A stretch of 64,000 nt of DNA. Source: Christiangramia sp. GTDB lineage: Bacteria; Bacteroidota; Bacteroidia; Flavobacteriales; Flavobacteriaceae. The notes under the pieces are model-generated. The model ran no database searches. It worked only from the letters and a program-made list of their open reading frames with translations, and was not told the DNA's origin. Positions 1 through 64,000 of this stretch are shown piece by piece (position 1 is the first letter of the stretch; each line of letters opens with the position of its first letter). The position numbers and the translations under genes were made by a program. Location of the stretch: assembly GCF_029937855.1 (NCBI RefSeq), contig NZ_JAPYPC010000002.1:1-64000 (forward strand). Reading direction: 5' to 3'.

Positions 1-54
1 TAGAGCATCTGACTGTTAATCAGAGGGTCCTTGGTTCGAGCCCAAGAGGAGGAG
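1..54 (+). tRNA. tRNA-Asn (GTT), 5' part outside window
   Basis: Only the part from the D-arm onward lies in the window. The anticodon stem TCTGA/TCAGA encloses the loop CTGTTAA, giving anticodon GTT (Asn). The T-arm CTTGG-TTCGAGC-CCAAG follows, then the acceptor strand AGGAGGA and discriminator G. CCA is not encoded; the next bases are CTA. A hairpin terminator follows at once. The missing 5' acceptor strand should read close to TCCTCCT. Confidence 0.93.
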
Positions 55-62
55 CTACTGAA

Positions 63-87
63 ACCCACCAAATGGTGGGTTTTTTTT
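63..87 (+). terminator. Rho-independent terminator after tRNA-Asn
   Basis: A perfect 8-bp stem (ACCCACCA/TGGTGGGT) with a 2-nt loop is followed by eight T residues. It sits 8 nt after the tRNA end. Confidence 0.85.
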
Positions 88-113
88 GTAATATGATTTG
101 GGCGGGAAGTTTA

Positions 114-134
114 TCCTGAGCGAAGTCGAAGGGA
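114..134. repeat. Dispersed REP-like element (GAGCGAAGTCGAAG core)
   Basis: The sequence CCTGAGCGAAGTCGAAGG is a partial palindrome and matches the core of the element found inside mfd (50609-50636, GAGCGCAGTCGAAG) and the degenerate copy at 41604. Short elements with this core are common between genes in Bacteroidota. This copy abuts a duplicated tRNA tail. Confidence 0.6.
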
Positions 135-150
135 GCCCAAGAGGAGGAGC
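133..150 (+). repeat. 18-bp exact copy of the tRNA-Asn 3' end
   Basis: Bases 133-150 are identical to 38-55, that is the T-loop end, T-stem and acceptor strand of the tRNA-Asn. No other tRNA part precedes it, and the join falls directly on a REP-like element. A second terminator follows, so this may be the end of a lost tandem tRNA-Asn gene. An attachment-site remnant is the alternative. Confidence 0.75.
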
Positions 151-160
151 AAAAAAGTAA

Positions 161-188
161 AACCAGTCTTTAACGAGGCTGGTTTTTT
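161..188 (+). terminator. Rho-independent terminator after the duplicated tRNA tail
   Basis: The stem AACCAGTCT/AGGCTGGTT (one G-T wobble) is followed by a T tract. It occupies the same relative place behind the copied tRNA tail as the terminator at 63 does behind the real tRNA. Confidence 0.75.
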
Positions 189-365
189 TGCTTTAATACT
201 TTCCCGAAGCATAAACTTAGCTTACATTTTTAAAGTTCCCATTCCTTAATTTTAATTTAATATAGCCTTTACATCCTGTTTATATGTATAGGTTTTATTT
301 GTGTTCTCTTTAGTACACACTAAAAATCGTAAAGTTTTTGTCGACTAGATTTCATCAGTGTGTAG
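189..365. other. Non-coding spacer, no feature seen
   Basis: This AT-rich stretch between the tRNA region and the next terminator shows no ORF with coding character and no recognisable RNA. It could hold the start of a short non-coding transcript ending at 390, but nothing in the sequence proves that. Confidence 0.3.
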
Positions 366-390
366 GGCCGTCTATTAGGCGGCCTTTTTT
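366..390 (+). terminator. Rho-independent terminator
   Basis: The stem GGCCGTCT/AGGCGGCC (one wobble) with a short loop is followed by six T residues. No gene lies directly upstream in the window, so it ends either tRNA-region read-through or an unrecognised small transcript. Confidence 0.75.
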
Positions 391-489
391 ATTCGTATAG
401 ATGATTTTCTATTTTTAACCATTAGGAAATGTTAAGTTAACATTGGTGGCGTTAATTTGCCTTTGACAAAAACTTAAAATACGATTTGG

Positions 490-1695
490 ATGAAAGCTGC
501 TCAATTGGCCATTCTGGCTTTTCTAATGCTGGGATTTAATCTGCATTCGCAGGAAATAAGCGATACCTCTTTTGGTAAGGGATTGATCAATTTTACTGCT
601 AAAGACAGTTCATTTAGTGTAAAATTTGCTCCCAGGATACAATTTAGATCTGAGACTTCATGGGATTATGATGATGGAAATTACGAGGACCCGGAACAGG
701 CTTTTTTTATAAGAAGGGCAAGATTAAAATTTAATGGCTGGGCTCTTACCCCTAAACTTAAATATAATATCGAGCTGGGACTTTCTAATTTTGATATTTC
801 CGGTGCCAATGAATTTACTGGGGACGCTCCTAGGTATATTTTAGATGCTGTATTAATTTGGAATTTCTATGAAAACTTTGAACTTTGGGCAGGCCAGGCT
901 AAACTACCGGGTAATGTGGAGCGGGTAATCTCATCAGGAGATCTTCAATTCATCGACCGATCTATTCTCAATAGTAATTTTAACATTGATAGGGATATTG
1001 GCCTTCAGCTCCATCATAAGATCAATTTCGGAAAAGAATTTGTGCTTAAAGAAAAATTTGCGCTTTCCCAGGGAGAAGGTAGAAATATAACCGTTGGTAA
1101 TATGGGAGGTTTTCAATATACTGGTAGAATTGAGGTTCTACCATTTGGGGAGTTTGAGAAAGAAGGTGATTATATAGAAGCTGATCTAAAAAGAGAGGAA
1201 ATACCGAAATTAATGGTGGGAGCTGTGTACGATTTCAACAATGATGCAGTAAAAACAAGAAGTAATCAGGGAGATTTTATGCTTCTTGAAAATGGGGGGA
1301 TTCATGAGACCGATATAACCACGATCTTTTTTGACGCGGTATTTAAGTATAGAGGATTATCTTTTTTGACTGAATATGCAAAGAGAGATGCCGATGAACC
1401 ACTGGCCAGAAGGTCCAATGAGACGAATCTTCCTGATTTTGTGGTAGCTGAAGGGAATGCCTTTAATATCCAGACAGGGTACTTATTTAAGAATAATTAC
1501 GAGATTGCAGCGCGATATTCCATGAACGATTTTAATGAGATTACCAATTTGCTGGATAGGAAAGTATATACTTTAGGAGCTTCTAAGTATATTGTGGGCC
1601 ATAAGTTAAAAATCCAGACAGATATTAATTATGCTGAGCAGAACGGAAAACAGGATAAGATAAGCTTTAGAGCTGGTTTTGATTTTCATTTTTAA
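490..1695 (+). CDS. Phosphate-selective porin OprP/OprO family
   Basis: Outer-membrane beta-barrel porin likely to pass phosphate or polyphosphate. Residues 1-20 form a signal peptide (ending LGFNLHS before Gln). The rest is amphipathic beta-strand with aromatic girdles, and the chain ends in Phe (DFHF), as barrels inserted by BAM do. The pattern KFAPRIQFRSE near the N-terminus fits the OprP/OprO family. A Pit-type phosphate transporter begins 68 bp downstream on the same strand, which supports phosphate as substrate. No Pho-box could be recognised. Substrate is inferred from family and neighbour. Confidence 0.85.
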   Translation: MKAAQLAILAFLMLGFNLHSQEISDTSFGKGLINFTAKDSSFSVKFAPRIQFRSETSWDYDDGNYEDPEQAFFIRRARLKFNGWALTPKLKYNIELGLSNFDISGANEFTGDAPRYILDAVLIWNFYENFELWAGQAKLPGNVERVISSGDLQFIDRSILNSNFNIDRDIGLQLHHKINFGKEFVLKEKFALSQGEGRNITVGNMGGFQYTGRIEVLPFGEFEKEGDYIEADLKREEIPKLMVGAVYDFNNDAVKTRSNQGDFMLLENGGIHETDITTIFFDAVFKYRGLSFLTEYAKRDADEPLARRSNETNLPDFVVAEGNAFNIQTGYLFKNNYEIAARYSMNDFNEITNLLDRKVYTLGASKYIVGHKLKIQTDINYAEQNGKQDKISFRAGFDFHF

Positions 1696-1763
1696 AATAT
1701 AACAATTTGGTAACAGTTAATCCCTAAATTGATTGGATACTTGCACCGTTTAAATACGATAGA

Positions 1764-4007
1764 ATGGAGAATTTTTATTTATTAATGTTAGTAGCATTAG
1801 TGGTTCTGGCCATCGCAGATTTGGTGGTTGGGGTTAGTAATGACGCGGTAAACTTTTTAAATTCAGCAATTGGTTCTAAGGCGATTTCTTTTAGGACCAT
1901 TATGATTGTTGCCAGTTTAGGAATTTTCCTTGGCGCTGTTTTTTCCAGTGGTATGATGGAAGTGGCCAGAAAAGGGATCTTTATGCCCGGGCAATTCTAT
2001 TTTGATGAGATCATGATCATATTTATGGCCGTCATGATTACCGATATCCTCCTGCTGGACTTTTTCAATACACTGGGAATGCCTACTTCTACCACAGTCT
2101 CTATCGTATTTGAATTATTAGGTGCGGCGGTAGTAATGGCACTTATCAAAATTAGCGCTTCAGATTCGCAAACTATGGCAAATCTTACCAGCTATATAAA
2201 CACAGATAAAGCTACTGAGATAATATCGGGGATATTCCTCTCTGTAATTATAGCATTTACTATTGGTGCCATTGTACAATGGCTTTCAAGACTGGTATTT
2301 TCGTTTGAATATGAAAAAAGAGTAAAGAATTTTGGAGCTCTTTTTGGGGGTTTCTGCTTAACAGCAATTGGGTACTTTATATTCTTTAAAGGTTTGAAGG
2401 GAACTCCGTATTATGATAGTTTCAAAGATGTGCTGGCAAGCCAGTGGATGATAGTTGTGGGAGTGAGCTTTGTATTTTGGACACTGTTCTCCTGGTTATA
2501 TATGAAAATCTTTAAAAAGAGTATACTTATTATAGTAATTGCAATAGGAACCTTTGGCTTAGCGCTGGCATTCTCTGGAAACGACCTGGTTAACTTTATT
2601 GGTGTTCCAATGGCGGCTTATCATTCTTATGAAGCATGGGCAGCATCTGGACAGGCAGCTTCTACTTTTTCTATGGAAGTTCTTAGAACCAAAGTGCCTG
2701 CAGAACCCATTTTATTGTTTATCTCGGGAGGTATTATGGTACTTACTTTATGGTTCTCCAAAAAGGCCAGGAGTGTAGCTGATACAGAAATTGGTCTTTC
2801 AAGACAGGGACACGGAACTGAAAAGTTCAACCCTAATATGCTTTCACGAGCAGTAGTTTCAGGAAGTACAACCCTGGCTGCCGGATTAAAAAGTATTATG
2901 CCAGTTGGCGCCAAGAGAAAGATCAGTAAGAGTTTTAACAAACCAGACGAGATTCTAGTGGGAGATAAGGCTGAAGAGCAGCCCGCTTTTGATATGATCA
3001 GGGCAGCGATCAACCTTACCGTTGCCGGTGTTTTAATTTCAATCGCAACTTCCTATAAATTACCCTTGTCTACCACCTATGTTACCTTTATGGTAGCAAT
3101 GGGAACCTCGCTTGCAGATAAAGCCTGGGGAAGGGAGAGTGCAGTGTATAGGGTTGCCGGAGTACTTAATGTGATTGGTGGTTGGTTCTTCACAGCATTT
3201 AGTGCATTTACAGCTGCGGGCATTTTAACCTATATTATTTTCCTCGGAAGAGGACCTGCTATTGCCATCTTGTTGTTGGCAGCTATTGGCCTGCTTATTC
3301 GAAACTATATATCGCACAAGAAAAAATCTGTTGAAAAAGCAGACAAATCCGGCCTCAAAAAGTCGGAAAGCAAAACCGTACAGGGAATTATTGCTGAAAG
3401 TGCCGATAATATTTCAAACGTAGTTTCAAGGTCTAACAAGATATTTTCAGATGTGCTAACCGGCCTTTCCAAGCAGGATAAGAAAAAACTAAAGAAGAGT
3501 AAGAAAGGAGTAGCCAAGCTGGAGGCCGAAATTGAGGATCTGAGGGACCATATTTTCTTTTTTATAAAGAGCCTGGATGAGACGAGTGTAAGAGGAAGTA
3601 GTTTTTATATTACCATTTTAGGATATTTAACAGATATAGCGCAGTCTCTGGAATATATCTCTAAAAAGAGTTATAAGCACGTGAATAACAATCACAAGCC
3701 TCTAAGATACAATCAAATCACAGATCTTAAAGAGATAGATGATATCCTAACAGATTTATTAGGTAGAATAGACAGGATTTTTACAGAAAGGAAATTCGAG
3801 GAAATAAGCGGGATTGTAGCATCTAAAGATGAGATCCTGAACAGGATTTCCGATAAAGTTGAAAAACAGGTTGCCAGAACGAGAACTGAAGAATCAAGTC
3901 CTAAAAATACCACCTTATATTTCAATATATTATTGGAAACAAAAGAATTGATGAATGCTATCATGAATTTGATGGAAGAATATAATTCCAGTTATAAGAA
4001 AGTATAA
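1764..4007 (+). CDS. Pit/SLC20 inorganic phosphate transporter with PhoU-like C-terminal domain
   Basis: Inner-membrane Na+- or H+-driven phosphate symporter. The inverted-repeat signature appears twice: GVSNDAVNFLNSAIGS near residue 23 and FSGNDLVNFIGVPMA near residue 272. About ten or more membrane helices end near residue 520. The last 200 or so residues are soluble, charged and helical (KKLKKSKKGVAKLEAEIEDL and on), resembling a PhoU/DUF47 regulatory domain fused to the permease. With 747 residues it is much longer than a plain Pit protein (about 400-500). It probably works with the porin just upstream. A strong terminator follows at 4033. Confidence 0.92.
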   Translation: MENFYLLMLVALVVLAIADLVVGVSNDAVNFLNSAIGSKAISFRTIMIVASLGIFLGAVFSSGMMEVARKGIFMPGQFYFDEIMIIFMAVMITDILLLDFFNTLGMPTSTTVSIVFELLGAAVVMALIKISASDSQTMANLTSYINTDKATEIISGIFLSVIIAFTIGAIVQWLSRLVFSFEYEKRVKNFGALFGGFCLTAIGYFIFFKGLKGTPYYDSFKDVLASQWMIVVGVSFVFWTLFSWLYMKIFKKSILIIVIAIGTFGLALAFSGNDLVNFIGVPMAAYHSYEAWAASGQAASTFSMEVLRTKVPAEPILLFISGGIMVLTLWFSKKARSVADTEIGLSRQGHGTEKFNPNMLSRAVVSGSTTLAAGLKSIMPVGAKRKISKSFNKPDEILVGDKAEEQPAFDMIRAAINLTVAGVLISIATSYKLPLSTTYVTFMVAMGTSLADKAWGRESAVYRVAGVLNVIGGWFFTAFSAFTAAGILTYIIFLGRGPAIAILLLAAIGLLIRNYISHKKKSVEKADKSGLKKSESKTVQGIIAESADNISNVVSRSNKIFSDVLTGLSKQDKKKLKKSKKGVAKLEAEIEDLRDHIFFFIKSLDETSVRGSSFYITILGYLTDIAQSLEYISKKSYKHVNNNHKPLRYNQITDLKEIDDILTDLLGRIDRIFTERKFEEISGIVASKDEILNRISDKVEKQVARTRTEESSPKNTTLYFNILLETKELMNAIMNLMEEYNSSYKKV

Positions 4008-4032
4008 GGATACGAATCTATTCATTTTAAGA

Positions 4033-4117
4033 AGAGGCTGTTTAAAAGTCGAGAAAACGTCATCCAGAACTTGATTCAGCTTGACGAAATAAGAACTTTT
4101 AGACAGCCTCTTTTTTT
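4033..4117 (+). terminator. Long-stem terminator with a REP-like repeat in its loop
   Basis: A 17-bp stem (AGAGGCTGTTTAAAAGT with ACTTTTAGACAGCCTCT, one wobble) is followed by seven T residues. The loop contains CGTCATCCAGAACTTG...CTTGACG, a small inverted repeat resembling the GTCATCCTGAACTTG-type repeat dispersed in flavobacterial genomes. It ends the porin-Pit transcript. Confidence 0.75.
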
Positions 4118-4334
4118 ATGCTAAGTAGCGAATAAGCAAGATATTTCATATAAAGAATCCCGGCAGAATACAGTTTATCGGTGTTATCTGGTTTTGGCGG
4201 AAAAAACCGGACAAGAATTATTAAAATTTAGTTAGTATCAGGCTTTTGTTTTTTGAACCTCGGTAATAATTCTATTTTCGCCGCGCCCCAATTTTCTACT
4301 TCGATTCAGCGCCTACTGTATCGAAAAATTTTAT
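4118..4334. other. Non-coding spacer
   Basis: Together with the preceding terminator this makes a 327-bp gap without a gene. The stretch near 4303-4326 (CTTCGATTCAGCGCCTACTG) looks like a decayed REP-type element. No promoter matching TTG-TAnnTTTG was found. Confidence 0.3.
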
Positions 4335-4832
4335 ATGATATTTTTAAAAAGTGTATTCCAAAAATACACGAGTGCCCCAATACATTTTAACGGTTTTATT
4401 TCGAACCAAAAACTAAAACTTTTTTCCTTAGCTATTTTATTTTTAGGCTTTGCCAGTTGTAATCCTATTGCTCTGGTGAATCCAGAAACCTATGGTGAAA
4501 AATGGGATAATACCTATTTGTGGTTTAAGCCACGAGATATGACCACGATTTATATTTCTGATAGCGGTGATCCTGAGACTGCGGAACCTATTCCCAACGA
4601 TAGTGAATTCTTAATTGAATGGGATAAAAAAGGAGAGGTATATACCCTTAAGATTACTTCTTATTATCAGGATATAGATTTCGCCTGGTTTACCGGCTAT
4701 GATGCTGATAATGCTTCGGAAGAGATCCCGTGGATCCACAATGGAAATACTTTTGAATTACAAAGTGCTAAACTTTTGCCGATGGAAAATGAGGCCTATC
4801 AGATCTCGATTTCCGATGATCTTGAAAATTAA
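4335..4832 (+). CDS. Small lipoprotein of unknown function
   Basis: Function not recognised. A hydrophobic stretch, KLFSLAILFLGFAS, is followed by Cys42, giving a plausible lipobox (GFAS-C). The protein is therefore probably a membrane-anchored periplasmic or outer-membrane lipoprotein. The n-region before the hydrophobic core is unusually long (about 25 residues), but no ATG, GTG or TTG lies closer to it. The mature part is acidic and Trp/Tyr rich (WDNTYLWFKPRD, IDFAWFTGYDAD), suggesting a small beta-rich domain. It lies upstream of the NAD/ADP-ribose group, 57 bp away. Confidence 0.65.
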   Translation: MIFLKSVFQKYTSAPIHFNGFISNQKLKLFSLAILFLGFASCNPIALVNPETYGEKWDNTYLWFKPRDMTTIYISDSGDPETAEPIPNDSEFLIEWDKKGEVYTLKITSYYQDIDFAWFTGYDADNASEEIPWIHNGNTFELQSAKLLPMENEAYQISISDDLEN

Positions 4833-4889
4833 ACTTTAAGCACATCTTTTTTCAGTTTCAATTATTTCTTAAATTATCCTATAAAAACC

Positions 4890-5426
4890 ATGGGATTTAT
4901 ATTACAAAATATTGAAATTGAGGTGGTAAAAGGAGATATAGCCGATCAGCCGGATGTGGAAGCCGTGGTAAATGCCGCAAATGCAGAACTTGCTCCAGGT
5001 GGAGGAGTAGCCGGAGCGATTCACAAGGCGGCTGGGCCAGCTTTGTATAAAGAATGTAGATCCCTGGCGCCTATAAAACCTGGGCAGGCCGTAATCACCA
5101 AAGCCTATAAGTTACCAAATAATTACGTAATTCATTGTTTGGGACCCGTGTATGGAAAGGATCAACCAGAAAGTGAATTTCTGGCGTCCTGTTACAGGAA
5201 TAGCATCCAATTAGCCGAAGGAAAGAAAATTGCTACCATCGCTTTTCCGGCCATTTCAACAGGAATTTTTGGATATCCAACAGATTTGGCGGTAGAGGTT
5301 GTTTTTAATACACTTTTAGCCACCTTATCGGAAATTGAAAATATTAAAAAGATTAAATTTGTTTTATTCAGTGAGGAAGATCTTCAATTATATCAAACTA
5401 AATTGAAGAAAATAAGCATTGGCTAA
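4890..5426 (+). CDS. Macrodomain protein (ADP-ribose/O-acetyl-ADP-ribose binding or hydrolysing)
   Basis: Cytosolic macrodomain of 178 residues. The binding-loop motif VNAANAELAPGGGVAGAIH sits around residues 26-45, and the second loop is AISTGIFGYP near 118-127. The Asn and GGGV residues are those used by deacetylating macrodomains of the YmdB/MacroD type. It lies 14 bp upstream of pncB and then pncA, so a role in recycling ADP-ribose or its esters made during NAD consumption is a reasonable inference. Exact substrate unknown. Confidence 0.9.
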   Translation: MGFILQNIEIEVVKGDIADQPDVEAVVNAANAELAPGGGVAGAIHKAAGPALYKECRSLAPIKPGQAVITKAYKLPNNYVIHCLGPVYGKDQPESEFLASCYRNSIQLAEGKKIATIAFPAISTGIFGYPTDLAVEVVFNTLLATLSEIENIKKIKFVLFSEEDLQLYQTKLKKISIG

Positions 5427-5440
5427 CCAAATTTAAAAAC

Positions 5441-6850
5441 ATGAACAACTTCTCTGCGACTTATACAGATCAGTATCAGTTGGCAATGGCTCAGGTATAT
5501 TTTAAGCAAGGCCAGAAAAATCATAGCGCAATTTTCGATTATTATTTTAGAAAATTACCTTTTGAAGGGGGGTATGCGGTCTTTGCGGGATTAGAAAATT
5601 TTCTTGAAGTGATTTCTGAATTCAGATTTAATGATGAGGACATTAAATTTCTGGAATCACAGGGATTTGAAGACGATTTTTTAAAATACCTGACAAATTT
5701 CAGGTTTACAGGAAAAATCTATTCAACAGCAGAAGGTGATATTGTCTTTCCTACCAGGCCCATACTTCAGGTGGAAGCGAATATCATTGAAGCACAGATC
5801 ATTGAAACCCTTCTTTTGAACCTTCTTAATTTCCAAACCTTGATTGCTACTAAAGCGAGTAGGATAAGGCTGGTTGCAGGTGATTCGGGATTACTGGATT
5901 TTGGTCTACGAAGGGCTCAGGCTTCAGGAGGCTATTTTGCGACCAGAGCGGCAATGATCGGCGGTTTTAATGGTACTAGTAACGTGGTAGCAGCAAAAGA
6001 CTTTGATATTCCGGTTTCAGGAACCATGGCACATTCATTTATTCAAAGTTATGATGATGAATTGGAAGCTTTCAGAGATTTTGCCAAAGGAAGGCCTAAG
6101 GATTGCGTATTGCTGGTAGATACTTATAATACTTTAAAGAGTGGAGTTCCCAATGCCATAAAGGTGGCGAAAGAAATGGAAGCTCAGGGCGAACAATTAC
6201 TGGCTATACGCCTGGATAGCGGAGATTTATCATATTTCGCAAAAGAAAGTAGAAAATTACTTGATGAATCAGGCCTGGAATATGTAAAGATCGCAGCTTC
6301 CAATCAGTTAGACGAATATGTTATAAAAAGCCTTCTGGAGCAACAGGCTCCCATAGATATTTTTGGTGTTGGAACTAATTTAGTTACGGGCGATCCAGAT
6401 GGGGCTTTAGATGGGGTTTATAAGCTGGCATATTCCAACAGCAAACCTCGAATTAAAATTTCTGAAAGTATTTTCAAAATAACGCTTCCGCATAAAAAGC
6501 AGGTTTTCAGGATAAAAGATGATCATGGAAAATGTATTGGCGCAGACGCTATTGGCCTATATCATGAAAACAGGGTGGAAGAAATGTTCCATCCTTTTGA
6601 GCCTTATAAATCGATGAATTTGGAGAAATATCATCAGGAAGCCCTCCTTCATAAAGTAATGGAAAATGGCGAAATCCTTATTGATAAAAGAAGTTTGAAA
6701 GAAATTTCTGACTACAGCCTTACCCGACTTTCAGAATTACCCATAGAATATAAGCGTTTTAATAATCCGCATATCTATAAAATTGGAATTAGCGAACTGC
6801 TTAGGGAGGAACGTGAGAAGCTTATTAAATCCTATAAAAAAAGAATGTGA
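5441..6850 (+). CDS. pncB: Nicotinate phosphoribosyltransferase
   Basis: Converts nicotinate and PRPP to nicotinate mononucleotide in the Preiss-Handler NAD salvage route. The N-terminus (TDQYQLAMAQVYF), the central GLRRAQASGGYFATRAA, the VSGTMAHSFIQSY segment with the family's key His, and FGVGTNLVTGDPDGALDGVY are all typical. At 469 residues it is full length for the bacterial enzyme. The stop codon overlaps the next gene's ATG (TGATG), so it is translationally coupled to the nicotinamidase that supplies its substrate. Confidence 0.95.
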   Translation: MNNFSATYTDQYQLAMAQVYFKQGQKNHSAIFDYYFRKLPFEGGYAVFAGLENFLEVISEFRFNDEDIKFLESQGFEDDFLKYLTNFRFTGKIYSTAEGDIVFPTRPILQVEANIIEAQIIETLLLNLLNFQTLIATKASRIRLVAGDSGLLDFGLRRAQASGGYFATRAAMIGGFNGTSNVVAAKDFDIPVSGTMAHSFIQSYDDELEAFRDFAKGRPKDCVLLVDTYNTLKSGVPNAIKVAKEMEAQGEQLLAIRLDSGDLSYFAKESRKLLDESGLEYVKIAASNQLDEYVIKSLLEQQAPIDIFGVGTNLVTGDPDGALDGVYKLAYSNSKPRIKISESIFKITLPHKKQVFRIKDDHGKCIGADAIGLYHENRVEEMFHPFEPYKSMNLEKYHQEALLHKVMENGEILIDKRSLKEISDYSLTRLSELPIEYKRFNNPHIYKIGISELLREEREKLIKSYKKRM

Positions 6851-7461
6851 TGAAAACCCTGGTAATTATAGATGCACAAAACGATTTTATGCCTGGCGGG
6901 ACACTGGCTGTTCCAAATGGGGATAGGATTGTACCTCTTATAAACCAACTACAGGAAAAATTTGACCTGGTGATAGCCACTCAGGACTGGCATCCAGAAA
7001 AACACGCTAGTTTTGCTTCTTCTCACGCAGGGGCCAAAGAATTTGAAGTGATCACACTGGATGGATTAGACCAGGTGATGTGGCCGGAACATTGCATACA
7101 AAATAGCGATGGCGCAAATTTTCATCCTGATCTTGAAACCTCTGGGATAGAGGCTATTTTTAGGAAAGGAACAAATATCAGGATAGACAGCTACAGCGGT
7201 TTTTACGATAATGCTCATCAAAAATCTACCGGCCTGGCAGGTTATTTAAAGGAGAAAGGAGCAACGGAGCTTTATTTTGCAGGTCTTGCGGCCGAGTTCT
7301 GTGTGTATTTTTCAATTATGGATGCTTTAGCTGAAGGTTTTCAGGCGATATTATTGGAAGATGCAACAAGAGCTTTAAATGAAGATGCCTTTAATAAAGC
7401 TAAAATTGATATCTTAAGAAAAGGAGGAAAAATTATAAATTCCGAAGAGATTGCTTTTTAA
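6850..7461 (+). CDS. pncA: Nicotinamidase (bifunctional nicotinamidase/pyrazinamidase)
   Basis: Hydrolyses nicotinamide to nicotinate, feeding PncB. Isochorismatase-like fold of 203 residues. Catalytic Asp in IIDAQNDF, metal ligands in ATQDWHPEKHASF and MWPEHC, and nucleophilic Cys in LAAEFCVYFSIMDA. The last motif has AAE-F-CV where ATDYCV is more usual, a mild variation. I place the start at the ATG overlapping the pncB stop rather than the GTG three bases earlier. The stop overlaps tail to tail with the convergent gene on the other strand. Confidence 0.94.
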   Translation: MKTLVIIDAQNDFMPGGTLAVPNGDRIVPLINQLQEKFDLVIATQDWHPEKHASFASSHAGAKEFEVITLDGLDQVMWPEHCIQNSDGANFHPDLETSGIEAIFRKGTNIRIDSYSGFYDNAHQKSTGLAGYLKEKGATELYFAGLAAEFCVYFSIMDALAEGFQAILLEDATRALNEDAFNKAKIDILRKGGKIINSEEIAF

Positions 7462-8234
7462 AAATCCAGGTAGTAGATATATCCTATATTTAACCAAAGA
7501 ACAAAATCATTGAATTTATTTTGCGGTCCCTGTACATCAAGGCCTTCAAGCTTATCGGTATCGTAGTAAGTGGCTCTGGCTTCCAATTGCAGATCGTTGA
7601 ACCTGCCCAGTCTGTAACGAACTCCTGCACTACCGAGTATCGCAAAAGTACTGCCTTCTTCCAGGAATAAGCCGTCGTCAAAAGTAGGGAATAATACTTT
7701 TGGACTGTCTAAAGGACCCAAATCAGAATAAGCATTGGGATCATAATATACATAATGCACTCCCAGGCTGATATATGGTGCGAAGAGTGCGGCAAAATCA
7801 CGGGCTTCCTTAATTCCTAAAAAATGATATTCCAGGGAAACCCCGGCTTCAATTAGTTGGGTTTCTCCATGCATGGCTCTTAACTGCCGGCCTCCTTCAC
7901 TATTTTTAGAAGCTACAGGTCCATAATGTTCCAGATTTGAACGTAAGTAATCAATTTCATTACGAATTCTAAAATGCCTGGTAAACCATAATTTTGTGGG
8001 ACGGCAGCTACACTCAGGTTTAAAAGCAAAATTCATATAATGTACCAAACCTACACCATAGCCTTCATTTTCGAGATTGTTTCGCAGGTTATAACGCTCG
8101 CCATAATCAGTAAAAAAACCAGCTGGACCGGTGATGATCCCTAATTCGTTAGAGATACTTAACTGCCCAAAGGATGTCCCCGACCAAAGCGAGAGAACCA
8201 AACTTGTTATAAAGAATGCCCTGGTGTTAATCAT
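7458..8234 (-). CDS. THC0290_0291-type outer membrane protein
   Basis: Predicted outer-membrane beta-barrel of unknown function, specific to Flavobacteriia and known only by this family label. The signal peptide is MINTRAFFITSLVLSLWSGTSFG before Gln. Features include NELGIITGPAGFFTDYGER and a Cys pair ECSC near residue 75, and the chain ends in Phe (YIYYLDF). I start at the ATG at 8234; an upstream ATG at 8276 would add a non-signal extension, and a TATATTTG box at 8257-8264 lies between the two. The C-terminus overlaps pncA by 4 bp. Confidence 0.75.
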   Translation of the reverse strand: MINTRAFFITSLVLSLWSGTSFGQLSISNELGIITGPAGFFTDYGERYNLRNNLENEGYGVGLVHYMNFAFKPECSCRPTKLWFTRHFRIRNEIDYLRSNLEHYGPVASKNSEGGRQLRAMHGETQLIEAGVSLEYHFLGIKEARDFAALFAPYISLGVHYVYYDPNAYSDLGPLDSPKVLFPTFDDGLFLEEGSTFAILGSAGVRYRLGRFNDLQLEARATYYDTDKLEGLDVQGPQNKFNDFVLWLNIGYIYYLDF

Positions 8235-8256
8235 GAAAATTGGCTTGCAGTAATGG

Positions 8257-8264
8257 CAAATATA
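8257..8264 (-). promoter_or_regulatory. Candidate -7 box for the THC0290_0291-type gene
   Basis: The minus strand reads TATATTTG, a full match to the Bacteroidota -7 consensus TAnnTTTG, 22 nt before the chosen start codon. No TTG is visible at the expected distance upstream, so the call is tentative. Confidence 0.35.
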
Positions 8265-8369
8265 GCAAAATACCATAACGGAAATCTAATAAGCCTTAGT
8301 ATTATGGCGAGGTTTAAAGCTAAAAGTTAATTTTATATCAAATACTGGAATGAAACTTTTAATCCTTAA

Positions 8370-9779
<1,410 letters not shown>

Positions 9780-9805
9780 CTTCAATCTTCTTTTTAAATA
9801 TACAG

Positions 9806-9833
9806 AGCCGCTTGAAAAAGCGGCTTTTTTTAT
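9806..9833 (+). terminator. gdhA terminator
   Basis: Perfect 8-bp stem AGCCGCTT/AAGCGGCT with a GAAA tetraloop, followed by a T tract. Confidence 0.9.
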
Positions 9834-9857
9834 AAATTCACGCCAAAATTTCCCATA

Positions 9858-10577
9858 ATGCTTATCAAAACTAAAGCTATTGTTATAAGCGCTTTAAAAT
9901 ATGCTGAGGCCGATCTTATTGTGAAAGCCTACACATTATCTGATGGGCTTTGTACTTATATGCTGAAAGGTATTTTAAAGTCGAGAAAAGGGAAATTTAA
10001 AGCTTCTATGTTTCAAAGCCTTACTCAACTTGAGATTGTAGCAAATCATCGCGGGGGCGGAAAAATAGAATACCTCAAAGAAGCTAAAGTTATAGGGAAT
10101 TACCAAAGCCTTCATACCCATCCCGTGAAGCTTAGTATGGTCATGTTTCTGGCAGAGATGTTAAGAAACGCCATTCGGGAAGAAGAGCGAAATGAACCAA
10201 TGTTTCATTATCTGGAGTATAGTTTTCAGGTTTTGGATACCTCAGATAAAATTGCCAATTTTCATCTCCTGTTCCTTCTAAAGCTTACCAAATATTTGGG
10301 ATTCCAACCGGAAATGGGTATAAAAGATCTCCCTGTTTTTAATCTTTTAGATGGTGTCTTTCAAGATTTTTCTTCAAATGATTATTGTATAGAAGGTAAA
10401 AATGTAGATTTGCTCAAAAGCCTTTTAGGCACCGATTTTGATGCCTTGGAAGCTATAAAAATGAACCAAAGTTCCAGAAATGATTTCCTGAATATACTTT
10501 TGCTGTATTACGAATTACATATTGAAGGCTTCAGGAAACCAAAGTCTCTCAGTGTTTTAAAAGAAATTTTCGGTTAA
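9858..10577 (+). CDS. recO: DNA repair protein RecO
   Basis: Recombination mediator that helps load RecA at gaps with RecR. Residues 1-80 form the OB-fold (KTKAIVISALKYAEADLIVK...LYTYMLKG-like start), followed by the helical C-terminal domain. The CxxC zinc site found in some RecO proteins is absent. Its stop codon directly abuts the ATG of the next gene, so the two are probably co-transcribed. Confidence 0.9.
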   Translation: MLIKTKAIVISALKYAEADLIVKAYTLSDGLCTYMLKGILKSRKGKFKASMFQSLTQLEIVANHRGGGKIEYLKEAKVIGNYQSLHTHPVKLSMVMFLAEMLRNAIREEERNEPMFHYLEYSFQVLDTSDKIANFHLLFLLKLTKYLGFQPEMGIKDLPVFNLLDGVFQDFSSNDYCIEGKNVDLLKSLLGTDFDALEAIKMNQSSRNDFLNILLLYYELHIEGFRKPKSLSVLKEIFG

Positions 10578-12977
10578 ATGCGATTACAATTACTTTTCCT
10601 TTTTTTATTGATAGCATCAATTACTTTTGCCCAGGAAATTACAGTTTTGGGTAATGACAATGGTGAGCCTATTGAAAATGTAGCCATTTACAATAAAGAT
10701 AAATCCCGTTATACGCTTACCGATATTTCAGGAAAAGCAGATCTTTCCCAATTTACAGATACTGAAGTGATCATCTTTAAAGCTGTTTCCCATGTGGAAG
10801 CCTATCGCCGAAAAAGGGAGATCCAAAACAATAATAATATCGTCATCCTCGAATCTTTGGAAAATCAGTTAGAGCAGGTGACCCTTTCTGTAGCGCGTTT
10901 CAGGCTTAAGAAGGATGAAATTCCGCAGAAGATCATCAGTATTTCTCCTTCAGAAATTGAGTTGGCGAGTCCGCAGACTTCAGCAGATCTTTTAGAAAGT
11001 ACCGGGCAGGTGTATGTGCAAAAAAGTCAGTTAGGCGGAGGAAGCCCAATGATTAGGGGCTTCGCAACCAATCGGCTTTTGTTAACGGTTGATGGGGTAC
11101 GCATGAATTCGGCAATCTTTAGAAGTGGAAATCTCCAAAATGTAATTTCAGTAGATCCCTTGATGGTAGAAAATGCTGAGGTGATTTTAGGTCCAGGTTC
11201 TGTAGTGTATGGGAGTGATGCGATTGGCGGGGTGATTAATTTTTATACGCTCAGGCCTAAATTTAGTTTTACCGAAGGAACTTCGTTCTCAGGGAATACT
11301 TATACCAGATTTGCCACTGCAAATAATGAAAATACAGTACATGCCGATGTGAATATCGGTAGGGAAAACTGGGCATTCAGGACCGGCGTTACCTATTCAG
11401 ATTTTGGAGATTTAAAAATGGGCGAACACGGGCCCGATGATTATTTAAGAACAGAGTTCGCTGAGCGTCAAAATGGAATGGACGTGATGGTGCCAAATCC
11501 AGATCCCCTGGTGCAAAAACCTACCGGTTATGATCAACTAAACCTGCTTCAGAAAATTAAGTATATGCCATCGAAAGACTGGGATTTTAATCTGGGATTG
11601 ACCTATTCAGAAACTTCAGATTTTCCTCGTTACGACCGACTTTACAGAAAACGGGACGGGGTTTTACGCTCCGCGGAATGGTATTACGGGCCGCAAAAAT
11701 GGTTTCTGGGAAATTTAAATATCAATCACAGAAGTAGGTCACAGTTTTTCGACAAACTTCAATTTACCAGTGCCTATCAATTTTTTGCAGAAAGCAGGAA
11801 TGATCGAAATTTTGGGGATCTTATATTATTTTCAACCGAAGAAAATGTAGATGCCTATTCTTCAAATCTCGATTTTGAAAAAGCTTTTGCTGAAAGTAAA
11901 TTATTCTATGGTGTTGAATATGTGCTGAATACTATAGATTCCAAAGGAAGTTTCAGAAATATTGAAACTTCAGAAACCGGTCCAACGGCCAGCCGATATC
12001 CCGATGGTTCCCAATGGCAGTCTATGGCGGTTTATTCCAGTTATCAGTGGAAGGTCAATGAAAGACTTTCTTTGCAATCGGGCATCAGGTACAATCATAT
12101 TCTGGTAGATGCCAGTTTTGATGATCGTTTCTATGATTTTCCTTTTGACAAGGCTGATATAAGTACCGGTGCACTAACAGGAAGCCTTGGCCTGAACTGG
12201 AGACAAAATGATTTCGTAGGTTGGAGGCTAGGCCTTTCAACTGCGTTTAGAGCTCCTAATATAGACGATGTGGGTAAAATTTTTGATTCTGAACCGGGTT
12301 CTGTAGTAGTACCGAATCCAGGATTAAAACCAGAATATGCTTACAATGCAGAATTGGGAGCCGATTTTAATTTTTCAGATAATATAAGGTTAGGACTTAC
12401 CGGCTACTATACCTATTTAGGTGATGCCATGGTACGTCGTAATTTCAATCTTAATGGAGTGACTGAAATTGATTACCAGGGAGAACCAAGCAGAGTGCAG
12501 GCAATTCAGAATGCCGCCAATGCATATGTCTACGGAATTGAAGCAGGTCTTGAAGTCGATTTTTCGGTAGCATTAAGACTGCAATCTCAATTTAGTTACA
12601 CCAAGGGAGAAGAAAATGAAGGAGATGAATATGTGCCGTTAAGGCACGCCGCTCCCATGTTTGGAAACACCCATTTGATCTGGAATAAAAGAAGATTAAA
12701 GTTTGATCTTTTTGCGGAATATAACGGCGAGTTCGATTTTGAAGATCTTGCTCCGGGCGAGCAGGACAAACCCTATTTATATGCCATGGATGCTAACGGG
12801 AATCCTTATTCTCCTGCCTGGTACACATTAAATTTAACAGGACAATATAAATTAAACTCCAACTGGCTTGCCACGGTTTCCCTGGAGAATATTACCGATC
12901 AGCGTTATCGTACCTATTCGTCTGGTATTGCTGCTGCCGGAAGGAATTTGATCATTGCGCTTTCCTATACTTTTTAG
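10578..12977 (+). CDS. TonB-dependent outer membrane receptor, haem/haemoglobin-like type
   Basis: Signal peptide of about 18 residues (LLIASITFA before Gln), a short carboxypeptidase-regulatory-like domain (residues 20-95), a plug domain (about 110-230, including GGGSPMIRGFATNRLLLTVD and GSVVYGSDAIGGVINFYTLR), then a 22-strand-type barrel ending IIALSYTF. The plug sequence and the NPGLKPEYAYNAELG motif resemble receptors annotated as haemoglobin/haem receptors; substrate is not proven. It abuts recO with no spacer, an arrangement often seen in Flavobacteriia. Confidence 0.85.
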   Translation: MRLQLLFLFLLIASITFAQEITVLGNDNGEPIENVAIYNKDKSRYTLTDISGKADLSQFTDTEVIIFKAVSHVEAYRRKREIQNNNNIVILESLENQLEQVTLSVARFRLKKDEIPQKIISISPSEIELASPQTSADLLESTGQVYVQKSQLGGGSPMIRGFATNRLLLTVDGVRMNSAIFRSGNLQNVISVDPLMVENAEVILGPGSVVYGSDAIGGVINFYTLRPKFSFTEGTSFSGNTYTRFATANNENTVHADVNIGRENWAFRTGVTYSDFGDLKMGEHGPDDYLRTEFAERQNGMDVMVPNPDPLVQKPTGYDQLNLLQKIKYMPSKDWDFNLGLTYSETSDFPRYDRLYRKRDGVLRSAEWYYGPQKWFLGNLNINHRSRSQFFDKLQFTSAYQFFAESRNDRNFGDLILFSTEENVDAYSSNLDFEKAFAESKLFYGVEYVLNTIDSKGSFRNIETSETGPTASRYPDGSQWQSMAVYSSYQWKVNERLSLQSGIRYNHILVDASFDDRFYDFPFDKADISTGALTGSLGLNWRQNDFVGWRLGLSTAFRAPNIDDVGKIFDSEPGSVVVPNPGLKPEYAYNAELGADFNFSDNIRLGLTGYYTYLGDAMVRRNFNLNGVTEIDYQGEPSRVQAIQNAANAYVYGIEAGLEVDFSVALRLQSQFSYTKGEENEGDEYVPLRHAAPMFGNTHLIWNKRRLKFDLFAEYNGEFDFEDLAPGEQDKPYLYAMDANGNPYSPAWYTLNLTGQYKLNSNWLATVSLENITDQRYRTYSSGIAAAGRNLIIALSYTF

Positions 12978-13000
12978 TTGTCACTGGTTGGTAAAAAAGC

Positions 13001-13080
13001 AACTGAAGCAGTCTCCTCACGATTAGTACATGAGTTTGCCATGCTCCCTCCCTCATACTCCGCTCGCGAAGATGCTTAGA
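13001..13080. repeat. Decayed dispersed repeat
   Basis: The stretch GAAGCAGTCTCCTCACGATT...GAGTTTGCCATGCTCCCTCC...CGCTCGCGAAGATG looks like a mutated copy of the flavobacterial repeat that pairs a GCAATCTC-type arm with a GAGATTGCCACGC...CGCTCGCAATGA-type arm. It fills much of the 270-bp spacer between the TonB receptor and ileS. Confidence 0.4.
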
Positions 13081-13247
13081 ATTGGATTCTCTCTGCAAGG
13101 AAGAATAATGACAGAAGCGATTCCATACTAAAATCAATTAAGCTTCAACTGTTTAAGTTTTCAGGTGAGATTTGTAAGCCAAGTAATTTACGCTAGAATA
13201 AGAGCTTCTTTTCTTAAAAATCCTTATTTTCGCACATCATTTGAAAA

Positions 13248-16200
13248 ATGGAGAAAATGAGCAAAAATTTCCCTGGATACAAAGGTCTTGACCTGCCTAA
13301 AGTGGCGGAAGAAATCCTCAATTATTGGGAAGAGAATGATATTTTCGAGAAGAGCGTTTCCACCCGTGAAGGTAAAGAGCCGTATATATTCTTTGAAGGC
13401 CCTCCTTCAGCCAATGGTCTGCCGGGAATTCACCATGTAATGGCACGCTCTATAAAAGATATTTTTTGTCGCTATAAAACACAAAAAGGTTTCCAGGTAA
13501 AACGTAAAGCTGGCTGGGATACGCACGGTCTTCCTATTGAGCTTGGTGTTGAAAAAGAACTTGGGATCACTAAAGAGGATATTGGCACTAAGATAAGTGT
13601 TGAAAAGTATAATGATGCCTGTAAGAATGCAGTAATGCGTTATACTGACGTTTGGAACGATCTTACCAAAAAAATGGGTTATTGGGTAGATATGGAAGAT
13701 CCATATATTACCTATAAATCCAAATATATGGAAACCGTATGGTGGCTGCTTTCAGAGATATACAAAAAAGATCTTATCTATAAAGGCTATACTATACAGC
13801 CCTATTCACCAAAAGCTGGTACAGGCTTGAGTTCTCATGAACTTAATCAGCCGGGAACCTATCAGGATGTGACCGATACTACGGTTACTGCCATGTTTAA
13901 GTTAATCGCCCTCCCAGCCTCCCCCGATGGGAGAGGAGCAGCACATTCACCTTTAAATTCTTCCCCTTTGGGGAAGTTAGATGGGGATTTTGGGGGTATT
14001 TATTTTATTGCCTGGACCACTACTCCATGGACTTTACCTTCCAATACGGCATTAACGGTTGGTCCTAAGATTGAATATGTTAGCGTAAAAACTTATAATC
14101 AATATACTTTCGAACCAATAACGATTATTGTAGCGAAGGAACTTGCTGAAAAACAATTCGACAAGAAATTCAGAAAAGCGGAATCTGAAGAAGATCTGAA
14201 GTCTTATTCAGAAGCGGATAAGAAGATTCCTTATTTGATTTCCAAAGAAAGCTTTACGGGAAAAGATCTTGTAGGTATAAAATATGAGCAATTACTGCCT
14301 TATGCCCAGCCAAACGACAATCCGGAAAATGCTTTTAGAGTAATTTCAGGAGATTTTGTGACTACTGAAGATGGTACCGGGATTGTACATACCTCACCAA
14401 CTTTTGGTGCAGATGATGCTTTAGTTGCAAAACAGGCAACTCCTGAAGTTCCGCCTTTACTGGTAAAAGATGATAATGGAAATCTTGTTCCGTTAGTTGA
14501 TCTTCAGGGTAAATTCAGGCCAGAAATGGGAGAATTTGCCGGGAAATATGTAAAGAACGAATATTATGATGATGGACATGCTCCGGAAAAATCTGTTGAC
14601 GTTGAATTAGCGATCAAGCTAAAGGAAGAAAACAGGGCTTTTAAAGTTGAAAAGTATGTTCACAGTTATCCAAATTGCTGGAGAACAGATAAACCAATAT
14701 TATATTATCCACTGGATTCGTGGTTCATTAAAGTTACCGAATTCAAGGATAGGATGCACGAACTCAACCAAAGCATAAACTGGAAACCGAAATCTACCGG
14801 AGAAGGGCGTTTTGGCAACTGGCTGGCAAATGCGAATGACTGGAATTTAAGTAGAAGCAGGTATTGGGGTATTCCACTGCCAATATGGAGAACGGAAGAC
14901 GGAACAGAAATAAAAGTGATTGGTTCTGTGGCCGAACTTAAAGAAGAAATGGCGAAAGCTGTGGAAGCAGGAGTTCTTAAAAAAGATATTTTTGAAGATT
15001 TTGAGCCTGGCAATATGAGTGAAGAAAACTATGATAAAGTAGACCTTCACAAGAATGTTGTAGATACAATCACGCTTGTTTCTGAATCAGGAAAACCAAT
15101 GAAACGTGAAGCAGACCTTATCGATGTATGGTTCGATTCAGGTTCTATGCCTTATTCCCAATGGCATTATCCATTTGAGAACAAAGAAAAAGTAGAAAAT
15201 AAGTGGCGTAAAGCCGATTTTATTGCAGAAGGAGTAGACCAGACCAGAGGTTGGTTCTATACACTACATGCGATTGCAACCATGATCTTTGATGATGTTG
15301 CATATAAGAATGTGGTTTCTAACGGGCTTGTATTGGATAAAAATGGGCAGAAAATGTCTAAGCGTTTAGGAAATGCCGTAGACCCCTTTGAGACCCTTGC
15401 AGCTTACGGCCCTGATGCTACCCGTTGGTATATGATCTCGAATGCGAATCCCTGGGATAATCTTAAATTTGATATTGAGGGGATTGGAGAAGTCCAGCGT
15501 AAATTCTTCGGAACCCTTTACAATACCTATTCTTTCTTTACATTATATGCAAACATCGATAAATTCAGTTATGCTGAAAAGGATGTTGCTTTAGAGAAAC
15601 GACCAGAAATAGACAGGTGGATACTTTCAGAATTACATACTCTTATAGAGAAAGTAGATAAATTCTATGCAGATTATGAACCAACTAAAGCTACCAGGGC
15701 AATTTCAGAATTTGTTCAGGAGAATTTGAGTAACTGGTTCGTGAGATTGAGCAGAAGAAGATTCTGGAAAGGAGATTATGAGCAGGATAAGATCTCTGCT
15801 TATCAAACTTTATATACATGTCTTGAAACTATTGCAAAACTTGGAGCTCCGGTAGCGCCTTTCTTTATGGATAGGCTGTTCAAGGACCTTAATGTCGCAA
15901 CAGGGAAAGACAAATCAGAATCTGTACATATTGCTGATTTCCCGGCTTATAAACCAGAATTTGTTGATAAATCTCTGGAGCGTAAAATGGAGAAGGCTCA
16001 AACGATCTCCTCTTTAGTACTTTCGCTTCGTAAAAAAGAGATGATCAAGGTGCGCCAACCGCTGCAAAGAGTAATGATTCCGGTGCTTGACGATGCTCAA
16101 AAGAAAGAGATCCAGGCAGTTGAAGATTTGATAAAGTCTGAAGTAAATGTGAAGGAAATAGAGCTGATCGATGATGCTTCAGGCCTTTTGATAAAGCAAA

Positions 16201-16712
16201 TAAAGCCAAATTTCAGGGTTCTTGGTCCAAGATTCGGGAAAGATATTAAGTTGATAGTCAGCAAGGTAAACAATTTCACTCCTGAAGATATCGCAAAAAT
16301 TGAGCGAAATGGAGAAATAGAGGTAGAAATAAATGAAAATTTAGTTAATTTGTCTTTAGATGAGGTAGAGATTACCTCGCAGGATATTGAAGGATGGTTA
16401 GTTGCCAGCAGTGGCAATTTAACGGTAGCCCTGGACGTAAGTATTAGTCTGGAGTTGAAGAAGGAAGGTGTTGCCAGGGAACTGGTAAACAGGATCCAGA
16501 ACCTTCGCAAGGATTCAGGCTACGAAGTGACTGATACGATAGATGTAACCCTACAAAAGGACGGTATGATCGAGGATGCCGTTAACGATAATATAAGTTA
16601 TATTAAAAACGAAACATTAACTGCAAAACTCGAATTTGCAGAGGTGGTAGAGGAAGGAGCCGCGGTTGAATTTGATGATATCGCCACCAGATTGTTTATT
16701 AAAAAACATTAA
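13248..16712 (+). CDS. ileS: Isoleucine--tRNA ligase
   Basis: Charges tRNA-Ile and edits Val-tRNA. Class I signatures: the HIGH-equivalent GIHH at residues 60-63 (after PPSANGLP) and KMSKR at 702-706. The editing domain begins near 250 (AWTTTPWTLPSNTALTVGP), and the anticodon-binding and C-terminal domains follow. At 1154 residues it has the long form without a C-terminal zinc finger. Residues about 219-250 (IALPASPDGRGAAHSPLNSS and on) are encoded by a hairpin repeat that is in frame. A second ATG at 13257 is an equally possible start. Confidence 0.96.
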   Translation: MEKMSKNFPGYKGLDLPKVAEEILNYWEENDIFEKSVSTREGKEPYIFFEGPPSANGLPGIHHVMARSIKDIFCRYKTQKGFQVKRKAGWDTHGLPIELGVEKELGITKEDIGTKISVEKYNDACKNAVMRYTDVWNDLTKKMGYWVDMEDPYITYKSKYMETVWWLLSEIYKKDLIYKGYTIQPYSPKAGTGLSSHELNQPGTYQDVTDTTVTAMFKLIALPASPDGRGAAHSPLNSSPLGKLDGDFGGIYFIAWTTTPWTLPSNTALTVGPKIEYVSVKTYNQYTFEPITIIVAKELAEKQFDKKFRKAESEEDLKSYSEADKKIPYLISKESFTGKDLVGIKYEQLLPYAQPNDNPENAFRVISGDFVTTEDGTGIVHTSPTFGADDALVAKQATPEVPPLLVKDDNGNLVPLVDLQGKFRPEMGEFAGKYVKNEYYDDGHAPEKSVDVELAIKLKEENRAFKVEKYVHSYPNCWRTDKPILYYPLDSWFIKVTEFKDRMHELNQSINWKPKSTGEGRFGNWLANANDWNLSRSRYWGIPLPIWRTEDGTEIKVIGSVAELKEEMAKAVEAGVLKKDIFEDFEPGNMSEENYDKVDLHKNVVDTITLVSESGKPMKREADLIDVWFDSGSMPYSQWHYPFENKEKVENKWRKADFIAEGVDQTRGWFYTLHAIATMIFDDVAYKNVVSNGLVLDKNGQKMSKRLGNAVDPFETLAAYGPDATRWYMISNANPWDNLKFDIEGIGEVQRKFFGTLYNTYSFFTLYANIDKFSYAEKDVALEKRPEIDRWILSELHTLIEKVDKFYADYEPTKATRAISEFVQENLSNWFVRLSRRRFWKGDYEQDKISAYQTLYTCLETIAKLGAPVAPFFMDRLFKDLNVATGKDKSESVHIADFPAYKPEFVDKSLERKMEKAQTISSLVLSLRKKEMIKVRQPLQRVMIPVLDDAQKKEIQAVEDLIKSEVNVKEIELIDDASGLLIKQIKPNFRVLGPRFGKDIKLIVSKVNNFTPEDIAKIERNGEIEVEINENLVNLSLDEVEITSQDIEGWLVASSGNLTVALDVSISLELKKEGVARELVNRIQNLRKDSGYEVTDTIDVTLQKDGMIEDAVNDNISYIKNETLTAKLEFAEVVEEGAAVEFDDIATRLFIKKH
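13905..13997 (+). repeat. Hairpin repeat inserted in frame within ileS
   Basis: About 90 bp with two hairpins: CTCCC...GGGAG at 13911-13933, and TTCCCC-TTT-GGGGAA at about 13961-13975, followed by GTTAGATGGGG. Its layout (GC-rich hairpin, A/T-rich spacer of about 25 nt, TTCCC-type hairpin, then a G-rich tail) matches the repeats that flank the DUF559 gene. It encodes about 30 residues, rich in Pro, Ser and Gly, placed just before the editing domain. No stop codon occurs in the reading frame used. Confidence 0.75.
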
Positions 16713-16716
16713 AGTT

Positions 16717-17100
16717 ATGTCTACAGATGTAAAAGAACGTTACAGCGATGCTGATCTTGCAGAATTCAAAACGCTGATCAGAAAAAAAATTGATAAAGCT
16801 CAGGAACAACTTGAGATCTATCAAAACGCCTACAAGAACGACGGCAATAATGGGACTGACGATACTTCCCCTACCTTTAAGGCTTTTGAAGAAGGTAGTG
16901 AAACGATGAGTAAGGAGGCAAATTCTCAATTGGCAATACGTCAGGAGAAATTCATCAGGGACCTTAAAAATGCTTTAATGCGTATTGAAAATAAAACCTA
17001 CGGTATATGTAGGGTAACCGGTAAACTTATCGCAAAAGAAAGATTGCTTTTGGTCCCGCACGCGACTCTTAGTATAGAAGCTAAGAATATGCAGCGTTAG
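16717..17100 (+). CDS. DksA/TraR-family protein with degenerate zinc finger
   Basis: Short coiled-coil protein (127 residues) of the DksA/TraR group, which act through the RNA polymerase secondary channel. The N-terminal helical part is YSDADLAEFKTLIRKKIDKA and on. The C-terminal block YGICRVTGKLIAKERLLLVP keeps the fold pattern, but only one of the four zinc-binding cysteines remains. This degenerate form is usual in Bacteroidota. I start at the ATG 4 bp after the ileS stop. It is probably transcribed with ileS. A terminator follows. Confidence 0.88.
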   Translation: MSTDVKERYSDADLAEFKTLIRKKIDKAQEQLEIYQNAYKNDGNNGTDDTSPTFKAFEEGSETMSKEANSQLAIRQEKFIRDLKNALMRIENKTYGICRVTGKLIAKERLLLVPHATLSIEAKNMQR

Positions 17101-17122
17101 GTTTCAGAAAGTATTAAAAAAG

Positions 17123-17157
17123 AACGTCCAGCCATCTTTTGGTACTGGACGTTTTTT
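17123..17157 (+). terminator. Terminator after the ileS-dksA-like pair
   Basis: Perfect 9-bp stem AACGTCCAG/CTGGACGTT followed by a T tract. An ATG at 17139 inside this hairpin is in frame with the next gene but is not its likely start. Confidence 0.88.
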
Positions 17158-17171
17158 GTTTGCGGAATAAT

Positions 17172-17789
17172 ATGAAAAGTTTATTAATTGTAATTCTTTT
17201 GTTACTGGCGAATTCTTCTTTTGGACAAAGGGAAACAAGAGAGATTATTGATGCAAAGAATCTTACAGGCATTCAGATAAATACAGATGAAGTTTTTCTT
17301 TTAAGCCTGAATGTTATTGAAACATCTCAAATTAAAATTAAAACTCATTCTGAAGGGGAATATTTCGATAATATTATTCTGGAAACTGAAATAAAAGGGA
17401 AAAATTTAATAATTACCACTAACTATCCTGAAAGACTTGCCGGCGGATTTGATAAACTGAGTGCGCATAAAGTTTTTTCCCTGGAGATTGAATTGGAAGT
17501 TCCTAAAGGATTAGAAATTTCCATAAAATCCAACATTGCTTCTTTGCAGGCCAAAGGTGCTTTTAAATCTATGTACGCCGATTTAAAACAGGGCTATTGC
17601 AAATTGAATAATTTTTCAGGAAGTGCGGTGATCAATACCTATTCGGGTAATATTTTTGTAGAAACCAGTGCCGGTTTGATAGAAGCAAATTCTCGAAATG
17701 GAACGGTAGTAATTCCAAAAATTTTACCTGGCCGAAATCCGTTAAGGCTTACCAGTATAGACGGTGATATTATGGTGCGAAAAAACTAA
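17172..17789 (+). CDS. Exported DUF4097-like beta-repeat protein
   Basis: Function unknown. Signal peptide MKSLLIVILLLLANSSFG before Gln. The remaining 185 or so residues are a run of short beta-strands with a parallel-helix look (SIKSNIASLQAKGAFKSMYA, GSAVINTYSGNIFVETSAGL), as in DUF4097/DUF2807 adhesin-like proteins. The start at 17172 is preferred because it opens a clean signal peptide and lies outside the upstream terminator. It sits between the DksA-like gene and lspA, a place where flavobacteria often carry a protein of this kind. Confidence 0.7.
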   Translation: MKSLLIVILLLLANSSFGQRETREIIDAKNLTGIQINTDEVFLLSLNVIETSQIKIKTHSEGEYFDNIILETEIKGKNLIITTNYPERLAGGFDKLSAHKVFSLEIELEVPKGLEISIKSNIASLQAKGAFKSMYADLKQGYCKLNNFSGSAVINTYSGNIFVETSAGLIEANSRNGTVVIPKILPGRNPLRLTSIDGDIMVRKN

Positions 17790-17799
17790 ATAATATTAG

Positions 17800-17807
17800 T
17801 ATTTTTG
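17800..17807 (+). promoter_or_regulatory. Candidate -7 box for lspA
   Basis: TATTTTTG matches TAnnTTTG 25 nt before the lspA ATG. No TTG is seen at the expected distance, so it is a weak call. Confidence 0.35.
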
Positions 17808-17832
17808 ACCCGTTTTCAACTAAAATAAATTC

Positions 17833-18447
17833 ATGTCCCTTAAAAAAGCCGGATTGTTCATCATACTGATTCTTTTAATTGATCAGATTTCCAAGATTTA
17901 TATTAAAACTCATTTTGCTTTAGGAGAAGAAGTGGAAGTTTTCGACTGGTTCAGGATTCTTTTTGTGGAGAACGAAGGAATGGCCTGGGGAACAAAAATA
18001 CCCGGGGAATATGGGAAACTCGCCTTGACACTTTTTCGCCTAGCAGCGATTGTCGGAATTGGATACTGGTTGTGGGATTCAGTTAGAAAAGGTGGTTCAA
18101 AAATTCTTATTTTTTCTATCGCCCTAATTTTCGCCGGAGCTTTTGGTAACATTATCGATTCGGTGTTCTATGGGATCATATTTGATGATAGTTACGGGCA
18201 CGTAGCGAGCTTTTTACCGGAATCTGGAGGATATAGCTCCCTTTTTCATGGAAAGGTAGTAGATATGTTGTATTTCCCATTGTGGAAAGGATATCTGCCG
18301 GAATGGATCCCTTTTTGGGGAGGAGAGTATTTTACTTTTTTTGAACCGGTTTTCAATATAGCAGATTCAGCTATAAGTGTGGGCGTAGCCATGTTGCTGG
18401 TGTTCAATAAAAAAGCCTTTCCTAAAGAAGAAAACGAGAATAAATAA
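17833..18447 (+). CDS. lspA: Lipoprotein signal peptidase (signal peptidase II)
   Basis: Inner-membrane aspartyl protease that cleaves prolipoproteins at the lipobox Cys. Four membrane helices. The N-terminal motif LIDQISKIYIKTHF and the two catalytic Asp segments NIIDSVFYG (near residue 118) and FNIADSAISVG (near 176) are present. Its 204 residues include a periplasmic loop longer than in E. coli (FDDSYGHVASFLPESGG and on), common in Bacteroidota. Several lipoproteins in this window are its expected substrates. It converges with the response regulator gene, 12 bp apart. Confidence 0.95.
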   Translation: MSLKKAGLFIILILLIDQISKIYIKTHFALGEEVEVFDWFRILFVENEGMAWGTKIPGEYGKLALTLFRLAAIVGIGYWLWDSVRKGGSKILIFSIALIFAGAFGNIIDSVFYGIIFDDSYGHVASFLPESGGYSSLFHGKVVDMLYFPLWKGYLPEWIPFWGGEYFTFFEPVFNIADSAISVGVAMLLVFNKKAFPKEENENK

Positions 18448-18459
18448 TTTTTGATTTGA

Positions 18460-18876
18460 TTAGGCGGCTGTCCTGGCGAAGATCTTTTCGAATTTTTTCA
18501 ACTCGATAGGCTTTATAAGATAGTCTGTAACCAGGTTAAACGACTTTGCCCGTTCCAGGTCCCTAGGATCTATAGAAGAACTAACCACGTACAAAGTGAT
18601 CTTTTTGTGCAAACTGTTCTTGATCTTGATAAATTCATTCAAAAACTCCCATCCATCCATTATCGGCATGTTAAGGTCAAGAAAAATGATGTCTGGAAGT
18701 TTGTCTTCATCTGTAGCATTTTCCATGATCTCCTTGAAATAATCCAAGGCTTCTTTGCCATTCTTATAAATAAGTAAGTTTTCAGAAAGTTTTTTGATCT
18801 CAATGATCTTTTTCACTAGGTTAACGTATATTTTATCATCATCTATGATACACGCCAGTTCTACTTTTTGCCCCAT
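18460..18876 (-). CDS. Single-domain response regulator (CheY-like)
   Basis: A receiver domain only, 138 residues, with no output domain. Acidic pocket D12-D13-D14 (ACIIDDDK), phospho-acceptor D67 in IIFLDLNMPIMDGWEF, and the conserved Lys in DYLIKPIE near the C-terminus. It starts 12 bp after the histidine kinase gene and is surely its partner. Without a DNA-binding domain it must act on another protein or in a phosphorelay. Confidence 0.93.
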   Translation of the reverse strand: MGQKVELACIIDDDKIYVNLVKKIIEIKKLSENLLIYKNGKEALDYFKEIMENATDEDKLPDIIFLDLNMPIMDGWEFLNEFIKIKNSLHKKITLYVVSSSIDPRDLERAKSFNLVTDYLIKPIELKKFEKIFARTAA

Positions 18877-18888
18877 AATAAATAGAAT

Positions 18889-20346
18889 CTAGAATTTTAT
18901 TTTAAAAGTAGTACCAATATCTATGGTACTGCTTACAGATATTGCCCCTCCAAGGGCTTCTACCTGATTTTTGGTTATAAATAAACCAATTCCTTTTGCC
19001 TCAGGATTACTTTGATGAAATGTTTTATACATTCCAAACATTTTATCACCGTATTCATCGAGGTCAATACCCATTCCGTTGTCGCTAACTTCTAAATACT
19101 CTTTATCGTTTTCGACATAGGTCTGGATAAAAATGACTGGTTTACGTCCCGGTTGTCTATACCGGATTGCATTCGTGATTAAATTTAGTAAAATACTTTC
19201 AAGATACTCAGGTATATAACGAATTTCTTTCAAATCCTGAAATTCAGCGACGATTTTTGCATTTTCTCGATTAATAAGAGAGGAAATAGAAGCTAAAACG
19301 ATTTCCAACGCCTCTTCAAATCTAATCGTTACTTTCTCTTTGCGTAAAGAAGTTTGAATACTAACAATATCATTTAATCTTGAAATGGCCGAATCCAGGT
19401 TTCCTGCAACGTCTTCCACATTTGCCAAAAGGTCTAGTTTATCCCGATCTGTTTTAGATTCCCGTAATAGTTCAACAATGAGGCTAAGATTGCTACTATG
19501 AGATCTCAAATGATGGGAAACAATATGAGCAAAATTAAAAAGCCTGGAATTTTGCGTGGCAATTATATCCAATGCATTCTGTAGGTTAAGCTCATTGCTT
19601 TTATTTTCATCAATATTCTGAAGAACGCCTCGAATTCCTATCACCGTCTGTTCATTGTTATAAACAGGTTTCCCCGTCAATCTTACCCAGAACTCACGGT
19701 TCTGGAATGAGACCATTTTAAGTTCCAGTTTAAACGGAATTCCAAAATTTTCACATTTGTCAAAAGCATTCCGCATCCTGTTATGATGCTCTTCGGCGTA
19801 GAATTGCATACGATCTTCGTATGCCGGCTGGAAATCCCGGGGACAATCGATAATTTTTTTGGATACATCATCCCAATAGATGTTCTTGTTCACCGTATCT
19901 ACATACCAGCCTCCGGTGGAGGTCATTTCTGCCGTTTCACGATAGTAAAAGAAGTTTTCTTCAATCGTGTACTGGTCTCTTTTATTCTGATGAATATTTA
20001 CAAACAGTAGGACTGCCGTTTCCTTAAATTCCCTTTCGGTTTTACTTTTTTGATTTTTACATTCGAACCAGCGGTATTTACCATTATCCAGTCTCAGTTT
20101 TATTTCAAAACTAAAAGGCTCGTCCTCTTTAATCAGTTTTTCAAAATGAATACGGAAATCGTAGCGATAATCGGGATGAAGGATATGATTGATAAAGAAT
20201 TCAAATCTATCTTCTTCAATTTCTGGTTTCCCGACCAGAAAGTTGAAATGTTCAGACCATGATATCTCTTTAGAAAAAAGGTTTATTTTCCAATAAGCGA
20301 TATCAAAATCTTCCAGTATGCTGTTTAACTGCAGATCGCTAAGCAT
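18889..20346 (-). CDS. PAS-domain sensor histidine kinase, cytosolic
   Basis: 485 residues without a membrane segment. Two PAS-like regions with PAC motifs (about 1-110 and 130-262, each with a W.E or WVR.TG type PAC end) precede a DHp helix with the H-box NFAHIVSHHLRSHSSNL near residue 275. The HATPase domain shows LITNAIRYR (N-box), SDNGMGIDL (G1) and GIGLFITKNQVEALGG (G2). The signal is unknown; PAS suggests an intracellular redox, light or ligand cue. Operon with the CheY-like protein. Confidence 0.92.
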   Translation of the reverse strand: MLSDLQLNSILEDFDIAYWKINLFSKEISWSEHFNFLVGKPEIEEDRFEFFINHILHPDYRYDFRIHFEKLIKEDEPFSFEIKLRLDNGKYRWFECKNQKSKTEREFKETAVLLFVNIHQNKRDQYTIEENFFYYRETAEMTSTGGWYVDTVNKNIYWDDVSKKIIDCPRDFQPAYEDRMQFYAEEHHNRMRNAFDKCENFGIPFKLELKMVSFQNREFWVRLTGKPVYNNEQTVIGIRGVLQNIDENKSNELNLQNALDIIATQNSRLFNFAHIVSHHLRSHSSNLSLIVELLRESKTDRDKLDLLANVEDVAGNLDSAISRLNDIVSIQTSLRKEKVTIRFEEALEIVLASISSLINRENAKIVAEFQDLKEIRYIPEYLESILLNLITNAIRYRQPGRKPVIFIQTYVENDKEYLEVSDNGMGIDLDEYGDKMFGMYKTFHQSNPEAKGIGLFITKNQVEALGGAISVSSTIDIGTTFKIKF

Positions 20347-20393
20347 TCAAGTCAATTGGGTAGGTTAAAATTAATATTTAAATTATACCAAAG

Positions 20394-20401
20394 CAAAATT
20401 A
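20394..20401 (-). promoter_or_regulatory. Candidate -7 box for the sensor kinase operon
   Basis: The minus strand reads TAATTTTG, matching TAnnTTTG, about 47 nt upstream of the kinase ATG and overlapping the end of the preceding gene. No TTG partner was found. Confidence 0.35.
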
Positions 20402-20971
20402 TTTAGCCCTGAATTCGTATACCTTATTTGGTGTTACACAATAATCTAATGGGATATCACTGCTGAAAACTTTTTTAATCTCCTTTACAGGTTCAAAAAA
20501 TGACAGCCCGATTTTCACAATATTTGGTTTGCACTGCGCTAAAAATCTATCATAAAAGCCTTTGCCATACCCTACCCTATGTCCATTTTTATCAAAAGCG
20601 AGCAAGGGTATAAAGACCACATCGAGTAACTCAGAATTAATCTGAATTCCTCCCTGTGGTTCGGGAATGTTCCATCTGTTCTTCCTGATAACTGTTTGGT
20701 CAGTGAGCAAAAAATGGGTCATTTCTCCCGTTTCAGCATTAGATTTAGGAATGATTACATCTTTATCTTTCCCCTGTAAAATATGTAATAAAAATTCAGT
20801 ATCAACTTCTTTTTGTTCGGCGATACTTAAAAAAACATGATAATACCGAAAATCCCAAATGGGTAATTCCAGTGATTTATTGGCAATTTGTAGACTTAAG
20901 TGTTCAATCTCATCCGCCTTTAGTTCTATTCTAAGTTTTTTGTACTTCTTTCTTAGTTCATCCTTGTTCAT
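20399..20971 (-). CDS. 5-formyltetrahydrofolate cyclo-ligase
   Basis: ATP-dependent conversion of 5-formyl-THF to 5,10-methenyl-THF, part of folate one-carbon metabolism. The family motif GYGKGFYDRFL lies near residues 136-146. The N-terminal KDELRKKYKKLR and ATP-site segment RWNIPEPQGG are typical. Its 190 residues are the standard length. Its start overlaps the end of the upstream desuccinylase-like gene by 14 bp, so the two are translationally coupled. Confidence 0.93.
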   Translation of the reverse strand: MNKDELRKKYKKLRIELKADEIEHLSLQIANKSLELPIWDFRYYHVFLSIAEQKEVDTEFLLHILQGKDKDVIIPKSNAETGEMTHFLLTDQTVIRKNRWNIPEPQGGIQINSELLDVVFIPLLAFDKNGHRVGYGKGFYDRFLAQCKPNIVKIGLSFFEPVKEIKKVFSSDIPLDYCVTPNKVYEFRAK

Positions 20972-21953
20972 GTTCCTCTGTTTTGGGTTGCATCGAAATA
21001 TGAAAAATCGCGTCGCCCTGATAAACTATGGGCGATTCATTGATATTAATAACATAACCTTCGCTATTGGACTTTATTTTATGTCTGAATTTTCCGTAAG
21101 GATCAGTAATAGTAGCGATATATTCGCCTTTTTCAACGTGTTTTCCGCAGGGGATCTTTACATGTAGGAGCCCACTGTATTTTGCCCGAAGCCAGGAACT
21201 ATTTTCAATTAAAACGGTCTCTTTTTTAACATCTGGATATTCAAACTTTGAAGCGAGCATATCTAAATGACTTAAGATCCTCATGGCGCCTTCAACGCCA
21301 TATTTTGCGATATCTTTATTGCTGTCTAAAGATTTTCCTCCTTCAAAAAGGAGTACTGGAATTCCTAATTTTGAACAGGTTTCCCGGTATGATTTGATAA
21401 TAGTTTTGGAATGAATAGTAAAAGGGGCGTTAAAAATCCGTGCATATTTAATGCTTTGTTCATCTCCTTTTTTAACACGTATTTGTGGAGCATTGAATCT
21501 TGCGGCACCGCCTGTATGAAAATCAAGACAAAAATCTGCTATGGGTAATATTTTCTTTACAAACTGGTAGGCAAACCTACTGGCCAGGGAGCCGTTCTTA
21601 CTACCGGGAAAGACACGGTTTAGGTCCCTACCGTCCGGAAATTCACGTGCCATATTCAGGAAGCCAAAAATGTTTACAATGGGGATGCAAATAATGGTGC
21701 CTATTTGAGGTTTATTGATCCCTTTTGAAATAATTTGCCTAACAATTTCAACACCGTTTATCTCATCTCCATGGATTCCGGCAGTAAGTAGCACCACCGG
21801 GCCAGGTTTTTTAGAACGTTCAATAATAACCGGAACTTCCACTGATGTGGTGGTATAAAGCTTAGCCATATTGAAATTGATGGTCGCGCTCTTACCGGGA
21901 AGCACTTTTTCACCTAAAATTTCAAGAACGTTGTTCTTGTCTATACGAGGCAT
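20958..21953 (-). CDS. Succinylglutamate desuccinylase/aspartoacylase family zinc hydrolase
   Basis: M14-like zinc carboxypeptidase fold, 331 residues. Zinc ligands His and Glu in LTAGIHGDEINGVEIV (near residues 55-70), further His in DFHTGG, and the catalytic Glu in VLLFEGG. The C-terminal part (about 240-320) is a biotinyl-lipoyl-like beta barrel (GLLHVKIPCGKHVEKGEYIA). It lies 3 bp after rimK, forming a triad with rimK and a retropepsin-like protease. In this setting it may trim an amide-linked amino acid such as glutamate; substrate is not established. Confidence 0.88.
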   Translation of the reverse strand: MPRIDKNNVLEILGEKVLPGKSATINFNMAKLYTTTSVEVPVIIERSKKPGPVVLLTAGIHGDEINGVEIVRQIISKGINKPQIGTIICIPIVNIFGFLNMAREFPDGRDLNRVFPGSKNGSLASRFAYQFVKKILPIADFCLDFHTGGAARFNAPQIRVKKGDEQSIKYARIFNAPFTIHSKTIIKSYRETCSKLGIPVLLFEGGKSLDSNKDIAKYGVEGAMRILSHLDMLASKFEYPDVKKETVLIENSSWLRAKYSGLLHVKIPCGKHVEKGEYIATITDPYGKFRHKIKSNSEGYVININESPIVYQGDAIFHISMQPKTEEHEQG

Positions 21954-21956
21954 ATA

Positions 21957-22829
21957 CTATACGTTTCTTTCTATATATCTAATAATGGTTTTTGCAATAT
22001 CTTTTCCTGTTGCTGCTTCAATCCCTTCAAGTCCCGGTGAGCTGTTCACCTCGAGGATCAGAGGCCCGCGGCTACTTTGCAACATATCTACACCCGCAAC
22101 TCCTAAAGCCATTGCTTTGGCGGCTTTTATGGCGGCATTTTCCTCTTCATCGGTCAGCTGGATTACTGTAGCAGATCCACCTCTGTGCAAATTAGACCTG
22201 AATTCGCCCTCTTTTCCCTGTCTTTTCATAGCTCCAACTACCTGGCCATCTACCACGAAAGCCCGTATATCTGCGCCACCTGCTTCCTTGATGAATTCCT
22301 GAACGATCACTCTTGCCTGCAACCCGTTAAAAGCTTCAATAACAGATTCAGCAGCATTTTGAGTTTCAGCCAGTACCACACCAAGTCCCTGGGTTCCTTC
22401 CAGTAATTTTATTATTACCGGTGCACCTCCAACATGTTCGAGGATTTCCGTTACATCTTTAGAATAATTTGTAAAAACGGTTTTTGGTAATCCCAGCCTT
22501 GCACGGGAAAGAATTTGAAGACTTCTTAATTTATCCCGACTTCTTACCAGCGCCTGGGATTCTGTAGTAGTAAAAGTACCCATCATTTCAAATTGCCTTA
22601 CTACCGCAGTTCCGTAGAAAGTGACCGAAGCTCCGATCCTGGGAATTACCGCATCTGTATCTTCAAGAAAATGATTTTTGTAGTATATAGTAGGTTTTTT
22701 CTTTTCAATTATAAGATCACATTTAACGGGATCTATTACTTCTACTTCATGGTTCCTTTTTTTCGCCGCTCCTACTAGCCTACTGGTGGAATACAATCTA
22801 GGATTTCTTGATAGAATTCTTATCTTCAT
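21957..22829 (-). CDS. rimK: RimK-type ATP-grasp glutamate ligase
   Basis: Adds glutamate residues to the C-terminus of ribosomal protein S6 in E. coli; the partner here is inferred. 290 residues in the standard order: N-terminal domain ([19 protein letters not shown]), ATP-grasp core ([18 protein letters not shown] near 135, [20 protein letters not shown] near 175), and the Mg-binding end [19 protein letters not shown]. The start codon lies inside the end of the protease gene upstream (32-bp overlap), so expression is coupled. Confidence 0.92.
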
Positions 22830-23250
22830 CTAACTTCTGATTAAAAGACACATCAATAAGCTCAGTGTCTACTATGAATTTTTTGGTTAAAAACTTTCTT
22901 CCGATCAAAACCGGATACCTCATCTCCTGTCTATCTGAAAGGGAAAGCGATATTTTAAATATTTTGTTGAACAATTTGATATTGGATTGCACCATATATC
23001 TTTTCTGGATCATACCATTACTGCTTCGTACAAAGACCACGTCGAAATCTTTGAACACAAACTTTTTGTTGTTATATAAAGGATGTTCTTCATCTAGAAA
23101 GGTACAATGAATAATATTATCTTTCTCAATAATGTTTTCACAGTGAATAGATGAAGTGTAAGCTCCGGTATCGATTTTTACTGCAATATCGTTGAGGTGT
23201 AAAGCCGGAAAGTCTGCTTTATCAAACCTGCCAATTACGATTTTCTCCAT
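22798..23250 (-). CDS. Retropepsin-like putative ATP-dependent zinc protease (RimB-like)
   Basis: Small protein (150 residues) of the family often annotated as ATP-dependent zinc protease, related in fold to retropepsins. The catalytic-type motif [14 protein letters not shown] is near residue 26, and a second conserved block is [20 protein letters not shown]. Homologues sit beside RimK in many bacteria, and a RimB protein is known as part of a rimABK system in Pseudomonas. It is probably concerned with processing or control of RimK or its products. First gene of the minus-strand operon. Confidence 0.85.
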
Positions 23251-23391
23251 ATTGCAATATACTAAAAAGCCATATAATTAAAGGATTTGCAAAGTAAAGC
23301 AAAGATTAAGCATTTATTTAAATTTCAGGAGGCTTAACTAAATTTTTTCCATAGCAGCCTTAAAAAATTTATGTGGATCTTATTTATGTTT

Positions 23392-23399
23392 TAAATTTG
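23392..23399 (+). promoter_or_regulatory. Candidate -7 box for uvrC, nearly leaderless
   Basis: TAAATTTG matches TAnnTTTG and ends only 5 nt before the uvrC ATG. A transcript from it would start at or next to the start codon. No TTG was found at the usual spacing, so this is tentative. The mfd gene shows the same 5-nt arrangement. Confidence 0.4.
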
Positions 23400-23404
23400 A
23401 GGTA

Positions 23405-25198
23405 ATGGAAAAACCTGCGCTGGAAGTTCAGTTAAAGACATTACCCAATAACCCGGGGGTATATCAATATTTTGATAAGAACGGCAAGATCTTATATGTG
23501 GGGAAGGCAAAAAACCTCAAAAAAAGGGTTGCTTCCTATTTTAATAAGAAACATGACAGCCATCGCATAGGTGTTATGGTGAAGAAGATCCACGAGATCA
23601 AACATATTGTGGTAGCTTCTGAAACAGATGCGCTTCTGCTTGAGAATAACCTGATAAAAAAGCATCAGCCGCGTTTTAATGTGATGCTGAAGGATGATAA
23701 AACCTATCCCTGGATCTGTATTAAAAATGAACGATTTCCCCGAGTTTTTCCTACGCGCAGGATAATTAAAGATGGCAGTGAATATTACGGGCCTTTTACC
23801 AGCTTTAAAACGGTAAATACCTTATTAGATCTCATTAAAGGGCTTTACAAACTTAGAACCTGCAATTATGATCTTGCCGAAGAAAAAATAGAAAACGGAA
23901 AATATAAAGTTTGCCTGGAATATCATTTAGGCAATTGCCTTGGTCCCTGCGAAGGATTTCAGGAGGAAGAAGAATATAATAACAATATTGAAGCAATTCG
24001 GCAGATCGTGAAAGGTAATTTCAAAGATTCCCTTCAGCGTTTTAGAAATCAGATGAAAGCGCATGCTGAAAAGATGGAGTTTGAAGATGCCCAGAGAATT
24101 AAAAATAAGATCGAGGTTCTGGAGAACTATCAGGCGAAATCTACTGTAGTTAACCCGAAAATAAGCAATGTAGACGTATTTTCTATTGTGAGCGACGAGG
24201 GTTATGGCTATGTAAATTTTCTTCAGTTGTCTCACGGTGCAATTATCAGGTCCCATACCATTGAAATGAAAAAGAAGCTTGATGAAACTGATCGGGAACT
24301 CTTAGAATTGGCCATTGTTGAAATAAGACAGCGCTTCAGTTCAAATTCAACTGAAATTTATGTTCCTTTTAAGGTAGAAGTTGGGGAAGAATTGAAAATT
24401 GTAGTGCCTAAACTGGGTGATAAGAAGAAGATCGTAGAATTATCCCAGCGAAATGCAAAATATTTCCGCCAGGAAAGGTTTAAACAGATGAAGATCGTAG
24501 ACCCGGACAGGCATGTAAACCGGGTGATGGCGCAGATGAAGGAAGATCTTAGATTGAGTGAAGAGCCAAGGCATATTGAATGCTTTGATAATTCAAATAT
24601 CCAGGGAAGCAATCCCGTAGCAGCCTGCGTGGTTTTTAAAAACGGGAAACCGAGTAAAAAGGATTATCGTAAATTTAATATCAAGACCGTAGAAGGGCCT
24701 AATGATTTTGCTTCTATGGAAGAAGTGGTTTTTAGAAGGTATCGCAGATTGCTGAATGAAGGAGAAGATCTGCCGCAGTTAATTATAGTGGATGGAGGCA
24801 AAGGCCAACTATCGAGTGGTGTTAAAGCCCTGGAAACCCTTGGCCTTAGAGGTAAAATTGCCATTATTGGAATCGCAAAACGCCTGGAAGAGATATTTTA
24901 TCCTGGGGATTCCATTCCGTTATATCTCGATAAAAAGTCTGAAACTTTGAAGATCATTCAACAATTGCGAAATGAAGCACATAGATTTGGGATTACTTTT
25001 CATCGCAATAAAAGAAGTAAAACTGCGCTTAATACAGAGTTGGAATCTATTCAGGGAATAGGGGAAAAAACTGTTGTGGAATTGTTGAAGCATTTTAGAT
25101 CGTTAAAACGGGTGAAAGAAGCTTCCCAGAAAGATCTGGCTGAGGTGGTTGGAGCTTCGAAGGCAGGAATCATTCATAATTATTATCATTCGGAATAG
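23405..25198 (+). CDS. uvrC: Excinuclease ABC subunit C
   Basis: Makes both incisions in nucleotide excision repair with UvrB. 597 residues. GIY-YIG nuclease domain at about 15-95 (NNPGVYQYFDKNGKILYVGK), a four-Cys region near 165-185 (CNYDL...CLEYHLGNCLGPC), the UVR domain at about 200-240, the RNase H-like nuclease domain (ECFDNSNIQGSNPVAACVVF near 397, LIIVDGGKGQ near 463), and helix-hairpin-helix motifs at the end (IQGIGEKTVVELLKHF). The stop codon directly abuts the next start. Confidence 0.97.
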   Translation: MEKPALEVQLKTLPNNPGVYQYFDKNGKILYVGKAKNLKKRVASYFNKKHDSHRIGVMVKKIHEIKHIVVASETDALLLENNLIKKHQPRFNVMLKDDKTYPWICIKNERFPRVFPTRRIIKDGSEYYGPFTSFKTVNTLLDLIKGLYKLRTCNYDLAEEKIENGKYKVCLEYHLGNCLGPCEGFQEEEEYNNNIEAIRQIVKGNFKDSLQRFRNQMKAHAEKMEFEDAQRIKNKIEVLENYQAKSTVVNPKISNVDVFSIVSDEGYGYVNFLQLSHGAIIRSHTIEMKKKLDETDRELLELAIVEIRQRFSSNSTEIYVPFKVEVGEELKIVVPKLGDKKKIVELSQRNAKYFRQERFKQMKIVDPDRHVNRVMAQMKEDLRLSEEPRHIECFDNSNIQGSNPVAACVVFKNGKPSKKDYRKFNIKTVEGPNDFASMEEVVFRRYRRLLNEGEDLPQLIIVDGGKGQLSSGVKALETLGLRGKIAIIGIAKRLEEIFYPGDSIPLYLDKKSETLKIIQQLRNEAHRFGITFHRNKRSKTALNTELESIQGIGEKTVVELLKHFRSLKRVKEASQKDLAEVVGASKAGIIHNYYHSE

Positions 25199-27427
25199 AT
25201 GCAGAGATTTTTAATCTTCTTGTTCTTTAGTATTTCACTGTTTGGGTATTGCCAGGAAAAAGGCGAGCCTAAGATAGGATTGGTGCTAAGTGGTGGTGGA
25301 GCTAAAGGCCTGGCCCATATCGGTGTTCTAAAGGTGCTGGAAGAAGAAGGGATTAAAATAGATTATATTGGCGGCACCAGTATGGGAGCCATTATTGGGG
25401 GCTTGTATGCTTCAGGTTATTCTGCCAAAGATCTGGATTCGATTTTTAGGGAAACAAATTTTAATATCTTAATTCAGGATAACCTTCCCAGAAGAGCTAA
25501 AACTTTCTACGAAAAGGAAGATTCTGAAAAATATGCCATCACCTTACCCTTCGATGACTTTGATATTTCTTTTCCTACCGGACTCTTCAAGGGTCAAAAT
25601 ATCTATAATTTAATGTCGCGGCTAACTATTCATGTAAGTGATGTGAATGATTTCAGCAATTTGCCAATCCCGTTTTTTTGCGTGGCCGCCAATGTAGAAA
25701 CAGGAGAGGCTGTGATCCTGGATGAGGGTTCGCTGGCCAAGGCAATTTCAGCAAGTGGAGCGATCCCAACACTTCTTAGTCCTGTTAAAATTGATGATCA
25801 GTTACTAACCGATGGAGGTGTGGCCAATAATTATCCGGTGGAAGAATTGAGAAGAAGGGGTGCAGACATAGTAATTGGTGTAGATGTGCAGGATAGTTTA
25901 GTGCAAAGGGAAAAACTTCAAAATGTATTTGAGATCATGTCTCAAATAAGCAATTTTCGTACGATCAACGATATGAAGGAAAAAATCCCGTTAACAAATG
26001 TGTATATCAGGCCGGACATTAGCTCTTTTTCAGTCATGTCTTTTGATAAGGGCAATGCGATCATAGATTCAGGAAGAGTGGCTGCCCTGAAAAAACTGGA
26101 AGATATTAAAAAACTTGCTTCTAAGGTTGGGAAAGAATATAAAAGGCCCGATTTAAAAAAGGTGGATACTTTTAATATTAGTGCCCTTACACTTCAGGGA
26201 AATAATACCTATCCAAGGGCTTACGTACAGGGGAAACTGAAATTGGATTATGAGGAGCCTTATGATTTTGAAGATCTGAATATTGGACTTAACAACCTTT
26301 CTGCAACAGGTAACTTTGATAGGATAAATTATCAGTTGATCCCCGAAGATGAAGAGGGGAATTACCTACTGGCGATGCAAATAGAAGAAAGCGAAAATAA
26401 AATGCTTTTAAGACTGGGTTTGCATTACGACGAATTGTACAAAAGCGGGGCTCTCGTAAACCTTACCAGGAAAAGTTTACTTTTTACAAATGATGTAGCT
26501 TCTTTAGATTTAATTGTAGGTGATAACCTCCGGTATAATTTCAATTACTATCTGGATAAAGGTTTTTATTGGAGCATCGGTTTAAATTCAAGATATAATA
26601 CTTTTGATAAGAACATAGACCTGAATGCCATACGGGATGTACAGGCGCCAGAGGAGTTTGAAACCATAAGGGAATTAGGGGTGAATTTTAAGGATTTCAC
26701 CAATCAGTTTTATGTAGAAACGCTTTTTCAGCAGGTTTTTTCCATAGGTGCTGGGATAGAGCATAAATACCTGAAATTAAGTAGCAGGACTTTTAATGAT
26801 GAAAGTAATACCAATAGCGACTTTATTTTTGATAATAGCCATTACGGAAGCGTTTTTGGATATTTAAAATTTGATTCTTACGACAATAAATATTTTCCGA
26901 CCAAAGGCTTAAGTTTTACGGGAGATTTCCATCTATACCTATACTCTTCAGATTTCAACAATAATTTTTCTGAATTTTCCATTGCCAAGGGGGCGATTGG
27001 ATATGCGGTGACGCCCTTCAATAAGTTTACCACGCGCCTTTCTACAGAAACAGGATTTAAAATTGGGAATGACGGCACTGAAATTCTGGATTTCTTTTTG
27101 GGTGGATATGGGAATGATTTCATCAATAATATCAAGCCTTTTTATGGCTATGATTTCTTAGGTCTTTCCGGAGATAGTTATATCAAAGCATTGCTGGAAT
27201 TTGATTATGAAATATTCCGAAAAAACCACCTTATTGCCAGTGCTAATATTGCCAATGTGGAAGACCGGCTCTATACCACTGGAAACTGGCTTAGCGCACC
27301 AGATTTTACCGGTTATGCCCTGGGCTATGGGATAGACACTTTTATGGGGCCGCTGGAGGCTAAATATTCTTATTCTCCTGAAATTAGAGAAAGCTACTGG
27401 TTTTTTAGTCTTGGATTCTGGTTTTGA
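25199..27427 (+). CDS. Patatin-like phospholipase with C-terminal POTRA and outer-membrane barrel
   Basis: Signal peptide (FLFFSISLFGYC before Gln), then a patatin domain at about 25-310: oxyanion loop LSGGGAKGLAHIGVL, nucleophile Ser in GTSMGAIIG, catalytic Asp in LLTDGGVANNYP. A POTRA-like domain (about 325-400) and a BamA-type 16-strand barrel follow, ending SLGFWF. This is the PlpD-like type V-d autotransporter/RssA class seen in Gram-negative bacteria, but with a barrel ending typical of Bacteroidota. Its ATG directly follows the uvrC stop. Confidence 0.9.
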   Translation: MQRFLIFLFFSISLFGYCQEKGEPKIGLVLSGGGAKGLAHIGVLKVLEEEGIKIDYIGGTSMGAIIGGLYASGYSAKDLDSIFRETNFNILIQDNLPRRAKTFYEKEDSEKYAITLPFDDFDISFPTGLFKGQNIYNLMSRLTIHVSDVNDFSNLPIPFFCVAANVETGEAVILDEGSLAKAISASGAIPTLLSPVKIDDQLLTDGGVANNYPVEELRRRGADIVIGVDVQDSLVQREKLQNVFEIMSQISNFRTINDMKEKIPLTNVYIRPDISSFSVMSFDKGNAIIDSGRVAALKKLEDIKKLASKVGKEYKRPDLKKVDTFNISALTLQGNNTYPRAYVQGKLKLDYEEPYDFEDLNIGLNNLSATGNFDRINYQLIPEDEEGNYLLAMQIEESENKMLLRLGLHYDELYKSGALVNLTRKSLLFTNDVASLDLIVGDNLRYNFNYYLDKGFYWSIGLNSRYNTFDKNIDLNAIRDVQAPEEFETIRELGVNFKDFTNQFYVETLFQQVFSIGAGIEHKYLKLSSRTFNDESNTNSDFIFDNSHYGSVFGYLKFDSYDNKYFPTKGLSFTGDFHLYLYSSDFNNNFSEFSIAKGAIGYAVTPFNKFTTRLSTETGFKIGNDGTEILDFFLGGYGNDFINNIKPFYGYDFLGLSGDSYIKALLEFDYEIFRKNHLIASANIANVEDRLYTTGNWLSAPDFTGYALGYGIDTFMGPLEAKYSYSPEIRESYWFFSLGFWF

Positions 27428-27489
27428 GATAGATTTCTTAAGCTCAATATTTTATAGTTTCTAAGCTTGTTTTTAGACTAGATTTAAGA

Positions 27490-27517
27490 TTGTTTCGTCA
27501 AATTTTAATGATATTTG
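27490..27517 (+). promoter_or_regulatory. Candidate promoter for hmgA
   Basis: TTG, 17 nt, then GATATTTG (7 of 8 matches to TAnnTTTG). It would give a 5' leader of about 75 nt before hmgA. The imperfect -7 box makes this a weak call. Confidence 0.3.
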
Positions 27518-27598
27518 TATAAATCGAAATATAATGTCGATTTCATCCTGATATTTTAAGGATTCGTTAATTTTAAGCCGATTTAAAAACGTTTTATT

Positions 27599-28771
27599 AT
27601 GCCTTTTTATCATAAACTGGGTAAAATTCCACCTAAGCGCCATACGATTTTCAGAAAACCCGATGGCAGCCTTTATTATGAGCAATTATTCGGAACGATT
27701 GGTTTTGACGGAATGTCTTCTAATCTATATCACGAACATCGCCCTACTCAGGTTAAGGAAATCAAAGGGAGCTATGACGTAACTCCCAAAATAGCAGTAG
27801 ATAATAATCTTAAATCCTATAGATTCAAAGGCTTTCAAATTACTCCACATCCAGATTATTTAAAAAGTAGAAAGCCGGTTTTAACTAATTCAGATTGCGA
27901 TATTATCCTGGCTTCCCCGCAGGGTTCTACAGAAGATTATTTCTATAAGAATTCTGATGCAGATGAGCTGATCTTTATCCATAAGGGAACAGGAAAATTA
28001 AGGACTCATTTGGGTAATTTAGATTTTAAATATGGCGATTATCTGTTAATACCAAGAGGAACTATTTATAAACTTGATTTTGATGATGAAGATAACCGTC
28101 TTTTCATTGTTGAATCCAGAAGGCCAATTTATACGCCAAAAAGATATAGAAACTGGTTTGGTCAGCTACTCGAGCATTCTCCCTTTTGTGAAAGGGATCT
28201 TAGACAACCTCATGAGCTGGAAACTAATGATGAAAAAGGAGATTTTCTTATAAAGATCAAGAAACAGGGAAAAATATTCGATATGGTATATGCCACCCAT
28301 CCATTTGATGTGGTTGGATATGACGGTTATAATTACCCCTATGCATTCTCTATTCATGATTTCGAGCCTATTACAGGTAGAATTCATCAACCGCCACCGG
28401 TGCATCAAACTTTCGAAACCGATGCTTTCGTAGTTTGTAGTTTTTGCCCGAGAAAATATGATTACCACCCGAAAAGTATTCCTGCGCCCTATAGCCATAG
28501 TAATATAGACAGTGATGAGGTGTTGTATTATGTAGATGGAGATTTTATGAGCAGGAATGATATTGAAGCCGGGCATATTTCGTTGCACCCGGCAGGTATT
28601 CCTCATGGTCCGCATCCGGGAGCAGTTGAGCGTAGTATAGGTCAGGTAGAAACTGAAGAGCTGGCGGTGATGGTAGATACCTTTAAGCCTTTGAAGCTTA
28701 CAGAAGACGCGATGGAAATAGCAGATGAAACCTACCATACGTCATGGTTAGAAGATGGACATGATCATTAA
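27599..28771 (+). CDS. hmgA: Homogentisate 1,2-dioxygenase
   Basis: Opens the homogentisate ring in tyrosine and phenylalanine breakdown, giving maleylacetoacetate. Cupin-fold Fe(II) enzyme. Iron-site segments near the C-terminus: PPPVHQTFE, SDEVLYYVDGDFMSR and HPAGIPHGPHPG supply His, Glu and His. At 390 residues it is shorter than the 430-445 of animal and proteobacterial enzymes, as is usual in Bacteroidota. hppD, the preceding pathway step, follows 102 bp downstream on the same strand. Confidence 0.93.
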   Translation: MPFYHKLGKIPPKRHTIFRKPDGSLYYEQLFGTIGFDGMSSNLYHEHRPTQVKEIKGSYDVTPKIAVDNNLKSYRFKGFQITPHPDYLKSRKPVLTNSDCDIILASPQGSTEDYFYKNSDADELIFIHKGTGKLRTHLGNLDFKYGDYLLIPRGTIYKLDFDDEDNRLFIVESRRPIYTPKRYRNWFGQLLEHSPFCERDLRQPHELETNDEKGDFLIKIKKQGKIFDMVYATHPFDVVGYDGYNYPYAFSIHDFEPITGRIHQPPPVHQTFETDAFVVCSFCPRKYDYHPKSIPAPYSHSNIDSDEVLYYVDGDFMSRNDIEAGHISLHPAGIPHGPHPGAVERSIGQVETEELAVMVDTFKPLKLTEDAMEIADETYHTSWLEDGHDH

Positions 28772-28873
28772 GATGAAAGAAGATTTATCAGCACAGGATA
28801 GAGCGATGTGGTAAAATTCTGAGTTCAAACTTCAGTTTTTTAAAATATCAATAATCCAAAAAAATAAAATAAA

Positions 28874-30016
28874 ATGTCAACAGATAGCACATCATTAAAT
28901 TTAGAAAAAGTAGTTCCTGAAGCAGAAGACTTTCTGCCTATTTTGGGAACAGATTTCGTAGAACTATATGTGGGAAATGCCAAGCAGGCAGCTTATTATT
29001 ATCAGCATGCATGGGGTTTTCAGCCTATTGCTTATGCCGGGCTTGAAACTGGTAAAAAAGATAGTGTTTCCTATGTGATGCAGCAGGGTAAGATCAGGAT
29101 CGTTTTAACCTCTCCTTTGCAACCAGATGGTAGCATTAATGACCATGTGAACAAGCACGGTGATGGCGTAAAATTCGTAGCCCTTTGGGTGGATGATGCC
29201 AGAAAAAGTTATGAGGAAACTACAAAAAGAGGAGCCAAATCTTATGTAGAACCCTATGAACTGGAAGATGAGAACGGTAAAGCCGTGATCTCTGGAATCC
29301 ATACGTATGGTGAAACTATTCACCTGTTTGTAGAAAGAGGTGAATATGAAGGTCCGTTTTTACCTGGATATCGTGTTTACGATACCAAAGCTAAATCTCC
29401 AGATACCGGTTTAAAATTTATAGACCACATGGTGGGGAACGTTGGATGGAACGAGATGAATAAATGGGTGGAATTCTACGGAAAAGTGATGGGATTTGCG
29501 CAGTTAGTGTCATTTGATGACAAAGATATTTCTACCGATTATACTGCCCTGATGAGTAAGGTGATGAGCAACGGAAATGGCCGTATCAAATTTCCAATTA
29601 ACGAACCTGCCGAAGGAAAGAAAAAATCTCAAATAGAAGAATACATCGATTTCTATAATGGAGCTGGCGTACAACATATTGCCTTGGCTACAGATAATAT
29701 CATAGAAACGGTAAGTCAATTAAGGGATCGTGGAGTTGAATTTTTGTATGTTCCAGAAACTTATTACGATGATTTGCTGGATAGAGTGGGTGACATAGAC
29801 GAAGATTTAGAGCCACTTAAAGAGCTGGGTGTACTTGTAGATAGAGATGATGAAGGTTACCTTCTTCAAATTTTCACGAAGCCAGTTTTGGACCGACCAA
29901 CGATGTTCTTTGAGATTATTCAAAGAAAAGGAGCGCAATCTTTTGGTAAAGGTAACTTTAAAGCCTTGTTTGAGGCCATTGAAAGAGAGCAGGATTTGAG
30001 AGGTACGTTAAATTAA
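28874..30016 (+). CDS. hppD: 4-hydroxyphenylpyruvate dioxygenase
   Basis: Makes homogentisate from 4-hydroxyphenylpyruvate, the substrate supply for HmgA. Two vicinal-oxygen-chelate domains in 380 residues. Fe(II) ligands: His in FIDHMVGNVG (near 180), His in GVQHIALATDNI (near 260), Glu in MFFEIIQRKGAQSFGKGNFK (near 345). The C-terminal GKGNFKALFEAIEREQ helix that closes the active site is intact. Ends before a terminator at 30211. Confidence 0.96.
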   Translation: MSTDSTSLNLEKVVPEAEDFLPILGTDFVELYVGNAKQAAYYYQHAWGFQPIAYAGLETGKKDSVSYVMQQGKIRIVLTSPLQPDGSINDHVNKHGDGVKFVALWVDDARKSYEETTKRGAKSYVEPYELEDENGKAVISGIHTYGETIHLFVERGEYEGPFLPGYRVYDTKAKSPDTGLKFIDHMVGNVGWNEMNKWVEFYGKVMGFAQLVSFDDKDISTDYTALMSKVMSNGNGRIKFPINEPAEGKKKSQIEEYIDFYNGAGVQHIALATDNIIETVSQLRDRGVEFLYVPETYYDDLLDRVGDIDEDLEPLKELGVLVDRDDEGYLLQIFTKPVLDRPTMFFEIIQRKGAQSFGKGNFKALFEAIEREQDLRGTLN

Positions 30017-30210
30017 ATCTAAAAAATTGCTAAAATTTAAATTTTTGACTCAAATCACTGATAATCACACAAATTATAAGTTAAAATTTATTTACTGCTT
30101 GCGGGTAAAGTAGAAATACAGGACTTTTGCACCGCATTTTTGGAGTGGTTACCAGGAATGATTAAATTTTTTTCATAATTTAAGTTTTAGTTGGTTAATA
30201 AGATAAAATT

Positions 30211-30238
30211 CCCCGTCATTAATTTGATGGGGTTTTTT
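30211..30238 (+). terminator. hmgA-hppD terminator
   Basis: Stem CCCCGTCA/TGATGGGG (one G-T wobble) followed by six T residues. The -33 TTG of the next operon's promoter lies inside its 3' arm region. Confidence 0.8.
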
Positions 30239-30253
30239 GTTTTAATACTTTTG
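30224..30253 (+). promoter_or_regulatory. Promoter of the DUF3108-kynA-M23-pgi operon
   Basis: TTG at 30224-30226, a 19-nt spacer, then TACTTTTG at 30246-30253: a full match to the Bacteroidota sigma-A consensus in sequence and spacing. The predicted start point is near 30260, about 40 nt before the first ATG. It overlaps the upstream terminator. Confidence 0.65.
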
Positions 30254-30298
30254 GAATAGTAATTGTAATCAGCGTATTAAGCCGATATACTCAAACTT

Positions 30299-31087
30299 AT
30301 GAGAACTATTATGATTAAAAGACTTTTTGCAATTACCCTAATCTTTTGTCTAAGCCATATAAATCTATTTTCCCAAAAAGCATTCGATTCGGGAGAATGG
30401 TTTAAATTCAGAATTCATTACGGGATGTTCAACGCGAGCTATGCTACGTTAGAGGTAGATGAAGCCAACATTAATAATACCCCGGTTTATCACATTAAGG
30501 GTCGCGGTAAATCTACCGGGTTGCTGGGTCTATTTTTTAAAGTGGATGATGACTATCAAACTTACATAGATAAAAAGACAGGAAAACCTTACAAGTTCAT
30601 AAGAAACATTAATGAAGGGGGATATACCAAAGATCTGGAAATAGATTTTGATCATAACAATAACAAGGCCCATGTTTTAAATAGAAAAAACAGGGAGAAA
30701 AAATCCTATTCCGTACCCAATAATGTGCACGATATGTTATCATCATTTTATTATATTCGCAACCAAATTAACGGTAAGGAGCTTAAACCGGGTGATGAAA
30801 TGAGGGTGAATATGTTCATCGATGATGAAAACCTTGATTTTAAGCTTGTGTTTCTGGGTAGGGAAGTTATAAAGACAAAATTCGGAAAAGTAGCTACCTT
30901 AAAATTCCGCCCTTATGTTTTGGCAGGAAGGGTATTTAAGGAAAAAGAAAGCCTTACTTTCTGGATAAGCGATGATAAAAATAAGATCCCGGTTAAAATT
31001 GAAGCCGATCTTGCCGTTGGATCTTTAGATGCAGATCTTGAAGCCTATAAAGGATTAAAGCATCAGTTTAGCATCATAATGAATTAA
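30299..31087 (+). CDS. DUF3108 domain protein, exported
   Basis: Function unknown. Signal peptide (KRLFAITLIFCLSHINLFS before Gln). The body is a beta-rich DUF3108 domain: DSGEWFKFRIHYGMFNASYA, GKSTGLLGLFFKVDDDYQTY, and a closing segment with ISDDKNKIPVKIEADLAVGS typical of the family. ATG codons at 30299 and 30311 are both possible starts; the second gives a cleaner signal peptide. It is followed after 2 bp by kynA, an association common in flavobacteria though the functional link is unclear. Confidence 0.85.
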   Translation: MRTIMIKRLFAITLIFCLSHINLFSQKAFDSGEWFKFRIHYGMFNASYATLEVDEANINNTPVYHIKGRGKSTGLLGLFFKVDDDYQTYIDKKTGKPYKFIRNINEGGYTKDLEIDFDHNNNKAHVLNRKNREKKSYSVPNNVHDMLSSFYYIRNQINGKELKPGDEMRVNMFIDDENLDFKLVFLGREVIKTKFGKVATLKFRPYVLAGRVFKEKESLTFWISDDKNKIPVKIEADLAVGSLDADLEAYKGLKHQFSIIMN

Positions 31088-31089
31088 AT

Positions 31090-32055
31090 ATGGAAATAAA
31101 ACCCGAAATCGCAGAACGAATTGTCAGACTGGAAGAAAAGTTTAAGAATTCGGGACAGGATATGGGTTCCTATTTAGATGGTCTTTTATACGATCGTTAT
31201 TTGTCTTATTGGGATTATATTGAAGTAGATACCCTTCTAAGCCTGCAAAAAACAAATACACACTTTCCTGATGAAACGATCTTTATCACGTACCATCAAA
31301 TTACTGAATTATATTTTAAACTTATAATTCACGAGCAAAAGCAAATTATAGAAATCCCTACACTTACCGTTTCCTTTTTTACTGAAAAACTTAACAGGAT
31401 CAACAGGTATTTTAGAATTCTTATCGATTCTTTTGATGTAATGATCAAAGGAATGGAAAGGGAACAATTTCTCAAATTCAGGATGGCTTTATTGCCTGCA
31501 AGTGGATTTCAGTCGGCACAATTTAGAATGATAGAATTATATGCGACTCCATTGCAGCATTTGGTTTCTGATGAGGTAAGAAGAAATTTTTCCGAAGAAA
31601 ACAGTCCGGAAGAACTTTACGAGAATATATATTGGAAAAAAGGCGGGATCGACTTGAAAACCGGAGAAAAAACACTCACCTTAAGGCAATTCGAAAAAAG
31701 ATATACCCCCCGGTTTTTACGTATTGCTAATGAGGTACGTAATAAAACTATTTATCATCGTTATTTAAACATGCATGAGGATGAAAGGGCTAATGAAGAT
31801 TTAATACAGGCGATGCGGAATCTGGATGTAAATGTTAACATCAACTGGTTGTTAATGCACATAGGTGCTGCATATCGTTATCTAAGTAAAGATAAAGAGA
31901 CTGTTAAAGCAACAGGCGGGACAAACTGGAAGAAATTCCTTCCTCCAAGCTTTCAAAAAATATCATTTTTCCCGAATTTATGGACTAAAGAAGAACAGGA
32001 AGATTGGGGAAAACAATGGGTAAATCATACTTTTAATACAGAAAATAAAAGATAA
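31090..32055 (+). CDS. kynA: Tryptophan 2,3-dioxygenase
   Basis: Haem enzyme opening the indole ring of tryptophan to N-formylkynurenine, first step of the kynurenine route. The haem and substrate pocket motif FITYHQITELYFKLIIHEQ is near residue 59, and ALLPASGFQSAQFRMIE near 137 is highly typical. At 321 residues it is slightly longer than many bacterial enzymes (about 280). No other kynurenine-pathway gene is in the window. It sits in an operon with DUF3108 upstream and an M23 peptidase 4 bp downstream. Confidence 0.95.
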   Translation: MEIKPEIAERIVRLEEKFKNSGQDMGSYLDGLLYDRYLSYWDYIEVDTLLSLQKTNTHFPDETIFITYHQITELYFKLIIHEQKQIIEIPTLTVSFFTEKLNRINRYFRILIDSFDVMIKGMEREQFLKFRMALLPASGFQSAQFRMIELYATPLQHLVSDEVRRNFSEENSPEELYENIYWKKGGIDLKTGEKTLTLRQFEKRYTPRFLRIANEVRNKTIYHRYLNMHEDERANEDLIQAMRNLDVNVNINWLLMHIGAAYRYLSKDKETVKATGGTNWKKFLPPSFQKISFFPNLWTKEEQEDWGKQWVNHTFNTENKR

Positions 32056-32059
32056 AAAA

Positions 32060-33292
32060 TTGAAGAAATTAGGTATATTTTTAATAATGATACTGGCATT
32101 TTCGGCCTGTAATGATGACGAAAAAGAACAGGCGGTTAAAGAAGTTAAGAAGGAGGTGCCTCCTCCGGTAAAAAAGGAATATGGCTTTGTGCTGAATGAT
32201 TTTGAAGTGGTGAAAGATACCATTGAATCTGGCGACAGCTTCGGTTTTATCATGGATCAAAACGGGGTTGGTCATGGCAAAGTCTATGAAATTTCTAATA
32301 AAGTAAAAGACACATTCAATCCTGCCCGAATTACCGCAGGAAAGAAATATATGATCTTAAAAGCTAAAGATTCTGCAAGAACTCCACAGTATTTTATTTA
32401 TGAGGACGACAAGATCAATTATACGGTAGTAGCACTTGGAGACAGTATTTATGCCGAAAAGAAAAAAAGACCGGTTACCATTAAGAAAAGGGAAGTTTCC
32501 GGAGTGATCACTTCTTCACTTTCTGAAGCCATACAAGCCCAGGGTCTAAGCAACCTGTTGGTTTATGAGCTGTCTAATATATACCAATGGAGTATTGACT
32601 TTTTCAAACTTCAGAAGGGTGATCAATTTAAGATGGTCTACCGGGAAAAATATATTGATGATACTATTTTTGCCGGGATTGAAAAGGTAGATGCGGCTGT
32701 TTTTAAACATTCAGACGAACCTTATTACGCTTTTAGATATTTGAATGATACAATTTCAGGTCAGCCCAGTTTTTATGATGCTGAAGCCAAAGCTTTACAA
32801 AGTTTCTTCCTGAAAGCACCTCTGAATTATTCAAGGATTTCGTCAAGGTATACCAAAAGGCGTTTTCATCCCGTACAGAAAAGATGGAAAGCACATTTGG
32901 GTACAGATTATGCCGCTCCCTACGGTACTCCTATTGTAAGTACTGCCAATGGAACGGTGATCGCCTCAAGTTACACCTCGGGAAATGGGAATTATGTGAA
33001 AGTGCGTCACAATAGTAAGTATACCACGCAGTATTTGCATATGACCAAAAGGAATGTTCGCAACGGGCAAACGGTTCGTCAGGGAGATGTGATTGGATAT
33101 GTAGGAAGTACAGGACTTGCTACCGGGCCTCATGTGTGCTATCGTTTCTGGGTGAATGGAAGACAGGTAGATCCATATCGCCAAAACCTTCCTTCAGCCA
33201 AACATATAGAAGAGGAGTTAAAAGATGAATATTTTGCTTATATAAAGCCGTTGAAAGAAGAATTAGAGCAAATTCCGTACAAAAATATTTAG
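32060..33292 (+). CDS. M23 family peptidoglycan endopeptidase, lipoprotein
   Basis: Murein-cleaving metallopeptidase anchored by a lipid: signal MKKLGIFLIMILAFSA before Cys17 (lipobox FSA-C). The start codon appears to be TTG at 32060, since the next ATG falls inside the hydrophobic core. The LytM domain carries the zinc motif AHLGTDYAAPYGTPI (near residue 277), NGNYVKVRHNSKYTTQYLHM, and GPHVCYRFW. The region 40-260 is a helper domain like that of other Bacteroidota M23 proteins. Coupled to kynA upstream and abutting pgi downstream. Confidence 0.88.
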   Translation: MKKLGIFLIMILAFSACNDDEKEQAVKEVKKEVPPPVKKEYGFVLNDFEVVKDTIESGDSFGFIMDQNGVGHGKVYEISNKVKDTFNPARITAGKKYMILKAKDSARTPQYFIYEDDKINYTVVALGDSIYAEKKKRPVTIKKREVSGVITSSLSEAIQAQGLSNLLVYELSNIYQWSIDFFKLQKGDQFKMVYREKYIDDTIFAGIEKVDAAVFKHSDEPYYAFRYLNDTISGQPSFYDAEAKALQSFFLKAPLNYSRISSRYTKRRFHPVQKRWKAHLGTDYAAPYGTPIVSTANGTVIASSYTSGNGNYVKVRHNSKYTTQYLHMTKRNVRNGQTVRQGDVIGYVGSTGLATGPHVCYRFWVNGRQVDPYRQNLPSAKHIEEELKDEYFAYIKPLKEELEQIPYKNI

Positions 33293-34924
33293 ATGAAAAA
33301 TATAAATCCAACCACAACAAACGCCTGGAAGGAACTCGAAAAGCATTATAGTGCAATTCAAAATGAACATATGAAAGATATGTTCAGCAAGGATGAGGAG
33401 CGAGCAGAAAAATTTTCTATTCAATGGGAAGATTTTTATGTGGACTACAGTAAGAACAGGATTACTGAAGAAACCCAGGGTTTATTGCTAAAACTCGCGC
33501 AAGAATGCGGATTAAAAGAAGCTGTTGACAGCTATTTTGAAGGCAAGCCGATTAATCAAACCGAGAATCGTCCCGTATTACATACCGCTTTAAGAGCTGA
33601 TAAAAATTCAGAAATTAAAGTCGACGGGAAAAATGTAGTTCCAGAAGTTCAGGAAGTAAAGGCGCAAATCAGAAGTTTTAGTGAAGAGGTAATTTCCGGG
33701 AATAAAAAAGGCTATACTGGCAAGGCATTTACAGATATTGTAAATATTGGAATTGGAGGTTCAGATCTTGGACCGGTCATGGTAACTGAAAGTCTCAAAT
33801 TCTACAAAAATCACCTCGATACTCATTTTATTTCTAATATAGACGGGGATCATGTTCATGAGACCCTAAAAAACCTGAATCCAGAAACCACTTTGTTTGT
33901 GATTGTTTCCAAGACTTTTACTACGATGGAAACTATAAGCAATGCTACGACGGTAAGAGAATGGTTTCTAAAATCGGTTCCTAAAAAGGAAGTTTCCAAA
34001 CATTTCGTGGCGGTTTCTACCAATATAAAAGTGGTGGAAGATTTCGGAATAGCCCCAGATAATATTTTCCCTATGTGGGATTGGGTAGGAGGTCGTTTCT
34101 CTTTATGGAGTGCAGTTGGACTTTCCATAAGTCTGGCCATAGGTTATAATAATTTTGAATCCTTATTGGACGGGGCTCGTAAAATGGACGATCATTTTAA
34201 AGAAGCCTCTTTTAAAGACAATCTTCCGGTGCAGCTTGCTCTCATCAGTATATGGTATAATAACTTTTTTAAAGCCGAAAGTGAGGCTGTAATCCCATAT
34301 TCACAATACCTCCATAGATTTCCGGCATATCTTCAGCAGGCAATTATGGAAAGTAACGGAAAAAGTATGGATAGAAACGGGGAGAAAGTAAATTATCAAA
34401 CCGGTACAATCATCTGGGGTGAGCCAGGTACCAATTCACAACATGCTTTTTTTCAGTTGATCCACCAGGGAACCAAGTTGATCCCTGCAGATTTTATCGG
34501 ATTTAAGCATTCACTTTTTCAGGATACCTCTCATCAGGATAAATTAATGGCCAATTACTTTGCGCAGACTGAAGCCTTGCTTAATGGAAAAACTTCGGAA
34601 GAAGTAGAGGAGGAGCTAAAGGCAAAAGGCTTTAACCAGGAAGAAATCAATAGGATTAGTGCCTTTAAAGTCTTTGGTGGCAACAATCCTACAAATAGCA
34701 TCTTGATAGAAAAGTTAACACCCGAAAGTATAGGTAAACTTATTGCACTTTATGAGCATAAGATTTTTGTTCAGGGAGTGATCTGGAATATATTTAGTTA
34801 CGATCAATGGGGTGTGGAATTAGGTAAGCAACTTGCTAACAAAATCCTTGCTGAATTCTCATCAAAAAATATTAATAACCACGATTCTTCTACTAAAAAA
34901 ATGCTAAAATTTTATTTAAGCTAA
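33293..34924 (+). CDS. pgi: Glucose-6-phosphate isomerase
   Basis: Interconverts glucose-6-phosphate and fructose-6-phosphate in glycolysis and gluconeogenesis. 543 residues, full length. Signatures: [19 protein letters not shown] near 152, [16 protein letters not shown] near 264, [19 protein letters not shown] near 372, and the active-site Lys region near the C-terminus ([19 protein letters not shown]). The ATG follows the M23 stop codon with no spacer. The operon ends at the terminator at 34961. Confidence 0.96.
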
Positions 34925-34960
34925 TTATTTCCAGGTTGTTAATAGTTTGTTAGTAGTTTT

Positions 34961-34992
34961 AAAGTGCCTAAAATCAGGCACTTTCTTTTTTT
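34961..34992 (+). terminator. pgi terminator
   Basis: Perfect 9-bp stem AAAGTGCCT/AGGCACTTT followed by a T-rich tract. Confidence 0.88.
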
Positions 34993-34995
34993 GTA

Positions 34996-35003
34996 TAGTT
35001 TTG
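34996..35003 (+). promoter_or_regulatory. Candidate -7 box for the TonB receptor operon
   Basis: TAGTTTTG matches TAnnTTTG directly after the pgi terminator, about 110 nt before the receptor ATG. The expected TTG position lies inside the terminator stem and does not match, so confidence is low. Confidence 0.35.
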
Positions 35004-35112
35004 TAGGCAGTGAATGTTAAAGTTAAATATCTTAACATTTGGATAATGTTTAAGATTAAAGAATTAGCTTTTTTTGCAGCGAATTTTAATCAAACACAAA
35101 CAAACAAAACAA

Positions 35113-37647
35113 ATGAGGAAATTATTACTGCTAGCGATGTTCTTTACATCTGCTACGATTTTTGCTCAAGGAACTATTACCGGTGTGGTAATGGATTCTC
35201 AAACTAGTGGGCCACTTCCAGGAGCGAATGTGATGGTAGTTGGTACTAACAATGGTACGATGACAGATTTTGAAGGTAACTTCTCTCTGGATGTAGAGAA
35301 ATCTACCGGTACACTTAAAATTAGCTTCGTAGGATACGAATCTAAAGAGGTGAAATTCAATTTAACGAATGGAAGTCAGGACCTTGGAGAGATTATTTTA
35401 GGAGCAGATGATAATGCTCTTGATGAGATTGTGGTAACAAGCTTCTCTTTGGCAATTGACAGAAAAACTCCTGTGGCAGTTTCAACCATTAGCGCTGCTG
35501 AGATCGAAACAAAGATCGGTAACCAGGAATTCCCGGAAGTGCTTAAATCTACTCCCGGAGTTTATGCGAACAAAGCCGGTGGTGGTTTTGGAGATGCTGA
35601 ACTTCGTATGAGAGGTTTTGAAGGGGAAAATATTGCGGTAATGATCAATGGTGTTCCTGTAAATGATATGGAAAATGGTCGTGTTTACTGGAGTAACTGG
35701 GCAGGTCTTTCTGATGTGACCAGAACTATGCAGACACAAAGAGGTTTGGGTGCTGCTAAAGTTGCTGTTCCTTCTATCGCAGGAACCGTGAATATTGTAA
35801 CCAAAACTACCGATGCGGAGAAAGGTGGGAATATTTTTGCCGCAACTGGAAATGATGGTTACACTAAGTTTGGCGCAACAGTTTCAACAGGTAGGACAGA
35901 AAGCGGATTGGCTGCTACAGTATCTGCTTCCAGAACAGTTGGTAATGGTTATGTTGATGGTACAGAATTTATTGGATATAACTATTTCGCTAACATAGCT
36001 AAAGATTTTGGGGAAGATCATCAATTGTCTTTCACCATTTTTGGTGCTCCCCAACGACACGGTCAGCGCCAGAACAGATATCTTATTGAAACCTATCGTG
36101 AAAGCGAAAGAGGAATTAAATTTAACGGGGATTGGGGTTATTTAAATGGACAGGTGACTCATATAGAGGATAACTTCTATCATAAACCACAAATGTCTCT
36201 TAACCACTACTGGGATATCAACGAAAAAACTGAATTGTCTACTGCACTATACGCCTCTTTTGGTACAGGTGGTGGTGGTGGATGGGCCGGAACCAACAAA
36301 TTTGGCCTGGATTCCAAATATAGAGACGGTTATTTGCAACCTGTGAATTTGGACCTTATCGTAGATGAAAACGTTGCCAGAGGTGCAGATGGTTCTGAAA
36401 CTATTCTTAGAGCTTCAAGAAATGACCATAACTGGTTTGGAGCACTTTCTACCTTATCTACAGATATAACCAGCGATATAGAACTTCTTGCTGGTATAGA
36501 TCTAAGATATTATAAAGGAGAGCACTTTCAGGAAGTTACCGATCTTCTTGGAGGACAGTATTTCTTTGATGATTCTAACGTAAACAATCCGGTAAACCTG
36601 GCGCAGGTTGGAGATAAGATTAGTTATTATAACGACGGGATCGTACTTTGGGAAGGTGGATTCCTTCAGGCAGAGTATTCAAAAGATGATCTTGATGTGT
36701 TCGTTTCTTTGGCTGCATCCAATACTTCCTACAAGCGTGTAGATTACTTCAATAACCTTGATTCAGATCCTGCTCAGGAAACAGATTTTACAAATTTCTT
36801 TGGGTACCAGGTTAAAGGTGGAGCTAACTATAATTTTACAAAAAGTAGCGGTGTTTTTGCCAACCTTGGTTATTTTGAGAGAGCACCTTTCTTTAATGCA
36901 GTATTTCTTAATTTTGTAAACGATGTGAACCCGGATGCTGAAAACCAAAAGATATTTAGTACAGAACTTGGTTACACCTTCAGAACTCCTGTGGTTAGAG
37001 CTAATGTAAATGTGTATAGAACTAACTGGAGAGATAGATCTTTAGTATATTCTTATAATAACCCGGACGGTTCTCTTGGAGTAGCAAATATCTTGGGGAT
37101 CAATGCGATCCACCAGGGGCTTGAAATAGATTTTGAATATCGTCCTTTTAGTGAATTATCTATTACCGGTTTCGCATCTCTTGGAGATTATACCTGGGAA
37201 GATGATGTTACAGGAGTACAGATCTTTGATGAGGAGCAAAACCTTATAGATGAGATCAATTTATTCATTGAAGGCACTAAGGTAGGAGGTACACCTCAAA
37301 CCACTGCAGGTTTAGGTGTGGATTACGAATTCCTTGAAGATATGAGAATTAGAGGTAACTATAATTATTACGGGGACTTCTGGTCAGATTTTGACCCGGT
37401 TAGCCGTAACGATCCAGATGCAGGAAATACCTGGAAACTTCCAGATTTTGGAACCCTGGATGTAGGTCTTACCTACGATTTCTCTGTAGTAGGATTTGAT
37501 GCTACTTTAAATGCAAACGTTTATAACATTACAGATACAGAATATATTGCGAACGCACAGAATGGTCTTGGAAACAATGCACGTACAGCACTTGTATGGT
37601 ACGGTTTCGGAAGAACTTACACTGTAGGAGCAAAACTTAACTTCTAA
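35113..37647 (+). CDS. TonB-dependent receptor with carboxypeptidase-regulatory-like domain
   Basis: Outer-membrane active importer, 844 residues. Signal peptide MRKLLLLAMFFTSATIFA before Gln; N-terminal CarboxypepD-reg domain (about 22-105, GTITGVVMDSQTSGPLPGAN); plug domain (about 115-235, LRMRGFEGENIAVMINGVPV); barrel to the end (GRTYTVGAKLNF). I begin at 35113 because the upstream in-frame ATG at 35074 would spoil the signal peptide. It is paired with a repeat lipoprotein 10 bp downstream and is a distant paralogue of the receptor at 43114 (shared plug and LNHYWDI-type barrel motif). Substrate unknown. Confidence 0.9.
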   Translation: MRKLLLLAMFFTSATIFAQGTITGVVMDSQTSGPLPGANVMVVGTNNGTMTDFEGNFSLDVEKSTGTLKISFVGYESKEVKFNLTNGSQDLGEIILGADDNALDEIVVTSFSLAIDRKTPVAVSTISAAEIETKIGNQEFPEVLKSTPGVYANKAGGGFGDAELRMRGFEGENIAVMINGVPVNDMENGRVYWSNWAGLSDVTRTMQTQRGLGAAKVAVPSIAGTVNIVTKTTDAEKGGNIFAATGNDGYTKFGATVSTGRTESGLAATVSASRTVGNGYVDGTEFIGYNYFANIAKDFGEDHQLSFTIFGAPQRHGQRQNRYLIETYRESERGIKFNGDWGYLNGQVTHIEDNFYHKPQMSLNHYWDINEKTELSTALYASFGTGGGGGWAGTNKFGLDSKYRDGYLQPVNLDLIVDENVARGADGSETILRASRNDHNWFGALSTLSTDITSDIELLAGIDLRYYKGEHFQEVTDLLGGQYFFDDSNVNNPVNLAQVGDKISYYNDGIVLWEGGFLQAEYSKDDLDVFVSLAASNTSYKRVDYFNNLDSDPAQETDFTNFFGYQVKGGANYNFTKSSGVFANLGYFERAPFFNAVFLNFVNDVNPDAENQKIFSTELGYTFRTPVVRANVNVYRTNWRDRSLVYSYNNPDGSLGVANILGINAIHQGLEIDFEYRPFSELSITGFASLGDYTWEDDVTGVQIFDEEQNLIDEINLFIEGTKVGGTPQTTAGLGVDYEFLEDMRIRGNYNYYGDFWSDFDPVSRNDPDAGNTWKLPDFGTLDVGLTYDFSVVGFDATLNANVYNITDTEYIANAQNGLGNNARTALVWYGFGRTYTVGAKLNF

Positions 37648-37657
37648 ACAAAACAAG

Positions 37658-39376
37658 ATGAAAAAGACATTTTATGTAATAATGGCTTTTATAGGTCTGG
37701 CCTTAACAGGTTGTGAGCCTATGGAAGACATTCATGAAGAGATAGACAATGAGCTGGATAGTAAGCTTGCTGTTGCAGAGAGAGATTATGTGCTTACTGA
37801 GGATGATTACGAAGATCTTGGGCAGAACTTTCCTAATTTCGGTTCAGTAGAAGATGCAAGAACTTTGATCCCTTCTTTACTTGCAGATCTTTATCCTACT
37901 TACGGAGCGGGTTCTATTATTAACGTAGGTTTTGATCTTTTCGATCCTCTTAGGGTTGAAGATTACACGGTTTCAGCTTCAGATTATGGAATGATCGATC
38001 TTTCTACCGACTATTTTACTGGTATGGGAGAGATTACAGATTTTCTTGAGGCTAAATATCCTCAGGCTGAAGAAGGTGAATACGTAAGACTGACGTACAA
38101 TATTCTTGCTGAAGAGAAGTCTTATGAACTTAACGATGATGATTTTGACTTTATCGGTGATGAGTTTGAAACAGAATATCCTGGTCCCGCTGCGAATGCT
38201 GCTCAATTTGGAAGTTTTGATGTTAGGGAAACCAGTTCAAACTACTGGAGCAATGATATGATTGTAGAAGCTCTGGGAGCCGTAATTACTGAAAATTTTG
38301 GAACTGTCACTGGTCAAAAGTACAATGTTTCTTATGCAGTTTATAGTGGAAGTGTTGAAGAAAGAAGCATGACAGTTCAATTTGATGGGAATACCTATAT
38401 TTCTGTAGGTGGTAGAGCTTATGAATTGTCTGACGATAATTATGACGAAGTTGGAGCTGAGTTTGAAACAGAATATCCTGGTCCTGCTGCCAACGTCGCC
38501 AGGTTTGGAAGTTTTGATGTAAGACCTAGCAGCGATAATTTCTGGAATGAGAATATGCTACTTGAAGCGATCAACTTTGTACTGATGCAAGAATATCCAA
38601 ATGCAGAAGAAGGTGATCAATTCATTGTTTCTTATGCTATCTATAATGGATCGGTTTCTACTCAGGTTACAAATGTTATCTTTAGTAACGATGAGTTTGT
38701 AATCGATGAAAACGCTTCAGTTTCAACTATTGAAGAAACCAAAGTTTTCGCTTATACAAATGGAGAGTGGGATTTACCTTATATGCTTCCTGAAAATTCT
38801 TATACGGAAGAATTTGGTCAGCGTTTCAATAACTTTGGTGATGAAGAAGAAGCACTTTCTAAAATTGCAATATTTCTTGGGAGAGAATTTCCATATGCTA
38901 CTGAAGGTGAATTCAAAGCCGTAGGATATAAGTTCTATAATGGTGAAGCAACGGTAACCGAATATGCAAACTTCGTATTTGAAGGGGGTGACTGGAACGC
39001 AATTCCATCTGTAGTTTCAGATTCACTTCAATTTGGATTTGAAGATGGAATGTGGGTGCCAGATAACACGATCAATTATACACTTACTTCTGCAGATTAT
39101 TCAATCATAGCAGATGCTTTGGCTGGAAATGCTGATTTGTCAACGCAAATCGCCAGCATGGAGCGTTATAGTAATTTTGATCGTCGTCCGGGTGCAAGCG
39201 CATACTGGTCTGATGCTGATATTCTTTTAGCCATGCAAGCGCTTCTAAATGAGATCGCGCCTAATGCAGAAGAAGGTCAGAAGTATTTGGTAACATTCGA
39301 TATCTACAACGGCACAAATACTACGGAAAGTCTTGGCCTTATAAGAGAAGGTGGAGAATGGGTGATAAACGAATAA
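37658..39376 (+). CDS. Lipoprotein with about six tandem degenerate modules
   Basis: Not a family I recognise. Signal peptide ends at Cys19 (LALTGC), so it is a surface or periplasmic lipoprotein. The mature chain is built of about six degenerate modules (roughly residues 45-105, 110-155, 160-250, 255-350, 375-450, 475-570). Each has an acidic opening like YELsDDnYdxiGxeF, a block like FGSFDVRxSsxxYW, then a strand ending in YaIYNGSV. Modules 3 and 4 are near-identical (DNA repeat at 38162 and 38459). It directly follows a TonB receptor and is likely its substrate-binding partner. Confidence 0.8.
   Translation: MKKTFYVIMAFIGLALTGCEPMEDIHEEIDNELDSKLAVAERDYVLTEDDYEDLGQNFPNFGSVEDARTLIPSLLADLYPTYGAGSIINVGFDLFDPLRVEDYTVSASDYGMIDLSTDYFTGMGEITDFLEAKYPQAEEGEYVRLTYNILAEEKSYELNDDDFDFIGDEFETEYPGPAANAAQFGSFDVRETSSNYWSNDMIVEALGAVITENFGTVTGQKYNVSYAVYSGSVEERSMTVQFDGNTYISVGGRAYELSDDNYDEVGAEFETEYPGPAANVARFGSFDVRPSSDNFWNENMLLEAINFVLMQEYPNAEEGDQFIVSYAIYNGSVSTQVTNVIFSNDEFVIDENASVSTIEETKVFAYTNGEWDLPYMLPENSYTEEFGQRFNNFGDEEEALSKIAIFLGREFPYATEGEFKAVGYKFYNGEATVTEYANFVFEGGDWNAIPSVVSDSLQFGFEDGMWVPDNTINYTLTSADYSIIADALAGNADLSTQIASMERYSNFDRRPGASAYWSDADILLAMQALLNEIAPNAEEGQKYLVTFDIYNGTNTTESLGLIREGGEWVINE
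38162..38187 (+). repeat. First copy of 26-bp exact repeat (module 3)
   Basis: The 26 bases beginning GAGTTTGAAACAGAATATCC recur without change at 38459-38484. They code for the EFETEYPGP stretch of two successive protein modules. This points to recent duplication or gene conversion between modules. Confidence 0.85.
38459..38484 (+). repeat. Second copy of 26-bp exact repeat (module 4)
   Basis: Identical to 38162-38187, 297 bp downstream and in the same frame (99 codons, which gives the module length). Confidence 0.85.
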
Positions 39377-39398
39377 GTTCTACCACTTAATTTATATA

Positions 39399-39433
39399 AA
39401 CCTCTTATCTTCATGGTAAGAGGTTTTTTTTTG
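39399..39433 (+). terminator. Terminator after the receptor-lipoprotein pair
   Basis: Perfect 9-bp stem AACCTCTTA/TAAGAGGTT followed by a run of nine or more T residues. Confidence 0.88.
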
Positions 39434-39473
39434 GCTTAAAATGTTGGATATTTGCAGCCGTAATACTTGAAAT

Positions 39474-41111
39474 ATGAAGAAATATATTAGTCTCTTTCTG
39501 CTTGTGGTGATCTTGGCCTGTTCTGGTGAAGATGATTCGGTATCCAATCCCACTCCCCCCGTTATAGACGAAAATCCCGTAGCTAAGGCAGATGAGCTTT
39601 CCGCAGTAGAAAATGAGGCTTATACTTTTAATCGCTCCAAGCTACTTGAGAATGATGAAATTGTGGATAATGCCATCATTACTTCCATAGATTCAGAAAC
39701 AGAAGCCGGCGGGAGTATTACCGATAATCGTGATAATACCTATACTTACGAACCAGCCAAAGATTTTACCGGAAATGATACTTTTTCATATACTATCTGT
39801 GTTCCGGGGGATTCAGAAAGATGTTCAAGTGCCATAGTAACTGTTATTGTCGGAGATGCCGGTTCGCCGGTTGCCGAAGATGATTCCTTTACTATGGAAG
39901 AAGGAAAAACCTATACCATTAGCAATCACCTGGAGAATGATGATGTTGTAGATAATGCGGTAGTGACTTCAGTAGAAAGTGCCAGCGGTAATGCGACGGT
40001 AACGCTACAGGAAGATGGTAGTATCCTTTATGAACCAGAAGCCTCATTTTCAGGTCAGGATAGCTTTACCTATACCTTGTGTGATGATGACGAGACCCCT
40101 AACTGTTCTACAGCAACAATTACCATACAGGTACAGGATACAGGCTCTCCGGTCGCGAATGATGACACTGTAGTGATTGAGTTAGGAACCACTGAAGAGA
40201 TTATTACCAAACTTTTAGAGAATGATGATTTAACAGACGATGCTGTCATTAGTTCTATCGATGATTCAGGAAGTAATGCTAGCATTGTTCTTAATAACGA
40301 TGGAACGGTCTCCTACAAACCAAAGACCGGATTTAAGGGAGAAGACAGCTTTAGCTATTCTATTTGTGACGATGATGCCGAAGCTACCTGCTCTACGGCA
40401 ACCGTAACGGTAAATATTGTTGAAGTCGTTAAATTTAATATTCCGGATAATTTGAAGGATTATTATGCTGATGCAACCTTCAGTGTAGATCCTGATCTAC
40501 TATATGCTGAACTTTCAGATTTTACTAATGCCCAGCATACCAACCGACTTGAATATGTAGATCGCCACGATTATCTCTATGATGCAGATGCAGATCTTGA
40601 CGACGACTCCATGGTAGTCCTGGTTTATTCAGGAGAATTGAGGCCAGATGACGAATACCAGTTGGGAGATCTTGATGGTGATGAAAGTTTTAATACCGAA
40701 CATATATATCCTCAATCCCGATTAAACACTGAAGAATCTGTAAGTGATCTTCACTTATTAAGAGTGGCCGATGCTGAGATTAATTCAGAAAGGTTAAATT
40801 ATCCTTTTACCGATGGAAGTGGTGAATATAAGCTGATAGATGGTGACAAATGGTTTCCCGGAGATGATTGGAGAGGTGATGTTGCCAGGATCATTATGTA
40901 TGTTAACCTTAGTTATGGCGATAGCTTTACCGAAGTTGGAAACCTGGAACTATTTCTGAAATGGAATCGTGAAGATCCGGTTTCAGCTTTCGAATTACAG
41001 CGTAATAATGTGATTGAAAATGCCCAGGGTAACAGGAATCCCTTTATTGATAATCCCTTTTTAGCTACGCTTATTTGGGGTGGGGCAAGCGCTGAGAATA
41101 CATGGGAATAA
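39474..41111 (+). CDS. Secreted endonuclease I-family nuclease with three cadherin-like repeats
   Basis: Lipoprotein signal ending at Cys16 (LVVILAC). Three tandem cadherin/Ig-like repeats of about 92 residues (38-130, 131-222, 224-315) share the pattern PVAxDDsf...LENDD..D.aV.tS...Y.P...F.G.DSFtYtiCDDD. A C-terminal endonuclease I (EndA/NucM type) domain spans about 325-545, with the catalytic His410 in NTEHIYPQSRLN and the conserved LHLLRVADAEINSER. The enzyme should cut DNA or RNA at the cell surface. A C-terminal sorting domain is absent. Confidence 0.88.
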   Translation: MKKYISLFLLVVILACSGEDDSVSNPTPPVIDENPVAKADELSAVENEAYTFNRSKLLENDEIVDNAIITSIDSETEAGGSITDNRDNTYTYEPAKDFTGNDTFSYTICVPGDSERCSSAIVTVIVGDAGSPVAEDDSFTMEEGKTYTISNHLENDDVVDNAVVTSVESASGNATVTLQEDGSILYEPEASFSGQDSFTYTLCDDDETPNCSTATITIQVQDTGSPVANDDTVVIELGTTEEIITKLLENDDLTDDAVISSIDDSGSNASIVLNNDGTVSYKPKTGFKGEDSFSYSICDDDAEATCSTATVTVNIVEVVKFNIPDNLKDYYADATFSVDPDLLYAELSDFTNAQHTNRLEYVDRHDYLYDADADLDDDSMVVLVYSGELRPDDEYQLGDLDGDESFNTEHIYPQSRLNTEESVSDLHLLRVADAEINSERLNYPFTDGSGEYKLIDGDKWFPGDDWRGDVARIIMYVNLSYGDSFTEVGNLELFLKWNREDPVSAFELQRNNVIENAQGNRNPFIDNPFLATLIWGGASAENTWE

Positions 41112-41146
41112 TTAGTATTTTAGCGAACTCTAAAAATTAAAAATTT

Positions 41147-41584
41147 ATGTACGAAACCATTCAGTTTATCCATTCATATTGGGCATATCTTGTCTTATTT
41201 ATGCTTCTAATTGCAAGTTTTAATGGAATCATTGGATTTGCAACTAATAAGGAATATTCAGCTACCAATTTTAGGATAGCACTTTTTACCCTTATTGTTT
41301 CTCATATTCAGCTTTTAATAGGAATTGTACTTTATTTTACCACTCCTTACTTTAAGATGTGGGCAGAAGAAGGAATGGGCGGAGTTATGGGCGATGCTAC
41401 CTTAAGATTATACAATGTAGAGCATCCGCTTATGATGATCATCGCAATTGCCTTGATTACCATTGGATATTCAAAACATAAAAAGAAACTTACTTCCAGG
41501 CCTAAATTTAAAATGCTGGCCATTTTTTACGGTTTTGCATTGGTAGTAATGCTTTCGAGAATTCCATGGAGCGCCTGGTTCTAA
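41147..41584 (+). CDS. Four-helix membrane protein (annotated cytochrome B-like in relatives)
   Basis: 145 residues with four predicted membrane helices (about 13-33, 45-65, 95-115, 122-142). A conserved-looking core is VSHIQLLIGIVLYFTTPYF, and EHPLMMIIAIALITIGYSKH supplies His residues that could bind haem. Close relatives are usually named cytochrome B or hypothetical; no enzymatic role is certain. It is 35 bp from the nuclease gene and may share its transcript. Confidence 0.75.
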   Translation: MYETIQFIHSYWAYLVLFMLLIASFNGIIGFATNKEYSATNFRIALFTLIVSHIQLLIGIVLYFTTPYFKMWAEEGMGGVMGDATLRLYNVEHPLMMIIAIALITIGYSKHKKKLTSRPKFKMLAIFYGFALVVMLSRIPWSAWF

Positions 41585-41603
41585 TCTATAATTAAGTATC
41601 AAA

Positions 41604-41631
41604 GTCATATTGAGCGCAGGCGAAATGTCTT
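41604..41631. repeat. Degenerate REP-like element
   Basis: GTCATATTGAGCGCAGGCGA followed by AATGTCTT is a degenerate copy of the element in mfd (core TGAGCGCAGTCGAA). Confidence 0.55.
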
Positions 41632-41774
41632 CTTTTCAGGATATGTAGATTTTTGACTGAATTCTTCAATGCGGATGAAGCGAAGCAATAGCAATCTATA
41701 TTGACGGAACACCCTACTAGAGTTTACCTGATTATATTCATAATGACTGTTGTAAATGTAGATTTTCATTGATG

Positions 41775-41858
41775 GTCATCTCGACCAAAGGGAGAGATCT
41801 TATTGGAATTAGATAAAATTAAGAGGTTTCTACTCCGCTATGCTCCGTCGAAATGACA
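41775..41858. repeat. MITE-like inverted repeat element, about 84 bp
   Basis: The ends are GTCATCTCGA and TCGAAATGAC, complementary except for one position. Inner arms GGAGAGATCTT and AAGAGGTTTCT also pair partly. This arrangement (GTCATCTCGACC...CTCCGTCGAAATGACA) is a repeat type widespread in Flavobacteriia. No ORF inside. Confidence 0.6.
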
Positions 41859-41929
41859 CCAACTTAATCCGATGATTACACTTCAGAGGCTCAATAAAAT
41901 AAATTTAATTTTAAAAAGGCTCCGGATTT

Positions 41930-43000
41930 TTAAGGGGCTTTTTTGTTATAGTTAAGTGCCCTAATTAAATAAATATACACCGGAAAATGATCGCTATAAC
42001 CACCTTCGTATCCAGAATAACCATAGGTACGTGCAGGATATCCTTTAAATTGTCCGGTGGTAGTAATTAGATAAGGTTTATTAAAGATTCCTGCCTGGTA
42101 GAATTGAAATCCTGAGTTATTTGCCTGTACCAGGTTACCGGTCATATAGAATTGGTCGAACAAATTCCAGGAATCCCTGTAGGCAAGACTACCTTTTCCC
42201 TGTTTTAGCATTTTTTCCATAGGATTAAATAACTCGCTGGAGGAAAGAGATTCTTTGCTGGATTTGGCATTCAGGACTTTTTTAAAACTTTTATTTGTGG
42301 GATCATCATTAAAATCGCCCATAGAGATAATTTTTGCTTCAGGATTTAATTTGACCAGGGAATCGATGATCCTTTTATTTAAGAAGGCTGCTTTTTCCCT
42401 TTTATAGGCACTTCGGGCTTCGCCTCCTCCCCGGGAAGGCCAGTGATTTACTATAAAATACATTTCTTCTTTATTTAGTAAACCTGAAACCACTAACTGG
42501 TCTCTGGTATAATCTCGTTTTCCAGGATTATCAGCTTCGTATATAACCAGCTTTCTGGCTTTAGAATCTATTGGCTGAAAAGATTGCTTTCTATAGAGGA
42601 AAGCAACATCAATCCCTCGCTCATCCGGGGAGTCATAATGTATAATACCATAATGCAGATCTTTTAAATTTGGATGGGTTATTAGATCTTCCAGCACCTG
42701 TCGGTTTTCAATTTCACATAGACCTATAATCGTCGGTGGTTCTTTCGTGGTTTCCTTACCTACTTCTGAAAGTACCCGACTTATATTTTCAATTTTGGAC
42801 CTATACTTTTCATCATTCCAGACATCTTTTCCGGTAGCGGTACGGTCATCATCAAAAGTTTCAGGATTATCAATCGTGTCAAACAGGTTTTCTACGTTAT
42901 AAAATGCTATGGTATGTATTTCATAATCTCTTTTTTCCTGACCCGATAATGAGTGAAAAAGCATGTAAATGCTGACAATTAGAAAATTCCTGTAGTTCAT
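41930..43000 (-). CDS. Secreted endonuclease/exonuclease/phosphatase-family protein
   Basis: Signal peptide (FLIVSIYMLFHSLSG before Gln), so exported. EEP fold of 356 residues: AFYNVENLFDTIDNPETFDD (Asn and Glu ligands), GLCEIENR, FIVNHWPSRGGGEARS with catalytic His, ISMGDFNDDPTN, and GGYSDHFPVYIYL with the final Asp-His pair. Such proteins cut nucleic acids or phosphodiesters outside the cytoplasm. It sits between the endonuclease I gene and the second TonB receptor, from which it is divergent. Confidence 0.9.
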   Translation of the reverse strand: MNYRNFLIVSIYMLFHSLSGQEKRDYEIHTIAFYNVENLFDTIDNPETFDDDRTATGKDVWNDEKYRSKIENISRVLSEVGKETTKEPPTIIGLCEIENRQVLEDLITHPNLKDLHYGIIHYDSPDERGIDVAFLYRKQSFQPIDSKARKLVIYEADNPGKRDYTRDQLVVSGLLNKEEMYFIVNHWPSRGGGEARSAYKREKAAFLNKRIIDSLVKLNPEAKIISMGDFNDDPTNKSFKKVLNAKSSKESLSSSELFNPMEKMLKQGKGSLAYRDSWNLFDQFYMTGNLVQANNSGFQFYQAGIFNKPYLITTTGQFKGYPARTYGYSGYEGGYSDHFPVYIYLIRALNYNKKAP

Positions 43001-43113
43001 TAAAAATTATTTTTAAACCCGTACTTAAATAAATGGATTTTTTAAACTACTGAATATAAGTTTATTATATATTTAACCGATAGTTTAATTAATATTTATT
43101 TTGGGGCAATTAA

Positions 43114-45930
43114 ATGAACATAAAGGTTATTGTGGTTTTTATAGCCGTGCTTATGGGGACGTCTATGAAACCTCAGCAAATTACCATTAAAGGTAAATTT
43201 GCAGACGCCTTTACCGAAGTGCCCTTACCACAGGTAAAAGTTTCCATCGAAAATAGTTTCAACGAAGTATATTCCAATTCAGAAGGTGAATTCTCTCTGG
43301 AACTTATGAATATTGTTCCCGGTGAATATATCCTAAGAATTGACAAATTGGGGTATCTAATTAAAAGGATCCCAATCAGACTAACTTCTGAAGTGAAAAT
43401 ACTGGAGACAATTCTCTTAGAACCAGATCTTTCTTCAGAGCAAATTCATCAAAATACGATAAGTCTTTCTGACGCTGAATTGCTTTCAGAAGAAAGCGAA
43501 TTCGATAATATCTCGGGAATTCTACAATCCAGCCGGGATGTATTCTTAAATGCAGCAGCATTCGATTTTAGTCAGACATTTTTCCGTCCGAGAGGTTTGG
43601 GTTCAGAATATGGGAAGATCCTTATAAATGGCCTTGAAATGAATAAAATGTATGATGGCAGGCCACAATGGGCCAACTGGGGAGGATTAAATGATGTACA
43701 GCGGAATCAAATATTTTCAAATGGAATTTCGGCGAACGATTTCCAGTTTGGGGGCTTAGGAGGAACTACCAATATTATTATGCGTGCTTCTAAATATCAA
43801 AAAGGGGGTAGACTGTCTTTTGCAGCTGCCAATAGAAGTTATACCGGAAGGATCATGGCGACCTATGCTTCGGGTGAAAATAACAATGGCTGGTATTATG
43901 CAATTTCGCTGGGAAGGAGATTTGCAGAGGAGGCTTATATTGATGGAACTATATATAGCGCTAATTCTTTATTTATTTCTGCTGAAAAGAAGCTGGGGAA
44001 TGGACATTCACTTAATTTCAGTGGTATTTACACCCCTAATATTCGCGGTCGTTCAGCAGCGATTACTGAAGAGGTATTTGAACTGAAAGGCAGGACGTAT
44101 AATCCTTACTGGGGTTTTCAGAATGGAGAAATTCGTAATTCCAGGATCAGGGAGATAAAAGAACCGGTATTGATGCTAAATCATTTTTGGGATATTTCAG
44201 GAAAAATGAAACTTAATACAGCAATTTCCTATCAGTTTGGCGAAACTTCTAATTCCAGGATAGACTATGGCGGGACGGTTTTAAATATAGCAAACGGTCA
44301 ACAAAGTTTTGCGGGTGGGGGTGCAAATCCAGATCCTTCTTATTATCAAAAATTGCCTTCCTATTTTCTCCGGTTTCCGGATGCTCAAAATTTTGAAGCT
44401 GCTTATCAGGCACAACTTGAGATTACCCAGAATGGCCAATTAGACTGGAATTCCCTGTATTCCTCCAACTTAATAAATTCTGAAAACTCTATTTATGCTC
44501 TATCCGAAGACGTAAATAAAGATTCGCAGTTTACGGTGAATTCTAATTTTAGCTGGGAACTTCGAAATAATTTAAAATTGAATTCTTCTTTTAGACATCA
44601 TACACTTAAAAGCGAAAATTTTTCCAGAATAAAGGATTTGTTGGGTGGAAACCAGTTTTTGGATATCGATGTTTTTGTACAGGTTGTGGCTGGCGAAGTT
44701 AGTGGCCGTCAAGCTCAAAGCGATTTGCAGAATTTAAACAGATTGGTTCGGGAAGGGGACCGATATAAATATAATTATGAAATTGATGCGGAAGAAACAG
44801 AACTTTTTGGTCAATTACAATGGAATAATAATAAGCTCGAGGTTCATGTATCAGGAAATATAGAGGCAGTACAATACCAAAGGAAGGGGAAATATCAAAA
44901 CGGGATTTTCCCAGATAATTCCCTGGGAGCAGGTAATGTGGCTGAATTTTTAAATTTTGGTATAAAAACCGGCGGCGTTTATAAGTTTTCCGGTAGGCAG
45001 AATGTTGAAATTAATACAGCGTATTTTACCAAAGCACCGGGATTTAGGAATGCTTTTATAAATCCTAGGCAGAATGATTTTCTGGTAAACGACCTTTCAG
45101 AAGAAAATATATTGAGCGGAGACCTTTCTTATCGTTATCGTTCTTCTTTTTTAAATTTCAGGCTTACCGGATATTATACTCAAATAAATGATGTCACAGA
45201 GGTTTCATATTATTTTGCGGAAGGTCTTTCCGGGCTGGAAAGGGAAAATACGGCTGCGTTTGTTCAGGAGGTATTAAGTGGAATGGATAAGAAGTATTAC
45301 GGATTGGAAATGGGAGCAGAATCTCAGGTCACTCCTACTATTAAATTGAAAGCAGTTTTGGCGCTCGGGGAATATCTCTATGCCAATAATCCTGAATTAT
45401 CGCTAAGCTCAGCTTCCTTCAGCGAAACCCTTAACTATGGAAAGGCATATCTTAAAAACTACCATTTATCTGGCGGTCCACAAACTGCGGCCCAAATAGG
45501 ATTTGAATATCGGGATCCGGATTTCTGGTGGTTCAGCCTTAGCCTTAACTATTTTGCCAACGGATTTGTAGATATAAATCCGCTTACACGTACTATAAAT
45601 TTCCAACAGGATTATGACGGCCTACCTTTACTGGATTATGCTCCTGAGGTTGCAGTTAAATTGCTAAGACAGGAAAAATTTGAAGATTATTTCCTTACAA
45701 ATATGGTAGGAGGTAAATCTTGGCGCATAAAAGATAAATACCTGGGCACTTTTATAAGTCTCAATAATATTTTAGATGTTTTTTATAAGAGTGGTGGTTA
45801 TGAGCAGGCCAGAAATTCTAACTACCGCACGCTAAAGCAGGATTTGGATCGGGATTTACCGTTGTTTTCAAACAAATATTGGTATGGCCAGGGAACTACT
45901 TTTTTTGCGAATGTATATTTAAGGTTTTAA
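43114..45930 (+). CDS. TonB-dependent receptor, partner of DUF5689 lipoprotein
   Basis: 938-residue outer-membrane importer. Signal segment at 1-20 (VIVVFIAVLMGTSMKP), carboxypeptidase-regulatory-like domain (about 24-108), degenerate plug (about 125-230, FFRPRGLGSEYGKILINGLE), then a barrel ending FFANVYLRF. It is a diverged relative of the receptor at 35113. The DUF5689 lipoprotein gene follows 10 bp later. A role in uptake of nucleic-acid fragments or nucleotides is inferred from the nuclease neighbours only. Confidence 0.88.
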   Translation: MNIKVIVVFIAVLMGTSMKPQQITIKGKFADAFTEVPLPQVKVSIENSFNEVYSNSEGEFSLELMNIVPGEYILRIDKLGYLIKRIPIRLTSEVKILETILLEPDLSSEQIHQNTISLSDAELLSEESEFDNISGILQSSRDVFLNAAAFDFSQTFFRPRGLGSEYGKILINGLEMNKMYDGRPQWANWGGLNDVQRNQIFSNGISANDFQFGGLGGTTNIIMRASKYQKGGRLSFAAANRSYTGRIMATYASGENNNGWYYAISLGRRFAEEAYIDGTIYSANSLFISAEKKLGNGHSLNFSGIYTPNIRGRSAAITEEVFELKGRTYNPYWGFQNGEIRNSRIREIKEPVLMLNHFWDISGKMKLNTAISYQFGETSNSRIDYGGTVLNIANGQQSFAGGGANPDPSYYQKLPSYFLRFPDAQNFEAAYQAQLEITQNGQLDWNSLYSSNLINSENSIYALSEDVNKDSQFTVNSNFSWELRNNLKLNSSFRHHTLKSENFSRIKDLLGGNQFLDIDVFVQVVAGEVSGRQAQSDLQNLNRLVREGDRYKYNYEIDAEETELFGQLQWNNNKLEVHVSGNIEAVQYQRKGKYQNGIFPDNSLGAGNVAEFLNFGIKTGGVYKFSGRQNVEINTAYFTKAPGFRNAFINPRQNDFLVNDLSEENILSGDLSYRYRSSFLNFRLTGYYTQINDVTEVSYYFAEGLSGLERENTAAFVQEVLSGMDKKYYGLEMGAESQVTPTIKLKAVLALGEYLYANNPELSLSSASFSETLNYGKAYLKNYHLSGGPQTAAQIGFEYRDPDFWWFSLSLNYFANGFVDINPLTRTINFQQDYDGLPLLDYAPEVAVKLLRQEKFEDYFLTNMVGGKSWRIKDKYLGTFISLNNILDVFYKSGGYEQARNSNYRTLKQDLDRDLPLFSNKYWYGQGTTFFANVYLRF

Positions 45931-45940
45931 TGAATGGGAT

Positions 45941-47323
45941 ATGAGGAATTTTGTAATTTTTGGTTGGGGGATAATTTTTATGATACAAGGATGTGTAAAA
46001 ACAGATGATTTTGAAATTCCTGAACAGGAAATTTCAGAAGTTGAAATTGAAGGAAATCTCACCAGTATTTTAGCAGTAAAAGGCAACTTTAATTTTGATA
46101 CTGAAGCTATTTATACCTTCCGGGAAAGTGATACCTGGTTTGAGGGCTATGTGATTTCCAGTGATGCTAGCGGCAATTTCTATAAGGAACTGGTAGTTCA
46201 GGATAAACCGGAAAATCCAGTTGCCGGAATTCATATATTATTAGATCATAATTCTCTTTTTCAAACTTATAATATAGGTAGGAAGATCTATGTTAAGCTG
46301 GACGGTCTAAGCTTGTGGTATAATAATGGAGTATTGCAATTAGGTATTCAAAACAGGGGTGATGTGGTGGCAATACCAAATTCTTTAATAGATGACCATA
46401 TTATAAGATCTGAAATAACTGCGGAAATCCTTCCGAAGAATATCAGTATCTCAGATTTTAATTCGGAATTAAAGAATTTATATGTCAAATTACAAAATGT
46501 TCAGTTTGATCGAAATCTGGTTAAAAATGATCAGATTTTTTCCTTTGCCTCCAATGCTTATGACAGGTTTGACGGAGAGCGGCAGCTAGAAAGTTGTGAA
46601 ACCGGTGAAACTGTCTTACTGAGTACCAGTACATTTTCTAATTTTAAATCGCTCCTTATTCCTGCGGGTTCAGGAAGTATTGCAGGGATTTTAACCCGGG
46701 ATTTCTATGATGAACATTATGTAGTGGTGGTGAATTCGCCAGATGCCTTGCAAATGAATGGAGAACGATGTGATACAGAATACCTGAGTTGCGAAAATGC
46801 AACTACTACTAATGGCACAAAAATCATATTTGAAGAGAATTTTGATGGGGTAACTTCTAACACTACTTTAAATTCACGAGGCTGGACCAATGTGAATGTA
46901 AGTGGGGGAGAGAAAAAATTCACTCCTACTTTATCTGCAGGAAACCGGATTTTGCGGATTTCAGCATATAATACCAATGAAAGTCCGTTAGAGGCCTGGC
47001 TGGTTACTCCAAAAATAGATTTAAACTCTTCAAATTCTGAAATGTTGAGTTTTGATATACTTTCTTCCTACGATAAAGGAATGATTCTCGAAGTATATAT
47101 CACCCAGGACTATACCGGTGATCCGCTAAGTACCGAATGGACAGAGTTAGATGCCAATATTCCATTCGGCCCTTCAAGTTCTAATGCAACGATTTTCAGA
47201 GAATCAAATATTAATATTTCCTGTTTAGAGGGCAATGTTTGGATAGGCTTCAGATATTTAGGCTCCAGCTTTGATAAAACTACTACGTACGATCTTGATG
47301 ATATTAGAGTGATTGGGGAATGA
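45941..47323 (+). CDS. DUF5689 domain lipoprotein
   Basis: Lipobox Cys18 (GWGIIFMIQGC). DUF5689 covers about residues 35-270 (FEGYVISSDASGNFYKELVV and KLYVKL/NLYVKLQNVQFD-type blocks), an OB-fold-like beta domain common in Bacteroidota surface proteins. The C-terminal 170 residues (IIFEENFDGVTSNTTLNSRG to YDLDDIRVIGE) form a choice-of-anchor-type beta-sandwich. Likely surface-exposed binding partner of the TonB receptor just upstream. Its stop codon is 9 bp before the left repeat of the DUF559 unit. Confidence 0.87.
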   Translation: MRNFVIFGWGIIFMIQGCVKTDDFEIPEQEISEVEIEGNLTSILAVKGNFNFDTEAIYTFRESDTWFEGYVISSDASGNFYKELVVQDKPENPVAGIHILLDHNSLFQTYNIGRKIYVKLDGLSLWYNNGVLQLGIQNRGDVVAIPNSLIDDHIIRSEITAEILPKNISISDFNSELKNLYVKLQNVQFDRNLVKNDQIFSFASNAYDRFDGERQLESCETGETVLLSTSTFSNFKSLLIPAGSGSIAGILTRDFYDEHYVVVVNSPDALQMNGERCDTEYLSCENATTTNGTKIIFEENFDGVTSNTTLNSRGWTNVNVSGGEKKFTPTLSAGNRILRISAYNTNESPLEAWLVTPKIDLNSSNSEMLSFDILSSYDKGMILEVYITQDYTGDPLSTEWTELDANIPFGPSSSNATIFRESNINISCLEGNVWIGFRYLGSSFDKTTTYDLDDIRVIGE

Positions 47324-47332
47324 AATTAAAAC

Positions 47333-47445
47333 GGACCACCCCGTCCTTCGGACACCCCTCCTAAAATAGGAGGGGAGAAAAAAATAAACAAAAGGCTTCT
47401 TCCCTAATATTAGGGAAGGTGTCAGCCGATGGCAGACGAAAGGTC
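47333..47445 (+). repeat. Left direct repeat of the DUF559 unit
   Basis: Contains two hairpins: CCCCTCCT-AAAAT-AGGAGGGG at 47355-47375, and the perfect 18-bp palindrome TTCCCTAATATTAGGGAA at 47400-47417, then GGTGTCAGCCGATGGCAGAC. The start GGACCACC, the A-rich middle and the GTGTCAGCCGA block align with the right copy. Confidence 0.8.
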
Positions 47446-47460
47446 AAAAACACAATTCCT

Positions 47461-47820
47461 ATGAAGAGAATACACAACCGAAAATACCTGGAACCATATC
47501 GTAAAAAATTGAGGAAATCACTTACTCCGGCGGAAGCTTTTCTTTGGAAGCATTTACGAAATAGTAAGTTAGAAGGGCGAAAATTCAGAAGGCAACATAG
47601 TATCGAAAATTATATTGCGGATTTTTACTGTCCGCAGGAAAGATTGATTATTGAACTGGATGGGCAGGTTCATTTTAATGAAGCTGCCAGAGAATATGAT
47701 AAAAAGAGAACCGATGATTTAAATATGCTTGGAATTAGAGTTATAAGATTTGAAAATAAAGTAGTGTTTGATAATTTGGATTTTGTGATACAGAAGATAA
47801 AAGATAATTTTAAAAACTGA
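47461..47820 (+). CDS. DUF559 endonuclease-like protein
   Basis: 119-residue protein of the DUF559 family, which has the restriction-endonuclease-like fold related to Vsr. The core shows KFRRQHSIENYIADFYCPQE and LIIELDGQVHF: candidate active-site residues are Asp54, Glu65 and Asp67. The C-terminal RTDDLNMLGIRVIRFENKVV is typical. An in-frame ATG at 47419 lies within the left repeat and is rejected as start. Substrate unknown. Its unusual setting between two hairpin repeats suggests it may act on them or be carried by them. Confidence 0.88.
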   Translation: MKRIHNRKYLEPYRKKLRKSLTPAEAFLWKHLRNSKLEGRKFRRQHSIENYIADFYCPQERLIIELDGQVHFNEAAREYDKKRTDDLNMLGIRVIRFENKVVFDNLDFVIQKIKDNFKN

Positions 47821-47938
47821 CCACCACGTCCCTCGTACACCCCTTCTAAATTAGGTGGAGAAAAAAAATGCAGAAATTACTAAAAGGCTCCTTCGCTAAT
47901 TTTAGGGAAGGTGTCAGCCGAAGGCGGACGGAAGGGTC
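47819..47938 (+). repeat. Right direct repeat of the DUF559 unit
   Basis: Diverged copy of 47333-47445: TGACCACC at the start, ACACCCCTTCTAAATTAGGTGG (weakened first hairpin), an A-rich middle, AAAAGGCTCC, a degenerate second hairpin (TTCGCTAATTTTAGGGAAGG), then GTGTCAGCCGAAGGCGGACG. The left copy has the better-preserved hairpins. Confidence 0.8.
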
Positions 47939-47950
47939 AGAGCAGAAATT

Positions 47951-50900
47951 TTAACTAACAGCTTCCTCCTTTTTGTGTCTAAAATCCAGTGGCTGCAGCA
48001 CTTTTAAAGCTTTTTCAACAGAAGTGATCCGGTCAAAAGTAAGTAGAAGTTTTAATCCCGCTCGGGTTTCCTTCTCTTTCATGGTGCAATTCTGCCGGTG
48101 TGTCTGTACATACTGGAGCACTTTAGTAAAGTTATTGGTTTGATAAAACCTGGATTTTTGATCGGAAATAAAATAACCTACCATTTTGTTCTTTTTCATG
48201 ATTACTCGTTCCAAACCAATCTTGGCCGCAATCCATTTTATCCTAACCGAATTTAGCAAATCAACAGCCTGAGTGGGAAGTTCTCCAAATCTATCCACCA
48301 GATCAGCTTCAAATTTCTGAAGTTCTTCTTCAGTTTTTAGTTCGTTCAATTTGGTATAAAGATTCAATCTTTCAGTAATATTATTGATATAATCATCAGG
48401 GAAGAGCAATTCGAAATCTGTGTCTATTTGCGTTTCCTTGACAAAATCCTTTTGTTCCACATCTTCAGTTTCAGCATACAGATCGCGAAATTCATTTTCT
48501 TTTAATTCCTCAATAGCTTCATTAAGGATCTTTTGATAAGTGTCAAAACCAATATCATTGATGAACCCACTTTGCTCCCCGCCAAGTAAATCTCCTGCAC
48601 CACGAATTTCAAGATCCTTCATGGCAATATTGAAACCGCTTCCGAGTTCTGAAAACTGCTCCAAAGCGGTAATACGCTTCCTGGCATCTTCGGTCATTGC
48701 GGAATATGGCGGAGTGATAAAGTAACAAAATGCTTTTTTATTACTACGGCCTACGCGCCCACGCATCTGGTGAAGATCAGACAAACCAAAATTATTGGCA
48801 TTATTGATAAAGATGGTGTTGGCCTCAGAAACATCAAGTCCGCTTTCTACGATCGTGGTTGAAACCAGCACATCAAACTCACCATTGATGAAGCTTAGCA
48901 TCAATTTTTCTAGTTTTTTACCTTCCATCTGTCCATGTCCCACGCCAATTTTCGCATCGGGCACCAGGCGCTGGATCATTCCGGCAACTTCCTTAATGTT
49001 TTCCACCCTGTTATGAATAAAGAACACCTGTCCTCCTCGCTGAATTTCATAAGAAATAGCATCACGAATGGTCTCTTCTGAAAACCGAATCACATGACTT
49101 TCAATAGGATATCGGTTGGGAGGGGGAGTGGTGATGGTAGATAAGTCACGAGCAGCCATAAGGCTGAATTGTAGGGTTCTGGGGATTGGAGTAGCGGTTA
49201 AGGTTAAGGTATCCACATTCTCTTTTATGGTCTTCAACTTGTCTTTTACGGCGACCCCGAATTTCTGTTCTTCATCTACGATCAACAATCCCAGATCCTT
49301 AAATTTAACCGTTTTGCTCACCAACTGGTGCGTGCCAATAATAATATCCACCTTGCCGCTTTCAAGATCTGCCAGGGTTTCTTTTCGCTCCTTTGCGGTT
49401 CTGAAACGATTCAGATAATCTACCCTTACCGGGAAATCTTTAAGCCTTTCAGAAAAAGTTCGATGATGCTGAAAAGCAAGAATGGTGGTAGGGACCAAAA
49501 CTGCCACCTGTTTATTATTATCTACCGCTTTAAAAGCAGCTCTAATCGCAATTTCAGTTTTCCCGAAACCAACATCGCCGCATACAAGCCTATCCATTGG
49601 GCGCTCGTTTTCCATATCGGCTTTTACGGCTGCAGTGGCAGAACTTTGGTCAGGGGTGTCTTCGTACATAAAGGAAGCTTCCAGCTCGTGTTGCAGGTAA
49701 GAGTCAGGATCGTATTTAAAACCTTTCTCTAATCTTCTTTTCGCATATAATTTAATAAGATCATAGGCAATATGCTTAACCCGTGCTTTGGTTTTCTTCT
49801 TAAGATTCTTCCAGGCATTACTTCCCAACTTGTAGATCTTTGGTGGCTTGCCATCTTTACCATTGAATTTGGAGATCTTATGAAGCGAATGTATGCTGAG
49901 ATATAAAATATCACGTTCTCCGTAAATCAGTTTGATCGCTTCCTGTTTTTTACCTTCAACATCGATCTTCTGAAGTCCGCCAAACTTCCCAATTCCGTGG
50001 TCTATATGCGTTACATAATCGCCAACTTCCAGATTTGTTAGTTCCTTCAGGGTGATTGCCTGCTTTTTGGCATAACCATTCTTTAAATTGAATTTATGAT
50101 AACGTTCAAAAATCTGGTGATCTGTATAACAAACAGTTTTTAAATCTTCATCGATAAACCCCTGGAACATGGAAAAAACAGGCGTTTGATATTTTACTTC
50201 TTTCTCCTGGTCTTCAAAAATATCGTGAAAACGTTTCGCTTGCTGCTCACTTACGCAACAAATGAAATTTGTATAACCAGCTTCCTGATTTTCAATAAGA
50301 TTGTCTATGAGTAATTCAAATTGCTTATTGAAGCTAGGTTGAGGTTTGGTGTGGAACTCTATTATTTTTTCAGCTTTTAAAAAAGCCTGTGTACTCAATT
50401 CTACTGCAGTATACTCCAGCAATTGTTTTTTAATAAGCTCGCCATTACTAAAAAGTTCTTTTGGTTCACTATGTTTCACATCTTCTGAAAGCTCCTTAAA
50501 GGCTTCCTCTGCTTTTTTATATAGCTTATCTGCCTGAGCTGAAAGCAGGTCAAGATTTTTAATGAAGACGATGGTTTTTTCTGAAATATACTTCAGGAAA
50601 CTTTCTCGTGTCACACTGAGCGCAGTCGAAGTGTCATCAAGACGCTTGTTCTCTACGTTCGGCATTACCGAAATCTTCTTCTTTTTATCTGTAGAAAGCT
50701 GGGTTTCCACATCAAAGGTTCGGATACTGTCTATTTCGTCCCCAAAGAATTCAATTCTATAAGGTTCATCATGACTAAAGGAAAACACATCTATAATCCC
50801 TCCACGCACAGAGAATTCCCCCGGTTCTGTAACAAAATCAACTCTCTTGAACTGGTATTCAAAAAGTACTTCATTTACAAAATCTATCGAGAGTTCCTCT

Positions 50901-51352
50901 CCAACGGCAATTTTCAGGGTGCTTCTGTCCAGTTCCTTTCTGGTTACCACTTTCTCAAAAAGAGCATCGGGATAAGTAACGATTAAAGCAGGTTTTTTTC
51001 TGGAGTTAATCCTGTTTAGTACCTCTGCCCTTAAAAGTACATTCGCATTATCCGTTTCTTCAATCTGGTACGGTCTTCTATAACTACCGGGATAAAAAAG
51101 TACATTTTTCTCCCCAACCAATTGTTCAAGATCGTTTAAATAATAAGCAGCTTCCTCTTTATCATTAAAGATCATCAGGAAGGGCTGATCAGATTCCTTA
51201 AAAGCATCTGCCGCAACAAAGGATAGGGCAGAACCTACCAGACCTTTTAGATGAATTTTAGATTTATTTTTTTCGGAAGTGGCAATAGCATTTCGCAGTT
51301 CCTGCTGTTGCGGGGACTGTGCAAATTTCTGGGCGATAAGACTAGTACTCAT
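47951..51352 (-). CDS. mfd: Transcription-repair coupling factor
   Basis: Releases RNA polymerase stalled at DNA damage and recruits UvrA. 1133 residues in standard order: UvrB-like N-terminal domains, the RNA-polymerase interaction domain (LEVGDYVTHIDHGIGKFGG near 425), the translocase with Walker A GDVGFGKTEIAIRAAF, DEEQ box, and TATPIPRTLQ, and the C-terminal UvrA-binding region. The start at 51352 is chosen because a complete promoter ends 5 nt upstream of it; the ATG at 51376 lies within that promoter. Residues about 239-249 (DDTSTALSVT) are encoded by a palindromic repeat. Confidence 0.96.
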   Translation of the reverse strand: MSTSLIAQKFAQSPQQQELRNAIATSEKNKSKIHLKGLVGSALSFVAADAFKESDQPFLMIFNDKEEAAYYLNDLEQLVGEKNVLFYPGSYRRPYQIEETDNANVLLRAEVLNRINSRKKPALIVTYPDALFEKVVTRKELDRSTLKIAVGEELSIDFVNEVLFEYQFKRVDFVTEPGEFSVRGGIIDVFSFSHDEPYRIEFFGDEIDSIRTFDVETQLSTDKKKKISVMPNVENKRLDDTSTALSVTRESFLKYISEKTIVFIKNLDLLSAQADKLYKKAEEAFKELSEDVKHSEPKELFSNGELIKKQLLEYTAVELSTQAFLKAEKIIEFHTKPQPSFNKQFELLIDNLIENQEAGYTNFICCVSEQQAKRFHDIFEDQEKEVKYQTPVFSMFQGFIDEDLKTVCYTDHQIFERYHKFNLKNGYAKKQAITLKELTNLEVGDYVTHIDHGIGKFGGLQKIDVEGKKQEAIKLIYGERDILYLSIHSLHKISKFNGKDGKPPKIYKLGSNAWKNLKKKTKARVKHIAYDLIKLYAKRRLEKGFKYDPDSYLQHELEASFMYEDTPDQSSATAAVKADMENERPMDRLVCGDVGFGKTEIAIRAAFKAVDNNKQVAVLVPTTILAFQHHRTFSERLKDFPVRVDYLNRFRTAKERKETLADLESGKVDIIIGTHQLVSKTVKFKDLGLLIVDEEQKFGVAVKDKLKTIKENVDTLTLTATPIPRTLQFSLMAARDLSTITTPPPNRYPIESHVIRFSEETIRDAISYEIQRGGQVFFIHNRVENIKEVAGMIQRLVPDAKIGVGHGQMEGKKLEKLMLSFINGEFDVLVSTTIVESGLDVSEANTIFINNANNFGLSDLHQMRGRVGRSNKKAFCYFITPPYSAMTEDARKRITALEQFSELGSGFNIAMKDLEIRGAGDLLGGEQSGFINDIGFDTYQKILNEAIEELKENEFRDLYAETEDVEQKDFVKETQIDTDFELLFPDDYINNITERLNLYTKLNELKTEEELQKFEADLVDRFGELPTQAVDLLNSVRIKWIAAKIGLERVIMKKNKMVGYFISDQKSRFYQTNNFTKVLQYVQTHRQNCTMKEKETRAGLKLLLTFDRITSVEKALKVLQPLDFRHKKEEAVS
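50609..50636. repeat. Palindromic REP-like element in frame inside mfd
   Basis: TGTCACACTGAGCGCAGTCG then AAGTGTCA: the arms TGACACTTCGACTG/CAGTGTGTCA-like pair as an imperfect palindrome (outer TGTCACACT with AGTGTCA). The GAGCGCAGTCGAAG core equals the dispersed intergenic repeat of Bacteroidota. It is read in the open frame as about ten extra residues with no stop. Confidence 0.75.
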
Positions 51353-51357
51353 TCCTG

Positions 51358-51388
51358 CAAATATAAATTCATACAAATTGCCTTACAA
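51358..51388 (-). promoter_or_regulatory. Promoter of mfd, giving a leaderless transcript
   Basis: On the minus strand: TTG (51388-51386), 20-nt spacer, TATATTTG (51365-51358), an exact fit to the Bacteroidota consensus. Only 5 nt separate the -7 box from the ATG at 51352, so the transcript should begin at or next to the start codon. Confidence 0.65.
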
Positions 51389-51488
51389 CCAGTAAACTGA
51401 TTTTTAACTATTAAATAGCATTACAGATTTTATCAATTTAATAACACAAGAACCGCGCAGCAATACATAACTTCCCTAAAATTAGAAG

Positions 51489-51887
51489 ATGGATAACAAA
51501 CAGCTTGCATATTTTCTGGCAAGGATCACGTTGGGAATCAATCTTTTTATTCATGGCCTCGTAAGAATTCCAAAATTGGAAGCTTTCGCGAATGGAATAA
51601 TAAAAGGTTTCGAAGATAGTATGTTGCCTGAAATTTTGGTAACTCCTATTGCCTATGCTATTCCTTTTATTGAAGGAATTCTGGGTATTTTCCTGCTTTT
51701 TGGAGTGTTGGCCAGAAAAACATTAATTGGAGCCGCGATTTTCATGATTATTCTTATTGCAGGAAGCGCTTTTAAAGAAGACTGGGGCACAGTGGGCACG
51801 CAAATGCTCTATTCTTTGTATATCTTCTTTCTAATATTTTACCAGGAACATGAGTTAAGGGCTATATTCAGCAAAAAGAAAAATTAA
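51489..51887 (+). CDS. DoxX family membrane protein
   Basis: 132 residues, four membrane helices. It begins with the DoxX-type first helix LAYFLARITLGINLFIHGLVR, then PIAYAIPFIEGILGIFLLFG and closing helices. DoxX-like proteins are linked with redox or thiosulfate metabolism and oxidative stress, but the precise role is unknown. The next gene, an SDR oxidoreductase, starts 5 bp downstream, followed by a flavin reductase-like enzyme, so it belongs to a small redox operon. Confidence 0.85.
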   Translation: MDNKQLAYFLARITLGINLFIHGLVRIPKLEAFANGIIKGFEDSMLPEILVTPIAYAIPFIEGILGIFLLFGVLARKTLIGAAIFMIILIAGSAFKEDWGTVGTQMLYSLYIFFLIFYQEHELRAIFSKKKN

Positions 51888-51892
51888 GGATA

Positions 51893-52675
51893 ATGGATTT
51901 AAAATTAAGAGGAAAGAAGGTTTTTATATCAGGGTCTACTAAAGGAATTGGTTTGGCCACTGCCTGGACTCTGGCAAAAGAAGGAGCAGAAGTAATAATA
52001 AACGGGCGCTCAGAAGATTCTGTAGCGAATGCACTGGAAAAACTCAAAACTGAGGTGCCAGAAGGAAATATTTCGGGTATTGCCTGTGATTTTTCTGAAA
52101 AAGAAGAAATTGATAAGCTTATCAAAGAATTGAGCAGGCTGGATATTTTAATAAATAATGTTGGCATTTTTGGACCCAAAGATTTTGGAGATATCTCTGA
52201 TGAAGAATGGTTGGAGTTTTACGAAGTGAATGTGCTAAGCGGGGTAAGATTGTCACGAGCTTTTTTACCTAAAATGCTGAAACAGGACTGGGGCCGAATT
52301 ATTTTTATTTCCAGTGAAAGTGGATTAAATATTCCTGTGGAAATGATCCACTACGGAATGACAAAAACAGCCCAACTGGCCATTTCAAGAGGACTTGCTG
52401 AAATGACCAAAGGTTCAAAAGTTACTGTGAACAGTGTGCTGCCAGGACCAACCTTTTCAGAGGGAGTTCAGAAAATGATTGACGCTGATAATAAGGAAGA
52501 GAAAGAAAAAGCCGAGGAAGAATTTTTTGAAGAAACCAGGCCCACCTCACTTATTCAGAGATTTGCAGACCCTCAGGAAATTGCAAATATGATCTCCTAT
52601 GTAGCCAGTCCATTATCTTCGGCTACTAATGGTGCTTCTTTACGAGTGGATGGGGGTGTGGTAAAAACAATTTAA
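51893..52675 (+). CDS. SDR family NAD(P)-dependent oxidoreductase
   Basis: Classical short-chain dehydrogenase, 260 residues. Cofactor motif SGSTKGIGLATA near residue 14, NNVGIF near 87 (NNAG variant), catalytic Ser in IFISSESG, and YxxxK as YGMTK near 157. The end, GASLRVDGGVVKTI, is typical. Substrate cannot be told from the sequence. It lies between DoxX and the flavin disulfide reductase-like gene, with 12 bp to the latter. Confidence 0.92.
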   Translation: MDLKLRGKKVFISGSTKGIGLATAWTLAKEGAEVIINGRSEDSVANALEKLKTEVPEGNISGIACDFSEKEEIDKLIKELSRLDILINNVGIFGPKDFGDISDEEWLEFYEVNVLSGVRLSRAFLPKMLKQDWGRIIFISSESGLNIPVEMIHYGMTKTAQLAISRGLAEMTKGSKVTVNSVLPGPTFSEGVQKMIDADNKEEKEKAEEEFFEETRPTSLIQRFADPQEIANMISYVASPLSSATNGASLRVDGGVVKTI

Positions 52676-52687
52676 TTGAATGTAACT

Positions 52688-54043
52688 ATGGGATTTGAAG
52701 AATTTGATGTTTTTGTGATAGGAACCGGAACAGCCGGAAAAAGTGTCGCTAAAGAATGTGTTGCTGAAGGCTTAAAAGTAGCCATCGCCGATAACCGGGA
52801 ATTTGGCGGTACCTGTGCAAACAGGGGATGTGATCCAAAAAAAGTTTTAGTAGGATTGACTGAAATCCTGGATCGCGCTGCAAAAATGAAAGGAAATGGG
52901 ATCACAAAATTGCCTGAATTCAGCTGGAAAGATCTTATGGAATTTAAAAAATCCTTCACGAGCGCCGTACCGGCTGCTACCGAAAAAGATATGAAGCAAC
53001 TTGGTATTAAAATGTATCATCAATCTCCGAAATTCCTGGATGAAAATACACTCTCGGTGGAGGGTAAAACCGTAAAAGCAAAAAAGATAGTGATCGCTAC
53101 AGGGAATAAACCCCTGGAATTACCGATTCCGGGGAGAGATCTTCCAATAACAAGTGACGAATTCCTGGAGCTGGAAGAGCTGCCGGAAAGTATGATCTTT
53201 ATTGGAGCCGGATATATTGGGATGGAATTTGCCCATATTGCGGCTAGATGCGGTGTAGCAGTAACGATGATAGATACTGAATCCAGGGCACTGAACAACT
53301 TTGATGAAGATATGGTGAAACATCTTCAGAGAGCTTCAGAAGAAATTGGGATCAAATTTATATTTAATGCCGCGGTGACTGAAGTTGAGAAACTTCAAAC
53401 AAATTACAGGATTAGTGCGAAACAAGGGGGAAAAGAAATTGAATTAAAGGCAAAACTGGTTATAAATGCAGCCGGAAGAGTTCCCTCTATAGACGGTCTG
53501 GATCTGGAGAAGGGGAATGTGGAATATTCAAAAAAGGGAATTACCGTAAATCAACATTTGCAAAGTCCTACCAATAAAAGCGTCTATGCGTGTGGCGATG
53601 TGTCGGCGAGTGAAGGCCTTCCACTAACTCCATTGTCTTCTCAGGAAGCGCGGCTTGTAGCAGGAAATATTCTGGATAAAGACCGTGAAAAGAAAGTAGA
53701 TTATCCTCCACAACCTTCCGTAGTATTTACTTTACCTAATCTGGCTTCTGTAGGTTTAAATGAGAAAGAAGCCAGAGAAAAGGGATATGATTTTACACTT
53801 GACCAAAAACTGGTGCCACAGTGGTTTAATGCTAAACGGATAAATGACGATTATTATGCCTATAAAACCTTGGTAGATAAAAAAACGGGTCTTGTTCTAG
53901 GAGCACATTTGGTAGGGCCAGATGCCGGAGAAATGATCAATATGTTTGTAATGGCAATGTGTGGTAAATTAACCTGTGAAACTTTGAAAGGAATGATATT
54001 CTCCTATCCTAGCTGGGGTAGCGACATCAAAGGGATGGTCTAA
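52688..54043 (+). CDS. FAD-dependent pyridine nucleotide-disulfide oxidoreductase-like protein
   Basis: 451 residues, glutathione reductase/mercuric reductase-like. FAD-binding GTGTAGKSVAKEC, redox-active Cys pair in GGTCANRGCDPKKVL, NAD(P)-binding GAGYIGMEFAHIAARCG, second FAD motif VYACGDVSASEGLPLTP, and a dimerisation domain. The usual C-terminal HPxxxE catalytic pair is replaced by YPSWGSD, so it probably does not act as a standard disulfide reductase. I use the ATG at 52688; a TTG at 52676 is the alternative. Likely co-transcribed with SDR and DoxX. Confidence 0.88.
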   Translation: MGFEEFDVFVIGTGTAGKSVAKECVAEGLKVAIADNREFGGTCANRGCDPKKVLVGLTEILDRAAKMKGNGITKLPEFSWKDLMEFKKSFTSAVPAATEKDMKQLGIKMYHQSPKFLDENTLSVEGKTVKAKKIVIATGNKPLELPIPGRDLPITSDEFLELEELPESMIFIGAGYIGMEFAHIAARCGVAVTMIDTESRALNNFDEDMVKHLQRASEEIGIKFIFNAAVTEVEKLQTNYRISAKQGGKEIELKAKLVINAAGRVPSIDGLDLEKGNVEYSKKGITVNQHLQSPTNKSVYACGDVSASEGLPLTPLSSQEARLVAGNILDKDREKKVDYPPQPSVVFTLPNLASVGLNEKEAREKGYDFTLDQKLVPQWFNAKRINDDYYAYKTLVDKKTGLVLGAHLVGPDAGEMINMFVMAMCGKLTCETLKGMIFSYPSWGSDIKGMV

Positions 54044-54345
54044 AATCTAAAATTAGCCATAGTATTTCTTAGTAAAAGTTACTTGTTTTCTATTAAAGAA
54101 ATCAGACCGTTTCGCTTTTAGATATAAGAAGTTAAACGGGAACTTAACTAACTGATAACAAAGTATTTTTAAACTGTGTTCTTCAAAGAATACCACAATT
54201 TGAAAATTTGTAAAAAAGGTTATAAATAGTAAGTAACTTTAAACTATAAAATACTGGGTTGAGGGTCGTTCCTTAAAATTTTATAGGGTACTACCGAATA
54301 AAAAGCTGAAAAAAAGACAATCGTCTGAGGCAATTCTTCCTTTTT
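54044..54345. other. Non-coding spacer, no feature recognised
   Basis: 302 bp between convergent genes. AT-rich, with no convincing terminator, repeat or coding ORF. Confidence 0.3.
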
Positions 54346-55137
54346 CTAATTCCCAGCAAGCATTTTGTACATAGGGTTAGACTTCCGGTTTACAAAACCA
54401 TGATAAGCTATATTCAGAAATAATAGAATTCCCCCGGCGAGTGCTGTTGCAGCGACTAATTCTTCAGTTCCCTGGTGCCTTATATAAATAGCTACTAATG
54501 CCCAAACGCCAACCGCTGCAAATTCCCGCATATTTCTCAAATAGATCATCAAAAGGTTAATGATTACAGCTACGCTTATCATTATTACGGTCCATTCTGC
54601 TTCAGAAAAAATAGCACCGTCCCATCCAATTTCAGTAAGCCAGGCGGCCATATTTGCAATACTTGCAACTGTTATCCATCCGGAATACAGGCAAATGGGC
54701 CACCAGTAGAACAGGATAATTTTGAAGGGTGCATCCCATATCTCCATTTCATTATTTATAATAAGCTTTAAGAGCTTGGCCAGAATCAGAAACATCAAAA
54801 CGACGGACATTCCCGTTAAATCATATAACCAGGCGATGGTCCATAAACCAGTTCCCAGATTCGCTACGATAAACCAAATGGAAGTATTTTTTATGAAATT
54901 AGTGTATTTCCCATTTGAAAATGCCTGCTGAATCATAAAGCCTGAACATAGCAGAAGACTAAAATAAATAAGGCCCCAGATAGAAAATGCATAATCTGCA
55001 GGGGTAAATAAATTAGAATATTTATCGCTCATCTCACCAATGGTGGTATTGTTGATCCTTCCTGTTTGTGCATAAAAGTTCAGGGCGATATTCAGAATAA
55101 CAGAAAGAAAATTTAGAACGGCCAGTTTTTTTATCAT
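54346..55137 (-). CDS. TspO/MBR-like tryptophan-rich membrane protein
   Basis: 263 residues with seven to eight membrane helices and many Trp. The N-terminal TPADYAFSIWGLIYFSLLLC and FYWWPICLYSGWITVASIAN resemble the PWxxxWxxxY and W-rich motifs of the TspO/MBR (tryptophan-rich sensory) family, but the protein is longer than classic TspO (about 160) and only distantly related. Possible roles, such as binding tetrapyrroles, are speculative. 8 bp separate it from pdeM, so it is part of the same minus-strand transcript. Confidence 0.75.
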   Translation of the reverse strand: MIKKLAVLNFLSVILNIALNFYAQTGRINNTTIGEMSDKYSNLFTPADYAFSIWGLIYFSLLLCSGFMIQQAFSNGKYTNFIKNTSIWFIVANLGTGLWTIAWLYDLTGMSVVLMFLILAKLLKLIINNEMEIWDAPFKIILFYWWPICLYSGWITVASIANMAAWLTEIGWDGAIFSEAEWTVIMISVAVIINLLMIYLRNMREFAAVGVWALVAIYIRHQGTEELVAATALAGGILLFLNIAYHGFVNRKSNPMYKMLAGN

Positions 55138-55145
55138 GGGGCAGG

Positions 55146-55781
55146 TTAATTTATTGGGATCACTTCTTTGCCAGTAATGGCGAAAATGCGATCTCCGTTT
55201 TCCGGGCGCATAAAATAATTTCCTGTAAACTCTCCAAAAGCGGGAAGGATCATCTGATTTTTATTTTGAAAAAAGCAAGATAGCTTTATTAATTGCCTGC
55301 CATGGCCTCTCATCTTAAAGCCTGGATGTATATGTCCGCAAATATTAAAATAATGCTCTGTAGGTTCTGGATGATGGCTTAAATGAAAACCTTCCAGTTT
55401 TACCTCTGAAAAAACTTTAATGCCTAGTTCTTCATACTTTAGCGGGGAAATAATATCATGATTGCCGGCAATGAGGTACACCTGATTGTCTATGCTTCCA
55501 ATCCATTCTTCAAACATATTCCATTCTAAATTGAGCGAGCTATGAAAAAGATCTCCGAGAAATACAATATGTTCGGGATCAAACTCTTTTCTTAGCTGAT
55601 CAAGTTTTAAAAAATTTTGAGAAATAGCATTTAAGGGAACAGCGCTACCGTGTTTTCGAAAATGGGATACTTTACCAAGATGGACATCTGCTACCAGAAG
55701 AACCTCCTGTTCTGGCCAGTAAACAGCCCCGAATGGATGTAAAACAAAATCCTGACTATGGATTTTAATATTAAAATTCAT
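55146..55781 (-). CDS. pdeM: Ligase-associated DNA damage response endonuclease PdeM
   Basis: Calcineurin-like metallophosphoesterase, 211 residues. Metal-binding motifs LLVADVHLGKVSHFRKHG, VFLGDLFHSSLN, IAGNHDI and CGHIHPG are all present. The PdeM family usually accompanies a Lhr-like helicase, exonuclease and ATP-dependent ligase; none of these is in this window. It directly abuts the aminotransferase gene, an arrangement that suggests shared transcription rather than shared function. Confidence 0.88.
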   Translation of the reverse strand: MNFNIKIHSQDFVLHPFGAVYWPEQEVLLVADVHLGKVSHFRKHGSAVPLNAISQNFLKLDQLRKEFDPEHIVFLGDLFHSSLNLEWNMFEEWIGSIDNQVYLIAGNHDIISPLKYEELGIKVFSEVKLEGFHLSHHPEPTEHYFNICGHIHPGFKMRGHGRQLIKLSCFFQNKNQMILPAFGEFTGNYFMRPENGDRIFAITGKEVIPIN

Positions 55782-56936
55782 CTATAATTTGCAAAGTATT
55801 TCTGCCGCCTTCTCCAAAGTGTCATCTGTTTTAGCAAAACAGAATCTTAATTGGCTGTTATCCTTTTCATTAATATTGAAAACCGAAACCGGAATTGAGG
55901 CTAAACCATGTTTCTTTACTAATTTCTCTGCGAAATGTACATCATTTTCATCAGTTATCCGGGAAAAATTTAAAAGCTGATAATAAGTTCCTTTTGAAGG
56001 AGTAAAGGTGAATTTCGAATCTTTGATGAAATTTAGAAAAAGATCCCTTTTCGTCTGATAGAAATTAGAAAGATCTAAATAATGAGCCGGAGTTTGTAAG
56101 TATTCTGCATAGGCTCTTTGCATAGGGTGGTTCACTGAAAAAACCGTAAGCTGGTGAATTTTTCTAATTTCTTTCATCAAATTTTTGGGAGCAACACAAT
56201 AGCCTGTTTTCCAGCCGGTGTTGTGAAAGGTTTTACCGAAAGAGGCGCAAACAACAGACTTTTCAGATAAGTCTGTAAATTTAGAAGCGCTTTGATGTTT
56301 TTCGCTGTCAAAAATTAAATGCTCATAAACTTCATCACTTAACAGGATGATATTAGTATTTTTCAGAATCTCCTGAAGCTGAAGCATATCTTTTTCAGAT
56401 AAAACAGTACCGGTAGGATTATGGGGTGTATTAATGATAATCATTTTCGTCTTTGAAGTAATTGCAGATTTTACCTCATCCCAGTCCACCCTATAATTTT
56501 CTCCTTTTAACTGAATCTGCACAGGAATCCCGCCGTTAAGTTTCACCGTAGGTTCATAAGTGTCATATGCCGGTTTTAGAACAATGACTTCATCACCTTT
56601 TTGAACAAAAGCAGTTATGGCACAATACAAAGCTTCCGTGGCGCCGGAAGTAATCGTAATTTCAGAATTGGCATCATACTTTTTGTTGTATAGTGTTTTA
56701 ATCTTTTTTACGATCTCTTCCCGCAAAGTCTGAACGCCTGAATCTGGCGGATATTGATTGTACCCATCTTTCATTGCCTGGAAAACGAGGTCCTTTAACT
56801 TTTGATCTGTTTCAAAATTCGGAAAACCCTGCGATAAATTGATGGCTCCATGATCATTAGCCATTTTACTCATTACTGAAAATATACTGGTTTTTGTACC
56901 AGGGAGTTTGGAGTTAATATCAAAATTTCCAGTCAT
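55782..56936 (-). CDS. PLP-dependent aminotransferase (methionine aminotransferase type)
   Basis: Class I/II aminotransferase, 384 residues. Substrate segment LSQGFPNFETDQKL near the N-terminus, ITSGATEALYCAI, the Asn-His motif INTPHNPTGTVL, DEVYEHLIFD, and the PLP Lys in SFGKTFHNTGWKTGY. The sequence is of the YbdL/methionine-glutamine type, which prefers methionine and aromatic amino acids as donors. Specific substrate is not certain. Located just after the sdhB terminator. Confidence 0.9.
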   Translation of the reverse strand: MTGNFDINSKLPGTKTSIFSVMSKMANDHGAINLSQGFPNFETDQKLKDLVFQAMKDGYNQYPPDSGVQTLREEIVKKIKTLYNKKYDANSEITITSGATEALYCAITAFVQKGDEVIVLKPAYDTYEPTVKLNGGIPVQIQLKGENYRVDWDEVKSAITSKTKMIIINTPHNPTGTVLSEKDMLQLQEILKNTNIILLSDEVYEHLIFDSEKHQSASKFTDLSEKSVVCASFGKTFHNTGWKTGYCVAPKNLMKEIRKIHQLTVFSVNHPMQRAYAEYLQTPAHYLDLSNFYQTKRDLFLNFIKDSKFTFTPSKGTYYQLLNFSRITDENDVHFAEKLVKKHGLASIPVSVFNINEKDNSQLRFCFAKTDDTLEKAAEILCKL

Positions 56937-56961
56937 AGTTCATTTTTTAAATAAAATGCAT

Positions 56962-56989
56962 AAAAAAACCCGAACTACAAAGTCCGGGC
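56962..56989 (-). terminator. sdhCAB terminator
   Basis: On the minus strand, stem CCCGGACT/AGTTCGGG (one wobble) followed by seven T residues, 27 nt after the sdhB stop. Confidence 0.85.
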
Positions 56990-57015
56990 TCTTCTATATT
57001 TAAATCAAAGGCTAT

Positions 57016-57759
57016 TTATTTTACGCTTGCCTTTAGATATTCCCTGTTCATCCTGGCGATGTTCTCTAAAGAAATGCCTTTAGGACATTCAATTTCACAG
57101 GCTCCGGTGTTGGTACAGTTACCAAATCCTTCTTTATCCATTTGCTCTACCATTTGTAAAACCCTGCGGTCTGCTTCAACTTCCCCTTGCGGAAGAAGTG
57201 CAAACTGGCTTACTTTTGCTGAAGTGAACAACATTGCACTGGCATTTTTACAAGCGGCAACACAAGCTCCACAACCAATACAGGTAGCGGCATAAAATGA
57301 CATATCTGCACTTTCCTTATCTACCGGAATTGAGTTCGCATCTATTGTATTTCCAGAAGTATTTACCGAAACGTAACCACCTGCCTGCTGAATACGGTCA
57401 AAAGAACTACGATCAACCACAAGATCTTTTATAAGCGGAAACGCTTTTGCGCGGAAAGGTTCGATAGTAATAGTATCACCATCTTTAAACTTCCTCATGT
57501 GAAGCTGGCAGGTTGCCACTCCGCGATCTGGCCCGTGAGGTTCCCCGTTTATCTGAAGGCTACAAGAACCGCAAATCCCTTCACGGCAATCATGGTCAAA
57601 AGCTACGGGCTCATCTCCTTTATCGATTAGCTGTTCATTAAGAACATCCATCATTTCAAGAAAAGACATATCTTCAGAAATATCTGAAACCTGGTAGGTT
57701 ACAACTTTTCCTTTTGTGTCGGCGTTTTTCTGGCGCCATATTTTTAGTGTAAGGTTCAT
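57016..57759 (-). CDS. sdhB: Succinate dehydrogenase/fumarate reductase iron-sulfur subunit
   Basis: Carries electrons from FAD in SdhA to the membrane. 247 residues. [2Fe-2S] ligands in [16 protein letters not shown] with a later Cys in GVATCQLH; [4Fe-4S] and [3Fe-4S] ligands in [17 protein letters not shown] and [20 protein letters not shown]. The order C-A-B and the sequence are of the Bacteroides/Bacillus-like type with a single membrane subunit. The spacer to sdhA holds an inverted repeat. Confidence 0.96.
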
Positions 57760-57765
57760 ATTTTC

Positions 57766-57830
57766 AATTTGAAAATCTGAGAATTTGAAAACTAGTCAAT
57801 TAAATAAACGAATTTTCAAATTTTCAAATT
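57766..57830 (-). repeat. Inverted repeats in the sdhA-sdhB spacer
   Basis: The unit AATTTGAAAA occurs at 57766-57775 and 57782-57791, and its complement TTTTCAAATT at 57813-57822 and 57821-57830. One or two stem-loops can form in the mRNA between the sdhA stop, which the last copy overlaps, and the sdhB start. There is no G/C core and no U tract, so it is more likely a processing or stability element than a terminator. Confidence 0.65.
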
Positions 57831-59832
57831 ATTTATAACTCCTTGTTTTTACCTGGATATTTTCATAATCTAAATCTTCTTTATGTAAGATAGCATCAGC
57901 AGGATTACCAGTGTATTCCCAGGCCGCTACATACATAAAGTTCTCATCATCACGCATTGCTTCCCCTTCTTCGGTTTGATATTCTTCTCTAAAGTGACCC
58001 CCACAGGATTCTTCTCTATGCAAAGCATCTTTAGCGAATAATTCGCCAAGCTCAAGAAAATCTGCCACACGGCCTGCTTTTTCAAGCTCTGCGTTCATTT
58101 CCATCGTATTTCCGGGAACTTTAACCTCTTTCCAGAACTCTTCCCTGAGTTCTTTAATTTCGGTGATAGCTTCTTTGAGACCAGTAGCATTTCTGGCCAT
58201 TCCAACTTTGTTCCACATGATCTTTCCAAGGATCTTATGGAAATGATCTACAGATTTGGTTCCCTTATTGTTTACTAGTTTTTCCAGTCTTTCCCTAACT
58301 TCAGTCTCAGCTGCATCAAATTCAGCAGAATCTGTGGGGATCGCCCCGGTTCTAATATCGTTGGATAAATAATCTCCTATAGTGTATGGCAGTACGAAAT
58401 ATCCATCGGCAAGACCCTGCATTAAAGCAGATGCACCAAGTCTGTTTGCCCCGTGATCAGAAAAGTTGGCTTCTCCAATCGCATAACAGCCAGGAATCGT
58501 AGTTTGAAGGTTATAATCTACCCATACCCCACCCATGGTATAGTGTACGGCCGGATAGATCATCATTGGAGTCTCGTATGGGTTTTGGTCTACGATCTTC
58601 TCATACATCTGGAATAAGTTACCATATTTGGCTTCTACAACCTGTTTTCCTAATTGTTTTATTCTGGCATCTGAAGGATTGTCTATCTTTTGGGTAGTTG
58701 CAGCTTCCTTACCATACCTCATAATTGCTGAACTAAAATCAAGGTAAACTGCTTCCCCGGTTTTATTTACCCCAAAACCTGCATCGCAACGTTCTTTTGC
58801 TGCCCTGGAAGCAACATCACGAGGCACAAGGTTACCAAAAGCAGGATATCTTCTCTCGAGGTAGTAATCCCTTTCTTCTTCAGAAAGCTCTGTTGGTTTT
58901 TTCTTTCCGGCTCTAATTGCTTCCGCATCTTCTTTTTTCTTCGGAACCCAAATTCTACCATCATTACGAAGTGATTCAGACATCAAAGTCAGTTTAGACT
59001 GGTGATCTCCTGAAACCGGAATACAGGTAGGGTGTATTTGAGTGAAACATGGGTTAGCGAAATAAGCTCCCTTTTTATGTATTTTCCAGCTTGCCGTAAC
59101 ATTACTTCCCATAGCGTTGGTGGAAAGGAAAAATACATTTCCATATCCTCCTGAAGCAACTACTACAGCGTGTGCTGAATGTCTTTCTAATTCTCCTGTA
59201 ACCAGGTTTCTTGCGATTATTCCCCGGGCTTTCCCATCAACCTTAACGATATCTAGCATTTCATGCCTGTTGTAAGCTTTGATTTTTCCTCGGTTTATCT
59301 GGCGGTTCATCGCTGAATATGCTCCAAGCAATAATTGTTGGCCTGTTTGTCCTTTCGCGTAGAAGGTTCTTGAAACAAGAACACCTCCAAAAGAACGGTT
59401 ATCTAAAAGACCACCGTATTCACGGGCAAATGGAACTCCCTGTGCCACACACTGGTCAATTATATTCCCGGAAACCTGCGCAAGTCTGTAAACATTCGAC
59501 TCTCTGGAGCGATAATCTCCTCCTTTTACGGTATCATAGAAAAGGCGGTAAATAGAATCACCATCTCCCTGATAGTTCTTTGCAGCATTAATTCCTCCCT
59601 GGGCTGCAATGGAGTGAGCCCTTCGCGGAGAATCCTGATAACAAAATGTTTTTACGTTATAACCCAGTTCTGCCAGGGTTGCCGCGGCACTACCGCCGGC
59701 TAGCCCCGTTCCAACTACAATAACATCAATATTACGTTTGTTGGCAGGATTTACCAGGTCTATTGCATTTTTATGATTGGTCCACTTTTCTGCCAATGGG
59801 CCTTTAGGTGTATTAGATTCAAATATTCCCAT
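57829..59832 (-). CDS. sdhA: Succinate dehydrogenase/fumarate reductase flavoprotein subunit
   Basis: Oxidises succinate to fumarate in the citric-acid cycle (complex II). 667 residues, covalent FAD. The N-terminal FAD-binding [20 protein letters not shown], the FAD-linking His in [15 protein letters not shown], and catalytic segments [15 protein letters not shown] and [20 protein letters not shown] are present. Three bases separate it from sdhC, so the two are coupled. Confidence 0.97.
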
Positions 59833-59835
59833 AGC

Positions 59836-60552
59836 TTAAATTTTTTCTAGTATAAAGTAAATGTAAAATGGGATAACCGCGAATGCAAGGGGAACCAGGA
59901 TCGCAAAAGCATAACCCAACTTCCTTATAAACCCATTATATTTAGGATGATTAACGCCTAAAGATTGGAAACCGCTTGAAAATCCATGATACAGGTGAAA
60001 ACCAATTGCAAGCATGGAAAACCCATAAATAATAGCCCAAATTAATCCGTATTGAGGATCCTGGAAGGTTTGAATAGTAAGTGTGTAAAGGTCGGTGACT
60101 TCCTGATCATTAGCGGTAGTGTAAAGAGAATCATCCAGAGATCCAAATTTTAGCTGTCCCCAAAACTGGTATAAATGAACCGCGATAAAAGCAAGAATAA
60201 TAGTTCCAAGCACTCCCATGTTTCGCGATGCCCAAATAGTATTGGTGGAAGGTTTAAAGCTAACATAGCCCTGAGGTCTGGCCCGTCGATTGGTAATTGT
60301 TAACCATATACCGTCAATAGCATGAAAAAGAATACTAATATAAGTAAGATACGACAGTATCTTAACGGCAGGATTGGTGGCCATAAATAGGGCATATTCA
60401 TTGAATTGATCCCTGGCACCTTCACTTACGGGAATTAATAATTGTAGATTTCCTAAAAGGTGACCTATTAAAAACAGACACAGAAAAAGGCCTGTGAAAG
60501 CCATCCAGTATTTTTTTGCCAATGATGACTTTAAAAGCGCAGATTTCGCCAT
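59836..60552 (-). CDS. sdhC: Succinate dehydrogenase cytochrome b subunit
   Basis: Membrane anchor of complex II, 238 residues, five membrane helices (about 15-35, 62-85, 108-128, 160-185, 205-230). Di-haem b558 type: His residues in LFLIGHLLGNLQ, ILFHAIDGIWL, FIAVHLYQFWG and GFHLYHGFSSGFQSLG. The single-polypeptide anchor matches the Bacteroidota type. First gene of sdhCAB, with a consensus promoter 32 nt upstream. Confidence 0.94.
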   Translation of the reverse strand: MAKSALLKSSLAKKYWMAFTGLFLCLFLIGHLLGNLQLLIPVSEGARDQFNEYALFMATNPAVKILSYLTYISILFHAIDGIWLTITNRRARPQGYVSFKPSTNTIWASRNMGVLGTIILAFIAVHLYQFWGQLKFGSLDDSLYTTANDQEVTDLYTLTIQTFQDPQYGLIWAIIYGFSMLAIGFHLYHGFSSGFQSLGVNHPKYNGFIRKLGYAFAILVPLAFAVIPFYIYFILEKI

Positions 60553-60583
60553 AAACGTGTTGAATTATTTAGATAAAGTGGAG

Positions 60584-60614
60584 CAAAAATACGCTTCATT
60601 CTAATTTTTAACAA
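60584..60614 (-). promoter_or_regulatory. Promoter of sdhCAB
   Basis: On the minus strand: TTG (60614-60612), 20-nt spacer, TATTTTTG (60591-60584), an exact match to the Bacteroidota sigma-A consensus. Predicted start near 60577, giving a leader of about 25 nt. Confidence 0.65.
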
Positions 60615-60819
60615 ACTTTGACGGGCTTTTTACGGTCTATTTAGAACTAATTTAAAATAGTTTATCAATTGTTGAGGCTTTGAATGACAGAGCCTTGCAG
60701 ATTAGACTTTTAAACGGTTCTTAAAAGGAGTTGTATAGATGGTAACTTCTGTTTTTGGCAAAAGCTTAACTGAGCAAAAAAGTCAAATTTTGTAATTTCC
60801 TATTTCATTTATCCCTGAA

Positions 60820-61329
60820 ATGAAGAAAAGAACAAATGAATTGGTAAGAGCACTTTCAGAAACTTTTGAAGGGGAACCATGGTATGGAGACTCGGTGATG
60901 CGGAAATTAGAAAATGTACCTTATATAATAGGTTTCAAAACCTGCAATCCGGAATCTCATAGCGTGGCTCAAATAGTGGGGCACTTAATTTCCTGGAAAA
61001 CCTTCGCTATTGAAAAGCTGAGAAATAATACTAATTATGATATCGATATAGATACCAGAAAAGACTGGCCCAATGTAGAGGTTCATTCTCAACAGGAGTG
61101 GGAAGAATTGAAAAGGAAATTAGTGGCCGCTCAATCTGAAATCTATGAACTTATAGATGAAAAAAAAGACGATTCCTTTTTGAACGAAAAAGTAAGCGGA
61201 AAAAATTATGATTTTAGCCATTTATTAACTGGAATCATGCAGCATGATATTTACCATATAGGACAGATAGGTTTAATAGAAAGCCAGCTAAAGAAGAAAG
61301 AAACAGATTCAGGTGTTTTTAGAATTTAA
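60820..61329 (+). CDS. DinB family protein
   Basis: Four-helix-bundle protein of the DinB/YfiT type, 169 residues. The likely metal ligands are His in VAQIVGHLISWK and the pair in MQHDIYHIGQIGL. Members include metal-dependent thiol transferases and damage-induced proteins with no known activity; none can be assigned here. It is 15 bp before cbpA on the same strand, so may be co-transcribed with the chaperone pair. Confidence 0.87.
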   Translation: MKKRTNELVRALSETFEGEPWYGDSVMRKLENVPYIIGFKTCNPESHSVAQIVGHLISWKTFAIEKLRNNTNYDIDIDTRKDWPNVEVHSQQEWEELKRKLVAAQSEIYELIDEKKDDSFLNEKVSGKNYDFSHLLTGIMQHDIYHIGQIGLIESQLKKKETDSGVFRI

Positions 61330-61344
61330 AAACAGAATTATTAA

Positions 61345-62274
61345 ATGGACTTTATAGACTACTACAAATTGTTGGAGCTGGATAAATCTGCTACGAAATC
61401 TGATATTAAAAAGGCCTACAGGCGGTTGGCACGAAAATATCATCCCGATCTCAATCCAAACGATAAAGAAGCGCAGGCAAGGTTTCAGCAAATAAATGAA
61501 GCCCATGAGGTATTGAGTGATCCTGAAAAGCGGAAAAAATATGATGAATATGGCAAAGACTGGAAGCATGCCGATCAATTTGAAGAAGCGAGGAAACAAC
61601 AGGCAGCTTCAGGCGGATTTGGCGGTGGTTTTGGAGGTAGAGCTCAGAGTGGGCAATCTTATTCATATTCAGGAAATTTTGAAGATGACACTTTTTCTGA
61701 CTTCTTCGAGCAAATGTTTGGAGGCAGAGCAAGAGCTGAAGGCGCACATCGCGGAGGACGTTTTAAGGGGCAGGATTTTAATGCCGAACTTCAATTACGC
61801 TTAAGTGAAATTTATGAAAGCCGAAAGCATACTATTACAGTAAATGGTAAAAATATAAGGCTTACTATACCTGCCGGAGTTGAAAATGGGCAAACCATAA
61901 AAATCAAAGGCCATGGAGGCGCCGGAGTACAGGGAGGGCCTAATGGAGATCTTTATATCACCTTTAATATTCTCAATGATACCTCGTTCAGGAGAGAAAA
62001 AGAGCATCTTTATTCAACAGAAGAGATTAGTCTTAGCACAGCAGCTTTAGGTGGGGAAATACAGGTTAGGACTTTTGATGGGGAAGTAAAATTGAAGGTA
62101 AAGCCAGGTACGCAAAACGATAGCAGAGTGAAATTGAAAGGCAAAGGTTTCCCTAAGTATAAAAAAGAAAATCAGTTTGGAGATCTTTATATTAACTATA
62201 AAGTGAAAGTGCCGGAAAATTTAACCGATAGGCAAAAGGAATTATTTCAGGAACTTAAAAAAACGGGAATATGA
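61345..62274 (+). CDS. cbpA: Curved DNA-binding/DnaJ-type co-chaperone CbpA
   Basis: 309 residues. J domain at 1-70 with the HPD motif (RKYHPDLNPN) that stimulates DnaK ATPase; a Gly/Phe-rich linker (GGFGGGFGGRAQSG, about 92-130); then two C-terminal substrate-binding domains (LTIPAGVENGQTIKIKGHGG onward). There is no cysteine-rich zinc finger, so it is class B (CbpA), not DnaJ. The stop codon overlaps the start of cbpM by 4 bp. Confidence 0.93.
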   Translation: MDFIDYYKLLELDKSATKSDIKKAYRRLARKYHPDLNPNDKEAQARFQQINEAHEVLSDPEKRKKYDEYGKDWKHADQFEEARKQQAASGGFGGGFGGRAQSGQSYSYSGNFEDDTFSDFFEQMFGGRARAEGAHRGGRFKGQDFNAELQLRLSEIYESRKHTITVNGKNIRLTIPAGVENGQTIKIKGHGGAGVQGGPNGDLYITFNILNDTSFRREKEHLYSTEEISLSTAALGGEIQVRTFDGEVKLKVKPGTQNDSRVKLKGKGFPKYKKENQFGDLYINYKVKVPENLTDRQKELFQELKKTGI

Positions 62275-62561
62275 AAAATGAAGATCTCATTCCTGCAGAA
62301 GAAATTTGTATGCATTATGAAGTAGAGCGACAATTTGTAAGTTCACTTTATGAAAGCGGAATTATAGAAATTATAACCATTCAGGAAACTGAATATATTC
62401 ACTGTGATCATCTGGCGAATCTGGAAAGGATGATGCGGTTGCACCAGGATCTGGATATAAGTCTTGAAGGTCTGGAAGCTATAAATCATCTGCTGGAAAA
62501 AATTGGTGAACTACAAAAAGAAAATATGGGATTAAAGAATCGTTTAAATCTTTACGAATAA
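62271..62561 (+). CDS. cbpM: Chaperone modulator CbpM
   Basis: Small MerR-like helical protein (96 residues) that binds the J domain of CbpA and inhibits it. The start overlaps the cbpA stop (ATGA), so the two are produced together. The sequence PAEEICMHYEVERQFVSSLY and LANLERMMRLHQDLDISLEG is typical: a HTH-like first half and the hydrophobic heptads of the second. Confidence 0.88.
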   Translation: MKNEDLIPAEEICMHYEVERQFVSSLYESGIIEIITIQETEYIHCDHLANLERMMRLHQDLDISLEGLEAINHLLEKIGELQKENMGLKNRLNLYE

Positions 62562-62668
62562 TTAATGATATACAATTTTTCTTGTTTCCATATTTCATAA
62601 GACGTATTCGTATATTCGGGATCCTGTAAAATTTTAATCCCTTTTTTAGCATTTGCGTTTAATTCCTT

Positions 62669-62676
62669 TAATTTTG
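62669..62676 (+). promoter_or_regulatory. Candidate -7 box for the aminopeptidase P gene
   Basis: TAATTTTG matches TAnnTTTG 22 nt before the start codon. The nearest TTG is only 13 nt upstream of it, shorter than the usual 17-23, so the promoter is unsure. Confidence 0.3.
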
Positions 62677-62698
62677 AAGAAATTGAAATGAATTATAT

Positions 62699-63991
62699 AT
62701 GAAATATGACAGAATAGACTCGAAACTCTTTATAAAAAACCGTAAAAACTTCATGGAAAAGATGAAGCCGAAAAGTCTGGCGGTTTTTAATTCGAATGAT
62801 ATTTATCCTATTGGTGCAGATAGCACCATGCCTTTCCAGCAAAATCGTGATATATTTTATTTAAGTGGTGTGGATCAGGATGAAAGTATCCTGGTATTAT
62901 TTCCTGATGCTCCTGAAGAAAAGCATCGCGAGATCCTTTTTTTAACCGAAACCAATGAGCATATTGCCGTTTGGGAAGGCGCTAAACTTACTAAAGATAA
63001 TGCTTTTGAAGTAAGTGGAATCAAAACCGTTTACTGGATGAAAGATTTCGAAAAGATCTTTTTTGAGGTAATGACGCAGTGTGATACAGTATATTTTAAT
63101 ACGAATGAGCATTACAGGGCGAATCATCAAACCGAAACCAGGGATGATCGTTTTATAAAATGGTGTAAGGAGAAATATCCTGCTCACCAGGTGGCCAAAG
63201 CAAACCCCATTTTGCAGAGATTACGTTCGGTAAAAGATCCTCTAGAACTGGAACTTATGCAAAAAGCCTGTGATATTACTGAGAAAGCTTTTCGAAGAAC
63301 TTTAAAATTCGTCAAACCGGGAGTGTGGGAATACGAAATTGAAGCGGAGTACTATCACGAAATGATAAGAAACAGGTCTAAAGGTTTTGCATATACCCCC
63401 ATTATCGCCAGTGGTAATAATGCGAACGTGCTACATTATATTGAGAACAGACACCAATGTAAAGAGGGAGATCTTATTCTTCTGGATACTGGAGCGGAGT
63501 ATGCGAACTATTCCAGTGACCTAAGTAGAACAATTCCTGTTTCAGGAAGGTATTCAGATAGGCAAAAACAAGTTTATAATGCCGTGAACAAGGTAAAAAA
63601 GGATGCTACCAAAATGTTGGTTCCTGGCACTATGTGGAAAGAGTATCATGTTGAGGTTGGTAAAATGATGACTTCAGAATTGTTGGATCTGGGATTACTG
63701 GACAAGGCAGATGTTCAGAATGAGGATCCAGACTGGCCTGCTTATAAGAAATATTTTATGCATGGAACTTCGCACCATATAGGATTGGATACACACGATT
63801 ATGGTATTCTCACGGAACCTATGAGGGCAAACCAGGTATTTACCGTGGAGCCCGGAATTTATCTACCCGATGAAGGTTTTGGAATTCGCCTGGAAGATGA
63901 TGTGGTAATTCAGGAAAAAGGCGATCCCTTTAATTTAATGAGAAATATTCCTATTGAAATTGAGGAGATAGAGGATATAATGAATTCCTAG
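62699..63991 (+). CDS. Xaa-Pro aminopeptidase (aminopeptidase P, M24B)
   Basis: Removes the N-terminal residue before a proline. 430 residues, full length for bacterial PepP. The N-terminal creatinase-like domain has FYLSGVDQDESILVLFP. The catalytic domain has the five metal ligands: Asp in LLDTGAEYANYSSDLSRTIP (two Asp), His in HGTSHHIGLDTHD, Glu in VFTVEPGIYL and Glu in GFGIRLEDDVVI. No signal peptide, so cytosolic. Its stop is 9 bp before the end of the window. Confidence 0.93.
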   Translation: MKYDRIDSKLFIKNRKNFMEKMKPKSLAVFNSNDIYPIGADSTMPFQQNRDIFYLSGVDQDESILVLFPDAPEEKHREILFLTETNEHIAVWEGAKLTKDNAFEVSGIKTVYWMKDFEKIFFEVMTQCDTVYFNTNEHYRANHQTETRDDRFIKWCKEKYPAHQVAKANPILQRLRSVKDPLELELMQKACDITEKAFRRTLKFVKPGVWEYEIEAEYYHEMIRNRSKGFAYTPIIASGNNANVLHYIENRHQCKEGDLILLDTGAEYANYSSDLSRTIPVSGRYSDRQKQVYNAVNKVKKDATKMLVPGTMWKEYHVEVGKMMTSELLDLGLLDKADVQNEDPDWPAYKKYFMHGTSHHIGLDTHDYGILTEPMRANQVFTVEPGIYLPDEGFGIRLEDDVVIQEKGDPFNLMRNIPIEIEEIEDIMNS

Positions 63992-64000
63992 TTCTTAGCT

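Follow-up and report, generated by a model that had tools for sequence, protein, structure and literature searches.

Inteins place a nuclease domain in frame in conserved genes together with a splicing domain, and the intron of the homing endonuclease I-Bth0305I is self-splicing. Rickettsia palindromic elements are short palindromic repeats that lie in frame in protein genes and carry no gene. A DNA triplex of the purine motif requires a mirror purine tail. Intrastrand triplex motifs (TM and TM_ECO), consisting of a purine hairpin and a mirror third block, were described by Holder et al. (2015); the available part of that paper (PMC4666352) sets the loops in the motif search to 1-6 nt, reports triplex formation by TM in solution, distinguishes two motif variants (second loop TTA or CCG) with inverted or head-to-head pairs in five E. 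coli K-12 cases, and states that no mobility activities were ever found around the motifs. The part of PMC3733652 that we draw on names the Rickettsia palindromic elements and describes REPtrons, in which the gene of a small DNA-cutting enzyme lies between palindromic repeats and lone repeats occur elsewhere.

The locus described here lies in a window of 64,000 nucleotides (the whole stretch of DNA that was analysed) from Christiangramia sp., a member of the Flavobacteriaceae in the phylum Bacteroidota, and consists of a DUF559 gene between two repeats, each composed of two units. Its units and those beside other DUF559 genes share the purine hairpin and mirror third block with the intrastrand triplex motifs, but here the DUF559 nuclease family is linked to the units, the window units exceed the 1-6-nt loops, and units in the family often contain a second hairpin in the connector. 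As in REPtrons, the gene at DUF559 loci is flanked by palindromic repeats, but the enzyme is DUF559/Vsr-like rather than a tyrosine (Y1) transposase and the repeat obeys a mirror (triplex-type) rule, so the wording of the preliminary description, "parallel to but distinct from RAYT/REP", fits. Copies of DUF559 that lie in frame in other genes resemble Rickettsia palindromic elements in being bounded by in-frame palindromic repeats and differ from them in carrying a whole nuclease domain; they resemble inteins in placing a nuclease domain in frame in conserved genes, whereas no splicing domain appears among the Pfam matches of the scanned hosts. Finally, the EDxHD/Vsr-like homing endonuclease I-Bth0305I (3r3p) shares with DUF559 the fold and part of the catalytic-domain sequence, but it originates, according to its PDB name, from a mobile intron, whereas the DUF559 loci have no visible splicing element. 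The triplex rule and the in-frame copies in essential genes lay beyond the view of the preliminary description.

The gene occupies positions 47461..47820 on the forward strand (from the list of open reading frames) and its 119-aa product matches the PF04480 profile with an E-value of 2.6e-33 and 114.6 bits, compared to the curated cut-off of 20.6. By alignment, the left repeat extends over 47328..47443 and the right repeat over 47813..47940 (aligned part 47813-47935), both on the forward strand and each of about 115 nt, with 81% identity over 124 alignment columns, which bears out the earlier description of a 119-residue DUF559 gene between imperfect direct repeats of this length, as does the TGA stop codon (47818-47820), which indeed falls within the right repeat. 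Each repeat contains an LE and an RE unit, head to head, with an A-rich spacer between them, the LE unit being reversed. In the left repeat, the strict scan placed the LE unit at 47335..47375 on the reverse strand, where it reads CCCCTCCT(atttt)AGGAGGGG-[hairpin B tgtccgaaggac]-GGGGTGGT, and its tail is the mirror of arm 2 with T facing A. Hairpin A of the left RE unit (47399..47418, forward strand, strict scan) is a perfect palindrome as previously stated, of 20 nt rather than 18 bp, and is followed at 47419..47445 (forward strand) by a connector that, read directly, contains hairpin B (tgtcagccgatggcagac) and a decayed mirror tail GAAAGGTC. In the right repeat, direct reading indicates a decayed LE unit at 47821..47861 on the reverse strand; the RE unit at 47890..47937 on the forward strand, read directly and aligned to the left copy, has one mismatch in hairpin A, a hairpin B (tgtcagccgaaggcggac) and, at 47930-47937 on the same strand, an intact mirror tail GGAAGGGT.

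The only full copies of the repeat found in the 3.9-Mb genome of the same organism are the two at the window locus; the other four matches consist of the palindrome on the opposite strand and three stretches of 16-28 nt, and no spread of the repeat within this genome was found. The exact RE pattern, which is narrow and is escaped by the units of this genome itself, has 9 matches in 24 genomes of the genus, 8 of them at the window locus. A strict scan of the whole window for a purine hairpin with a mirror tail returned a site in ileS (13960-13986) and two overlapping readings at 47335-47420 only. A search of 47250-48010 for known RNA families gave no match at E<=1, and a search for defence systems gave only three weak PADLOC matches (the best, at 2.7e-8, to mREase_II), for which reason a defence reading was dropped.

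A unit generally runs from arm 1 through a loop to arm 2 (purines), and from there through a connector to the tail. Among 24 family loci inspected, the tail often looked like arm 2 mirrored, where T may face A (for example arm AGGAGGGG with tail GGGGTGGT, and arm AGGGAAGG with tail GGAAGGGT). Counted over 269 readings of hairpins no more than 400 nt from a DUF559 domain (from 334, with an arm of at least 8, enough sequence behind and duplicates removed), a full 8-nt mirror tail occurred in 116 readings, compared to 9 with a direct, 2 with a reverse-complement and 1 with a complement tail, in a set that mixes stand-alone and in-frame copies, ignores relatedness and counts palindromes on both strands, though usually one strand only has the tail. 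A second hairpin (B) with a stem of at least 5 is present in 68 of 86 connectors of at least 10 nt, versus 31% of shuffles, and its sequence varies while the hairpin is kept (60 distinct stem strands). The window units have connectors of 12-18 nt with hairpin B, and many units at the broader set of DUF559 loci discussed below have connectors of 2-4 nt. Judged by sequence, the window units and the units adjacent to DUF559 genes elsewhere carry the mirror third block of class II (purine) intrastrand triplex motifs.

The AlphaFold model of the window protein has a pLDDT of 88.2, and the nearest solved structures are 3hrl (DUF559) and then 3r3p, the catalytic domain of I-Bth0305I (Foldseek E-value 2.9e-4; 7.1e-5 in hmmsearch), with Vsr a weaker match. 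Residues E65, D67, H71 and D80 are invariant in 44 alignment rows. The only other profile match of the protein is a sub-threshold one to MTES_1575, with none to a tyrosine (RAYT) transposase. The predicted fold of the DUF559 protein is thus that of a known homing endonuclease family.

Proximity of DUF559 genes to the units extends over several phyla. Of 80 named DUF559 loci, 67 have a strict unit (perfect stem of at least 7, purine arm, mirror tail) no farther than 400 bp away. The 80 loci were the best of 552 relatives of an alignment led by E. coli and itself built among the matches listed, not a random draw, and two of them come from one isolate (L192, L227). These loci are mostly from Proteobacteria and also include Gastranaerophilales, Chloroflexi, Nitrospirota, Planctomycetota, Elusimicrobia and others. 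The density of units around them falls from 6.1 per kb at 0-150 bp to 1.25 (150-300 bp), 0.20 (300-600 bp) and 0.10 (600-1000 bp), and farther out to 0.07 (1000-2000 bp), 0.05 (2000-4000 bp) and 0.03 (4000-8000 bp); one dinucleotide shuffle of each locus contained no units. Plain purine hairpins are also found at 67 of the named loci and direct tails at 62, because many arms (such as GGGAGAGGG) are mirror-symmetric, and the mirror and direct tails are separated only by the test on the 269 readings, where relatedness is ignored. In the family of the window, 47 of 55 stand-alone DUF559 copies (those retrieved by the genus search and from the upper part of the family listing) have a strict unit within 400 bp. 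Left and right flanks are similar (score at least 45) for 32 of the 54 copies used, one having been dropped for flanks that were too short. The same score was reached by 2 of 311 control pairs taken from the same locus and by 5.6% of 3000 pairs in which left and right flanks were mismatched. Weighing against a DUF559 element are the 13 named loci and 8 family copies that have no strict unit within 400 bp.

The exact LE hairpin pattern, which misses the window's own units and matches the same genome elsewhere (C62), was found in 19 genomes of the 299 in the family. A strong DUF559 match (E<=1e-20) is present in 17 of these 19, compared to 105 of all 299, the latter being a manual count (Fisher p 6e-7); of the other two, which count against the element, G221 has no match and G128 a weak one only. 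One genome reaches the highest count of this pattern, with 13 sites, of which several adjoin a DUF559 gene, and units therefore multiply in some genomes. In a Photobacterium plasmid (L160, 3364-4948), a looser finder (stem 6) identified 15 units behind a DUF559 gene.

One could suppose that the repeats spread by replication errors, recombination or some other enzyme and that the DUF559 gene is trapped cargo, as repeats that have no gene (in ileS, and the lone repeat in L167) and the 23 motifs of E. coli K-12 beside a single ycjD would suggest. Several cargo families would then be expected, but at HNH-nuclease loci of the family, the only other family tested, a unit was found within 600 bp in 0 of 30 cases. 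Also speaking against trapped cargo are the roughly 200-fold density peak at DUF559, a strong orientation bias, in which the tails of units present on both sides point inward at 36 of 46 named loci, where connectors of at most 24 nt were allowed, and at 18 of 26 family loci, where the limit was 38 nt, and the correlation of arm distances with protein distances (Mantel r 0.197, 2 of 2000 permutations, 63 loci, phylogeny not being separated). We consider trapped cargo unlikely. Ordinary terminators or chance hairpins were rejected on the basis of the flank similarity, the excess of mirror tails, the density peak and the HNH control. The physical tie of DUF559 genes to triplex-type units in many bacteria is shown by these counts, and the enrichment about which the preliminary description had asked is present (67/80 and 47/55, against 0/30 for HNH). 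The best reading of this anatomy, we infer, is a nuclease that may move or cut the repeats.

Behind ycjD, the DUF559 gene of E. coli K-12, lies a triplex-type motif with one stem mismatch, which the strict finder misses. At 80% cover, 3364 of 5426 E. coli genomes contain the block of ycjD and motif. Two strains without the block have an efflux operon in its place, which the available part of PMC12817139 names eef. Between sapF and fabI, the ycjD block and the efflux operon interchange (L300 and L301 versus L299), with similarity restarting about 40 nt beyond the triplex motif. Other repeat places are more numerous in 16 E. coli genomes with ycjD than in 9 without (p 0.0008, among the 25 matches listed), but both phylogroup and the way the rows were ranked confound this comparison. 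PF04480 gave no match in the E. coli control genome though K-12 MG1655 has ycjD, and the control may be a strain without this gene.

Among 24 genomes of the genus, 8, including the window's own, have the gene at the window site, in the same interval flanked by a lipoprotein gene and mfd. A script resolved this site in 15 of the 24, 8 of them with the gene. Among the others, G019 has a lone repeat in which RE is intact and LE decayed, G015 a decayed repeat, G004 the RE half only, G023 and G013 short intervals with no unit, and G007 lacks the lipoprotein neighbour; in G003 (L180), 805 bases without a strict unit separate mfd from the lipoprotein gene. PF04480 had no match in the remaining nine genomes. 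One stand-alone DUF559 copy of the genus (L025, in G008) lies away from the mfd locus, with no mfd match. A recent insertion was rejected for the window copy on account of the shared interval in 8 of 24 genomes, and the suggestion that the gene and its repeats form a minimal mobile unit does not hold here in the sense of recent mobility. The window copy is an old resident insertion between the lipoprotein gene and mfd, and recombination between its two repeats would produce a lone repeat of the kind seen in the congener.

Genes of Bacteroidota, among them metH, leuS, recG and ileS, also contain DUF559 in frame, usually bounded by units at both ends. A motif script named the host of 45 of 50 long-frame copies from the genus and family searches: leuS (19), metH site 1 (10), metH site 2 (1), hemD (7, where DUF559 precedes the enzyme), recG (6), ileS (1) and hisD (1, where it follows the enzyme). 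No motif name was obtained for L041, L055, L068, L071 and L019, the last of which is a weak unrelated match that was excluded from the in-frame unit count. Pfam confirmed the hosts for one representative of each of six hosts and, at the level of the phylum, identified metH again along with hsdR, hsdM, a type ISP gene, an N6_N4 methylase and a GATase_5 protein; for the copies in restriction genes, ordinary domain fusion is a fair alternative. Unit-like structures (score at least 8) lie on both sides of 50 of 59 in-frame copies, compared to 5 of 466 single control windows, and the tails point outward in 33 of 39 (score at least 9), opposite to the stand-alone loci. The window's own genome has two in-frame copies, in metH and leuS. 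In G238, the two DUF559 copies of a single metH share 82.5% identity across 418 nt and have inverted ends 25-27 nt long, and the borders of the block are therefore visible; the nuclease with a unit at each end is shown to form a discrete block of about 420 nt, in frame in essential genes. No splicing domain was found in the Pfam matches of 14 host proteins (6 at E<=1e-8 and 8 at E<=1e-10).

Such blocks also bear on the proposition that DUF559 is a Vsr-like repair or quality-control nuclease whose flanking repeats are expression signals (attenuators or terminators). The available parts of two papers lend it some substance: the Caulobacter protein VsrA, which has a DUF559 domain, causes a DNA damage response on loss of a methylase, repair of TG mismatches at methylated sites being proposed for it (PMC12907096), and the YcjD profile detects Vsr (PMC1189080); hairpins on both sides of the gene would likewise suit it. 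The proposition does not explain why in-frame blocks in unrelated genes share the same ends, why one metH holds two copies or why repeats remain at a site without the gene, and we judge it very unlikely.

Alleles without the block are common in the genus. Of 22 genomes, 17 have an empty metH site 1 and 5 an occupied one; of 23 compared at the leuS loop, 16 have an empty loop, 3 have DUF559 there and 4 a different short palindrome. Sites without the gene in relatives, for which the preliminary description had suggested looking, thus exist in metH and leuS and in the genomes without the gene at the window site. In L107, L112, L113 and L114, a second palindrome (GAGACCCTGAAAC..GTTCAGGGTGACG, read ETLKQVQGD) lies in frame in the same leuS loop; compared by eye, it resembles the CGTC-tagged repeats of PMC3733652, which the available part of that paper says have no dedicated transposase. 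The leuS of L046 has DUF559 plus in-frame palindrome-like stretches (SPTLSEGKGV, SPSLGEGF).

Empty and occupied alleles raise the prospect of a non-splicing homing element, in which the nuclease would cut empty metH, leuS or recG alleles and spread by break repair, with the units as structural ends. In its favour, a homing endonuclease is the closest solved structure that is not itself a DUF559 protein, the same metH site is used in different genera and, in L341, in a second family of the phylum, and presence at metH is scattered in the genus, with 5 changes for 5 carriers on both the metH tree and a three-gene tree, of which well-supported branches force 3 and 5, respectively. This scatter could reflect loss by allele replacement. 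The metH insert (10 of 11 inserts could be cut out) is more diverged within the genus than its host gene, which speaks against homing, and its synonymous sites are mostly saturated with a dN of 0.11-0.24; the insert is therefore old and its protein sequence kept. Furthermore, stand-alone copies adjoin units instead of one conserved target. Recent homing at metH is not supported by the carrier trees and the divergence of the insert above that of the host, and homing in general strikes us as improbable. No target duplication was read at metH, where the occupied loop takes the place of about 8 residues in the empty one.

The repeat in ileS (13918..13996, forward strand, borders by eye) is an in-frame two-unit repeat with no nuclease gene and includes an RE-type unit, CTTCCCC(ttt)GGGGAAG-tta-GATGGGG, at 13960-13986 on the forward strand (strict scan). 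It had been described as similar to the window repeats, which is correct for the structural rule, which is the same, and incorrect for the sequence, where no significant similarity was found. Reading ileS by eye in 23 congeners, we found the whole repeat only in the window's own genome; in the others there is one single unit with a stem mismatch, decayed related sequence in seven and a plain loop in 14.

The presence of DUF559 beside units in many groups, together with the in-frame copies, makes the nuclease a candidate for the spreader of these repeats. In the mechanism that we propose, a single-stranded unit would fold into a hairpin with a third purine strand, and the DUF559 protein, structurally near I-Bth0305I and Vsr, would recognise this fold or its base and cut there; units, alone or with the gene between them, would thereby be copied or moved, as is thought for RAYT on REP. 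In-frame copies would survive where the block is free of stops in that frame and is placed in a tolerant loop, and we propose that the host protein therefore carries the nuclease as an extra domain. The window locus is probably a resident copy of such a nuclease-plus-repeat element, whose DUF559 protein would recognise and cut the unit fold and so spread the units; the genus of the window, which has few repeats and the DUF559 copy at one site, counts against this, as do the metH findings, namely an insert more diverged than its host gene, a scatter that allele replacement could explain and a junction in which no target duplication was read. A search for a published link of DUF559 to triplex or REP-type repeats found none, with bioRxiv and most subscription journals lying outside the search, and an earlier report is possible.

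Our wider proposal, to which we assign about an even chance, is that DUF559 proteins may be the missing mobilisers of triplex repeats across bacteria, reading a three-stranded hairpin, and in Bacteroidota may also be a non-splicing in-frame guest of essential genes. The occurrence of one nuclease family on the repeats in many groups makes the origin of the repeats directly testable. If the proposal is true, RAYT/REP would be joined by a repeat-nuclease partnership of a new kind. To our knowledge, no described transposon end uses such a three-stranded DNA structure, which would then be new among transposon ends, and a nuclease gene would be able to persist in leuS, metH, ileS or recG without a splicing domain.
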